Shown here piece after piece: positions 1 through 40,760 of a stretch of 40,760 nt of DNA; position 1 is the stretch's first letter; each line of letters starts with the position of its first letter. Source of the stretch: Clostridia bacterium. GTDB lineage: Bacteria > Bacillota > Clostridia > Oscillospirales > CAG-272. The notes under the pieces were generated by a model that made no database searches, was not told the origin of the DNA, and saw only the letters and a list, made by a program, of their open reading frames with translations. The DNA lies in NCBI GenBank assembly GCA_017428635.1, contig JAFRQK010000013.1, positions 1-40,760 of the forward strand, in the 5' to 3' direction. The translations under genes and the position numbers were made by a program.

Positions 1-1
1 A

Positions 2-2122
2 AAGGCGACGCGCGAGCAGTTCGCGGCGATCATCGAGAGATACGACGGGTCGTTCAACCTTGCGTACAACGAGCCAGTCCTCCGTTCTCACTATACCGAG
101 CCCGACTACCCGCTCGCGGGTGACGCAGACTTTTACGTTTCGACGACCGGATCGGACGAGAACGACGGCTCCTTTGAGCATCCGTTCGCCACTTTCAAAA
201 AAGCGGTCGAGGCGGTGCGCGGCCTTGACAGAGCGGGGCGGGACGGCATCACCGTCGCGTTCATGGCGGGCGATTACGGCGCGCTCGATATCACCCTCAC
301 CGCGGAGGACGCGGGTACGGCAGAGTGCCCGGTGACTTACTGCAAATACGGCGACGGAGACGTCGTCTTCAACAACGGTGTGACCCTTGTAAAGGAGAAA
401 TTCTCCCCGATCTCGGACGCGGAAAAGTCCCTGTTCCCGTCAAAAGCGCAGAACAGCATAATGAAGATGAGCCTTGACGAATACTTCCCGGACGGGATGC
501 CGGAGGGGCTTGCCATATACGGAGAAAACGGTCCCATAAGAGAGGCGCGGTATCCGGACATCTACGAAGACGGTACCGACCATTATCTGAAGGACGTCTT
601 CAGACTGCCCCCGGAGTATTCGCGCGAATACTGCATGGAGCACGAGACCAACTGGAACTATTTCGGAATGGATGCGACGATCGCCGCTCCGATGAATTTG
701 ATCCTCAACCGGGTCAATTACTTCAAGGATATGAAGATGGTCGGGTATATCATGTACGGCTGGAGGGTCGACACGTTATACCTGAAGGAATACGACAAAG
801 AAACGTGCGCCGTCAAGTTTGACGATACGCGCCTGCCTTCCGATTTTCCGACCGTCGGGATCCGTACGCCTCAGATGACGCTCGACCTTGTCTATTTTGA
901 AAACTCTCCCGGTTTCCTCGACGCTCCGGACGAATACTGGTACGACGCGGACACGAACGTCATATACGTTTACGAGCCGTGCGACGAATACACCATCGGT
1001 CTTTACGGCAATTTCCTGACGTTCGACGATGCCGACTTCGTTTCGGTCGTCGGGCTGGATCTCAAGAGCAACAGAGCGGGCGACGCGATAACCGTCAGAA
1101 ATTCCGAGCACGTCACGCTCGACCGGTGTTCCCTGCTCGGCGTTTACAGCTGCATGACGGTATCGGGCGCGTCCGACTGGTTTAAGGTCGTGGGATGCGA
1201 CTTTTCGAAATTCATCGGCAGCTGCATCCGTCTGAGCCCGACGAACCACAGAACGACGCTCGAATCGAATCACGCCGTGATCGACAACAACTATATCCAC
1301 GATTACGGTCTGTCTAAGATCTTCAACAATCAGGCGATCATGGACGGCTCTATCGGCGCGCAGATATCGCACAACGTGTTCGAGAACAGTCCGGGCGGGG
1401 CGATCAACCTCGGAATGCTCAGCACGATCGAGTATAACGTTTTCAACAATCTTATGATCTCGACACAGGACTTCGGCATCATCTACACCTGGAACGCTAT
1501 CTCGACCGCCCGCCACAATACGGTCAGGTACAACCTGTTCGGCGATATGGGCGGCGTAGGCGGAGGCGCTTTCGGGATCTATATGGACGACTTTACTCAG
1601 GATCAGTATATATACGGAAATCTATTCTGGCATTCCTGCATCGTTCTTCACAACGCCCGCGACCAGTACGTCTATGACAACGCCTTTGTTTACAGTAATC
1701 TGAACACATCCGGATTCGGATACTTCTACGACGGAAAGGTAAACGACGGAGTATTGCCTGACGGAACGGGCTGGGAAGGCCAGTACAAGAGGTATTACCT
1801 TAACCGTGTGAACGAGGGCGAAGAGGGTTACGAGATTTGGAAAGAGACGTTCCCGTCGCTGTACGCGTTCACTCCGGACGTCGATAACCCCACCGTATAC
1901 ACGAGTTTCTTCTGCCCGTGGGACTGCATCCACAACAACGGTTTCATCGGAAGCGGCGACGCTGTCGACGACCCCGTCAAACAGTACGGAGAAGTGTACG
2001 ACAACGTGACGACGCCGATGGACGAGAACCCCTATTTCGTGAACCCGACGAGAGGCGATTATACGCTGAAGGACGGCGTGGACTTCTTCTATATTCCGTT
2101 TGAGGAAATGGGGAGATACTGA
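2..2122 (+). CDS. SLH / right-handed beta-helix surface protein, 5'-truncated by window edge
   Basis: The reading frame is open from the first bases of the window, so the gene begins upstream. The first visible residues (ATREQFAAIIERYD) are the end of a third SLH repeat, matching the four full-length paralogues in the window. After the linker (HYTEPDYPLAGDADFYVS) comes a long region rich in N, D and short repeated turns (for example NNYIHDYG, HNVFENSPGGAINLG, YNVFNNL), typical of right-handed parallel beta-helix proteins related to polysaccharide lyases. A DAPDEYWYDADTNVIYVYEP segment resembles the LDAPGEYWLD...LYVYDP segment of the paralogues. The C-terminus is NPTRGDYTLKDGVDF...EEMGRY, the family tail. 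SLH repeats bind secondary cell wall polymers, so surface anchoring is expected. The enzyme or binding activity is not readable from sequence. The stop overlaps or closely precedes the start of the next gene, which suggests co-transcription. Confidence 0.88.
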   Translation, partial: KATREQFAAIIERYDGSFNLAYNEPVLRSHYTEPDYPLAGDADFYVSTTGSDENDGSFEHPFATFKKAVEAVRGLDRAGRDGITVAFMAGDYGALDITLTAEDAGTAECPVTYCKYGDGDVVFNNGVTLVKEKFSPISDAEKSLFPSKAQNSIMKMSLDEYFPDGMPEGLAIYGENGPIREARYPDIYEDGTDHYLKDVFRLPPEYSREYCMEHETNWNYFGMDATIAAPMNLILNRVNYFKDMKMVGYIMYGWRVDTLYLKEYDKETCAVKFDDTRLPSDFPTVGIRTPQMTLDLVYFENSPGFLDAPDEYWYDADTNVIYVYEPCDEYTIGLYGNFLTFDDADFVSVVGLDLKSNRAGDAITVRNSEHVTLDRCSLLGVYSCMTVSGASDWFKVVGCDFSKFIGSCIRLSPTNHRTTLESNHAVIDNNYIHDYGLSKIFNNQAIMDGSIGAQISHNVFENSPGGAINLGMLSTIEYNVFNNLMISTQDFGIIYTWNAISTARHNTVRYNLFGDMGGVGGGAFGIYMDDFTQDQYIYGNLFWHSCIVLHNARDQYVYDNAFVYSNLNTSGFGYFYDGKVNDGVLPDGTGWEGQYKRYYLNRVNEGEEGYEIWKETFPSLYAFTPDVDNPTVYTSFFCPWDCIHNNGFIGSGDAVDDPVKQYGEVYDNVTTPMDENPYFVNPTRGDYTLKDGVDFFYIPFEEMGRY

Positions 2123-2142
2123 TGCGGGGTGAAAACTGCATA

Positions 2143-3648
2143 ATGAAAACCGCGGGAAGGATCGCCGTCATCTTATTGGCTGCTCTGTTCGTTCTGCCCC
2201 TGTTCTCGTGCCGGCAGGAGCCCGACGGGGAAAGTACCGGGCTGCCGACCGAACCGCCCGCGACCGAAAGGGCGTCACAGCCGGGCGAGTACGCCGAGAT
2301 CGACGCTTACGTGAAAGAACTCGCCGAAGGGGCAGACACGGAGGGGATGACGTTCACCTTCATCGGAAGATCGAGCGACAACTTTCCGAAAGAGGACAAG
2401 GAGACGGGCGATATCCAGTCCGACGCGGTCTATTTCAGACAGCGCGACCTTTCCGAGGCGTTCGGCCTCAACTGGGAGCCCGTTATCACCGAAAACGGAG
2501 ACGCCACCAAGGACAGAGTCATCAACGAGGTCACCGCGGGAGGCTCCTCGTACGATCTGGTGTTCGGAAACGTCATCACCGTATCCCAGCATCTTCTGAA
2601 CGCCGGGGTCATCCTCAGGGTCGACACGCTCGACGATTATATCGACCTCGACAGACCGTGGTGGGTCGGCTCGCTGCGCGACGTCTATTCGATAGGAGGA
2701 AAACTTTTCATCCTGCGCGGCGATATCGCCGTCGAAAACTTCGAGGACCCTACGTGCGTCATGTTCAACAAGACGGTCTGCTCGATGTTCTCGATAGACG
2801 AAGAGGAGCTGTATTCCCTCGCGGCGGAGGGCAAATGGACGCTCGACGAGTTTGAGCGCGCGGCGTCTCATATACCCGTCAACCCGACCGGGGAAGGCGT
2901 TTTCCGCTACGCCAATTTCGAAGGTATCGAATTCATCTTCTCCTGCGGTATGACCATAACGAAATTCGACGAGGACGGGTATCCTTATCTCGAGGACTCT
3001 CTTCCCGTCGAGATCGTGAATCTGTCCGACAGGACGTCCGGTATGTTCGGAGACCGAACGCAGACCGCCAGCTGGGACTGGACCAAGGGCGAGAGCAAAA
3101 CGGACGTGTTCGGCGTGGACAAAGACTACGACTGGTTCCTCGAAAACAGAGCGCTCTTCCTCACCGCCTCAACGGGCAGCGCCATCGGGTACAGACAGTT
3201 CGACGTGGTCTTCGGCATCCTCCCGATGCCCAAGGCAAGCGCGTCGCAGGAACAGTATTACTCATACGCCGATCCGTGGGGCTCGGGTTCCGTGACGATC
3301 CCGAAAACGACGAAGAGCATTCCCGCGACGGCGACGGTCACCGAAGGGATGGCGGCGCTTTCTGCGAAATACGTCAAGACCGCGTACTACGACATGCTCC
3401 TGCGCAGTCAGTCGATCTTTGATCTTCAGAGCCGCGATATGCTCGACATCATCTTCGACACGATCATCTACGATATGGTCGATCTTTACTCCGGGGGCGA
3501 TATGGATTCGTGGGGACCGCTTATGAACGACCTTCACTACGCGATGTCTTACGACAATTCCTCCATAGTCTCCGATTACAAGGGCAACGTGAGGGTCACG
3601 AAATACTACATTAAAGCGCTGATAAAAGCCGCGGACGGAATGGAATAA
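2143..3648 (+). CDS. Extracellular solute-binding lipoprotein (ABC importer type)
   Basis: From ATG 2143 the protein begins MKTAGRIAVILLAALF followed by LPLFSC, a lipoprotein signal peptide with the lipobox cysteine. A GGGGTGA ribosome binding site lies about 10 nt upstream. An in-frame ATG at 2122, overlapping the previous stop and preceded by GGGAG, would add seven residues before the signal peptide and is a possible alternative. The mature protein (about 480 aa) has the mixed alpha/beta layout of family 1-like solute-binding proteins, including a segment asking for a bound ligand (YDLVFGNVITVSQHLLNAGVI) and the GKLFILRGDIAV region. No permease or ATPase gene is adjacent, so the transporter partners must be elsewhere. 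Location directly behind a beta-helix surface protein suggests capture of an oligosaccharide or similar product, but the ligand is unknown. Confidence 0.8.
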   Translation: MKTAGRIAVILLAALFVLPLFSCRQEPDGESTGLPTEPPATERASQPGEYAEIDAYVKELAEGADTEGMTFTFIGRSSDNFPKEDKETGDIQSDAVYFRQRDLSEAFGLNWEPVITENGDATKDRVINEVTAGGSSYDLVFGNVITVSQHLLNAGVILRVDTLDDYIDLDRPWWVGSLRDVYSIGGKLFILRGDIAVENFEDPTCVMFNKTVCSMFSIDEEELYSLAAEGKWTLDEFERAASHIPVNPTGEGVFRYANFEGIEFIFSCGMTITKFDEDGYPYLEDSLPVEIVNLSDRTSGMFGDRTQTASWDWTKGESKTDVFGVDKDYDWFLENRALFLTASTGSAIGYRQFDVVFGILPMPKASASQEQYYSYADPWGSGSVTIPKTTKSIPATATVTEGMAALSAKYVKTAYYDMLLRSQSIFDLQSRDMLDIIFDTIIYDMVDLYSGGDMDSWGPLMNDLHYAMSYDNSSIVSDYKGNVRVTKYYIKALIKAADGME

Positions 3649-3652
3649 AGAC

Positions 3653-3680
3653 AAAAGATCCCCGAGTCGGGGATCTTTTT
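3653..3680 (+). terminator. Rho-independent terminator after the solute-binding protein
   Basis: Arms GATCCCC (3657-3663) and GGGGATC (3669-3675) around loop GAGTC, with AAAA before and TTTTT after. It belongs to the window-wide family of terminators with a conserved ATCCCC/GGGGAT stem. Confidence 0.9.
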
Positions 3681-3687
3681 CCCGTCA

Positions 3688-3716
3688 TTGACACGCGAGG
3701 CGGCGTATGGTAGACT
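3688..3716 (+). promoter_or_regulatory. Sigma-70 type promoter for the SGNH lipoprotein gene
   Basis: TTGACA (3688-3693), 17-bp spacer ending in TATGG, then TAGACT (3711-3716). It sits 8 bp after the terminator T-run. It shares the exact 17-bp spacing and TRTGG extension with six other promoters in the window. Initiation here rules out the upstream in-frame start at 3707. Confidence 0.8.
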
Positions 3717-3754
3717 TTTACTGCAAGAAAAAAACGGTACAAGACGAGGTAAAT

Positions 3755-5386
3755 ATGCGCACGAATCACTCCCCGCGGCGCGTTCCGCGAATTTTGTCGG
3801 CTGCCGCGCTGATCGCGGCGCTGCTCCTTCTTTTCTCCTCCTGCCGGATCCTGAGATCGGCGGACGGTGAGCAGACGGAAACCGACGTTCGGTCAGAGAC
3901 CGACGTGCAGACAGAGACCGCCGCGCCGACGGAGCCCGAAACGACAGAGACCGAACCGACGGTCCCGGCCGTCGACCGCACGGGGGAAGAGATCTATCGG
4001 GCGCACGGCGAGCTGACACCGGTCAACTACGACTCCCCCGCCCTGCTGCCTCGTACGGCAGACGCGGGGCAGGGGTATATCGACGGCATCACGTTTTTGT
4101 GCGATTCGCCGTTTTACTGGCTGAAACTTTTCGGGCTGCTCTCGGGCGGGTACGACACGACGCAGGTCTGGACGGGTCCCGAAGGCACGATGACGCTCGG
4201 ATTTCTCGACGGATTCGAGATCCTCGATCCCGTCGACGGCGCGCTGCGCACGATCCCCGAGACCGTCGCACTGCGCAGGCCTCCCGTGATAATGATCACC
4301 GTCGGGATCAACGGCGTCGCTCTGTGGTACGAGGCGGAATTCAGGGAAGCGTACGTCCGTCTGATAGACTGGATCAGAACGGCGAGCCCGGACACCGAGA
4401 TCATACTGCAGTCGATCCTGCCGATCGCGCCGTCCTACGCGCACTGGGGAGAGATCACGAACGCCTCGATCACCGAAGCGAACGCGTGGATCCTCGAGAT
4501 CGCGGAAGATCAGGGCCTTCACTACCTCGACACGTTCTCCGCGCTCCTCGGCGAAGACGGAAACATCCGCTCCGATCTCGTTCAGAACGACGGTCTGCAC
4601 GAAAACGAAGAAGGGCTGAAAACGGCGCTCGAATACATACGCACTCACGCCCTGACCGTAAATACGGCAAAAACCGAGACGGCGCCCCCGGCCGCCGACC
4701 GCTCGGGCGAAGAGATCTACGAAAGCCACGGCGAGCTGACGCCCGTCAACTATGACTCCCCCGCCCTGCTGCCGCTAACGGCGGACGCGGGTCAGGGGTA
4801 TATCGACGGGATCACGTTTTTATGCGACTCGCCGTTTTACGCTCTGAAAGTTTTCGAGATGCTTTCGGGCGGGTACGGCACGACGCAGATCTGGACGGGT
4901 CCCGAGGGCACGATGACGCTCGGATATCTCGACGGATTCGAGATCCTCGATCCCTACGACAACTCCCTGCGCACTATCCCCGAGGCCCTCGCGCTGCACA
5001 AACCGCCCGTCCTGATGATCACCCTGGGCATCAACGGCGTCGCGCTGTGGGGCGAGGCGGATTTCAGGGCAGCGTACGTCAAGCTGATCGGCGATATCAG
5101 GGCGGCGAGCCCGGATACCGTGATCCTGACGCAGTCGATCCTGCCGATCTCGCCCGAGTACGTCAACTGGGGAATGTTCACCAACGCCCTGATCACCGAG
5201 GCGAACTCGTGGATCCTCGAGATCTCCGAGCAGTACGGCCTTCATTATCTCGACACCTACTCCGCGCTCGCCGGAGAGGACGGGAACATCCGTCCGGAAT
5301 TCGTTCAGATCGACGGTCTTCACATAAGGCCGGAAGGTCTGGAGGCGGCGCTTTCGTATATCCGCACGCACGCGTACCTGCCCTGA
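3755..5386 (+). CDS. Lipoprotein with two tandem SGNH/GDSL esterase-like domains
   Basis: The start is ATG 3755, placed 38 nt after the -10 box and preceded by GAGGT. Residues 1-30 form a lipoprotein signal (ILSAAALIAALLLLFSSC), followed by a T/E-rich linker (about residues 35-72). Two near-identical domains of 241 residues follow, starting at D74 (DRTGEEIY) and D315 (DRSGEEIY). Each carries an SGNH-like block I (FLCDS, serines 118 and 359), a block III-like ITVGINGV or ITLGINGV, and a block V DGLH (279-282 and 520-523). Known family members are esterases or deacetylases acting on carbohydrates, lipids or peptidoglycan. Block I has CDS rather than GDS, and block III has GING rather than GxND, so activity needs testing. 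A cell-surface carbohydrate deacetylase fits the neighbourhood, but the substrate is inferred. Confidence 0.82.
   Translation: MRTNHSPRRVPRILSAAALIAALLLLFSSCRILRSADGEQTETDVRSETDVQTETAAPTEPETTETEPTVPAVDRTGEEIYRAHGELTPVNYDSPALLPRTADAGQGYIDGITFLCDSPFYWLKLFGLLSGGYDTTQVWTGPEGTMTLGFLDGFEILDPVDGALRTIPETVALRRPPVIMITVGINGVALWYEAEFREAYVRLIDWIRTASPDTEIILQSILPIAPSYAHWGEITNASITEANAWILEIAEDQGLHYLDTFSALLGEDGNIRSDLVQNDGLHENEEGLKTALEYIRTHALTVNTAKTETAPPAADRSGEEIYESHGELTPVNYDSPALLPLTADAGQGYIDGITFLCDSPFYALKVFEMLSGGYGTTQIWTGPEGTMTLGYLDGFEILDPYDNSLRTIPEALALHKPPVLMITLGINGVALWGEADFRAAYVKLIGDIRAASPDTVILTQSILPISPEYVNWGMFTNALITEANSWILEISEQYGLHYLDTYSALAGEDGNIRPEFVQIDGLHIRPEGLEAALSYIRTHAYLP
3974..5383 (+). repeat. In-gene tandem duplication, period 723 bp
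   Basis: GAC codons opening the two DR[TS]GEEIY segments lie at 3974 and 4697, exactly 723 bp or 241 codons apart. The copies share long DNA identity (for example around 4021-4100 and 4744-4823) with mostly conservative changes, pointing to a fairly recent duplication of the whole SGNH domain. Confidence 0.92.
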
Positions 5387-5398
5387 GCGGAGAGAGAT

Positions 5399-5821
5399 AT
5401 GACGGAAAAAAACGAAGCAAGAGTCGTCCGCCGCGGCGACCGGAAAACGGAGCCCATGCCCGAGTCGCGCGAGGCTTTTATCCTGAACAGATCCTTCAGC
5501 GAGGAGGAAATGAACGCGCTCAGGCTCGGCCATATCCCGCAGGCGATGGAGGACAAGTGGTTCTGGTATACGGAGGGGCAGACCCTTTTCGCGCACCGCA
5601 GCTGGACGGGATACTGCATTTACCGGATCGACTTCAAAGAAAATAATAAGCACGTCGTGACGGTCAACGCCGATCCCGAACAGTACGGGATCTCCGATAC
5701 AGTAAAAGAGACCGAAACGCTGAACAAGCTTTTGGACTGCTGGGTCCGGACGCCGTACGATCACTACGGGCAGTGGCTTTCCGAAACGTACGACGCGCTG
5801 AACAGATCGGATAAAGATTAA
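5399..5821 (+). CDS. Small conserved-looking cytoplasmic protein, function unknown
   Basis: A 140-residue protein starting 12 bp after the SGNH lipoprotein stop, with GGAGAGAG just upstream of the ATG, so it is probably in the same transcript. No signal peptide or membrane segment is visible. The central part reads as a compact domain with a tryptophan- and aromatic-rich core (MEDKWFWYTEG, FAHRSWTGYCIYRIDF) followed by NADPEQYG. I have the impression that such a KWF-x(n)-HRSWTG-x-CIY core recurs in small Firmicutes proteins, but I cannot name the family, and no catalytic motif is evident. The ordinary codon use, proper ribosome binding site and position in an operon support it being real. Confidence 0.72.
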   Translation: MTEKNEARVVRRGDRKTEPMPESREAFILNRSFSEEEMNALRLGHIPQAMEDKWFWYTEGQTLFAHRSWTGYCIYRIDFKENNKHVVTVNADPEQYGISDTVKETETLNKLLDCWVRTPYDHYGQWLSETYDALNRSDKD

Positions 5822-5829
5822 AACACGAA

Positions 5830-5864
5830 ACCACGGCTGTCGGAAACGACTCCGGGGATCTTTC
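5830..5864 (+). terminator. Weak, degenerate terminator before the LRR-SLH gene
   Basis: GTCG-GAAA-CGAC hairpin (around 5839-5850) followed by CCGGGGATCTTTCTTT, which looks like the 3' half of the window's usual terminator family without a good 5' arm. It may be a partly decayed terminator. Confidence 0.4.
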
Positions 5865-5893
5865 TTTACCTTGACGCAGCGATGTGATATAAT
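5865..5893 (+). promoter_or_regulatory. Promoter and 120-nt leader for the LRR-SLH surface protein
   Basis: TTTACC (5865-5870), 17-bp spacer, TATAAT (5888-5893). The transcript leader up to the start codon at 6021 is about 120 nt, longer than for other genes here, and contains small inverted repeats such as CTTCC...GGAAG. No known riboswitch motif was recognised in it. Confidence 0.8.
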
Positions 5894-6020
5894 AGAAAGT
5901 TGAAGTAACCTTACTTGCTTCCGCGGCAAAGGAAGCGTCCCGTCGTTGACGGTCTTCCCGCTGCCGGTAAAAGTTCAATAGCGTTTTCAAAGATATTTTT
6001 CTTACTTGGAGGTCAGCAAA

Positions 6021-8171
6021 ATGAAACGTTTAATCAAACTGTTCTCCCTGATCCTGACGGCGGCGTTTTTGTGCGCGCTGACACCGTCTTTGGTATCCGC
6101 AGCCTCAGGCACGGCGACCGACCCGATCCCGCTTAAAGTGGGCGAAACGGTGACCGTACCCGGCGGCAGCATAAAGTACGTCTCGTTCACCCCGCCCGAG
6201 GACGGAGTGTACACCTTCGACGGAATCGGCACGTGGTACGCCACCCATCCCGAAACGGCGGACGTGAAGATCGTGTACGAAAGCGCGTTCCTCCACGGAG
6301 GGTTCACCTACAAATTCAGAATCGACAGCGTAAACGATACCGAAATCCGGGTACTCGACGAGGGCCGTATTTACTATAACGCCGGGGTATGGGCCGGTCA
6401 TCATTACCTGATCTGGGACTTCGACCCCGATACGGGGACCCTGACGGTCGACAACGGCGAGGGCTACGGCAGAATGGCCAACCTCGGGGAAGATTTCTAT
6501 CCGTGGGATCCGCTTGAGGACGTGATCAAACACGTGAAGATCGGCGAGGGCGTCACAGAGATCGGCGATTACGCTTTCACCGGTATGATCGAGTCTTCTT
6601 CCACCCCGGTCCCCAAGTACGCGGTACTGAATGACGTGACCTTCCCCTCCACGCTCAAACTTATAGGCAGATATTGCTTCGCGCATTGCGGTGCGCTGAC
6701 GTACGTCTCGCCGTTCCCGAAATCCCTCGAGTGCGTCCAGTGGATGGCGTTCTTCGACTGCCCGCTTCTTTCGTCCGCCGTATTTGAGGGGCCGACCGCC
6801 GTTGAGTTCTGCGCCTTCTCGAACTGTCCTAAACTTGAGGACGTTACCGTAAAAGATCCCGGCATGACGGCATTCGGAGTGCACGCCTTCCGCGACACGG
6901 GATGGATCCGCAAACTGGCGGAGGGAAACAAGGGCGCTGCCGTAGTCAACGGCGTGCTCATCGGGGCGTATAAAGCGTGGGACAAGGAGGAGGACGACGG
7001 CGTCTTAGTCATTCCGGGCGGAGTGAAGAAGATCGCTCCGCAGGCGCTTAGCGGTACGACGACCGATCCCGCAGGAGGTGAAGAAGGCACACAGGTCGAC
7101 TGGTATCTTGTTGAGGTCGTCATTCCGGACAGCGTGACAGAGATCGGAAAAGGCGCTTTCAGCAACTGCACCAACCTCGAACGCGTCACGATAGGAAACG
7201 GCGTCACGACGATCCCGAACAGCTGCTTTTCCGACGACTTCGAACTTCGTACGGTAAACTACGGCAAGAACGTCAGCCGTATCGAAGACTATGCGTTCAT
7301 CAATACGTGGCTCCCGGGCGATATCGTGATCCCGGATACCGTCGTTTATATAGGCAGATATGCGTTTCAGCTTTCCGAGATCCCTCTCGGAGCGTCGTGG
7401 ATCTATAACCCCGACGCATTCGGCGGGATCTATGCCGACAAGGAGTACAGACCGAAGGACTTCTCCACCAGAAACGTCGTAATGGGTCCGGCTCTTGCCG
7501 AGATCGGAAAGGACGCCTTCGACGGATGGGAAGACGGTTGGGAAGGCGCGTTCTTCACGATCAAGGGTTACGACGGCACTTACGCAGAGAGCTGGGCGAA
7601 GGAAAACGAATACAACTTTGAATCCCTCGGAAAAGCGCCCGCGGCGTCCCGCACTTTTAAGGACGTTCCGTCGAACGCCTATTACGCCGAAGCCGTCGGC
7701 TGGGCGTTCAGAAGGGGCGTCACCACCGGCACCGACGCAAAGCACTTTTCTCCCGACAATACCTGCACTCGCGGACAGATAGTCACCTTCCTGTGGCGAG
7801 CAGCTGGAGAACCGGAACCCGACGCCTACGACAACCCCTTCAAAGACGTCAAACCGTCGGATTACTTCTACAAGGCGGTGCTCTGGGCGGTCCACAAGGA
7901 GATCACCCTGGGCACGAGCGAGAACAGGTTCAGCCCGAACGCGCCATGCACGCGTGCGCAGTGCGTGACGTTCCTGTGGCGTGCGAAGGGTTCGCCGTAC
8001 GTCGGCTCGGTTTCCTCTTTCTCGGACGTTTCCGTGAACAGTTATTACGCCGACGCCGTCGCGTGGGCGATCAGGAAAGGCGTGACAAACGGGACCGGAA
8101 ACGGTCGGTTCAGCCCGAACGCTCCCTGTACGAGAGCGCAGATCGTGACTTTCCTGTACAGAGCGCAATGA
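6021..8171 (+). CDS. BspA-like leucine-rich repeat protein with three C-terminal SLH repeats
   Basis: The start is ATG 6021 with GGAGGT seven nt upstream. The signal peptide is about residues 1-30 (LIKLFSLILTAAFLCAL...VSA). Residues about 30-165 form an N-terminal beta-rich region (PLKVGETVTVPGGSIKYVSF). Residues about 170-525 contain irregular leucine-rich repeats of the BspA/LRR_5 type (GDYAFTG, IGRYCFAHCG, VTFPSTLKLIG, VVIPDSVTEIGKGAFSNC, IGNGVTTIPNSCF). The last 170 residues hold three SLH repeats, each with a TR-G/A-Q-x-VTFLWRA signature. BspA-like LRRs commonly mediate adhesion to matrix or other cells, and SLH repeats anchor to the cell wall, so a surface adhesin is likely. The SLH units are of a different subtype from those of the beta-helix proteins and sit at the opposite end. 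Confidence 0.88.
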   Translation: MKRLIKLFSLILTAAFLCALTPSLVSAASGTATDPIPLKVGETVTVPGGSIKYVSFTPPEDGVYTFDGIGTWYATHPETADVKIVYESAFLHGGFTYKFRIDSVNDTEIRVLDEGRIYYNAGVWAGHHYLIWDFDPDTGTLTVDNGEGYGRMANLGEDFYPWDPLEDVIKHVKIGEGVTEIGDYAFTGMIESSSTPVPKYAVLNDVTFPSTLKLIGRYCFAHCGALTYVSPFPKSLECVQWMAFFDCPLLSSAVFEGPTAVEFCAFSNCPKLEDVTVKDPGMTAFGVHAFRDTGWIRKLAEGNKGAAVVNGVLIGAYKAWDKEEDDGVLVIPGGVKKIAPQALSGTTTDPAGGEEGTQVDWYLVEVVIPDSVTEIGKGAFSNCTNLERVTIGNGVTTIPNSCFSDDFELRTVNYGKNVSRIEDYAFINTWLPGDIVIPDTVVYIGRYAFQLSEIPLGASWIYNPDAFGGIYADKEYRPKDFSTRNVVMGPALAEIGKDAFDGWEDGWEGAFFTIKGYDGTYAESWAKENEYNFESLGKAPAASRTFKDVPSNAYYAEAVGWAFRRGVTTGTDAKHFSPDNTCTRGQIVTFLWRAAGEPEPDAYDNPFKDVKPSDYFYKAVLWAVHKEITLGTSENRFSPNAPCTRAQCVTFLWRAKGSPYVGSVSSFSDVSVNSYYADAVAWAIRKGVTNGTGNGRFSPNAPCTRAQIVTFLYRAQ

Positions 8172-8182
8172 TCAATAACAGT

Positions 8183-8221
8183 CCCCGGCTGCCCGTTTGC
8201 CGGGCAAACGGGTCGCCGGGG
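8183..8221 (+). terminator. Large nested hairpin after the LRR-SLH gene, without a T-run
   Basis: Outer arms CCCCGGC (8183-8189) and GCCGGGG (8215-8221); inner arms CCCGTTTGC (8192-8200) and GCAAACGGG (8204-8212). The 3' side continues GATCCTTACGG without a U-tract, and the next gene starts 23 nt later without a visible promoter, so this may be an attenuator or processing site rather than a full terminator. Confidence 0.6.
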
Positions 8222-8243
8222 ATCCTTACGGAGGAACGATATC

Positions 8244-9401
8244 ATGTACGTATTGAGCAAAGAAGAATGGCTGGAACAGTATAAAGGAAAACTGTCGGAG
8301 CGCGACCTCGCGCTGATGGGGCGCGCGTACGAGGTCCTCGACGAAAACACTCTGAGAAAAGAGAATATGCCGTGGGGAGATATCCCCGCGATCACGCCGT
8401 GGCTCAGCTGCCCCGGGCTGTGGAACTGGGATTCGGTATTTCACGGGATGACCGTGTCCCGTTACAACAGCGTGCTGGCGCAGGATACCATCGACTGCTT
8501 CGCTAAATTCCAGTGCGAAAACGGCATGCTGCCCGACGTCATAACGCTGAGGGGTTTTCTGGCGGACAACGCCTCGAAGCCGCCCGTTTTCCCGTGGGGG
8601 ATCCTGACCGTTTACAAGCGGACGGGCGACGTGGATTTTCTGCGCAGGAACTACGAGCGTTCCGTCAGATACGAACAGTTCTGGGTCAGAGAGCGTTACG
8701 ACGGGAAAATGTTTTACTATTCGGCACAGCGCGATATCGAAAAGGACAATTACGAAGCGCCCCGTTACGAGTCCGGCTGGGACAATTCGCCGCGCTGGGA
8801 CAGATGGCCGATAACGCAGCTTTATCCGATCGACCTCAACTGCTATATGGTCCTGTACTACCGCTCGATGGCGGAAATGGCAGGGATCCTCGGCCTCGAT
8901 CCCGAGGGGTGGAAAAAGAAAGAGAAGGAACTCGCGTCGATCGTTGAAGAAAACCTTTACGACGGGTCGGCAGGGGCGTACGTCGACAGAAACCGCCTGA
9001 CCGGCGAGTTCAGCACGGTCCTCTCCCCCGCGAGCTTCATGCCGCTGATGATCGGCACCGCCTCGAAAGAGCGGGCGGAGTCGATGAACCGGATCGCCCG
9101 GGACAGATCGAAATTCTATCCCGGAATGCCCTCCGTCGCTTACGACGACAAAGGGCACGACAAAGACTACTGGAGAGGTCTCACGTGGCTAAACGTCGCG
9201 TATTTCGCGGTCAGAGGACTGTACGATTACGGGTTCGTCGACACCGCGAGGGAGATCAGGGAATATATCCTGAATATGTGCTACGATCTGCTGCCCGATA
9301 TCTACGAGAACTACGACTCGCTCGAGCGGAAAGGATGCGGGTGCGAGCATTTTTCGTGGAGTTCGGCGTTCATCATCGAGTTTATTCTTGAGATAAAGTG
9401 A
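8244..9401 (+). CDS. Glycoside hydrolase, (alpha/alpha)6 barrel, GH63/GH37-like
   Basis: A 385-residue protein with GGAGGAA ahead of its ATG and no signal peptide, so probably cytoplasmic. It shows motifs of the GH63/trehalase-like six-hairpin superfamily: LWNWDSVFHG (59-68), ESGWDNSPRWD (176-186), DYWRGLTWLNVAYF, and GCGCEHFSWSSA near the C-terminus. By family analogy D180 is a candidate general acid and E368 a candidate base. It lacks the large N-terminal domain of eukaryotic GH63 and is closer in size to bacterial mannosylglycerate hydrolase-like enzymes. Expected role: hydrolysis of an alpha-linked glucoside, mannoside or similar oligosaccharide imported by the cell. The substrate cannot be read from sequence. 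No promoter is seen in the 72-bp gap, so expression may depend on read-through from the LRR-SLH gene. Confidence 0.82.
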   Translation: MYVLSKEEWLEQYKGKLSERDLALMGRAYEVLDENTLRKENMPWGDIPAITPWLSCPGLWNWDSVFHGMTVSRYNSVLAQDTIDCFAKFQCENGMLPDVITLRGFLADNASKPPVFPWGILTVYKRTGDVDFLRRNYERSVRYEQFWVRERYDGKMFYYSAQRDIEKDNYEAPRYESGWDNSPRWDRWPITQLYPIDLNCYMVLYYRSMAEMAGILGLDPEGWKKKEKELASIVEENLYDGSAGAYVDRNRLTGEFSTVLSPASFMPLMIGTASKERAESMNRIARDRSKFYPGMPSVAYDDKGHDKDYWRGLTWLNVAYFAVRGLYDYGFVDTAREIREYILNMCYDLLPDIYENYDSLERKGCGCEHFSWSSAFIIEFILEIK

Positions 9402-9424
9402 TAAATACGCAGAAAAGCAGGAAA

Positions 9425-9461
9425 CCCCGACCGTCTTATCCGACGGCCGGGGATCTTTTTT
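9425..9461 (+). terminator. Terminator between convergent genes
   Basis: Arms CCCCG-A-CCGTC (9425-9435) and GACGG-C-CGGGG (9442-9452) with loop TTATCC, then ATCTTTTTT. The following bases TTTACTGCGG copy the -35 end of the window's usual promoter, but there is no -10 box after 17 bp, and the next gene is on the opposite strand. Confidence 0.88.
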
Positions 9462-9486
9462 ACTGCGGTGAGATACCTGACTGCGA

Positions 9487-10593
9487 TCAGTATTCTTTTT
9501 CGAGGAATTCTTTTCCCCAGACGCCTGTCCTGCCGCCGAGCGCGTGTTGAATGCACTCGCACAGGCTGATCTCATTGTCCATTTTGCGGAGGAACACGTC
9601 GTTGTTCGTACCCGTGTGTCTCGTTATGTGACCCCTTTCGACCGCGAGGTTGTCCCACAGATAGACCGAGGCGCAGGGGACGGTCTTTTCGATCCTGCCG
9701 ACCGCTTCTTTAAGACGCGCCTGAAATCTGTCGGCGGCGTCGGGCGTCGCTTCCGTGGGCATATCGTCCCCGAGACCGTCGTAATATACCTGGACCTGCG
9801 AGAGCGCGTAGTCTCTCACCGAACAGCAATAAACGATCTTTACCGCGCCGCCGTACCTGTCGGCGAGATGCTTGATCCCGTCGTACGCGAGGTCGTCCGT
9901 TTTCGATATCCTTCGGATATGATCGGGCGTTTCCCATTCGTCCGCGAGGACGCGCCGCCAGTCGAGGAGAAAGAGAGAACTGTCGACGACGACGCAGCGA
10001 TTCCCCGTGATCTCGAGACGCGAGACGGTATCGTCGTAGAGCAGCGAGGCGCTGAATCCGCCCGCGCTGTACCCGCAGACGACGAGATCCGAATACGATC
10101 CGCCGAGGATCCCGATCGCCTTTTCAAGAAACGCGATATAGTTCGTATATCCGTGATAGAAGACCGTCCTTTTGCCCCCTTCAAGATCGGTATACTCCCT
10201 CTCGGCCGTCCCGATATCGAGATCGCCGGTCGTATAAGCGGGCATTATCACGGTCCAGTCGTGAAAAGGATTCGACGGGTCGTCCGAAGTGATCCCCTCT
10301 CTCGTTAGCCGCTTTTCTTCTTCTATACTTCCCTCCGAAAGGTAGGGTGAATAGAAGCCGTTCCCCTCGGAATCGGGCCTGTGGTGGGGCCTCGCGGCGG
10401 AAAACGGATCAACGCTGAGCCCGCCGCCCACGAAAAACACGAGCAGATTACGGGAAGCGCCTTTTTTTATGATCCCCCTCCAGCGCGAGCCGTCCGAAGA
10501 CACGGTGCCGTCCACGGGCACCGTATACCATCTGCCCGTTTCCGGCTCGCCTCTCAAGACTTCAAATTCTCCTCTGAAATATTCCGCCGCCAA
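9487..10593 (-). CDS. Pectin-acetylesterase-like (Notum/PAE family) serine hydrolase
   Basis: The alpha/beta-hydrolase layout of the pectinacetylesterase family is visible: LLVFFVGGG (oxyanion-type glycine run), DWTVIMPAYTTGDLDIG, the nucleophile elbow VVCGYSAGGFSASLL with the probable catalytic serine, VVVDSSLFLLD, and a late RGHITRHTG segment that could supply histidine. PAE-family enzymes remove acetyl groups from pectin or, for Notum, acyl groups from proteins. A surface-glycan deacetylase fits the neighbourhood. No signal peptide is seen, so the enzyme may act on imported oligosaccharides. I chose the TTG start at 10593 because AAAGGGG lies seven nt before it, whereas the upstream ATG at 10632 would begin only about five nt from the predicted transcription start and has no ribosome binding site. 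The protein is then 368 aa. Confidence 0.75.
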   Translation of the reverse strand: MAAEYFRGEFEVLRGEPETGRWYTVPVDGTVSSDGSRWRGIIKKGASRNLLVFFVGGGLSVDPFSAARPHHRPDSEGNGFYSPYLSEGSIEEEKRLTREGITSDDPSNPFHDWTVIMPAYTTGDLDIGTAEREYTDLEGGKRTVFYHGYTNYIAFLEKAIGILGGSYSDLVVCGYSAGGFSASLLYDDTVSRLEITGNRCVVVDSSLFLLDWRRVLADEWETPDHIRRISKTDDLAYDGIKHLADRYGGAVKIVYCCSVRDYALSQVQVYYDGLGDDMPTEATPDAADRFQARLKEAVGRIEKTVPCASVYLWDNLAVERGHITRHTGTNNDVFLRKMDNEISLCECIQHALGGRTGVWGKEFLEKEY

Positions 10594-10643
10594 TTTTTGA
10601 CCCCTTTCGCGACCGCCCGCGCGGTCATTCACATTTCGCTATA

Positions 10644-10672
10644 ATTATACTATCGCCTTACCGGTTTGTAAA
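10644..10672 (-). promoter_or_regulatory. Promoter for the PAE-like gene
   Basis: On the minus strand TTTACA (10672-10667), 17-bp spacer, TATAAT (10649-10644). It lies back to back with the plus-strand promoter at 10697-10725, only 24 bp apart. Confidence 0.82.
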
Positions 10673-10696
10673 GTACGGGGCGACCGCGGGTCTCTC

Positions 10697-10725
10697 TTTA
10701 CAGCGCGGGCGGGGTATGGTATACT
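10697..10725 (+). promoter_or_regulatory. Promoter for the SLH-beta-helix gene
   Basis: TTTACA (10697-10702), 17-bp spacer ending TATGG, TATACT (10720-10725). It matches the window consensus TTTACt-N12-TRTGG-TAnAAT. Confidence 0.85.
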
Positions 10726-10757
10726 GAATACGATCATGAAACCCGGAGGGCAACTTT

Positions 10758-13424
10758 ATGAAAAAACTGCTTTCTTCCATTCTTTTGATCGTTATGATCT
10801 CGGCGGCGTTCGCCGCCGAGATACACGTATCCGCGGTGAAGACCGGCTTTTCGGACGTCGGGGACGACCGCTGGAGCGCGTCGTCGATCGGTTACGCCGT
10901 GAGATGCGGCTATATGAACGGCGTCGGGGACGGGAAGTTCGATCCCAAAGGATCCCTGACCCGCGCGATGGTCGCCGCCGTTCTGTGGCGGCGCGAGGGA
11001 TCGCCCGCGCCCGCCTCTCCGAGCGGCTTTTCCGACGTACCGGACGGCAAGTGGTATACAAACGCCGTGGCGTGGGCGAAGGAGACGGGCATCGTCAACG
11101 GTCTCACCGAAACGACGTTCGGACCGAACTCGTATATCACCAGAGAACAGCTCGGAACGATGCTCTTCCGCTTCTCGTCGACCGCTCCGGTATCCGTGCC
11201 GGAACGCGCCGATCTTTCGTCTTTCGAAGACGGTGAAAAGGTCAGCGGCTGGGCTGACGAGGCGATGAAGTGGGCGGTCGAAGCCGGTCTTATCAACGGG
11301 ACGGGCGGGAACCGTCTTTTGCCCGAGGGTTTCGCCACGCGCGAGCAGTTCGCGGCGATCATCGAGAGATACGACAACGCCTTCAAACTCAAATACAACG
11401 AACCGGTCGTCCGTTCCCATTACACGGAAAAGCCCTATCCTCTCGTTGAGGACGCGGATATATACGTCGCACCGGACGGAGACGACGGCGCGTTAGGCGA
11501 TTTCAATCATCCGATAGCGACTTTTGCGCGCGCAGTCGAAATGGCAAGAGAGATTAAGGAGAAGGTAACGGACAGGAGCGCCGTTATCGCCTTTAAGGCG
11601 GGCGAATACCCCACTGACTCCGTCGTAATGAGCTCCGCTGATTCCGGCTCCGACGAGTACCCGGTCGTATACTGCGCATACGGCGACGGCGAGGCGGTCA
11701 TAACCGGAGGAGCGTTTATAACCGAGGACCGGTTCTCGGATCTCAACGACGCGGATAAAACTCTTTTCGATACCGCCGCGGCCGGTATGATCAAAAAAGC
11801 TGACGTATCCGACGTCTTGCCGGACTATACCGCGAAGGACGTCATTTTCAGCGAAGACGGCGCTCTGACGGTCGCCCGTTATCCGAATAAGTTTTCGGAC
11901 GGCACCGATCGGCTCTTTGCTCAGGCCTCCATCCCCGTGAGCGACACGGAGATCAGGGTCAACAATCTCATACTGAAACGCCGCGTCGGGCAATATCACA
12001 CTCTCGAAGGACTTCAGCTTTACGGTTATCTGACCACCGGGTGGTTCAAGGACACCCTCAATACCGACGGGTATACGGTCGACGAGGAGAGCGGCGGATT
12101 CGATTTCAAGATCCCGGATCCGACGGAGGCGCGTATGGGTTGGCTTCGCTTCGGCGAATTCCCGGCGCAGTATTACGGCAATACCGCCTTTCTGAATATG
12201 TCCGAGGATCTCGACGCGCCGGGCGAGTACTGGGTCGATACCTCTTCGCACACTCTTTACGTCTACGATCCGCACGGAACGTATTCGGTTCCGGTCAAAG
12301 ACAGAGGACTGATAATAGACCGATGCCGCAACGTCACGTTCCGCGGGCTGTCTTTCAAAGCGTATAAAGAGACCATCCTGACCGCGAGCGGGGTATCCGG
12401 GATCTCCTTCGATCTTTGCCGCTTTTCCATTTGCTCATCGACTCTCGCGATGAGCGTCAGCAGCGCTTCGGACTCCGACTTCAACACTTCCTTCACGAGG
12501 TGCGATTTCAGCGTGTTCGCGGGCCGCGCGCTCTCCGTCGGAGGCGCCGCCGGCTGGGACACGATGTTCAGCCGGAGGGACAACTTTCTGTTCGACAACA
12601 ACCGCGTTTCGAACACGAACCTGACGGTCGAGTGGAACGCCGCCGTCACCGTGGGCGGAAACGAGAACGTCATAACGCACAACGAATTTGAGAACTGCAG
12701 TTATATGGCGCTCACCTACTCGGGATGCAATAACCTGATCGAGCACAACGTTTTCAAAAACGTGTGCTACAACTCGCAGGACTGCGGAGCGATCTATACG
12801 GGGACCGGCCCCGCCCAGTGGAACAACGTGATAAGATATAACGTGTTCTATCCCATCACCGGCAATGCGTACGGGATCTATCTCGACGACAACGCGCCGG
12901 GGGCTGAGATCTACGGGAACATCTTTATGGGAGCCGACGTGGTCGTACACGACGGCAGAAGCAACTCCGTTCACGACAACGTGATGATAGGGAGCGGAGT
13001 CATTCTGTCCTGCGGCGGACTGGTCGAAGAACTCGATTATTACAAAAACGGCTGCGTCGGGACGAAGGAAAGGAACTTCTATCCCCTTTGGGTCGACTTC
13101 ATGAACCGGCTTGACGAAAAGCCCGACGTCAAAAAGGAGTATTTCGATAGATATCCGGAGCTTTCGCTTCTTACCGTCGATCCCGACCGTTTGAACGACG
13201 TCAATTTCGTCCTCTGCCCGAGAAACTATATCAGAAACAATCTTTACGTCACAACTCACCCGGACGACGTCAACGACGAACGCGATTACAGCGTCGTAGA
13301 GGGAAACACGGGCGTAACGTACGGGGAAAATCCGATCTTCGTCAACCCGACTCTCGGCGACTACCGTATACGGGACGGCGTCGACTTCCCCGATGTACAT
13401 TTTGACCTGATAGGCAGGTATTGA
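10758..13424 (+). CDS. SLH x3 plus right-handed beta-helix surface protein
   Basis: The start is ATG 10758 with GGAGGG eight nt upstream; 888 aa. The signal peptide is about residues 1-27. Three SLH repeats follow (about 30-75, 92-140, 155-215), with signatures LTRAMVAAVLWRREGSP, ITREQLGTMLFRF and ATREQFAAIIERYD. After the shared linker (HYTEKPYPLVEDADIYVAPDG) comes the beta-helix body (about 245-790), with many short N/D/G turns (NNLIEHNVFKNV, NNVIRYNVFYPI, AEIYGNIFMG). LDAPGEYWVD...TLYVYDP resembles a segment seen in carbohydrate-active beta-helix enzymes. The end is NPTLGDYRIRDGVDF...LIGRY. The protein is probably displayed on the S-layer and acts on or binds polysaccharide. No catalytic residues can be assigned with confidence. 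It has its own promoter and terminator, so it is monocistronic. Confidence 0.9.
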   Translation: MKKLLSSILLIVMISAAFAAEIHVSAVKTGFSDVGDDRWSASSIGYAVRCGYMNGVGDGKFDPKGSLTRAMVAAVLWRREGSPAPASPSGFSDVPDGKWYTNAVAWAKETGIVNGLTETTFGPNSYITREQLGTMLFRFSSTAPVSVPERADLSSFEDGEKVSGWADEAMKWAVEAGLINGTGGNRLLPEGFATREQFAAIIERYDNAFKLKYNEPVVRSHYTEKPYPLVEDADIYVAPDGDDGALGDFNHPIATFARAVEMAREIKEKVTDRSAVIAFKAGEYPTDSVVMSSADSGSDEYPVVYCAYGDGEAVITGGAFITEDRFSDLNDADKTLFDTAAAGMIKKADVSDVLPDYTAKDVIFSEDGALTVARYPNKFSDGTDRLFAQASIPVSDTEIRVNNLILKRRVGQYHTLEGLQLYGYLTTGWFKDTLNTDGYTVDEESGGFDFKIPDPTEARMGWLRFGEFPAQYYGNTAFLNMSEDLDAPGEYWVDTSSHTLYVYDPHGTYSVPVKDRGLIIDRCRNVTFRGLSFKAYKETILTASGVSGISFDLCRFSICSSTLAMSVSSASDSDFNTSFTRCDFSVFAGRALSVGGAAGWDTMFSRRDNFLFDNNRVSNTNLTVEWNAAVTVGGNENVITHNEFENCSYMALTYSGCNNLIEHNVFKNVCYNSQDCGAIYTGTGPAQWNNVIRYNVFYPITGNAYGIYLDDNAPGAEIYGNIFMGADVVVHDGRSNSVHDNVMIGSGVILSCGGLVEELDYYKNGCVGTKERNFYPLWVDFMNRLDEKPDVKKEYFDRYPELSLLTVDPDRLNDVNFVLCPRNYIRNNLYVTTHPDDVNDERDYSVVEGNTGVTYGENPIFVNPTLGDYRIRDGVDFPDVHFDLIGRY

Positions 13425-13435
13425 TAACGGAAAAT

Positions 13436-13468
13436 GATCCCCGGCTTCGGAAAAGCCGGGGATCGTTC
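13436..13468 (+). terminator. Terminator after SLH-beta-helix gene
   Basis: GATCCCCGGCTT (13436-13447) and AAGCCGGGGATC (13453-13464), then GTTCTTT. The T-run overlaps the -35 box of the next promoter. The sequence from the stop codon into the 5' arm is the same as after the paralogue ending at 30016. Confidence 0.9.
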
Positions 13469-13497
13469 TTTACCTTGGCGGCGGAATGTGGTAAAAT
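13469..13497 (+). promoter_or_regulatory. Promoter for the EamA transporter gene
   Basis: TTTACC (13469-13474), 17-bp spacer ending TGTGG, TAAAAT (13492-13497). It starts immediately after the preceding terminator stem. Confidence 0.85.
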
Positions 13498-13533
13498 ATA
13501 GAACGAAAACCATGTTAAGAGGGCAAAACGGCA

Positions 13534-14448
13534 TTGAACACCGAACTGAAAAGTTTTATCAAAATATTCGTCACCGGCTGTCTTTGGGGAACGATCGGGT
13601 TGTTCGTGAAACTGATGGAGGGACAAGGCTCCTCATCGTCGTATACGAGCTTTCTGCGGCTGCTCTTCGGGGCGCTTTTCCTCGCCGTTCTGACCCTGAT
13701 CGTCGACGGACCCGGGGCGTTCAGGATCGGGAAAAAGACGCTGATCTCCTGCATTCTTCTCGGGATCGTCTGTCAGGGCGTCTTCAACCTTCTGTACAGC
13801 TCGTCCGTAAGCGCGAACGGGGTCTCGGTCGCATCGGTCCTTCTGTACACCGCGCCGGTATTCACGACCGTCGCGTCCCTCATTCTGTTTCGTGAAAAAC
13901 TGAACTTTCTCAAATGGATCGCGCTGCCCGTCAACGTGATCGGATGCGCGCTCACCGCGACCGGAGGAAATTTCAGCGCGGAGGCGCTCGCTCCGCTCGG
14001 GTTGTTGATCGGCGTCGGCGCGGGCTTCACTTACGGAATGACCGCCGTGTTCGGCAGGATCGCGATGCGGGAGAAGTCCTCTCCGCTCGCCGTGGCGACG
14101 TATAACCTCTTCTTCGGCTGCGTTTTCATCGCGATCGTTCGCCGCCCGTGGAGCACGGCTGAAAAACCGCTCGACCCGAAGCTCCTCGCCTTCGGCGCTC
14201 TCTTCGGCCTGATCGCGACGGCGCTGGCTTACGCTCTTTATTTCAGCGGCCTTTCCGGGATCTCCGAGACGAGCAAGGTGCCCGTAGTGGCTTCCGTCGA
14301 GGTGGTGGTCGCTTCGGTCATCGGAGCAGCCGTTTTCGCCGAGAACCTGAACCCGATCCGGATCGTCGGTATCGGTCTGGTCCTTTTCTCCATTTTTCTG
14401 TTCAGCAAAAAAACCGCAACCGACCGGCAGCCGCCGGATATGGTATAA
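13534..14448 (+). CDS. EamA/DMT-superfamily membrane transporter
   Basis: A 304-residue protein with about ten hydrophobic segments arranged as two repeated halves of five helices, the layout of EamA (drug/metabolite transporter) permeases. The halves open with IKIFVTGCLWGTIGLFVKLM and LLIGVGAGFTYGMTAVFGRIA, and a conserved-looking E precedes the last helices (SKVPVVASVEVVVASVIGAAVFAENLNPI). Such carriers export or import small metabolites or amino acids; the substrate is unknown. The start is TTG 13534, 37 nt after the -10 box, with GAGGG ten nt upstream; no in-frame ATG fits better. The last codons (ATG GTA TAA) fall inside the first copy of the downstream hairpin repeat, so that repeat supplies the stop codon. 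Confidence 0.88.
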   Translation: MNTELKSFIKIFVTGCLWGTIGLFVKLMEGQGSSSSYTSFLRLLFGALFLAVLTLIVDGPGAFRIGKKTLISCILLGIVCQGVFNLLYSSSVSANGVSVASVLLYTAPVFTTVASLILFREKLNFLKWIALPVNVIGCALTATGGNFSAEALAPLGLLIGVGAGFTYGMTAVFGRIAMREKSSPLAVATYNLFFGCVFIAIVRRPWSTAEKPLDPKLLAFGALFGLIATALAYALYFSGLSGISETSKVPVVASVEVVVASVIGAAVFAENLNPIRIVGIGLVLFSIFLFSKKTATDRQPPDMV

Positions 14449-14722
14449 TAATTGCGGGCGCAATTATTGACGGCTTCGTAAAAATGCCCTTGCAAGCAAG
14501 CATTTATGCTTTATGGTATAATAATTGCCTGCGCAATTATTGACGGCCAAAAGCCGGGCTCTTCGCCCGCGCGCGGTTATCACCGCTCTCAAATGCTGCC
14601 GCATTTGCTTTTGTGGTATAATAATTGCCTGCGCAATTATTGACGGCCAAAAACCGGGCTCTTAGCCCGCGCGCGGTTATCACCGCTCTCAAATGCTGTC
14701 GCATTTGCTTTATGGTATAATA
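14439..14722 (+). repeat. Tandem hairpin repeat carrying extended -10 boxes
   Basis: TRTGGTATAAT occurs at 14439, 14512, 14612 and 14711. The first three are each followed by the inverted repeat AATAATTGC/GCAATTATT (14447-14468, 14520-14541, 14620-14641) and TGACGGC. Units 14512-14611 and 14612-14710 are nearly identical (about five differences in 100 bp). Each also folds into CGGGC/GCCCG, GCGGT/ACCGC and AAATGC/GCATTT hairpins. The first unit is shorter (73 bp) and differs in its second half. The last -10 box (TATGGTATAAT at 14711) is the likely promoter of the gene at 14757, although no good -35 box is present. Confidence 0.9.
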
Positions 14723-14756
14723 GAAACGAAAAAACATTTTCAAGGAGACGCGCTAT

Positions 14757-16418
14757 ATGAAAAGAAAGATCGTTTTGAGTATTCTCGCCGCGGCGATGAT
14801 CGCCGCACTGCTCCCTCTCGGCGTCTGTGCGGCCTTCGTCGGGGAGTTGACCACCGTGAACGTTACGGCGGTCAACGGAAAGGTCGTCGCCTCCTCCACG
14901 GTGTACGCCGGGGAGGTGTTCCTCGACGGTGAAAGCGTGCTCACGTACGTCTGGTCAGACGACATCACAAGGTCGGAGACGGTCGTCGCGGCGGCGCGCG
15001 ACGGCTTCGGCGGACCGGAAGACGACGGATTTGCGGCGCTGTTCCCGGGCGTCATCGGCGAAGAAGGAACGGGGATCGCAGAATGCAGCGACGCCTCCCT
15101 TTCGGCTGAAATGGACGGGGGCTGGAAGAACGCTGCTTACGTGGCGGGGAAATACTACCCCGATAAAGCGATCGAGAGCAGCGGGAGCCGCGACATGTTC
15201 CTGCAGGACGAGACGTTCGCCGACAGATGCCGACACTGGTGGGAAGGCGTCGGGCTTTTCAATGAGGCGGGCGAGGAATTCGAGATGCGCGGCCCGCTCG
15301 GGACGCTCTCGACGACGATCACGGACACCGTCACTTACACGGTCATAGACGGCAAACTTGTAAAACATATTGACCGTGAGGAGGACTACGAACTTGAAGC
15401 GATCACGGTTATTTACACCGCCGCTTACCTGAAGAGCGATACGTCTTCGATCGGAAGAGTCGAAGTCACGGTCACTCCGCCGAAAGCGGGACAGAAGAGC
15501 ATTGAAACGCCTCCCGCGGTCACCGTTAAAGGAACCGACTGCGAGATCGACAGCGCGTCGTGGCTCATGTATCTGAACGGTTACACCACGGAAGCCCTTG
15601 ACGTGACCTTTGAGGAGGGCGAAACGTACTACGCGTACGTTCTTCTGAAGGCGAAGGACGGGCTGACTTTCGATAAAGGCGAGCTTGTAAGCAGCGGCAT
15701 CGACGAGGGGTTCAGCAAGTTCGACGGGTGCGCGGTGACGGGCGGAGAACTGAAGTTCGCGGCGTCGCGTACCTTCGATCTTGATTACCTCAAGGGCGAT
15801 TATCTGCGCCTTAAGATCGCCGTCACCGCCACGGCGGCATCGGCGGACGGTCTGCCCTGCACCGGCGGGGACGACTGCCCCGGCAAGGCGTTCCACGATA
15901 TGCCTCCCAAGGGCAACTGGGCGCACGATCCGATCGACTGGGCGGTCGCAAACGGTATAACGTCCGGCACGAGCGCCACCGCGTTCTCCCCGAATTCGGG
16001 ATGCACCCGCGGACAGGTCGTCACGTTCCTGTGGCGCGCGGCGGGTCAGCCGGAACCGACGATAACGAAGAACCCGTTCCGCGACGTAAAGGAAAACGAT
16101 TATTACTACAAAGCGGTCATGTGGGCGGTCGAGAATGAGATCACCGCCGGCACGGGCGAAAACACGTTCTCGCCTAAAAACACGTGTACCAGAGGACAGA
16201 TCGTGACGTTTATGTACAGGGCGAACGGCAAACCGGAATCGTCAGGAGCGCAAAATCCGTTCGGCGACGTGAAATCCGGAGACTTTTTCTACGAAGCCGT
16301 CCTGTGGGCGGTTGAAAACGACGTGACCTCCGGCACGAGCGCGACGGCGTTCTCGCCCAGGAACACGTGTACGCGTGCGCAGGTCGTTACTTTCCTGTAC
16401 AGATACGCGAACAAATGA
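14757..16418 (+). CDS. Secreted protein with three C-terminal SLH repeats
   Basis: A 553-residue protein with AAGGAG nine nt before its ATG. The signal peptide is about residues 1-25 (KIVLSILAAAMIAALLPLGVCA). Residues about 26-365 are of unknown fold: a beta-rich region with acidic stretches, a CRHWWEGVGLFNEAGEEFEM segment and a second half (IETPPAVTVKGTDCEIDSAS) that could be an Ig-like domain. After CTGGDDCPGKAFHDM come three SLH repeats (about 375-553), each ending in TRGQVVTFLWRAAG-type sequence and preceded by FRDV- or FGDV-type starts. These resemble the SLH units of the LRR protein at 6021, not those of the beta-helix family. Surface anchoring is expected; the function of the N-terminal part is unknown. 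Confidence 0.85.
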   Translation: MKRKIVLSILAAAMIAALLPLGVCAAFVGELTTVNVTAVNGKVVASSTVYAGEVFLDGESVLTYVWSDDITRSETVVAAARDGFGGPEDDGFAALFPGVIGEEGTGIAECSDASLSAEMDGGWKNAAYVAGKYYPDKAIESSGSRDMFLQDETFADRCRHWWEGVGLFNEAGEEFEMRGPLGTLSTTITDTVTYTVIDGKLVKHIDREEDYELEAITVIYTAAYLKSDTSSIGRVEVTVTPPKAGQKSIETPPAVTVKGTDCEIDSASWLMYLNGYTTEALDVTFEEGETYYAYVLLKAKDGLTFDKGELVSSGIDEGFSKFDGCAVTGGELKFAASRTFDLDYLKGDYLRLKIAVTATAASADGLPCTGGDDCPGKAFHDMPPKGNWAHDPIDWAVANGITSGTSATAFSPNSGCTRGQVVTFLWRAAGQPEPTITKNPFRDVKENDYYYKAVMWAVENEITAGTGENTFSPKNTCTRGQIVTFMYRANGKPESSGAQNPFGDVKSGDFFYEAVLWAVENDVTSGTSATAFSPRNTCTRAQVVTFLYRYANK

Positions 16419-16487
16419 AGCGAAACGATTATTGAAACAAAGCGACTGCAATTTCTTTTCACGTCAGGAAAGTAACGGATAAACAGG

Positions 16488-16525
16488 ACCCTCGGCCGCA
16501 TGATCCCGGCCGGGGGTTTTTCTTT
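16488..16525 (+). terminator. Terminator after the C-terminal SLH protein
   Basis: CCCTCGGCCG pairs with CGGCCGGGGG around loop CATGATCC, followed by TTTTTCTTT. The T-run merges with the -35 box of the next promoter. Confidence 0.88.
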
Positions 16526-16551
16526 ACTGCGTAGGCGAAATGTGGTAAAAT
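16523..16551 (+). promoter_or_regulatory. Promoter for the lipoprotein gene at 16580
   Basis: TTTACT (16523-16528), 17-bp spacer ending TGTGG, TAAAAT (16546-16551). Confidence 0.85.
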
Positions 16552-16579
16552 AAAGAAAAAACAACGGGGGACAACTGTC

Positions 16580-17593
16580 ATGAAACGAACTTTCACGGTT
16601 TTTCTGGCCGTATGTATGCTGCTTTTAACTCCGGTCGGGTGCGGTTCGAGGCCCGATCCGGAGCCCGCCTCCGTGGGAGAGGACACGGCGCCCGCGGGAA
16701 ACGCGCCTTCGATCGAGTACGACCCCAAAACGGCGACGGTCCGCGTGACGGGGGCCGACGACTACGCGGCGCTTTCGTTTCCCGACGAGATCAAAGACGC
16801 GCGCGTGGTGGAGGTCATGGACGACGATTTCACACTCAGCGCATACCTCGTCAAGCTGCGGGTACGGGGTTTTGACGAGCAGACGGAACTGTCCGGCCTG
16901 ATCGACAGGACGGCGAAGAGCCTCCGCTTTATCCGACAGTATCTGCGCGAGAACGCCGGCGCGGCTTACCCTTCCGACCTCGCGGCGCTTCCGGTCGACG
17001 TGAAGATCGACAGTACGTACGAGTATCGGACGGACAAAGACCGTATAACGCTGAGGCTCGACGAAGTCGGAGCGCACCGGGAGTTTCTTTATCTGCTCGC
17101 CCTGATGGACTGCGACGCCGTCGGCTGGGAACATCTGGGCTACGCGTGGTACGTCGGGACCTGTATCAACCCTTATACTGAAGTTATCAACGAATGGCCG
17201 ATCGTGCCGGAGTTGCCCTACTATACGCAGTGCCTCGCGGGAGGCGTCGATCCCGATAATATGACCGCCGCGGATTTCCGCACGGTCTACGACGCATGCG
17301 CGCGGGTCTGCTTTGACAAAGGACTGACGGGCTGGGGAAGCTATTGCGAAAGCCGTCCCGTCACGGATGAACCCGACTTTTCGCGGACGATAAACAAAGA
17401 ACCGGGAGATACCCTGCTGGCAGCTTTCCCGGCGGCGTCTTTCCTCGCGTGGCTGGACGAAGCCCACGGCTTCGAGCAGCTCAGCATGTTCTGCTTCGGA
17501 CAGAAGAGTTTTGAAGAAGCGTTCGGCACGAGCTTCAACGTCGCGTACAAAACGTGGCGCATGTGGATCATGGATAACTATCCCGCGGAGTGA
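16580..17593 (+). CDS. Lipoprotein of unknown function, possibly a degenerate metallopeptidase-like fold
   Basis: The ATG is preceded by GGGGGA nine nt upstream. Residues 1-21 form a lipoprotein signal with lipobox LTPVGC, so the protein is expected to be attached outside the membrane. The mature 316 residues are soluble. A helical core (EFLYLLALMDCDAVGWEHLGYAWYVGTCIN) and a C-terminal segment (SFEEAFGTSFNVAYKTWRMWI) recall the layout of peptidase-MA-like gluzincins, where a helix with HExxH is followed by a second helix with a glutamate. No HExxH is present, so if the relation holds, the protein is inactive or changed. I do not recognise the family with confidence. It is probably monocistronic, with its own promoter and terminator. 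Confidence 0.7.
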   Translation: MKRTFTVFLAVCMLLLTPVGCGSRPDPEPASVGEDTAPAGNAPSIEYDPKTATVRVTGADDYAALSFPDEIKDARVVEVMDDDFTLSAYLVKLRVRGFDEQTELSGLIDRTAKSLRFIRQYLRENAGAAYPSDLAALPVDVKIDSTYEYRTDKDRITLRLDEVGAHREFLYLLALMDCDAVGWEHLGYAWYVGTCINPYTEVINEWPIVPELPYYTQCLAGGVDPDNMTAADFRTVYDACARVCFDKGLTGWGSYCESRPVTDEPDFSRTINKEPGDTLLAAFPAASFLAWLDEAHGFEQLSMFCFGQKSFEEAFGTSFNVAYKTWRMWIMDNYPAE

Positions 17594-17613
17594 CGGGTCC
17601 TGTGATAAGGATA

Positions 17614-17650
17614 AAAAACAGGTACGGCTGCTTGACCGTACCTGCTTTTT
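17614..17650 (+). terminator. Terminator after the lipoprotein gene
   Basis: CAGGTACGG (17619-17627) and CCGTACCTG (17636-17644) around an 8-nt loop, preceded by AAAAAA and followed by CTTTTT. The stem is unrelated to the ATCCCC family used elsewhere. Confidence 0.9.
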
Positions 17651-17737
17651 CTGCTTTTTATTTTGTGAGAAACCCGCGCAGCCCGCGCCGTTCGTCCTCG
17701 CTCGCGCCCGCCGCGGCTGGCGGAACAGAACGGCGCG

Positions 17738-19198
17738 TTAACCGTTTATCACCCTGAGCCCGACCCCGGCGCCGTAGCGCGTCCCGTCGCGGTCGTAGAC
17801 CACCGACGCGCCGCCGGGAAGCCCCGTCACGGCGAAAAAGTCCCACCCGTCGGGGATCATCGGATCGGCGGCCGTCACTCCGCAGTCTCGGCTTATCCCG
17901 AGAAGTCCCGACAGAACGAGATCGCAGAACGTCGAGTGGTTGTAATCCTTTCCCCGCTCGCGCAGCCCGCCGTTTTCGGCGTGCTTTTTTCTTATCAGTT
18001 CGTCGCGGCAGTACCATCTGCCCGTGAACGGGTGCATATTCTCGTCTATGAAACAGACTTCATCCCAGTCGTCTTTTTTCAGCCTGTGCGACAGGGCGTA
18101 CTGTCTGAGGAGCGCGTAATAGTCCTCTTTTGAAACGACCGATCCGTCGCCGCGGCGGCGTATCATATTCGCGAGCGCGGTCAGCGTCTGCGCCGTGGCG
18201 TACGGCCACACGTAACCGTTCCAGAGGCACTCGTGATCGTTTTCGAACATGAATCGCGGGTGGCGTCTCTCCGCGGTCGTCAGCCCGTACGGCGCGGCAA
18301 AACCGTCCGTGTCGAGCAGTTCCGCGAACGCGCCGTCGCGTCCTTTGTCGGCGAATCCGAAATACCACGGCAGATATCCGACGAGTTCTCTCGCGCGGTG
18401 CTCCAGGGACACCTCGGGGCGCTCGTCCCACGCCGCCTCGTCCTCCGCTCCGCACGGGATCGTCCTGTAGAAATCGCCGTCCCACAGAAGCGCGTCGATC
18501 CGCTCGCGTATCCGGTCCGCCTTGCCGCGGTAAGTACGGGCGACAGAATCAAGGCCGGCCCGCTCCGCCATGCGTGAGATCGCGTACGCGTCCCCGCACA
18601 TATACGAGTTGAGCGTCGGGCGGATGCCCGGACCGCTGATCGACAGTTCCATCCCGTCACGGTCGTCGTGCGACCAGAACAGCCCGCAGGGGCGGGCGCT
18701 TATCTCCTCGCGCTTCTCATACAGCGCGGCGAGTTTCCCGACCGTCACGCCGAGAGTTTCGGGGCGGGGGTGAAGAGAATACAGGGCCTCGACCGACGAG
18801 GCGAACCACGTGCTGTACGACAGACCGTCGCCGAACCCGTCGAGCCAGAAGTACACGTATTCCCAGCAGAGATCGCCGTCCCTCAGCCAGCGCGCCTCGC
18901 GCAGATGGTGGCCGAGAGGACAGTTTATGGAGTTGTACGGTCCCGCCCAGCACACGGGAGGCAGAAATTCCGTGAGGATCCTTCCGTGAGGCGTCGTCCT
19001 GATATGCTTTCTGAGCGTCCAGAGGCGGAAATAATACGTTTTTTCAAGTTCCGCGTCGGGACAGTCGAGAAGAGGGGCGTTGTTCCTGAGAAAGTCAAGC
19101 GCGCCGGCATTGTCGATATCGCCCGCATAGATCTCTTCGTCCGCCGAATTGAACTCTTCGACATACCCGCGCAGTTTTTCGGTAAGATCAGGCAGCAT
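17738..19198 (-). CDS. Glycoside hydrolase, MGH1/GH63-like (alpha/alpha)6 barrel
   Basis: A 486-residue protein from ATG 19198, with an ideal AAGGAGG five nt upstream; the TTG at 19216 has no such support. No signal peptide is visible. Motifs of the mannosylglycerate-hydrolase-like and GH63 superfamily are present: PLGHHLREARWLRD, SYSTWFASSVEALY, SGPGIRPTLNSYMCGDAYAISRMAE, ECLWNGYVWPYATAQTLTAL and KDYNHSTFCDLVLSGLLG. The C-terminal tail (VVYDRDGTRYGAGVGLRV) forms a short beta-sandwich-like end often seen after the barrel. It probably hydrolyses an oligosaccharide in the cytoplasm; the substrate is unknown. It is distinct from the glycosidase at 8244 and only distantly similar to it. It lies downstream of a 47-codon gene whose stop codon is eleven nt before this start, so the two are probably translationally coupled. 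Confidence 0.8.
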   Translation of the reverse strand: MLPDLTEKLRGYVEEFNSADEEIYAGDIDNAGALDFLRNNAPLLDCPDAELEKTYYFRLWTLRKHIRTTPHGRILTEFLPPVCWAGPYNSINCPLGHHLREARWLRDGDLCWEYVYFWLDGFGDGLSYSTWFASSVEALYSLHPRPETLGVTVGKLAALYEKREEISARPCGLFWSHDDRDGMELSISGPGIRPTLNSYMCGDAYAISRMAERAGLDSVARTYRGKADRIRERIDALLWDGDFYRTIPCGAEDEAAWDERPEVSLEHRARELVGYLPWYFGFADKGRDGAFAELLDTDGFAAPYGLTTAERRHPRFMFENDHECLWNGYVWPYATAQTLTALANMIRRRGDGSVVSKEDYYALLRQYALSHRLKKDDWDEVCFIDENMHPFTGRWYCRDELIRKKHAENGGLRERGKDYNHSTFCDLVLSGLLGISRDCGVTAADPMIPDGWDFFAVTGLPGGASVVYDRDGTRYGAGVGLRVING

Positions 19199-19208
19199 AG
19201 CCTCCTCC

Positions 19209-19352
19209 TTATTCAAAATCTTCCGGGCTGAAATCGCCCGCCCGTTCCGCCAGACCGATAAATTCGGAATTTCCGTTTCTTCCGTTGTACCATATCCGCC
19301 AGACGTCCGCCGCCCCGTCGTAAATCGGATTCTTCTCGTGTTTTTGAAACAT
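19209..19352 (-). CDS. 47-residue acidic small protein upstream of the glycosidase
   Basis: A small open frame starts at ATG 19352 after GAGGAGA and ends in TAA (19209-19211), directly followed by the glycosidase ribosome binding site. The translation begins MFQKHEKNPIYDGAADVWRI and ends FSPEDFE. It contains two WR/WY aromatic clusters and no membrane segment. Support comes from the ribosome binding site, a promoter with correct spacing upstream and the tight coupling to the next gene. I do not know the family. It could be a leader peptide or an accessory protein of the enzyme. Confidence 0.65.
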   Translation of the reverse strand: MFQKHEKNPIYDGAADVWRIWYNGRNGNSEFIGLAERAGDFSPEDFE

Positions 19353-19384
19353 CGCGCTCTCCTCGGTTTGTCATTCCGTCTACA

Positions 19385-19413
19385 ATTCTATCATAACGGG
19401 CGGCTCTTTTCAA
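19385..19413 (-). promoter_or_regulatory. Promoter for the small-ORF/glycosidase operon
   Basis: On the minus strand TTGAAA (19413-19408), 17-bp spacer ending TATGA, TAGAAT (19390-19385). It is divergent from the promoter at 19454-19482, with a GCCGCC/GGCGGC hairpin (19418-19442) between them. Confidence 0.75.
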
Positions 19414-19453
19414 CAACGCCGCCGCGCTACGAAAAAGGCGGCAGGGTTTTCTC

Positions 19454-19482
19454 TTTACTGCGGGGCCGGGATATGGTACAAT
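19454..19482 (+). promoter_or_regulatory. Promoter for the winged-helix/MBL-rubredoxin operon
   Basis: TTTACT (19454-19459), 17-bp spacer ending TATGG, TACAAT (19477-19482). Confidence 0.85.
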
Positions 19483-19548
19483 AGAGAACGGAGAAAGACG
19501 GAAATATGCGGAGCGTATCCGCAAATAAATAAAACGGAGGAGACGTAA

Positions 19549-19731
19549 ATGAAAGAGAAAGAGATCATCCTTGAGGCCATGAAAAAAGCCGGAGAACCGC
19601 TGAACGCGGGAAAAGTCGCCGAACTGACCGGACTCGACCGCAAAGTCGTTGATAAGGCGTTCGCCGAGATGAAAAAAGAAGGTTCCATCGTGTCTCCGGT
19701 GAGATGCAAATGGGAACCCGCCGCAAAATAA
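19549..19731 (+). CDS. Small winged-helix-type DNA-binding protein
   Basis: A 60-residue protein with GGAGGAG upstream of its ATG. The sequence fits a minimal winged helix: helix 1 ([13 protein letters not shown]), helices 2 and 3 ([27 protein letters not shown]) and a short wing strand ([12 protein letters not shown]). It lacks any extra domain. It sits 10 nt before the metallo-beta-lactamase/rubredoxin gene, so a role as a local regulator is plausible. A CxW near the end could sense redox state or metal, but that is speculation. Confidence 0.78.
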
Positions 19732-19741
19732 GGAGAACTCT

Positions 19742-20683
19742 ATGATCATCAAAGCGGTAAAATTCAGAAAAGACGGATTTTACACCCAGCCGTTCATCTT
19801 CGGCGGCGAGGACGGTCCCGACAAGTACGATAAGAATATCCGCTATCGCGGCAGTCTGCAGAATTATCTGATAGACACCGGCGACGAGGTGATCCTCGTC
19901 GACACGGGGCTCCCCGCCGGTACGCCGGAGGAAGTGCCGGACGAGAACAGCCCGATCTTTACCGGAAAAGATATATGCGGTTATATGGAAGCCTTCGCCG
20001 CGCTCGGATACAGGCCCGAGCAGGTCACGAAGATCCTGCTGACGCATAAGCACGCTGACCATTCGGGAGAGCTGCGTTCCTTCCCGAACGCGAAGATCTA
20101 CGTCGGCGCGGAGGAGGTATCCGCCGCGGAACTTCAGGGGCTTGACAATATCGTGCCGGTCGAATATACGGACGGCGCGTATTACAATTTCCCGGAAAGC
20201 CAGAAGATCGCGGACGGCGTGTATTTCATTAAGGCCAAAGGTCACACGCACGGCAACAGCATCGTGATCGCGGAAGAAGGCGGTCTGTTCTATATGCTCC
20301 ACGGAGATATCACCTATATGGACGAGGCGCTGTACGAGAACAAGCTCTCGGTGGTGTTTGAGGATCTTCCCGCGGCGCGCGAGACGCTTGACCGCGTCCG
20401 CGAGTTCGTCCGCAGCCATCCGACGGTCTACTGCGGGACGCATACGCCGCAGGGATACGAAAATCTTGAGGCAAAGCGCGTGATCGATCTCGATCGTCCG
20501 GTCCCGACAGTCCTCGCCGAGGTCGACTTCAGCGCGGCGGAGGCGAGCGGGAAATACGTCTGCTCGGTCTGCGGCTACGTTTACGACCCCGCGGAGCACG
20601 ACGGCGTCGCGTTTGAAGATCTGCCCGACGACTGGAAATGCCCTAGGTGCAAGCAGCCGAAGGAGAAGTTCAACAGGGCGTGA
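19742..20683 (+). CDS. Metallo-beta-lactamase-fold hydrolase fused to rubredoxin
   Basis: A 313-residue protein with AAGGAG six nt before the ATG, in one operon with the small DNA-binding protein. Residues about 20-240 form an MBL-fold domain: [16 protein letters not shown], the metal motif THKHADHSG (HxHxDH), a second-histidine segment [22 protein letters not shown] with the bridging aspartate, and CGTHTPQGY with the last histidine. Residues about 262-313 are a rubredoxin domain: [17 protein letters not shown] and [13 protein letters not shown], with four cysteines for one iron. MBL proteins linked to rubredoxin occur in anaerobes and are often associated with oxygen or redox stress. Flavin-binding as in flavodiiron proteins is not indicated here, because no flavodoxin domain is present. 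The exact substrate is unknown. Confidence 0.88.
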
Positions 20684-20733
20684 GATTCTGCGGGAACGGG
20701 CCGTAAGGACCCGGCTTGACGATAAGATCATAT

Positions 20734-21156
20734 TCAAAACAGGTCTCTGCCTTTGAGGACAGAGACCTGTTTTTTCATTTCTGTTCCGACTGTTCCCTGC
20801 CGCCGCACGGACGTGAGCAGCATCGCCATGGCGTGTTCCGCCACGGCGTACGGGGAATACGCGGGAACGTGGACGACGTGGATCTTTCCGAAAGCGTGCC
20901 GTACGTCAACGTTGTTGTACCCTGCCGAGCGCAGGGCGATCAGCTTCACGCCGAGCGCGTAAAGGCGGTCGATCGCCGCGGCGTTCACCGTATCGTTGAC
21001 GAAAACGCACACCGCGTCGCACCCGTTCGCAAGATCGGCGGTGTCCTCGTTAAGTTTCGTTTCCAGATATTTGAACCTCACTCCGCGAGGTGCGCCGTAC
21101 CGCTCGAACGACGGCTTATCGTACGCCTTTGCGTCGTAAAATGCAACCTTTATCAT
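20734..21156 (-). pseudogene. Truncated D-2-hydroxyacid (D-lactate) dehydrogenase, N-terminal part only
   Basis: The 140-codon frame starts at ATG 21156 and matches the beginning of D-lactate dehydrogenase-type D-2-hydroxyacid dehydrogenases (MIKVAFYDAKAYDKPSFE, GVKLIALRSAGYNNVD, VPAYSPYAVAEHAMAMLL). Intact members are about 330 residues. Homology ends near LLTSVRR, just before the GxGxxG NAD-binding segment. The remaining residues are encoded by a terminator hairpin, and the stop (20734-20736) lies at its far side. The NAD-binding domain and catalytic histidine are therefore missing and no enzyme activity is expected. Deletion at the junction with the MBL-rubredoxin operon is the simplest explanation. 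The gene lies 42 nt behind the SLH-beta-helix gene on the same strand and may still be transcribed from it. Confidence 0.85.
20736..20775 (+). terminator. Bidirectional terminator between MBL-rubredoxin gene and the truncated dehydrogenase
   Basis: AAAACAGGTCTCTG (20736-20749) and CAGAGACCTGTTTT (20760-20773) form a 14-bp perfect stem; six T follow on the plus strand and TTTT on the minus strand. Confidence 0.92.
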
Positions 21157-21198
21157 GTTTTACGCGATCCTTTCGATACATTGTAACGTTTTTTCTGA

Positions 21199-23991
21199 CT
21201 AATATCTCCCGATCGATTCAAAACGGATATCCGGGAAACCGGAATCCCCGCGTATCCGGTAGTCTCCGACGGTGGGATTCACAAACAGAGGATTCACATC
21301 CAGAGTGTAGCTCAGGTTGTCCTCGATGGTCGAGTATTGTGCGAGCATCTCCTCATATTCCGTCGACTCCCCTTTTGCGTTGAAGCCGCGATTGCCGGTT
21401 ATCACAAGGGACGAGTTCTCGCAGAATTCTTTTTCCTCCCAACGGTCGAGGTCGGTGGTGACGTCAAAAAATCCGGGCCAGTTCTCCTCGGCGTACCCTT
21501 TATACTCGGGGTGCTCGTCAAAGAACCCGAACAGACTTACCCATCTTCCGTAAGTCCATGCGAAGTGTGCGGCGGGATCCGGGTCGCCGGAGGTCATCCC
21601 CTCTATGACCGCCCTTGTATGGCCGGTCGTATAGCCGCACCCCTCTTTTCCGTAGACCGTCACGTTGTCGCGGAACGAGTTGAACTTGCAGATATCGTTG
21701 TTCATAGCTCCGCCTTCTGCTTGGAAAAACAGATTCGACACTACGGCGGTTCCTATGGCGTTGTCCAGGTAAATATTCATCCGGGAGTAACCGTCGCCGT
21801 GCATATTCATGAAAAGGTTGTACCTGATCCGGTTTCCGCACGTTCCGAAATAACAGCTCTGACCTATGGCTCCCGTATCGTTCCCGTTGAAGCAGGCGTC
21901 GTCGAACACGTTGTATTCAACGACGGCGCCCACGGACATATTCATGTCCACACATTGCCAGTAACACCTCTTGAAGCAGTTGTGGCTGACAAGAGGCTCC
22001 GGCAGGCAAACGCAAACCGCGGCAAGATTTCCGATCCTAAGGCCGGTCAGAGTGAAAAAGTTGTTGTCGACGACGACGTTTTTCCCCGTGGTGAACAGGC
22101 GGCCGCCGCTGTATACGTTATCGGGTGAGAAGCCGTCGTTATCGGCCTCGGTCACCAGGACGGCGCGCCCGACCGCGGAGGAGAAATCGCACCGGGTGAT
22201 GAGAATATCGAGCGGCTCGCCATCATTTGCCGCTCGGATCTCGATCATATTCTTAGAGGCGCATCCGGAGAAGGAACAGCGGTCAATCGTAAGTCCGCGG
22301 GGATGGTTCAGCGCCCGTATCACGTATTTGCTCGAATTATTGAAATTCAGGCCGAGCAGAGTGACGTACCCGACGTTCTCCCCGAGAGTCAACATTCCGC
22401 CTTCCTCTCCCCCGGTATAGTAAAATTCGCTTTCGAATATCCGCGACGACTTTCCTCCGACGAAGTGATAGTCTCCGGACGGGTCGTACACGTAGAAAGT
22501 GCCGGTGTCCCCGTCGATCCAGAACTCGCCCTTCGCGTCAAGCTCGTCGGACACGTTCAGGATCGCCATCTGGTAGTAGTCGTAAGCGAAGCCCTCTTCG
22601 GTCCGCAGGTGGCCCATGAAATAAGCGTCCTCGGGATGCGGAACGCAGACGATCACGTCGCCGTTATCCGGGTCGACGGTAAATCCGTCGGTTTCGAGCA
22701 TATCCTTGTACCACCCGGTGATGATGTATCCGTACAGGATCATCCCCTTCACGCTGCGGTAGGTGGGGATCCGCTTCTTGAACAACTGCTGGTATATGCG
22801 GATGTGGTGATCGTCCTCCGTTTTTCCCGCCTGAATGAGATAATCCGTACCGTCGGAATACAAATTGGGGAAACGGGCGAGGTTGAGCGCGCCGTTTTCC
22901 GAGAGGATCAGGCACGTCACGGGGTCATATTCGGTGAGTCTGTCCGATATGTCGGCTTTTCTGATCCGGTCGGCGGCCTTTTCCGGGAAAAGGGCTTTTT
23001 CTTCGTCGTCAAGCGGCGAGAATTCCTCAGCCTTTACGTCAAACCCGTTGTTGAAGACGACGTCGCCGTCGCCGTATTTGCAGTAGGTGATCGGGCACTC
23101 CGCCGTGCCTGAGTCTTCCTCGGTCAGCTCGATCGAGAGCGGACCGTAATCGCCCGCCATGAAGGCGACCTTGATACCGCTCCGTCCCGTCCTGTCGAGC
23201 GTGCGCACCGCGTCGCGGGCGCGCTCCCACGTTCTGAAAGGATGAGCGAAGGATCCGTCGTTATCATCGGAACCGTCCGCCGAAACGTAGAAATCGGCGT
23301 CCGTCACGAGCGGGTAATCGGGTTCCGTGTAATGCGAGAACAGAACAGGTTCGTTATACGCGAGTTTGAACGATCCGTCGTATCTTTCGATTATCGCCGC
23401 GAACTGCTCGCGGGTCGCATATCCGTCCGGCGCGAGTCGGTTGCCGTCCGTGCCGTTGATGATGCCGGCTTTTACCGCCCACTCGAGCGGTTCGTTCGCC
23501 CAGCTCGACACTTTTTCGTCGTCCGCAAACGTGGAAAGATCCGCTCTTTCGGGAACGGATACCGGAGCGGTCGAAGAAAACCTGAACAGCATCGTCACGA
23601 GCTGTTCCCGGGTGATCAGTCCGTTCGGGTCGAACGCCGTTTCGGAGACGCCCATAACGACGCCCGCCTCCTTCGCCCACGCTACGGCGTCGGTGTACCA
23701 TTCTCCCGCGGGGACGTCGGAAAATCCGCTCGGAGCGGCCGGTGCGGGAGATCCCTCGCGCCGCCACAGAACGGTCGCGACCATCGCGCGGGTCAGCGGT
23801 CCCTCGGGATCGAATCTCCCTCCGCCGACGCCGTTCATGTAGCCCTCTTTGAGTGCGTATTCAATCGATCCCGCGCTCCATCTGTCCGCTTCGACGTCGG
23901 AAAACGCATTTGCCGCGGACGCAGGCACAGCCGCGGCGATCGCCGCCGCGAGCATTATCGTCGCAATGAAGAGAGAGATGATTTTTTTCAT
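21199..23991 (-). CDS. SLH x3 plus right-handed beta-helix surface protein
   Basis: The start is ATG 23991, with CCGGAGGA nearby; the in-frame ATG at 24033 would put non-signal sequence before the signal peptide. This gives 930 aa. Residues 1-27 form the signal peptide (KKIISLFIATIMLAAAIAAA). Three SLH repeats follow (to about residue 225), then HYTEPDYPLVTDADFYVSADG, the same linker as in the partial protein at position 2. The beta-helix body has N/D-rich turns (NNFFTLTGLRIGNLAA, NNSSKYVIRALNH, YNVFDDACFNGNDTGA) and LDAKGEFWIDGDTGTFYVYDP. The end is NPTVGDYRIRGDSGF...SIGRY. The similarity to the partial protein at the left edge is especially high around GRSGIKVAFMAGDYG, suggesting these two are close relatives. 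No clear promoter was found, so transcription may come from the gene at 26943. Confidence 0.88.
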   Translation of the reverse strand: MKKIISLFIATIMLAAAIAAAVPASAANAFSDVEADRWSAGSIEYALKEGYMNGVGGGRFDPEGPLTRAMVATVLWRREGSPAPAAPSGFSDVPAGEWYTDAVAWAKEAGVVMGVSETAFDPNGLITREQLVTMLFRFSSTAPVSVPERADLSTFADDEKVSSWANEPLEWAVKAGIINGTDGNRLAPDGYATREQFAAIIERYDGSFKLAYNEPVLFSHYTEPDYPLVTDADFYVSADGSDDNDGSFAHPFRTWERARDAVRTLDRTGRSGIKVAFMAGDYGPLSIELTEEDSGTAECPITYCKYGDGDVVFNNGFDVKAEEFSPLDDEEKALFPEKAADRIRKADISDRLTEYDPVTCLILSENGALNLARFPNLYSDGTDYLIQAGKTEDDHHIRIYQQLFKKRIPTYRSVKGMILYGYIITGWYKDMLETDGFTVDPDNGDVIVCVPHPEDAYFMGHLRTEEGFAYDYYQMAILNVSDELDAKGEFWIDGDTGTFYVYDPSGDYHFVGGKSSRIFESEFYYTGGEEGGMLTLGENVGYVTLLGLNFNNSSKYVIRALNHPRGLTIDRCSFSGCASKNMIEIRAANDGEPLDILITRCDFSSAVGRAVLVTEADNDGFSPDNVYSGGRLFTTGKNVVVDNNFFTLTGLRIGNLAAVCVCLPEPLVSHNCFKRCYWQCVDMNMSVGAVVEYNVFDDACFNGNDTGAIGQSCYFGTCGNRIRYNLFMNMHGDGYSRMNIYLDNAIGTAVVSNLFFQAEGGAMNNDICKFNSFRDNVTVYGKEGCGYTTGHTRAVIEGMTSGDPDPAAHFAWTYGRWVSLFGFFDEHPEYKGYAEENWPGFFDVTTDLDRWEEKEFCENSSLVITGNRGFNAKGESTEYEEMLAQYSTIEDNLSYTLDVNPLFVNPTVGDYRIRGDSGFPDIRFESIGRY

Positions 23992-24061
23992 ATAACACGT
24001 CCTCCGGTTGAATTGACAATTGACAATTAACAATGGTCAATGGAAAACATTTCGGTAACGT

Positions 24062-24177
24062 CCCGGATTCCGCCGTAAAATATTCCGGGTTTTGCGAAGC
24101 AAAATGAAATGGGTTGGGTCCCATTTCAAAGGGATATTTTATCCGTTATTGATCTGTCTCGAGACAGATCAATAACG
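24062..24177. repeat. Chain of five hairpins ending in a 34-bp perfect palindrome
   Basis: Adjacent hairpins: CCCGGA/TCCGGG (24062-24089), TTTTGC-GAA-GCAAAA (24090-24104), TGAAATGGG/CCCATTTCA (24105-24128), GGATA-TTT-TATCC (24132-24144), and a perfect 17+17 bp palindrome (24144-24177) with CTCGAG at its centre. The palindrome contains the last codons and stop of the gene at 24169. No T-run follows on either strand, so a standard terminator is unlikely. Almost no bases are unpaired between hairpins. Confidence 0.85.
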
Positions 24178-26943
24178 ACCTATCTTTTCAAACTGAATAT
24201 CCGGGAAGTCCGCGCCGTCTCTGATCCTGTAGTCTCCGATCGTCGGGTTGACGAAGACCGGGTTATCGGAGAGGTAATAGCCCGTATTTCCTTCAGACTT
24301 ACAATATTTCTCCGCGTTGTCGGCAAACCCGAGCTCTACCTTCCCGTCGCTGTTGATAAAGAGATTTCCTATAAACTCACTGGTCGGGGCAAGAGCGTAA
24401 TCGCTTTCGCCGAGACGGGACAGATCCGTGGTATAACTTGAGATTCCGGGTCTCCTCTTCTCCGCCTCTTCTTTGTATCCCGGGATATTATCGAACCTGT
24501 TACGGAGACTGTCGTACTTGCCCAGTATGTTTCCTATTATCCAGTCTTCGGCCTTAGCGGCTTCAAGTCCCATTTCCATGATCCGACCCATCTGAGACCC
24601 CATGCCCGAGCCGCAGCCGATCATAACGTTGTAATTCAGGGAGTTGTCACGGCCCGAGCCGTGGTACACAACCGAGCCCGCGTAGTACAGCAGATTGGAG
24701 TACATCCGGGTGCCGCAGTCGCCGTTGTCGCAGTAGTGAGCCATATGTCCCACGCTGCCTGCCGACAAGGTGTTGTAGAAGTTGTACCGGATAACGTTGT
24801 TGCCCTCGATATCTCCGCATCCGCGGGTCACGCCGCCGTCGTCGGAGTTGGTCATTGCGGAGTTGAAATCGTTGTACTCGACGGTGATATCGCAGGAGCC
24901 GGTGAACATCACCCCGTAGCGATAACAGTTCTCGAAACGGTTGTGCGAGACCACGCCGCCCGAGCAGGCGTGAAGGTTGACTGCACCCTCGGCGTCGAAA
25001 GTCAGGTTCGAGAGAGAGAAGAGACAGTTGTCCACCAGGATCTCGCTGCGGTTGGTGTATCTGTCGGCCTCCCAGCCGTTGTCGAAGACGAAAACGTGGC
25101 GTCCCGCGCAAAGGTTGAACTCGCTGTCCGTCACCCTGAGACCCAGAGGCACGTCCGGAAGGGATTTCTCGAACAGGACCATATCCCGCCCGTTGTTGCA
25201 GTCGAATCTGCACCTGTCGATCTCAAAGCCCGAGGTCTTGTAGCCCATAACGAATATGCCCACGTTGTTGGTAAAATGCAACTTCCGGAACGTGATATAC
25301 CCGGTGTCCTCCGCGTAGATCGCGCAGTAGGTCTCCGTGGCTTCTCCGGCGTCCCCGGTGTCGTAGTTTTTCAGACCGAAGATCCTCTTTTCTCCGTGGG
25401 GCAGAGGAATGTGATAGTTCCCCTCCGGATCGTATACGTACAGGATGCCGGTACCGTGGTCAAGCCAGTATTCGCCCGCCGCGTCAAGCTCGTAGGGAAC
25501 GTTCAGGACGAACATCCTGATACCCTTGCCGTCGGCGTCGCGCCAGCCGTCTCTCAGCCGCCCGCTGAATTCGGAGGAAGAACTTTTTCCGACTTTCAAA
25601 AGACTGTTTGCCGCGTCGTATCCCTCGATCTCAAAGGTATCCTTACGGTAACCCCTCACGATATATCCGTATATTCTCATATCCCGGATCACGTCCTCGT
25701 CATAACCGGCGAGTCTTCTTGCAAGTACGGAAAACGTTATCAGGAGATTATCCTTATCATAGGTCTCGGCAGCCTTATAGAATCGATCGCTCCAGTCGTC
25801 GTACTTGTTCGGATATCTCGCCACGTTGCAGAATCCTTTGTCCGAGAACAGAGCAAAGTTGTCAAGATCGGGGATCTCACCGATCCGGGACCCGAGATCG
25901 ACCTTCTTTATCTTTTCGGCGTGTTTTGTCTGGAACATTTCCGCTTCATCCGGGTCGAGCGGGAGAAAATCGTCTTCGGTCAGGGTGACGCCGTTATCGA
26001 AAGTGACCTCGCCGTCGCCGTAGGCGCAGTAGACGATCTGACGGTCGGGAGAACCCGAGTCGGCGGGACCGAGTCTCAGTTCCGCGGGGCCGTAGCAGCC
26101 GGCCTTGAACGCGACGACGATATCGCCCTCGGTCTTGGTCTCCTTGATCTCGCGGACTCGCTCCGCCGCCCGGTTGAAGGTGGCGATCGGTTTATCAAAA
26201 GTGCCGGGATTTGAGTCGTTGCCGTCCGCCGCGACATACACGTCGGCATTGTCAACAAGGGGATATTCCTTTTCCGTATAGCCGCTTCTCAGTATCGGCT
26301 CGTTGTAAACGAGGGTGAACGTCCCGTCGTATCTCTCAATTATCGCGGCGAACTGTTCGCGCGTGGCGAAACCGCCGGGCAACAGACGGTTCCCGTCCGT
26401 TCCGTTTATGATGCCCGCTTCGACCGCCCATCGCATCGCCTCTTCAGACCAGTCGCTTACTTTTTCATCGTCTGAAAACGGAGTCAGATCCGCCCTCTCC
26501 GGCACCGATACCGGCGCGGTCGACGAGAAGCGGAAGAGCATCGTTCCGAGCTGTTCTCTCGTGACGTATTCGTTCGGGCCGAATCTTTTTTCGGTAAGTC
26601 CCTTGACTACGCCCGTCTCTTTTGCCCACGCGACGGCGTCCGTGTACCACTCGCCGTCGGGAACGTCTTCAAAACCGCTCGGAGCGGCGGGCTCGGGGGA
26701 GCCCTCGCGCCTCCACAGGACGGTGACGACCATTCCGCGGGTCAGGGGACCCGAGGGGTCGAACCGGCCGTCCCCGACGCCGTTCATGTAACCTTTTTTG
26801 ACGGCGTTTTTTATCGCAGACGCGCTCCAGCGGTCCTCGGCGACGTCGGAGAACCCGGTTCTAGCCGCCGACGCTGGTATCGCCGTCATACAAACGGACG
26901 CGATCATTATTGCCGCGAATAGAATTGAAAGCAGTTTTTTCAT
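24169..26943 (-). CDS. SLH x3 plus right-handed beta-helix surface protein
   Basis: A 924-residue protein starting at ATG 26943 with AAAGGAA upstream. The signal peptide is residues 1-27. SLH repeats follow to about residue 220 (LTRGMVVTVLWRREGSP, VTREQLGTMLFRF, ATREQFAAIIERYD), then a beta-helix body. It is closest to the paralogue at 27221: both have the insert FDNGVTLTEDDF- or FDNGITIKKDDF-type sequence, SSSEFSGRLRDGWRDADGKG versus SSNEFGGRLRSEWRDADGKG, and the turn set HCDNGDCGT-type (CDNGDCGTRMYSNLLYYAG). LDAAGEYWLDHGTGILYVYDP is conserved. The end is NPTIGDYRIRDGADF...KIGRY. The two genes are divergent and separated by 277 bp, a typical outcome of an inverted duplication. Confidence 0.9.
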   Translation of the reverse strand: MKKLLSILFAAIMIASVCMTAIPASAARTGFSDVAEDRWSASAIKNAVKKGYMNGVGDGRFDPSGPLTRGMVVTVLWRREGSPEPAAPSGFEDVPDGEWYTDAVAWAKETGVVKGLTEKRFGPNEYVTREQLGTMLFRFSSTAPVSVPERADLTPFSDDEKVSDWSEEAMRWAVEAGIINGTDGNRLLPGGFATREQFAAIIERYDGTFTLVYNEPILRSGYTEKEYPLVDNADVYVAADGNDSNPGTFDKPIATFNRAAERVREIKETKTEGDIVVAFKAGCYGPAELRLGPADSGSPDRQIVYCAYGDGEVTFDNGVTLTEDDFLPLDPDEAEMFQTKHAEKIKKVDLGSRIGEIPDLDNFALFSDKGFCNVARYPNKYDDWSDRFYKAAETYDKDNLLITFSVLARRLAGYDEDVIRDMRIYGYIVRGYRKDTFEIEGYDAANSLLKVGKSSSSEFSGRLRDGWRDADGKGIRMFVLNVPYELDAAGEYWLDHGTGILYVYDPEGNYHIPLPHGEKRIFGLKNYDTGDAGEATETYCAIYAEDTGYITFRKLHFTNNVGIFVMGYKTSGFEIDRCRFDCNNGRDMVLFEKSLPDVPLGLRVTDSEFNLCAGRHVFVFDNGWEADRYTNRSEILVDNCLFSLSNLTFDAEGAVNLHACSGGVVSHNRFENCYRYGVMFTGSCDITVEYNDFNSAMTNSDDGGVTRGCGDIEGNNVIRYNFYNTLSAGSVGHMAHYCDNGDCGTRMYSNLLYYAGSVVYHGSGRDNSLNYNVMIGCGSGMGSQMGRIMEMGLEAAKAEDWIIGNILGKYDSLRNRFDNIPGYKEEAEKRRPGISSYTTDLSRLGESDYALAPTSEFIGNLFINSDGKVELGFADNAEKYCKSEGNTGYYLSDNPVFVNPTIGDYRIRDGADFPDIQFEKIGRY

Positions 26944-26976
26944 GATACTTTTCCTTTCGGTACCATAGTTGATTCC

Positions 26977-27005
26977 AGTATACCATCTCGGACGTTAAAA
27001 AACAA
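26977..27005 (-). promoter_or_regulatory. Promoter for the minus-strand SLH-beta-helix gene
   Basis: On the minus strand TTGTTT (27005-27000), 17-bp spacer ending GATGG, TATACT (26982-26977). Confidence 0.72.
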
Positions 27006-27109
27006 TCATTCCTATCTTTTATTTATATTCAAGTAACAATTAAGCGTTAAGCGCTGAAACGCCGTATGGTACGGTTCTGCAAAAGAACGACGGCAGAATG
27101 TGAGAAATC

Positions 27110-27148
27110 ATCCCCGACCGTCGAAAGGCGGGCGGGGATTATTCTTTT
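27110..27148 (+). terminator. Orphan terminator-like hairpin with no gene before it
   Basis: ATCCCCG-A-CCGTC (27110-27122), GAAA tetraloop, GGCGG-G-CGGGGAT (27127-27139), then TATTCTTTT. It has the family stem, but no plus-strand gene lies upstream because the neighbour is divergent. A short -10-like TATGGTACGG (27065-27074) precedes it, suggesting a lost transcription unit or a copied terminator-promoter block. Confidence 0.7.
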
Positions 27149-27157
27149 CCACTGCGC

Positions 27158-27186
27158 TTGCACAACGGTTATCTTTTTGATATAAT
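27158..27186 (+). promoter_or_regulatory. Promoter for the SLH-beta-helix gene at 27221
   Basis: TTGCAC (27158-27163), 17-bp spacer, TATAAT (27181-27186). Confidence 0.8.
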
Positions 27187-27220
27187 TTAATCAATAAAAT
27201 TTCTAAAAGGAAATACGGCA

Positions 27221-30016
27221 ATGAAAAGGCTGATTTCCCTTCTTATCGCACTCGTTATGCTCTCCGCGGCGATCGCAGCCGCGATACCCGTTTCCGCGGC
27301 GAAAACAAATTTCTCGGACGTTGAAGACAGCCGCTGGAGCGCGTCGGCGATAAAAAACGCCGTCAAAAAAGGTTACATGAAGGGCGTCGGGAACGGCCTG
27401 TTCGATCCTTCGGGGCCACTGACCCGCGGAATGGTCGCGACCGTCCTGTGGCGGCGCGAGGGATCTCCCGCTCCGGCGGGGCCGAGCGGCTTTGACGACG
27501 TGCCCGCGGGCGAGTGGTACACGGACGCCGTCGCGTGGGCTAAAGAGACGGGCGTAGTCAAGGGACTGACCGAGAGGACGTTCGGGCCGAACGAACTCAT
27601 CACCCGCGAGCAGCTCGCGACCATGATGTTCCGCTTCTCGTCGACCGCGCCGGTATCGGTACCGGAGAGGGCTGATCTGACTCCGTTTACCGACGACGAA
27701 AAAGTAAGCGACTGGTCTGAAGAGGCGATGAGATGGGCGGTCGAAGCCGGGCTGATCAACGGCACGGGCGGCAACCGCCTCGCGCCCGGCGGGAACGCCA
27801 CGCGCGAGCAGTTCGCGGCGATAATAGAGAGATACGACGGCACCTTTACGCTGAAATACAATACTCCGGTCATTCGCTCTCATTATACCGAGAAGCCCTA
27901 CCCGCTCGTTGATGATGCCGATATTTACGTCGCGCCCGACGGCGACGACTCGAACCCGGGCACGTTCGACGAACCGCTGGCCTCTTTCTCCGGGGCTGTC
28001 GCCAAAGTACGAGAGATAAAGGCGGCGGTGACCGAAGGCGATATCACGGTTGCGTTCAAAGCCGGAAACTACGGCGCGATCGAGGCGGAGCTCGGCGCCG
28101 AAGACGGCGGCTCGCCCGATCAGCAGATAATCTACTGCGCTTACGGCGACGGTAAAGTTAAGTTCGATAACGGAATTACGATAAAAAAAGACGATTTCTC
28201 GCCTCTTTCGAAAAGTGAAAGGGAGTTGTTCAACGACAGTTTCGCCGACGGTATCAAGAAAATTGACATAGGCCGACTGATCGATGAAATACCTGATTTT
28301 TACGATTTTGCTCTCTTCAGCGATAATAGTTTTTGTTCGCCGGCAAGATATCCCAACAAATACCTTGACGGCTCGGATCAATTCATGCAGGCGGCTGAGA
28401 CCTGGGACGAAGATCCCGATCTGTTCACGTTGCATATTTTCAACGATCTTGTTGCCCGAAGACTCAAAAAATATACAGACGAGATGATTTCCGGCCTGGT
28501 TCTTTACGGATATCTGGTCAGAGGGTTCAGAAAGGATACTTTCGAGGCAGTTTCGTACGACAAGGACACCGGGCTGATGAAAGTTGAAAATAGTTCGTCA
28601 AATGAGTTCGGCGGACGTCTCAGATCCGAGTGGCGCGACGCAGACGGAAAAGGTATCAGGATGCTGATCGAAAACGTCTCGTTCGAACTCGATTACGCCG
28701 GAGAATACTGGCTTGACAGAGATACCGGCATCCTTTACGTCTATGAACCGGACGCTGATTATCATATTCCCCTACCCCACGGCGAATACAAAATCAGAGG
28801 AATAAAGCACTACGTAGACGACAACGTGGACGAGCTGCCCTCGTACTGCGCGATCTACGCCGAAAACACCGGATATATTACTTTCCGCGGCTTCTCGTTT
28901 ACCAATAACGTCGACGAGTTCATTCTCGGCTACAGGACGTCGGGTATAAAGATCGACAGATGTTCTTTCGATTGCTGTACGGGCGACAATCAGCTTCTTT
29001 TCGAGTATTCCCTCGACGGAGAGCCGCTCGGACTCGAGGTGACCGACAGTGAATTTGATCTGTGCGTCGGACGTCACATCTACGTCGCCGATATGGCGGA
29101 CACCGACTGCAAGTTTACCGACAGGACCGACGCCGTTATCGATAACTGCCGTTTTGCCAACTCCAATTTGATGTTCGACGCGGAGGGCGCGGTCAATCTG
29201 TACCGTTGTTCGGGCGGTACCGTCAGACATTGCGTATTTGAAAAATGCTGCCGGTACGGCGTTATGTATACCGGTTCTTTAGACGTTACGGTCGAATATA
29301 ACGATTTCGAATCCGTTATGACGAACTCCGACGACGGCGGCGTTACCCGGGGATATTCAAACGCGGACGGTTATGCTGTTGTAAGGTATAATTATTACGG
29401 ACCCGTTTCCGCGGGATCTGTCGGGCGTTTCGCGCACTACTGCGACAACGGAGACTGCGGGACCGTTATGTACGGCAACATTTTTTACGAGGGCGGGGAT
29501 TTCATGCTCCACGGAGCTTGCAGAGACAACGACGTCAGCCGGAACGTTTTCATAAATCCCTGGACAATAGTCAACGGAGTGAGAATGGGTCATAACACCT
29601 CCGGTATTATTGAAAACGGAGATACCCTCGAAGATCTGGACGGGATCTCTCAGTATATGTATATAAGATGGAAACAGGTGCTTGAGAGGTGCGCGGAGGT
29701 TGAGGGATTTGCCGAAGAGCTCGAAGCGCGCAGACCGGGAGCGTCAAAAGTATCGCTCGATTTTGCCGACGCGGCTCAAAAGAATTTCTTCCTTGCGCCG
29801 ACCAATACGTTTAACGGCAACGTTTTTATCAACAAAAAAAAGGAGATCGGTATATATATGGGCGGCAACGGCGCGGACTACGCCACCGCTGAAGGCAACG
29901 CGGCGTACGGACTCGATGAAAATCCCGTGTTCGTCAACCCGACGCTCGGGGACTACAGGATAAGAGACGGCGTCGACTTCCCGGATTATCATTTTGAAAA
30001 GATAGGAAGATATTGA
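27221..30016 (+). CDS. SLH x3 plus right-handed beta-helix surface protein
   Basis: A 931-residue protein with AAAGGAA eight nt before its ATG. The signal peptide is residues 1-27 (KRLISLLIALVMLSAAIAAA). Three SLH repeats reach to about residue 215, followed by HYTEKPYPLVDDADIYVAPDG. The beta-helix body contains NNVDEFILGYRTSG, NNCRFAN-type turns (VIDNCRFANSNLMFDAEGAVNL) and YNDFESVMTNSDDGGVTRGY, the last nearly the same as in the divergent paralogue at 26943. LDYAGEYWLDRDTGILYVYEP is present. The C-terminus is NPTLGDYRIRDGVDF...KIGRY. The middle of the gene is slightly AT-richer than the SLH part, suggesting that SLH modules are kept homogeneous by recombination while the helix diverges. It has its own promoter and terminator. 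Confidence 0.9.
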   Translation: MKRLISLLIALVMLSAAIAAAIPVSAAKTNFSDVEDSRWSASAIKNAVKKGYMKGVGNGLFDPSGPLTRGMVATVLWRREGSPAPAGPSGFDDVPAGEWYTDAVAWAKETGVVKGLTERTFGPNELITREQLATMMFRFSSTAPVSVPERADLTPFTDDEKVSDWSEEAMRWAVEAGLINGTGGNRLAPGGNATREQFAAIIERYDGTFTLKYNTPVIRSHYTEKPYPLVDDADIYVAPDGDDSNPGTFDEPLASFSGAVAKVREIKAAVTEGDITVAFKAGNYGAIEAELGAEDGGSPDQQIIYCAYGDGKVKFDNGITIKKDDFSPLSKSERELFNDSFADGIKKIDIGRLIDEIPDFYDFALFSDNSFCSPARYPNKYLDGSDQFMQAAETWDEDPDLFTLHIFNDLVARRLKKYTDEMISGLVLYGYLVRGFRKDTFEAVSYDKDTGLMKVENSSSNEFGGRLRSEWRDADGKGIRMLIENVSFELDYAGEYWLDRDTGILYVYEPDADYHIPLPHGEYKIRGIKHYVDDNVDELPSYCAIYAENTGYITFRGFSFTNNVDEFILGYRTSGIKIDRCSFDCCTGDNQLLFEYSLDGEPLGLEVTDSEFDLCVGRHIYVADMADTDCKFTDRTDAVIDNCRFANSNLMFDAEGAVNLYRCSGGTVRHCVFEKCCRYGVMYTGSLDVTVEYNDFESVMTNSDDGGVTRGYSNADGYAVVRYNYYGPVSAGSVGRFAHYCDNGDCGTVMYGNIFYEGGDFMLHGACRDNDVSRNVFINPWTIVNGVRMGHNTSGIIENGDTLEDLDGISQYMYIRWKQVLERCAEVEGFAEELEARRPGASKVSLDFADAAQKNFFLAPTNTFNGNVFINKKKEIGIYMGGNGADYATAEGNAAYGLDENPVFVNPTLGDYRIRDGVDFPDYHFEKIGRY

Positions 30017-30028
30017 TAACGGAAAATG

Positions 30029-30170
30029 ATCCCCGGCTCACGCCGGGGATTGGCATCACTAAAAAAAGATTATCAATAACCCCGGCATCTACTCAACTAT
30101 TCTGGATTCATCCGAATCAAGAAGCCGTCAAAACATCAATAATCCCCGGCTCACGCCGGGGATTTGCTTT
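30029..30170 (+). terminator. Two identical terminator hairpins after the last beta-helix gene
   Basis: ATCCCCGGC-TCAC-GCCGGGGAT occurs at 30029-30050 and again at 30142-30163. The second is followed by TTGCTTT. A partial third trace (ATCAATAACCCCGGC) lies at 30074-30088. The first follows the beta-helix stop by 12 nt. The second may serve the converging ABC permease gene. No gene was seen in the 257-bp gap. Confidence 0.85.
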
Positions 30171-30273
30171 GAAAACGCACCTCATTATCGGCAGATGCGG
30201 GAAACGGGGGTCGGCGAATTTAATCCGATACGGCCTTAATCTTTTTTCTCTGTGTCGATAACAATTTCAGGCG

Positions 30274-32805
30274 TCATGCATCAAGATCGGTCAGTTTCAG
30301 TTTTTTCACACTGCGAAGTGCGATCGCGTTGATCACGACGGTAAACAGAGCGGTGATCCCCCCGGCGTAAAGCCACGCGGGCACGTATACGCTGCGGTCG
30401 AACTGAGTGTATGAAAGCTCGACCGATCTGACGATATAATAACCGATGCCGCATCCCGCGGCTATACCGAGAAGAATACCCGTCAGGGCGGTCAGGACAG
30501 TCTCGCGAAGAAGATACCCGACGAGTTCTCCGTATGAAAATCCGTTGATGCGCATAAGGATGAGCTCACGCTTTTTCTGCATGACGTATGTACTTGTCAG
30601 GCACATCTGCACGACTCCCGCCATTATCGCCGCGATAGCGATCAGAAGACTGTCCACGGAATCGATCGATCCCATGGACGCCTCGAATACGGCACGATCG
30701 GCGTCCGATTCCGTCCACGATACAAGACCGTACTCTTCCTCAAACATCGAAATAAGCGCTTCGGGGTCTGCACCGTTCAGCCGCACTAAAAACGCGTTAG
30801 GCGCGTATTCTCCCGAAAACTCATATTCATAATACCCCCGACTCATAACGACGGGCATACCAAGATAATTCCGAAAAACGCCCGCGACTTTCACCCTTGC
30901 GGTATCGGTAAGACCGATCATCATATCGAATTCGTCGCCGACCTCAAGGCCTTCCGTCTCGGCAAGGCGCTGATAGATGAAAACGCCTTCGTCCGTTGCC
31001 GGAAGCTCCGCGCCGGTTTTCGCGTCGAGGAGCCTGAACATAGGCCGTAACCCGTCAATATCTCCCACAAGCAGTTTTACCGCTCCGTACCCGTCGGTCC
31101 TTACGGAAGCGGAAGTACTTAACAGACTTACTCTTTCCGCGCCCGCCTCATCGAGGATCTCCCCGAACCGCTCTTCTGCGAACGGTTCGTATTTCACCTC
31201 AGCGTCATAATTTATTATACCGGGATACTGCTTTTCGGGACAGTTATTGACTGCGTGCTTAAGTGTAAATCCGACTCCGATCATCGCGCAGCATCCGAGT
31301 ATGCTCACGACGGTGACAAGAACCCGTTTCCAGTCGCTCCGGACGTTTCGCAGAATCAGGCGGGAGTACAGCCCGGCGCTATTGTCTTTTCCCTTCCCTT
31401 TGACCCCGTTCGGAACGGGAGGCTGCATCAGCGCGTTCGCGGACTCCCTCAAAAGAGTCCTGCATGCGATCCATACGGCGCCGGACGAAAGAACGATACC
31501 CGCGGCGAAGACGATCAAAGCCGAAACCGGATCGAAAAGCGGCGCGGAAAGATCGAATATGAAATTATCCTTGTAGTTGTCGAGGACGATCCTCTCCAGC
31601 AGAAAGCGTCCGGCGAAACATCCCGCGATCGTTCCGAAAACGGTAGCAGACACGCCGAACAAAAGATATTTTCCGAGGATCTCGCGGTTAAAAAAGCCAA
31701 GCGCCTTAACAGTTCCTACCTGGCTTCTCTGTTCGCCGACCATCTTTCCGACCGTCGCCAGGATCGTAAGTGCGCCGATCGCGATAAACATCAGTCCGAA
31801 ATTCGTCTGAAGCGTGCGCAGGGTCTCTCCGCACGACTTTATCTGAGCGTAACCCGTGCTGCTTTCTTCTCCGAGGACGATCCAACGGGACGGGGCCATT
31901 CCTTCGATATCCTCGCGGTATCCATCAAGATCGGCTATACTTTTTTCAAGGTATCCGATCGTTTCCGTATCGTCCGGAGTTTCGCTCATCGCACTTTCCA
32001 GCTGCTGACGCAAATCCGCTTCCATGGCGTCGACACGTCCGTGCGCCGCTTTTTTCACTGCGGCATCCGTCAGAGGAGTACGTTCCGGTGCGAGCTCCTC
32101 GATCTTTTTGACAAGCGAGGCGACCTCGGATCCGTGCGCGCCGGAGAAGCGGTCTCCGTTCTCACCGTCCAGAAGTATCTCCGCTTTCATACTCGCACCT
32201 TGAAGGGTCTCGAGATCGAACGTTTCCTTCGGAACGACGATATAGCCCGTTTGGGCAAACGTCCGGCTGACGTGATCCGGATGCTTCACGATTCCGGTGA
32301 TCCGGAATTCACATTCAAGAACGTACTGTCCGGCGTCGTCTGTCATCGAAATATCGTCGATCACGTCGCCGATCCGGAACTGCATCTCCTCAGCTAAGCT
32401 TTGCTCAATCGCGCACTCGTTCGGAGCTTCGGGAAACCTCCCCTCTTCCAGCTGCGGGACGTTGACCCGCCCGGTGAGAGAGATCAGATAAGTGTCCGCC
32501 TTAAGACCTTCGCCGTGATAAACGCATGCGCCTGCCTGCCACACAGGCTCCGCGCACTTTACTCCGCCCAGCTTTCCGAGCAGACTGACGTCATCCTCGG
32601 AGATCAGCATAGAGGAGACGACCTCGACGCTGCGGAAACACATTGCATCGTACATCTCGGAACCGTTCCGGATAATCGCCCCGCCGGCGAAACCGATGCT
32701 GAGATAAATCGACGTTCCGAGAAGAGCTATTACGATCACGGACACAAAAGAGACCCACCTCTTTTTAATATTCCGTACCGCATCCTTGATCTGAGTCCGT
32801 TTCAT
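30274..32805 (-). CDS. ABC transporter permease, FtsX/MacB type with two FtsX domains
   Basis: An 843-residue membrane protein with AAATCACC... just upstream and the ATPase stop six nt before its ATG. An N-terminal membrane segment (WVSFVSVIVIALLGTSIYLS) is followed by a large extracytoplasmic domain of about 300 residues. Then come three helices of the first FtsX domain (FIAIGALTILATVGKM..., GVSATVFGTIAGCFAG..., ALIVFAAGIVLSS), a second N-terminal-like helix (VLVTVVSILGCCAMIGVGFT), a second external domain, and a final FtsX domain (IAAIMAGVVQMCLTST, LTGILLGIAAGCGIGYYIV, GGITALFTVVINAIAL). The coiled region about 240-300 resembles a helical insertion. Such MacB-like transporters move lipoproteins, peptides or antibiotics and work mechanically rather than as classic channels. 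A membrane-fusion partner gene is not present here. Confidence 0.88.
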   Translation of the reverse strand: MKRTQIKDAVRNIKKRWVSFVSVIVIALLGTSIYLSIGFAGGAIIRNGSEMYDAMCFRSVEVVSSMLISEDDVSLLGKLGGVKCAEPVWQAGACVYHGEGLKADTYLISLTGRVNVPQLEEGRFPEAPNECAIEQSLAEEMQFRIGDVIDDISMTDDAGQYVLECEFRITGIVKHPDHVSRTFAQTGYIVVPKETFDLETLQGASMKAEILLDGENGDRFSGAHGSEVASLVKKIEELAPERTPLTDAAVKKAAHGRVDAMEADLRQQLESAMSETPDDTETIGYLEKSIADLDGYREDIEGMAPSRWIVLGEESSTGYAQIKSCGETLRTLQTNFGLMFIAIGALTILATVGKMVGEQRSQVGTVKALGFFNREILGKYLLFGVSATVFGTIAGCFAGRFLLERIVLDNYKDNFIFDLSAPLFDPVSALIVFAAGIVLSSGAVWIACRTLLRESANALMQPPVPNGVKGKGKDNSAGLYSRLILRNVRSDWKRVLVTVVSILGCCAMIGVGFTLKHAVNNCPEKQYPGIINYDAEVKYEPFAEERFGEILDEAGAERVSLLSTSASVRTDGYGAVKLLVGDIDGLRPMFRLLDAKTGAELPATDEGVFIYQRLAETEGLEVGDEFDMMIGLTDTARVKVAGVFRNYLGMPVVMSRGYYEYEFSGEYAPNAFLVRLNGADPEALISMFEEEYGLVSWTESDADRAVFEASMGSIDSVDSLLIAIAAIMAGVVQMCLTSTYVMQKKRELILMRINGFSYGELVGYLLRETVLTALTGILLGIAAGCGIGYYIVRSVELSYTQFDRSVYVPAWLYAGGITALFTVVINAIALRSVKKLKLTDLDA

Positions 32806-32811
32806 GGCAAA

Positions 32812-34032
32812 TCACCATACGAGTTCTTCCGCGTGAAGCGGATGAACGTTCTTCCTGATGCTTGCGATCCTGCCGCCGCGCAGCTTGACGACCCGGTCCG
32901 CCATCTTCGCGATCTCGGAGTTGTGCGTGACCATCAGCACTGTCGCACCTTGATTTTTTACTATGTCTTCTATAACGGACAGGACCTCGATACTCGTCGA
33001 ATGGTCCAGCGCCGCAGTCGGCTCGTCGGCGAGAATGAGTTTAGGACGCTTTACTATGGCGCGCGCTATCGAGACGCGCTGCTGCTGTCCTCCGGACATC
33101 TGTCCCGGAAAGTTGTTCGCGCGATCGGTAAGCCGGACCTTCTCTATCGCTTCCTCCGAGGGCATCGGATCATTCACTATCTCTGCTATGAACCGTACGT
33201 TTTCGATCGCGGTCAGATTAGGCATAAGATTGTAGGATTGGAATATAAATCCGACGAATTCGCGTCTGTATCGAGTGAGCTCCGCCTCAGTCGGGTGCGA
33301 CAGATCCCTGCCTTCAACGGTAATCACCCCGTCCGTAAGGGAATCCATTCCGCCGATGATATTCATCATCGTAGATTTACCGCATCCGGACTCGCCGAGA
33401 ACGACGACGAATTCGTTCTTGTAGATATCGAGATTGATCCCCTTCAGGACCTGAACCTTTCCGTCCCCCGACGGGTATTCCTTCGTGACGTTTCTGAGCG
33501 TCGCAAGGACTTCCTTCTTCTCGCCGGCATCGATGAAAAGTCCCTTTTCTTCTATCGTTATCGCCGCGAGCGCCGCCATACGCTCGCAGATCTTCAGTTC
33601 CTCGGCATCGTAGAGAGTACCGTCTTTTTTGTTTACGATCTCCACACATCCGATCACGTCGTGCAGATTGTTCAGGGGAACACAAATCATGGACTTCGTG
33701 ACAAGGCCGTAGTCGTCAAACACATATCCGTCAAAACGCGGATCGTTCGCGGCGTCAGAGACGATCACCGATTTCCCGGTCCCGGTCACGGCGCCTTCGA
33801 TCCCGATCCCGTTTTCCACCGAAACTCCGGAAATATCCGCGGCCCCGATATAGAACATAGGGATGAGACGATTCGTGTTTTCATCAAGAATCCAGATCGC
33901 CCCCGCCTCGCTTTCAAGCGTGTTGACGATTATATCGAGACTTCCCGACAGCGCCTCGTCGATCCGGTCGACTTCGAGCAGCTGTTCCATAATCTGCCAG
34001 GTGGCTTTCATGAGTCTTTTTTCTTGTATCAC
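32812..34032 (-). CDS. GAF domain fused to MacB/LolD-type ABC transporter ATPase
   Basis: A 406-residue protein starting at GTG 34032, with AAAGGAG ten nt upstream; the ATG at residue 8 has no ribosome binding site. Residues about 15-160 form a GAF sensor domain (SESEAG-type AGAIWILDENTNRLIPMF, SVIVSDAANDPRF, SMICVPLNNLHDVIGCVEIVN). Residues about 175-400 form an ABC ATPase: Walker A GESGCGKS (213-220), Q-loop FQSYNLMPNLTA, signature SGGQQQRVSIARA (313-325), Walker B LILADEP (332-338) and H-loop MVTHN. The ATPase belongs to the type that pairs with FtsX/MacB permeases such as the gene six nt downstream. A GAF domain placed before the ATPase suggests ligand- or redox-gated transport, which is uncommon. 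The operon has a promoter with an inverted repeat just after the start of transcription. Confidence 0.9.
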   Translation of the reverse strand: MIQEKRLMKATWQIMEQLLEVDRIDEALSGSLDIIVNTLESEAGAIWILDENTNRLIPMFYIGAADISGVSVENGIGIEGAVTGTGKSVIVSDAANDPRFDGYVFDDYGLVTKSMICVPLNNLHDVIGCVEIVNKKDGTLYDAEELKICERMAALAAITIEEKGLFIDAGEKKEVLATLRNVTKEYPSGDGKVQVLKGINLDIYKNEFVVVLGESGCGKSTMMNIIGGMDSLTDGVITVEGRDLSHPTEAELTRYRREFVGFIFQSYNLMPNLTAIENVRFIAEIVNDPMPSEEAIEKVRLTDRANNFPGQMSGGQQQRVSIARAIVKRPKLILADEPTAALDHSTSIEVLSVIEDIVKNQGATVLMVTHNSEIAKMADRVVKLRGGRIASIRKNVHPLHAEELVW

Positions 34033-34089
34033 GTTACCGTTTCTCCTTTAATGATAAGCGTTCAGGAGCGATGGGAATTTCCCCGCACC

Positions 34090-34147
34090 TGATATTCATT
34101 GAATATCAACTGAATGTATTTTACCACATACACCGTACCGGGTTCAA
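34090..34147 (-). promoter_or_regulatory. Promoter and operator of the GAF-ABC operon
   Basis: On the minus strand TTGAAC (34147-34142), 18-bp spacer ending TGTGG, TAAAAT (34123-34118). An inverted repeat TGATATTC-ATT-GAATATCA (34090-34108) lies just after the predicted start site, a classic repressor-operator position. No adjacent regulator gene was identified. Confidence 0.7.
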
Positions 34148-34269
34148 CCGAAACGAAAAAATCGACAAAACAATAGAGTTCGATGCTGATATCCGGTCCG
34201 GTAAGATAGTAGTTGATGGCTGGGTCACGCGGACATAGATACGACAGTTCATATCAATTATCCTCACAC

Positions 34270-34350
34270 AAGTGATTATTTGAAAGTCAAGGCAGCTTGA
34301 ATTGTATGTAAAACAAGAAGATCGGGAGGTTCACGCTTCCCGGTTTTTGT
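34270..34350 (+). repeat. Left non-coding repeat flanking the toxin-antitoxin pair, with terminator
   Basis: The 45-bp segment 34270-34314 is closely similar to 35040-35083: the same AAGTGATTATTTGAAAG start and TTGAATTGTATGTAAAAC end, with a different middle. The terminator-like segment 34318-34350 (CGGGAGG/CTTCCCG, then GTTTTT) is closely similar to 35001-35033, differing at two stem-loop positions. No gene precedes this terminator. The rest of 34148-34269 shows nothing recognisable. Confidence 0.85.
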
Positions 34351-34384
34351 TTTGTAAACTTTTCTTTTTTCTTGCATAACTCTA

Positions 34385-34413
34385 TTGACAACGGGGCATA
34401 ATTGTGATACAAT
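34385..34413 (+). promoter_or_regulatory. Promoter for the toxin-antitoxin operon
   Basis: TTGACA (34385-34390), 17-bp spacer ending TGTGA, TACAAT (34408-34413). It overlaps the 5' end of the longer open frame, which confirms the later antitoxin start. Confidence 0.85.
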
Positions 34414-34438
34414 AATGTCACGAAAGGAGATGTACATT

Positions 34439-34699
34439 ATGCCTCAAATTATTCCGATCAGAGATTTAAAAAAGACGAGCGAGTTGTCTCAAATGTGTAA
34501 AAATGCTACCGAGCCGATCTTTATCACGAAGAACGGTTACGGCGATATGGTTATTATGAGTATGGAAATGTACGAAAAAAAGATGTATATGCTCGACGTA
34601 TATGCGAAGCTTGACGCCGCCGAGGAGCAGGCTCGGCAAGGAAAGGTACTTGACGCCGGTGAAGGCTTGAAGAGTATCAGGGAAAAGTACAATGTATAA
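34439..34699 (+). CDS. Phd/YefM-family antitoxin
   Basis: An 86-residue protein from ATG 34439, with AAAGGAG ten nt upstream and inside a transcript starting near 34420. The N-terminal half (PQIIPIRDLKKTSELSQM, EPIFITKNGYGDMVIMSMEMYE) is the Phd/YefM DNA-binding fold. The C-terminal part (KLDAAEEQARQGKVLDAGEGL) is the helical segment that wraps and blocks the toxin. Antitoxins of this family bind their own promoter. The gene overlaps the toxin start by eight nt, so the two products are made together. Confidence 0.9.
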   Translation: MPQIIPIRDLKKTSELSQMCKNATEPIFITKNGYGDMVIMSMEMYEKKMYMLDVYAKLDAAEEQARQGKVLDAGEGLKSIREKYNV

Positions 34700-35000
34700 G
34701 ATTCTGATCACCGAGCTTGCCGGGAGAGACCTTGACGCGATCGTAGAATACATCGCCGTTCAGTTATCAAATCCGATCGCGGCGGGCGATCTGCTTGACG
34801 AGGTGGACAAATGCTATTCCTACCTTCGCTCAAACCCGTTCATTTATGCCAAGAGCATAGATGCGCGGCTTGAAAAGGAAGGATACCGCAAGGCGTTGAT
34901 CAAAAACTATATTCTTTTCTTCAAGGTATTTGAGAACGAGAAAAAGGTAATCGTTTACCGTATCATATACGGTGCAAGAGACTATCAAAAACTTCTGTAA
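34692..35000 (+). CDS. ParE/RelE-family toxin
   Basis: A 102-residue protein overlapping the antitoxin end. The motif set of the ParE/RelE fold is visible: YKILITELAGRDLDAIVEYIAVQL, LLDEVDKCYSYLRSNP, GYRKALIKNYILFFKVFENEKKVIVYRIIYGARDYQKLL. ParE members inhibit gyrase and RelE members cut mRNA at the ribosome. The sequence alone does not settle which, although the long N-terminal helix pair fits ParE better. Together with the antitoxin it forms a type II module that could stabilise this accessory region. Confidence 0.88.
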   Translation: MYKILITELAGRDLDAIVEYIAVQLSNPIAAGDLLDEVDKCYSYLRSNPFIYAKSIDARLEKEGYRKALIKNYILFFKVFENEKKVIVYRIIYGARDYQKLL

Positions 35001-35083
35001 AAGATCGGGAGGTTCGCGCCTCCCGGTTTTTGTCAAAGTAAGTGATTATTTGAAAGCTATGGTAGTTGAATTGTATGTAAAAC
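35001..35083 (+). repeat. Right non-coding repeat flanking the toxin-antitoxin pair, with terminator
   Basis: The terminator CGGGAGG-TTCGCG-CCTCCCG followed by GTTTTT (35006-35031) ends the toxin transcript. It is followed by a 44-bp segment (35040-35083) matching the left repeat at 34270. The order of the two parts is reversed relative to the left side. A further imperfect hairpin CGGCGGTCGC/GCGGTCGCCG follows at 35090-35114. Confidence 0.87.
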
Positions 35084-35132
35084 CGAAAACGGCGGTCGCG
35101 TTTTGCGGTCGCCGAAATTTTATAATAAAGTG

Positions 35133-35181
35133 TTTACTTTTTTACAATTGGGTAGTATAATAGGATATACAATGTCCTATT
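35133..35181 (+). promoter_or_regulatory. Plus-strand promoter with operator aimed antisense into the XRE gene
   Basis: TTTACT (35133-35138), 17-bp spacer, TATAAT (35156-35161). The inverted repeat AATAGGA/TCCTATT (35159-35181) overlaps the start of transcription. Transcripts would run antisense through the XRE gene towards the SLOG-like gene. Confidence 0.65.
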
Positions 35182-35182
35182 G

Positions 35183-35503
35183 TTATTTCTTTTTCAAATC
35201 CGTGATTCCATCGATTATGGATTTGAGACTTTCGAGTTGCCGGGGTGTCATCCTCCGCATCTTCTCAGAAAGTTCGTTAGCGAGGGTCGGATTTGTGTTA
35301 CTTTCCGTAAAAAATTCTCCCGGCGTCACCTTGAGGTATTCGCAGATATAGTAAAGCCCCTGTATAGACGGCATTGATTTCTGATTCTCGATACGGTTTA
35401 TATAACTCGGGTTTTGTCCTATATCCAATGACATTTCACGCGCTGTTACACCCTTTAACTCGCGCAATTTGGCGAGACGTTTAGCGATTAAATCTTCATA
35501 CAT
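35183..35503 (-). CDS. XRE-family transcriptional repressor
   Basis: A 106-residue protein from ATG 35503. An N-terminal helix-turn-helix of XRE type is clear (IAKRLAKLRELKGVTAREM, SLDIGQNPSYINRIENQKSM, LYYICEYLKVTPGEFF). The last 35 residues (LANELSEKMRRMTPRQLESL) form helices probably used for dimerisation. Such short XRE proteins repress their own and neighbouring promoters. The repeated ATAGGATAT sequences around this gene are likely targets. The GTG codons at 35518 and 35515 are possible starts, but they have no spaced ribosome binding site. Confidence 0.85.
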   Translation of the reverse strand: MYEDLIAKRLAKLRELKGVTAREMSLDIGQNPSYINRIENQKSMPSIQGLYYICEYLKVTPGEFFTESNTNPTLANELSEKMRRMTPRQLESLKSIIDGITDLKKK

Positions 35504-35515
35504 AAGGCATTCCAC

Positions 35516-35613
35516 CACCTATCCTACATTCCATAAGATATTATATGGCATAGTCGTGTCTAATATAGGATATCAGGTGTTTAATTTTTGTCATAATAGG
35601 ATATATAATATCC
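35516..35613. promoter_or_regulatory. XRE/SLOG divergent regulatory region with repeated operator sites
   Basis: ATAGGATAT occurs at 35565-35573 and 35596-35604, with an AGGATA variant near 35520-35526 (minus strand). The site at 35599-35613 is an inverted repeat GGATAT-ATA-ATATCC and covers the TATAAT (35604-35609) likely to drive the SLOG-like gene. A minus-strand TATAAT near 35541-35546 probably drives the XRE gene. Shared operators imply coordinated repression. Confidence 0.72.
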
Positions 35614-35638
35614 CAATTTGCAAGGAGTAGGGCATTTG

Positions 35639-36139
35639 ATGCTTAATTATAATCATTTGTTGGAGATTTTTACTGTTTCGTTCTTCGGGCATCGTTATAT
35701 AGATCGTTTCAGAATGATCGAGGACCGGCTTGAAGAATTGATTATAAAACTGCTCCGGGAACACGAGTACGTTGATTTTCTCGTCGGCAGGAACGGCGAC
35801 TTCGACCAACTTGTTTCAAGTACTATCAAAAGGGTTAAAAGAGAATTCCGTGACGATAACTGTACGCACATTCTGGTTTTGCCGTATAACTCCGCCGAGT
35901 TTCAGAATAATGATGACAGCTTTGCTGAGTATTACGACGAGATCGAGATTTGCCCGGAGTCTCACGCCGCGCATTTCAAAGCTGCTATGCAGATCCGAAA
36001 CAGGCGCATGGTCGACCGCTCTGATCTTATAGTGTGCTATGTCGAACATAACTCCGGCGGCGCATATCAAAGTATGACATATGCCGCAAAGCAGCAGAAG
36101 CAAATCATTAATATAGCGGTTGATCCTGTGACACATTAG
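35639..36139 (+). CDS. SLOG-like (Rossmann, DUF1273-type) nucleotide-binding protein
   Basis: A 166-residue protein from ATG 35639 with AAGGAG eleven nt upstream. Motifs of the SLOG/DUF1273 Rossmann group are present: FTVSFFGHRYID, VDFLVGRNGDFDQLV, CTHILVLPY and MVDRSDLIVCYVEHNSGGAYQSM. Family members bind nucleotides or nucleotide-derived ligands, and some act as sensors in defence or stress systems. The exact role is unknown. It is divergent from an XRE repressor, and the pair sits in AT-rich accessory DNA beside a toxin-antitoxin module, suggesting horizontal origin. Confidence 0.75.
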   Translation: MLNYNHLLEIFTVSFFGHRYIDRFRMIEDRLEELIIKLLREHEYVDFLVGRNGDFDQLVSSTIKRVKREFRDDNCTHILVLPYNSAEFQNNDDSFAEYYDEIEICPESHAAHFKAAMQIRNRRMVDRSDLIVCYVEHNSGGAYQSMTYAAKQQKQIINIAVDPVTH

Positions 36140-36233
36140 GAGTTTGTTGATAAAAAAATATGCATTACAGGCGATTAAATCGAGTCTATTATTTATGTTT
36201 TATAAATTTTCTTTTACATTACTTTGTAACACA

Positions 36234-36261
36234 TTGACTTTTGAACGGATTTAGATATAAT
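36234..36261 (+). promoter_or_regulatory. Promoter for the structured leader and CHAP-LRR gene
   Basis: TTGACT (36234-36239), 16-bp spacer, TATAAT (36256-36261). The predicted start, near 36267, coincides with the first base pairs of the long closing helix of the leader RNA. Confidence 0.75.
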
Positions 36262-36265
36262 ATAA

Positions 36266-36510
36266 TTACCACATTTCTTTTCAATCCCAGTCGGGAACGT
36301 ATAATCAAAAAGTATATTTGATTCTTTTTGCCTGCTCGATTATCAAGTCACCCAAGGGGCATAATTCAAGGTAGAATTATGTCCAATCGCCTTTTACGAG
36401 GTCCCTTGGTGGCTATCGAGTAGGAGTGAAAAGAAGTGTGGTAACTTTCGATTGCGACATGTTCTATATTTGCCGTCGGTCGAAAGATCGGCGGCATCTT
36501 ACTTTTATTT
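36266..36510 (+). ncRNA. Structured leader RNA or small ncRNA, class not identified
   Basis: An 18-bp helix pairs 36266-36283 with 36427-36444 (one G-U pair). Inside it lie the hairpin TCCC-AGTC-GGGA (36285-36296), two mutually exclusive hairpins (AATCAAA/TTTGATT at 36303-36323 or CAAAAAG/CTTTTTG at 36306-36330), a 10-bp helix (36331-36340 with 36415-36424), a 7-bp helix (CCAAGGG 36352-36358 with CCCTTGG 36403-36409) and a 9-bp hairpin with loop AAGGTA (36359-36382). A separate hairpin GCCGTCGGTC-GAAA-GATCGGCGGC (36472-36495), followed by T-rich sequence, could terminate transcription before the gene. The layout fits a regulatory leader or an independent small RNA. I did not recognise a known class. 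Confidence 0.7.
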
Positions 36511-36539
36511 GATTTTTAATTTTTAGGTGGGAATACAAG

Positions 36540-39500
36540 ATGAAAAAGAGATTTTTATCAATTCTTTTGACACTATCACTTTTGTTAACTTTTTTGCCGA
36601 CGCTACCTTTAACAGCATATGCAGTGGGAAACTATGGTGTAAACCTTGATTCGGACGCATATTATTCTTACACTAATCCGTTTTATTCAGTCGTTTTGCG
36701 AACAGGGCAGGAACAGTGTACATGGTATTGCTGGGGAAGAGCCTATGAACTGTTTGGGATTGATTTACCGTACAGAGGAAACGCGAACACCTGGAATTAT
36801 TCTTCGGGGAGCCTGATATATGATTCGACGCCGGCTGCACATTCAATTGCCGTATGGACATCCGGAGATCCCGGTCATGTGGCTTATGTTGAAGCTATTG
36901 AGGGCGATATAATTTATCTAACCGAAGCTAATCTTGATAACTGTGATTATACCGAGGGGTATCAGAATACTACTACCGGTTATTATGTGAATACAAGCGG
37001 AAACCTTTCATTTGATACCTGGAAAAACAGATCGACGCCAGACGGCTATATTCATCTTCCTATCATAGACAGCGGCACCTGTGGAAACAGTGTTAGCTGG
37101 GCGCTGACCTCCGACGGCGTTTTTTCGGTTTTCGGTTCCGGAGCTATGAACGATTACGAGGCATATAACGAAATGCCTTGGTATGATCATCTTGACGCAA
37201 TCGATAAAGTCATCATAAGCAACGGTATCACACACACGGGTGACGGTGCGTTTGACGGGTGCACAAACCTTAAAGAAATCAAACTGTCAAATACGATAGA
37301 AACTATGGGTTCATCGTTTACCCGGTGCTACGGTCTGGAAAGTGTCACGATTCCATACGGTGTAAAAGAACTAAGGGGAACGTTTGCGAGATGTTTTAAT
37401 CTCAAAGAAGTAACACTGCCTGACAGCCTTTTGAATATCGGAGACAGTACTTTTAATAATTGTCGGAGTTTAAAAACCATTACCATTCCAGACGGAGTTA
37501 CGGAATTTGGAAGCGCTACTTTTTCCGAAAGTGCCATTGAAAGCATTATGATACCGAATAATGTGACAGAAATTGGTGACGATTGTTTTTCACGGTGTAC
37601 AAATCTTTCGCACATTTCTCTGCCGAACAACATAACGCATATCAAATATCACACATTCGGGTATTGCAGTAATCTTTCAAGTGTCGTGATCCCGAACAGC
37701 GTTACTTACATAGACAGAGACGCATTCTGTTACTGCATCGGATTGAAAAGAATAACAATCCCCGACGGTATACCTTCTATTGGAGGAGGGACTTTTGAAG
37801 GATGTTCAGATTTAATCAGTGTGAATCTTCCGTCAAGCATTACTAAAGTTGAAGGATCTGCTTTTAACTATTGCGATAGTCTTATAGAGGTTTTTTACAG
37901 AGGTTCGCGTTTAGAATGGGAAGCAACTGCTATCGGAGAATATAACGCCCCGTTAGCAGACGCTGTAATCCACTATAATTATTTCGTTTCGGACGATATT
38001 GATACAAATGATGAAAATGTTTCTGAAGGAATCAGCGTAACTGATGCATTTTCTAAAGCAAAAGAGAATAATCGTGCAGTCACAATTAATTCAGACTCCT
38101 CCGTGATCGTATTTGACAGTAACGCCGTAAATCAAATAAGCGGACAGAATGTTGTATTTAAGATGGATTACGCACAAGGTGACGTTGATGACGCAGAGCT
38201 TGTTATGAATATTCATCTCGACGGGGCGACGTTTGAAAAAGGGTTTGCTAAAGTAACGACTGTCTTTGAAAAAACAGCACCCGACGGCAAAACCGCAAAG
38301 CTTTATTACATTGATAATGCAGGACATATGACGGATATGCACGCTGATTTTGAGGATAACAAAGTGTCGTTTGTTACTTCTCATTTCTCCACTTTTGCTG
38401 TAATATTTGTCGATGAACTCTGTCCGCAAGGACATACTCCTGATGTAAAAGTAATAGAAAATGAAGTCGCGCCAACCTGCGAAATTGACGGTAAATACGA
38501 CGAGGTAGTATATTGTTCCATCTGTCACACCGAACTAAGCCGTGAAATCTCGATCGTTCCCGCTATCGGTCACGATTGGAATGAAGGAACGGTTACAACT
38601 CCCGCAACCTGTACGACGGATGGCATAAGAACATATACTTGCAAGCATGACGCAAGCCATACGTATACGGAAGCGATTTCTGCGACGGGTCATACCCCTG
38701 CGTCTGCCGTAATAGAGAATGAAACGGCGGCAACTTGTGAAGTTAACGGCAGCTACGATGAAGTCGTCTATTGTTCCGTCTGCCACGCCGAAATCAGCCG
38801 TGAGACTACGACAGTACCCGCTATCGGTCACGATTGGGACAAAGGGACGGTTACAACTCCCGCAACCTGTACGATGGACGGCGTAAGAACGCATACTTGC
38901 AAGCATGACGCAAGCCATACGTATACCGAAGCGATACCCGCAACCGGACATACCCCGGCAGAAGCAGTAAGAGAAAACGAAGTTGCCCCTACCTGTTCTA
39001 CCGCAGGAAGTTATGACGAAGTCGTATACTGTTCTGTTTGCCATGAAGAAGTCAGCAGAGAACAAAAAACGATTCCGATTGATGAGGATGCGCACGATTG
39101 GGGCGAGTGGATACAAACCAAAGCACCCACCGAAACGGAACCCGGCGAAGAAACCCGCACCTGCAAGAACGATCCGAGCCATACCGAGACGAGAGACATA
39201 CCCGCTCTCGGTCCGTCACAGGTTGAACTCTCATTCCTTGATGACGAAGTCATAATAGTCGTTCCTAACAGTGCAACACCAGACGGATCCGAATTTGATG
39301 TGCAAAAGATCGTTCCACCTCCGGCAGAGGTCGTGGAAAAAGTCAAAGAGCAAATGGGTGCTTCTTCCGAAGTTCTTGCCTATTATGAAGTCAGATTGAC
39401 CGCCTCCGACGGCTCGTCGATCATACACCTTGACGGCGAAATCACGATCAAGGTCAAGATGCCGGAGCAGTACGTCGGAAGCAAATGTGTACGGATTCTT

Positions 39501-39596
39501 CAGGAAGACGAAACCGGGAAACTGATTGTTATGGAGTCCTGGTGGGAAGGCGAATACCTTTGCTATAAAACGGATTGGCTTGAGATTTATGACTAA
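36540..39596 (+). CDS. Secreted CHAP-domain, leucine-rich-repeat protein with CxxC repeats
   Basis: A 1018-residue protein with AGGTGGG nine nt before ATG. The signal peptide is residues 1-28. A CHAP domain (about 35-175) has the probable catalytic cysteine C60 (EQCTWYCWGRA) and histidine H113 (DPGHVAYVEA), with E129/N131 as further candidates. CHAP enzymes cleave peptidoglycan peptide bonds. BspA-like LRRs fill about 200-470 (VIISNGITHTGDGAFDGC, ITIPDGVTEFGSATFSES). A beta-rich domain lies at about 495-635, followed by three repeats of 75-80 residues, each with VVYCSxCHxE and TYTCKHDASHTYTE-type CxxC pairs, possibly metal-binding. The last 100 residues form a charged beta domain. No SLH or LPxTG anchor is seen. 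The gene is AT-richer than the first 34 kb and may be acquired. Confidence 0.85.
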   Translation: MKKRFLSILLTLSLLLTFLPTLPLTAYAVGNYGVNLDSDAYYSYTNPFYSVVLRTGQEQCTWYCWGRAYELFGIDLPYRGNANTWNYSSGSLIYDSTPAAHSIAVWTSGDPGHVAYVEAIEGDIIYLTEANLDNCDYTEGYQNTTTGYYVNTSGNLSFDTWKNRSTPDGYIHLPIIDSGTCGNSVSWALTSDGVFSVFGSGAMNDYEAYNEMPWYDHLDAIDKVIISNGITHTGDGAFDGCTNLKEIKLSNTIETMGSSFTRCYGLESVTIPYGVKELRGTFARCFNLKEVTLPDSLLNIGDSTFNNCRSLKTITIPDGVTEFGSATFSESAIESIMIPNNVTEIGDDCFSRCTNLSHISLPNNITHIKYHTFGYCSNLSSVVIPNSVTYIDRDAFCYCIGLKRITIPDGIPSIGGGTFEGCSDLISVNLPSSITKVEGSAFNYCDSLIEVFYRGSRLEWEATAIGEYNAPLADAVIHYNYFVSDDIDTNDENVSEGISVTDAFSKAKENNRAVTINSDSSVIVFDSNAVNQISGQNVVFKMDYAQGDVDDAELVMNIHLDGATFEKGFAKVTTVFEKTAPDGKTAKLYYIDNAGHMTDMHADFEDNKVSFVTSHFSTFAVIFVDELCPQGHTPDVKVIENEVAPTCEIDGKYDEVVYCSICHTELSREISIVPAIGHDWNEGTVTTPATCTTDGIRTYTCKHDASHTYTEAISATGHTPASAVIENETAATCEVNGSYDEVVYCSVCHAEISRETTTVPAIGHDWDKGTVTTPATCTMDGVRTHTCKHDASHTYTEAIPATGHTPAEAVRENEVAPTCSTAGSYDEVVYCSVCHEEVSREQKTIPIDEDAHDWGEWIQTKAPTETEPGEETRTCKNDPSHTETRDIPALGPSQVELSFLDDEVIIVVPNSATPDGSEFDVQKIVPPPAEVVEKVKEQMGASSEVLAYYEVRLTASDGSSIIHLDGEITIKVKMPEQYVGSKCVRILQEDETGKLIVMESWWEGEYLCYKTDWLEIYD

Positions 39597-39683
39597 CAGC
39601 TTTTATACGTGCGGCTGAGCAGAAATGCCCCGCCGCGCTGTTCTATGAGATAAAAGTTGTAAAAAATCTTTACTGAAAACTCA

Positions 39684-39711
39684 AAAAATCACAAGTGTGC
39701 TCTTGATTTTT
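39684..39711 (+). terminator. Terminator after the CHAP-LRR gene
   Basis: AAAAATC (39684-39690) and AAG (39693-39695) pair with CTT (39702-39704) and GATTTTT (39705-39711). A separate larger hairpin (CTTTTAT/ATAAAAG enclosing GTGCGGC/GCCGCGC) lies at about 39600-39658. Confidence 0.7.
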
Positions 39712-39731
39712 CTAAAAAACGTGGGTAATAT
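39703..39731 (+). promoter_or_regulatory. Promoter for the structured region at the right end
   Basis: TTGATT (39703-39708), 17-bp spacer ending GTGGG, TAATAT (39726-39731). The -35 box lies inside the 3' arm of the preceding terminator, as elsewhere in the window. Confidence 0.6.
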
Positions 39732-39740
39732 TTATATAGA

Positions 39741-39858
39741 GGCAGCAGAAGTATAATTGAATGTAGATACCGTTGACGTATATGCCTGAATTGATTTGAA
39801 CGGTAAGGGCGCCTGTTATGTCAACGGTATCTTTTTGTATATGTACACTTCTGCCGCC
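39741..39858. repeat. 118-bp element with near-perfect terminal inverted repeats, MITE-like or RNA domain
   Basis: GGCAGCAGAAGT (39741-39752) pairs with ACTTCTGCCGCC (39847-39858) with one mismatch. Inside, GATACCGTTGAC (39766-39777) pairs perfectly with GTCAACGGTATC (39820-39831), which is followed by TTTTT. The inner stem could be a terminator. The whole could be a small mobile element remnant or the 5' domain of the RNA that follows. Confidence 0.8.
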
Positions 39859-39864
39859 CGATCT

Positions 39865-40760
39865 CCAACCTGTGTTTTTGTTCTCTCGTAGATGAGAGCA
39901 ACAGGCTTCGCGCCTGTTCGGTCAAGTCTGCGGGATGCAAAATATAATTCGATAAAGGAAGGAGAGTTTTTAATTCGGAACAGTTGCAGTCGAGTAACTG
40001 CAGCCGGGGGAAACAAAGTGCCGGGAACGGATAATGGCAATCCGTTCAGTACGAAAATGAAAGGCACTCACAATCTCTGTACGAAACAGAGTTCTTTACA
40101 GAAGAAGAGATTTCGTTCAGAGATAAACAAGGGTCATCCAAGCCGCCAAGGGATGACTGTGGTACTTCGCAAAAACCTTCGTGGTTAGCGAAACCTGCGG
40201 CAAACGTTCGCGGCGGACGTAACGAAAATTAGGTTGACAATCAGACGCCGCTCTCTCCCCGTGGAGAACCTCATGACGAAAATGAAGTGATGCGAGGTAC
40301 ACCGGGACGCCGGGGATTTGCGTACGAAAATCTCTATACAGCCGGTCTATTTGTCTTACGGCTGCGAAGGCTTCTGACCAAAGCCAACCAAGGAACAGAC
40401 AGAGAGGTATTCCTTGCCGCCTCCCAAAGAAGCTGTGAGGTCGAACGTTCCCGTGGGTTAATCGATAATGAAACCCTATGCCGAGCAGAACGCTTATCCT
40501 TTTTAAGCGTTCGCGCGTCCCTGTGAGGACGTGAAGGCATCGCACGGTCTGCCCGCCGTGGATCGGCAAAGCAGACGGCTGTCCTCGAGACAGCTATGTG
40601 TATGGTGGCGTCATTTGCCACCGTCGTACTCAACACGTTTAAGGGGAAATTGAATATGACCGGCTCTTTGATATGACGAAGGATCGTCGGTTCGAAATGA
40701 TATGAACTCTCTCTTCGAGATGATGTATGACTATCATTTTGGACGCGGAGCCGTTTATAT
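39865..40760 (+). ncRNA. Candidate large structured non-coding RNA, extent uncertain
   Basis: About 0.9 kb without a convincing gene but with dense hairpins, among them CTCTC/GAGAG (39884-39900), ACAGGC/GCCTGT (39900-39916), TGCAGT/ACTGCA (39986-40003), GAACGGAT/ATCCGTTC (40024-40046), CTCTGT/ACAGAG (40075-40091), GTCATCC/GGATGAC (40133-40157), ACCTC/GAGGT (40267-40297), CAGCCG/CGGCTG (40339-40364), GAACGCTTA/TAAGCGTTC (40488-40512), CGTCC/GGACG (40517-40532), GTCTGC/GCAGAC (40549-40574), GCTGTC/GACAGC (40577-40593) and GGTGGC/GCCACC (40604-40622). ACGAAA recurs at five places. Open frames in this stretch have no recognisable domains. Strand is inferred from the upstream promoter. Size is in the range of ROOL or GOLLD RNAs, or a group II intron 5' part, but I cannot assign it. 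Confidence 0.6.

Follow-up and report, generated by a model that had tools for sequence, protein, structure and literature searches.

The window analysed here, an entire contig of 40,760 nucleotides from a Clostridia bacterium, ends on the right in a densely folded stretch, and the question is what this stretch encodes. A sequence-only reading had proposed a large, ornate non-coding RNA of about 0.9 kb, and had named an Rfam cmscan and a covariation analysis as ways of checking it. The closely packed stem-loops were confirmed: the minimum-energy fold of 39865-40760 on the plus strand contains 22 hairpin loops, 19 of them on stems of 4 or more pairs, and has a z-score of −5.70 (−4.40 for the reverse strand; 20 dinucleotide shuffles each). 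When 27 segments of 900 nt across the window were compared (12 shuffles each), the two lowest values were those of 39741-40640 (z = −6.54) and 39861-40760 (z = −6.29); the other 25 had a mean of −1.29 (sd 1.45). The proposed size turned out to be a lower bound only, since the RNA starts further left, at about 39740 rather than 39865, and the contig stops at 40760, 1.02 kb into the RNA.

The recurrence of ACGAAA was also verified, with copies at 40051, 40081, 40222, 40276 and 40324 (0-3 bases from the positions first given). These five copies in 39741-40665 compare with 0.62 expected, a count reached by 1 of 2000 shuffles, and all except the one at 40081 extend to ACGAAAA. The absence of a credible gene was borne out as well: among reading frames of at least 30 aa, the longest in the RNA stretch are of 98 aa (plus strand) and 150 aa (minus strand), with an additional 141-aa frame on the minus strand open at the contig end, and four ORFs, including a 100-aa part of this open frame, gave no Pfam match at E ≤ 1. 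The claim of a correctly spaced upstream promoter held in part; such a site is present but weak, a standard promoter scan that needs 9/12 matches found none upstream of the window RNA, and our own script listed two other 8/12 sites for the RNA stretch. The Rfam scan gave no match of the window to any of the 4227 models of Rfam 15 at the gathering threshold. At E ≤ 10 only matches far below threshold appeared, and ROOL, GOLLD, OLE, HEARO and group II introns, which we take to be included among these models, were absent from them. What stands of the original proposal is a large structured RNA with no Rfam family; what does not is a free-standing RNA of 0.9 kb. The parts that we distinguish, all on the plus strand, are the following.

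39703..39731, plus: weak promoter-like site TTGATT-17-TAATAT (8/12 by our own count); transcription would start at about 39740
39741..39858, plus: 5' hairpin domain, intrinsic-terminator-like, with nested arms 39741-39755/39844-39858 and 39765-39780/39817-39832 and a T-run at 39832-39836 (from inverted repeats, the sequence and the relatives' hairpins)
39865..40445, plus: central structured domain with four ACGAAAA (40051, 40222, 40276, 40324) (from fold z-scores and motif counts)
40450..40630, plus: proposed 3' core, Pc to Ph and then CGTACTCAAC (from predicted pairing and the match to covariance model R1, described below)
40455-40459/40472-40476, plus: hairpin Pc (predicted pairing)
40478-40482/40536-40540, plus: three-way junction stem Pd (predicted pairing)
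40489-40496/40504-40511, plus: Pd1, inside the Pd junction (predicted pairing)
40517-40520/40527-40530, plus: Pd2, inside the Pd junction (predicted pairing)
40547-40552/40571-40576, plus: Pf (predicted pairing)
40579-40583/40589-40593, plus: Pg (predicted pairing)
40604-40609/40617-40622, plus: Ph (predicted pairing)
40654..40760, plus: start of an array of 24-nt repeats of the GAAATGATATATGACTNTC type (from blastn to the arrays of loci L011 and L022), ending in the first arm of a conserved hairpin (GGAGCCGTTTATAT) that is severed by the contig end

With the window folded alone, the helices Pc, Pd/Pd1/Pd2, Pf, Pg and Ph had pairing probabilities of 0.67-1.00, and the closing helix Pe one of 0.10.

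The left neighbour of the RNA is a gene for a CHAP/leucine-rich-repeat protein (36540-39596). Just before this gene, inspection of positions 36230-36540 by eye shows several long hairpins and a promoter-like site, a possible cis-regulatory RNA; the segment 35700-36599 is a second structured stretch, with the lowest z-score (−5.38) of the other 25, and an Rfam search of 36230-36540 at E ≤ 5 returned one sub-threshold snoRNA match only. Further left lie a divergent XRE-HTH-like gene with a gene that has a sub-cutoff match to the YpsA/SLOG family (35183-36139), and Phd/YefM antitoxin-like and ParE toxin-like genes that form a type II toxin-antitoxin pair (34385-35000). Beside the RNA element of L022 there is a pair similar to the former (identities of 35% and 57%); the other element loci compared showed no such pair.

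Within the genus, blastn with the window RNA found its own genome only, among 12, and there was no match in phages and plasmids. At the family level 8 of 395 genomes, the window's included, gave matches, of which only that of G121 was informative, through the 3' tail (E = 2.4e-4 per genome); six weak matches (L005-L010) were dropped, as they span 20-33 bases and blastn to their loci produced no match above 33 bases. The 24-nt repeat pattern was present in three of the 395 family genomes (the window's, G121 and G050), each time about 350 bases or less from a contig end, and five further matches in the window's genome were discarded because they carried 2 mismatches each and a reversed-pattern control gave two. 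In G121 the array runs into a tyrosine recombinase gene, and in G050 into the start of such a gene. A hairpin common to both led to G466, in which a complete unit occupies the middle of a contig of 94.6 kb (L043); with 1 mismatch allowed, this hairpin pattern occurred in 20 of 394 order genomes, of which G050 and G466 were kept and 18 were dropped for having no blastn match to the element.

The G121 and G466 recombinases share 60% identity, and a profile scan of genome contigs with their alignment yielded 29 loci, namely 20 close ones with 56-100% identity (L045-L063, L073) and nine distant ones with 32-35% identity (L064-L072). A hindgut sample (sheep, goat, deer, buffalo) is named for 11 of the 29, and one locus comes from an isolate, Sporobacter termitidis; the labels Alphaproteobacteria (L053) and Opitutales (L056) may be binning errors. 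When the L050 RNA was used as a DNA query against 388 order genomes (E ≤ 0.001), seven matched; G565, G105 and G476 (L082-L084) were added, while G632 and G736 were dropped, their matches being of only 28 and about 37 bases. This search did not recover the window's genome, so searches of this kind miss divergent members. Large RNAs were found at 12 loci besides the window: L022, L043, L047, L048, L050, L053, L054, L058, L063, L082, L083 and, in part, L084. L055 is on the same contig as L043, and L045 on the same as L011; each was counted once as an RNA or a site, and counts over the 20 close loci use all 20 names.

In these relatives the order is a large RNA of about 0.9-1.2 kb, an array of 24-nt repeats and hairpins, recombination-site-like motifs and the recombinase. 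The tyrosine recombinase gene or its start lies downstream of the large RNA in 10 of the 12. In L043, a small HTH gene (3663-3917) and a promoter are followed by the RNA (about 4000-5190), the array (to about 5690), site motifs (to about 5780) and the recombinase (5849-6802). Among the 10 close loci with at least 2.9 kb of upstream sequence, eight have the large RNA upstream of the recombinase (L047, L048, L050, L053, L054, L055, L058, L063), and the other two (L049, L060) have array and recombinase without it, the array remnant abutting other genes. The units of L083 and L084 are truncated and lack a recombinase of this type after the RNA; on reading the sequence, RNA or array is fused there to the apparent 3' end of a large serine recombinase gene, which suggests a rearrangement by a second mobile element. 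Putative defence-type genes, named from reading their translations, adjoin the elements in L022 (4060-7999) and L060 (3697-5643), and include a DNA cytosine methyltransferase-like protein, ATPases and an RloA/RloB-like pair. RNAs from genomes of two families (f1 and f19) are 75% identical over 1130 aligned bases, which would be in line with horizontal movement. In both relatives tested, the recombinase has matches to PF00589 and to SAM-like N-terminal domains, and the two compared have R181, H292, R295, H324 and Y333 in common, residues that we take to have catalytic roles.

Next to the recombinase, the site consists of the motifs (T)GACGAAAAT and TTTTCGTACACA, with outer copies in direct orientation. 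In 17 of the 20 close loci, TTTTCGTAC, ATTTTCGTC-like and GACGAAAAT motifs lie at most 300 bases upstream of the recombinase (1 mismatch allowed), and in 16 of the 20 there is also a second TTTTCGTAC copy. The motif set is doubled in L057 and absent within 300 bases upstream in L053, L061 and L073. About 640 bases upstream of the L061 recombinase lies an antisense gene resembling methionyl-tRNA synthetase, truncated by the contig end, and no site motif is found; this junction could equally well be an ordinary chromosomal one. In L053, L073 and L082, one antisense gene lies between the upstream site motifs and the recombinase.

L053, 2930-3994, antisense to the recombinase: XRE-HTH protein
L073, 340-2046, antisense to the recombinase: sigma-70-like protein
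L082, 3104-4180, antisense to the recombinase: XRE-HTH protein

Single genes at a fixed site look like gene capture, as judged from their arrangement; all three encode likely regulators, and they could instead be a native part of the system.

The 3' core was aligned over about 190 nt in 11 relatives; L084 was left out, since its contig begins within the core and covers 57 of 192 model positions. The core runs through a hairpin, two three-way junctions with two hairpins each, the extra hairpin Ph and UACUAACC. The covariation sought by the sequence-only reading is present in it. Its 48 pairs are paired in 92.5% of cells, against 35-47% when the structure is slid by 1-3 columns, a comparison that favours the structure because it was drawn from the same alignment. 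Fourteen pairs are altered on both sides, against a shuffle mean of 9.0 and with 0 of 500 shuffles reaching that number, a contrast that the kinship of the sequences favours; the number of further pair types, a less telling measure, was reached by 54 of 500 shuffles. Pc and Pe, the stem closing the second junction, are nearly invariant in the relatives and carry little covariation information, and several core helices include G-U pairs, as expected of RNA. The 12 RNAs (window plus 11 relatives) contain 30 copies of ACGAAAA, where 2.8 are expected and none of 300 shuffles had more than 8, and only two copies in the other direction. Two copies are spaced 47-49 nt apart in 9 of 11 relatives; the window spacings are 54 and 48. 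At the RNA start, a promoter with 11-12 of 12 matches is present in six relatives (L047, L048, L053, L054, L063, L083) and a weak one (9/12) in five (L022, L043, L050, L058, L082). By eye, the promoter is followed by a terminator-like hairpin with a T-rich tail in eight relatives (L043, L047, L048, L053, L054, L058, L063, L083) and by a 5' hairpin with a poorer tail in L022 and L050; L082 is ambiguous.

A known RNA appeared when six of the nine distant recombinase loci were scanned with Rfam: three (L066, L070, L071) carry RF03062, the xerDC RNA, a 126-nt model that Rfam files as Cis-reg. This is the nearest known RNA, and it was missing from the large RNAs that the sequence-only reading had listed. 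The xerDC RNA sits upstream of a xerD/xerC-like recombinase gene and was reportedly described in a 2017 paper; our literature search on xerDC RNA and RF03062 found no account of it. Like the relatives' RNA it precedes a tyrosine recombinase, one that is 32-35% identical to the close ones, and its consensus resembles the relatives' core, with a hairpin, two three-way junctions with two hairpins each and then UACUGACC (a UACU-ACC ending). The most alike endings are GTACTAACCTTTGTTCACAAC in L082 and ATACTGACCTGTTCACAAC in the xerDC-bearing L070. This layout fits the 11 relatives, with UACUAACC where the tail is present, and in the window all of its helices except Pe are predicted. The relatives' RNA differs in its extra hairpin Ph, its total length of about 0.9-1.2 kb and its 24-nt repeat array. 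The xerDC gathering score (72.5 bits) was not reached in the window, L022, L043, L047, L048, L050, L054, L058 or L063. The xerDC model finds neither L082 nor the window even at E ≤ 10, and R1, the model built from the 11 relatives, does not find the xerDC loci at the xerDC position; neither model finds the other's members, and membership in xerDC is therefore not claimed. From layout, ending and the common recombinase, a common origin of the two is the likeliest account, and the window-type RNA seems to be a larger relative of xerDC RNA with no Rfam entry. By eye, L064, L066, L068 and L070 have a terminator-like hairpin and other possible structures several hundred bases upstream of the recombinase, in putative non-coding leaders that ORFs of at least 80 aa overlap. 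What Rfam models as xerDC RNA may form only the 3' end of leaders that are much longer.

Our best guess at the function, which draws on the analogy with xerDC and on the succession of promoter, terminator-like hairpin, RNA and recombinase, is leader control of the recombinase; the cis-regulatory filing of the xerDC RNA at the distant loci speaks for it. Against a simple leader stands the antisense gene between array and recombinase in L053, L073 and L082. The RNA might instead act in trans, either in a ribonucleoprotein with the recombinase, as its partner or scaffold, or as an independent RNA in the manner of ROOL or GOLLD. Its size and elaboration are well above those of usual leaders, six of 11 relatives have strong promoter matches, L053 and L082 retain the RNA despite the antisense gene that separates it from the recombinase, and the RNA contains direct copies of the GACGAAAAT motif also present in the recombinase-adjacent site. 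However, the related xerDC RNA is filed as cis-regulatory, and by eye no terminator is seen between RNA and recombinase gene. We consider a trans role unlikely, but the intervening antisense genes together with the two loci that lack the RNA (L049, L060) leave it real weight.

Whether leader control extends to the window depends on whether its RNA belongs with these RNAs. In blastn against a 3-kb database the tail matches two array regions, that of L011 at E = 1e-9 and that of L022 at E = 7e-8, and 43 bases around the Pc hairpin of L022 match the window at E = 0.004. R1, built without the window, gave a single match on both strands of the window, at 40450-40575 on the plus strand (13.7 bits, E = 0.019). 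R2, a model of the window only, matched the same hairpin in L022 (E = 0.0015) and L054 (E = 0.0022) and missed the other 10 of the 12 RNA-bearing sources. What these matches align is chiefly Pc with its loop (UUAAUCG-UAAUGAAA) and the 5' strand of Pd, most of Pe-Ph being skipped; R1 pairs the window Pd with 40562-40567, unlike the 40536-40540 proposed here.

Several further searches served to gauge these scores. Over 33 loci, R1 matched 13 places, namely its own 11, part of L084 and one in L069 judged to be chance. Of the 395 family genomes, R2 matched 17 at E ≤ 1, its own included; the best other one, in G237 (E = 4.8e-4), falls in ordinary intergenic-looking sequence, as do the next ones, in G086 and G241, and a likely chance match of 22.6 bits among these genomes exceeds the 13.7-17.4 bits of the family links. 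On 12 further element loci, R2 gave just one weak match, elsewhere. A multiple alignment including the window placed its helices out of register and was not used as evidence of homology.

The window RNA could accordingly be unrelated to the relatives' RNAs and share with them the 24-nt repeat tail alone. This is compatible with blastn similarity limited to the tail and the 43 bases at Pc, with a sequence-profile (nhmmer) value of E = 1.3 that lends no support, and with low covariance scores that lie beneath a likely chance match elsewhere and cover little of the core. On the other hand, both models converge on one hairpin, on the right strand and about 200 nt from the common tail, and the predicted helices (which were picked with the relatives' layout in mind) and the ACGAAAA motifs follow the relatives' order. 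We regard an unrelated RNA as quite unlikely. Taken together, the tail, the Pc hairpin with its loop and the orders of helices and motifs make it probable that the window RNA is a member of the recombinase-linked family; it is a divergent one, linked to the relatives by covariance models in both directions, but weakly.

Leader control can then be proposed for the window, tentatively and with slightly less than even confidence: its 1.02 kb of RNA would be the 5' part of a leader controlling a tyrosine recombinase, in an element found mainly in gut Clostridia. The gene beyond the contig end would be such a recombinase; none was found when the window's genome was searched with one relative's recombinase, a search run without a positive control. 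In the relatives, transcription would start at a sigma-A-type promoter and, in most of those inspected, then meet the terminator-like hairpin, where early termination would keep recombinase expression low. Readthrough would yield the full RNA, a large domain ending in the conserved core and then the array, and core and array would govern whether transcription or translation reaches the recombinase gene. We infer transcription, attenuation and control by the RNA from the arrangement of these parts.

A role of the structures as single-stranded DNA folds, comparable to integron attC sites or to recombinase arm-binding sites and conserved at the DNA level, fits the array and the site well (array hairpins and inverted TTTTCGT/ACGAAAA sites adjoin the recombinase, the site is doubled in L057 and single genes sit at it in L053, L073 and L082), but is distinctly unlikely for the large domain, in which G-U occurs among the varying pairs, fold energy and z are lower on the plus than on the minus strand, promoter matches lie at the RNA start and ACGAAAA is nearly unidirectional.

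Leader control remains the preferred reading, and the site beside the recombinase bears on how the element compares with known systems. As in integrons, the relatives combine a tyrosine recombinase, whose domain was found in both recombinases tested, with an adjoining upstream site where single genes sit, transcribed away from the recombinase. The relatives' site motifs differ, being TTTTCGTACACA and GACGAAAAT, and we know of no large RNA in integrons. It is conceivable, but very doubtful, that an integron-like recombinase captures single genes and acts together with a 1-2 kb RNA of the same element that carries copies of the site motifs, as a scaffold or regulator of cassette exchange; if so, the xerDC RNA would be just the visible tip of a class. 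The relatives' elements point to an integron-like platform in gut Clostridia.

ROOL and GOLLD are described as phage- and prophage-encoded, and what the best-known large structured bacterial RNAs do is described as still poorly understood (PMC12286853). Our search of a viral collection gave no match to two array-hairpin patterns or to the recombinase. Large structured RNAs are few in bacteria, and a recombinase as natural partner gene gives a testable hypothesis for this one. Like ROOL, GOLLD and OLE, the RNA described here is large and elaborate; unlike them, it has no Rfam match in the window, and in the relatives it stands ahead of a recombinase gene.
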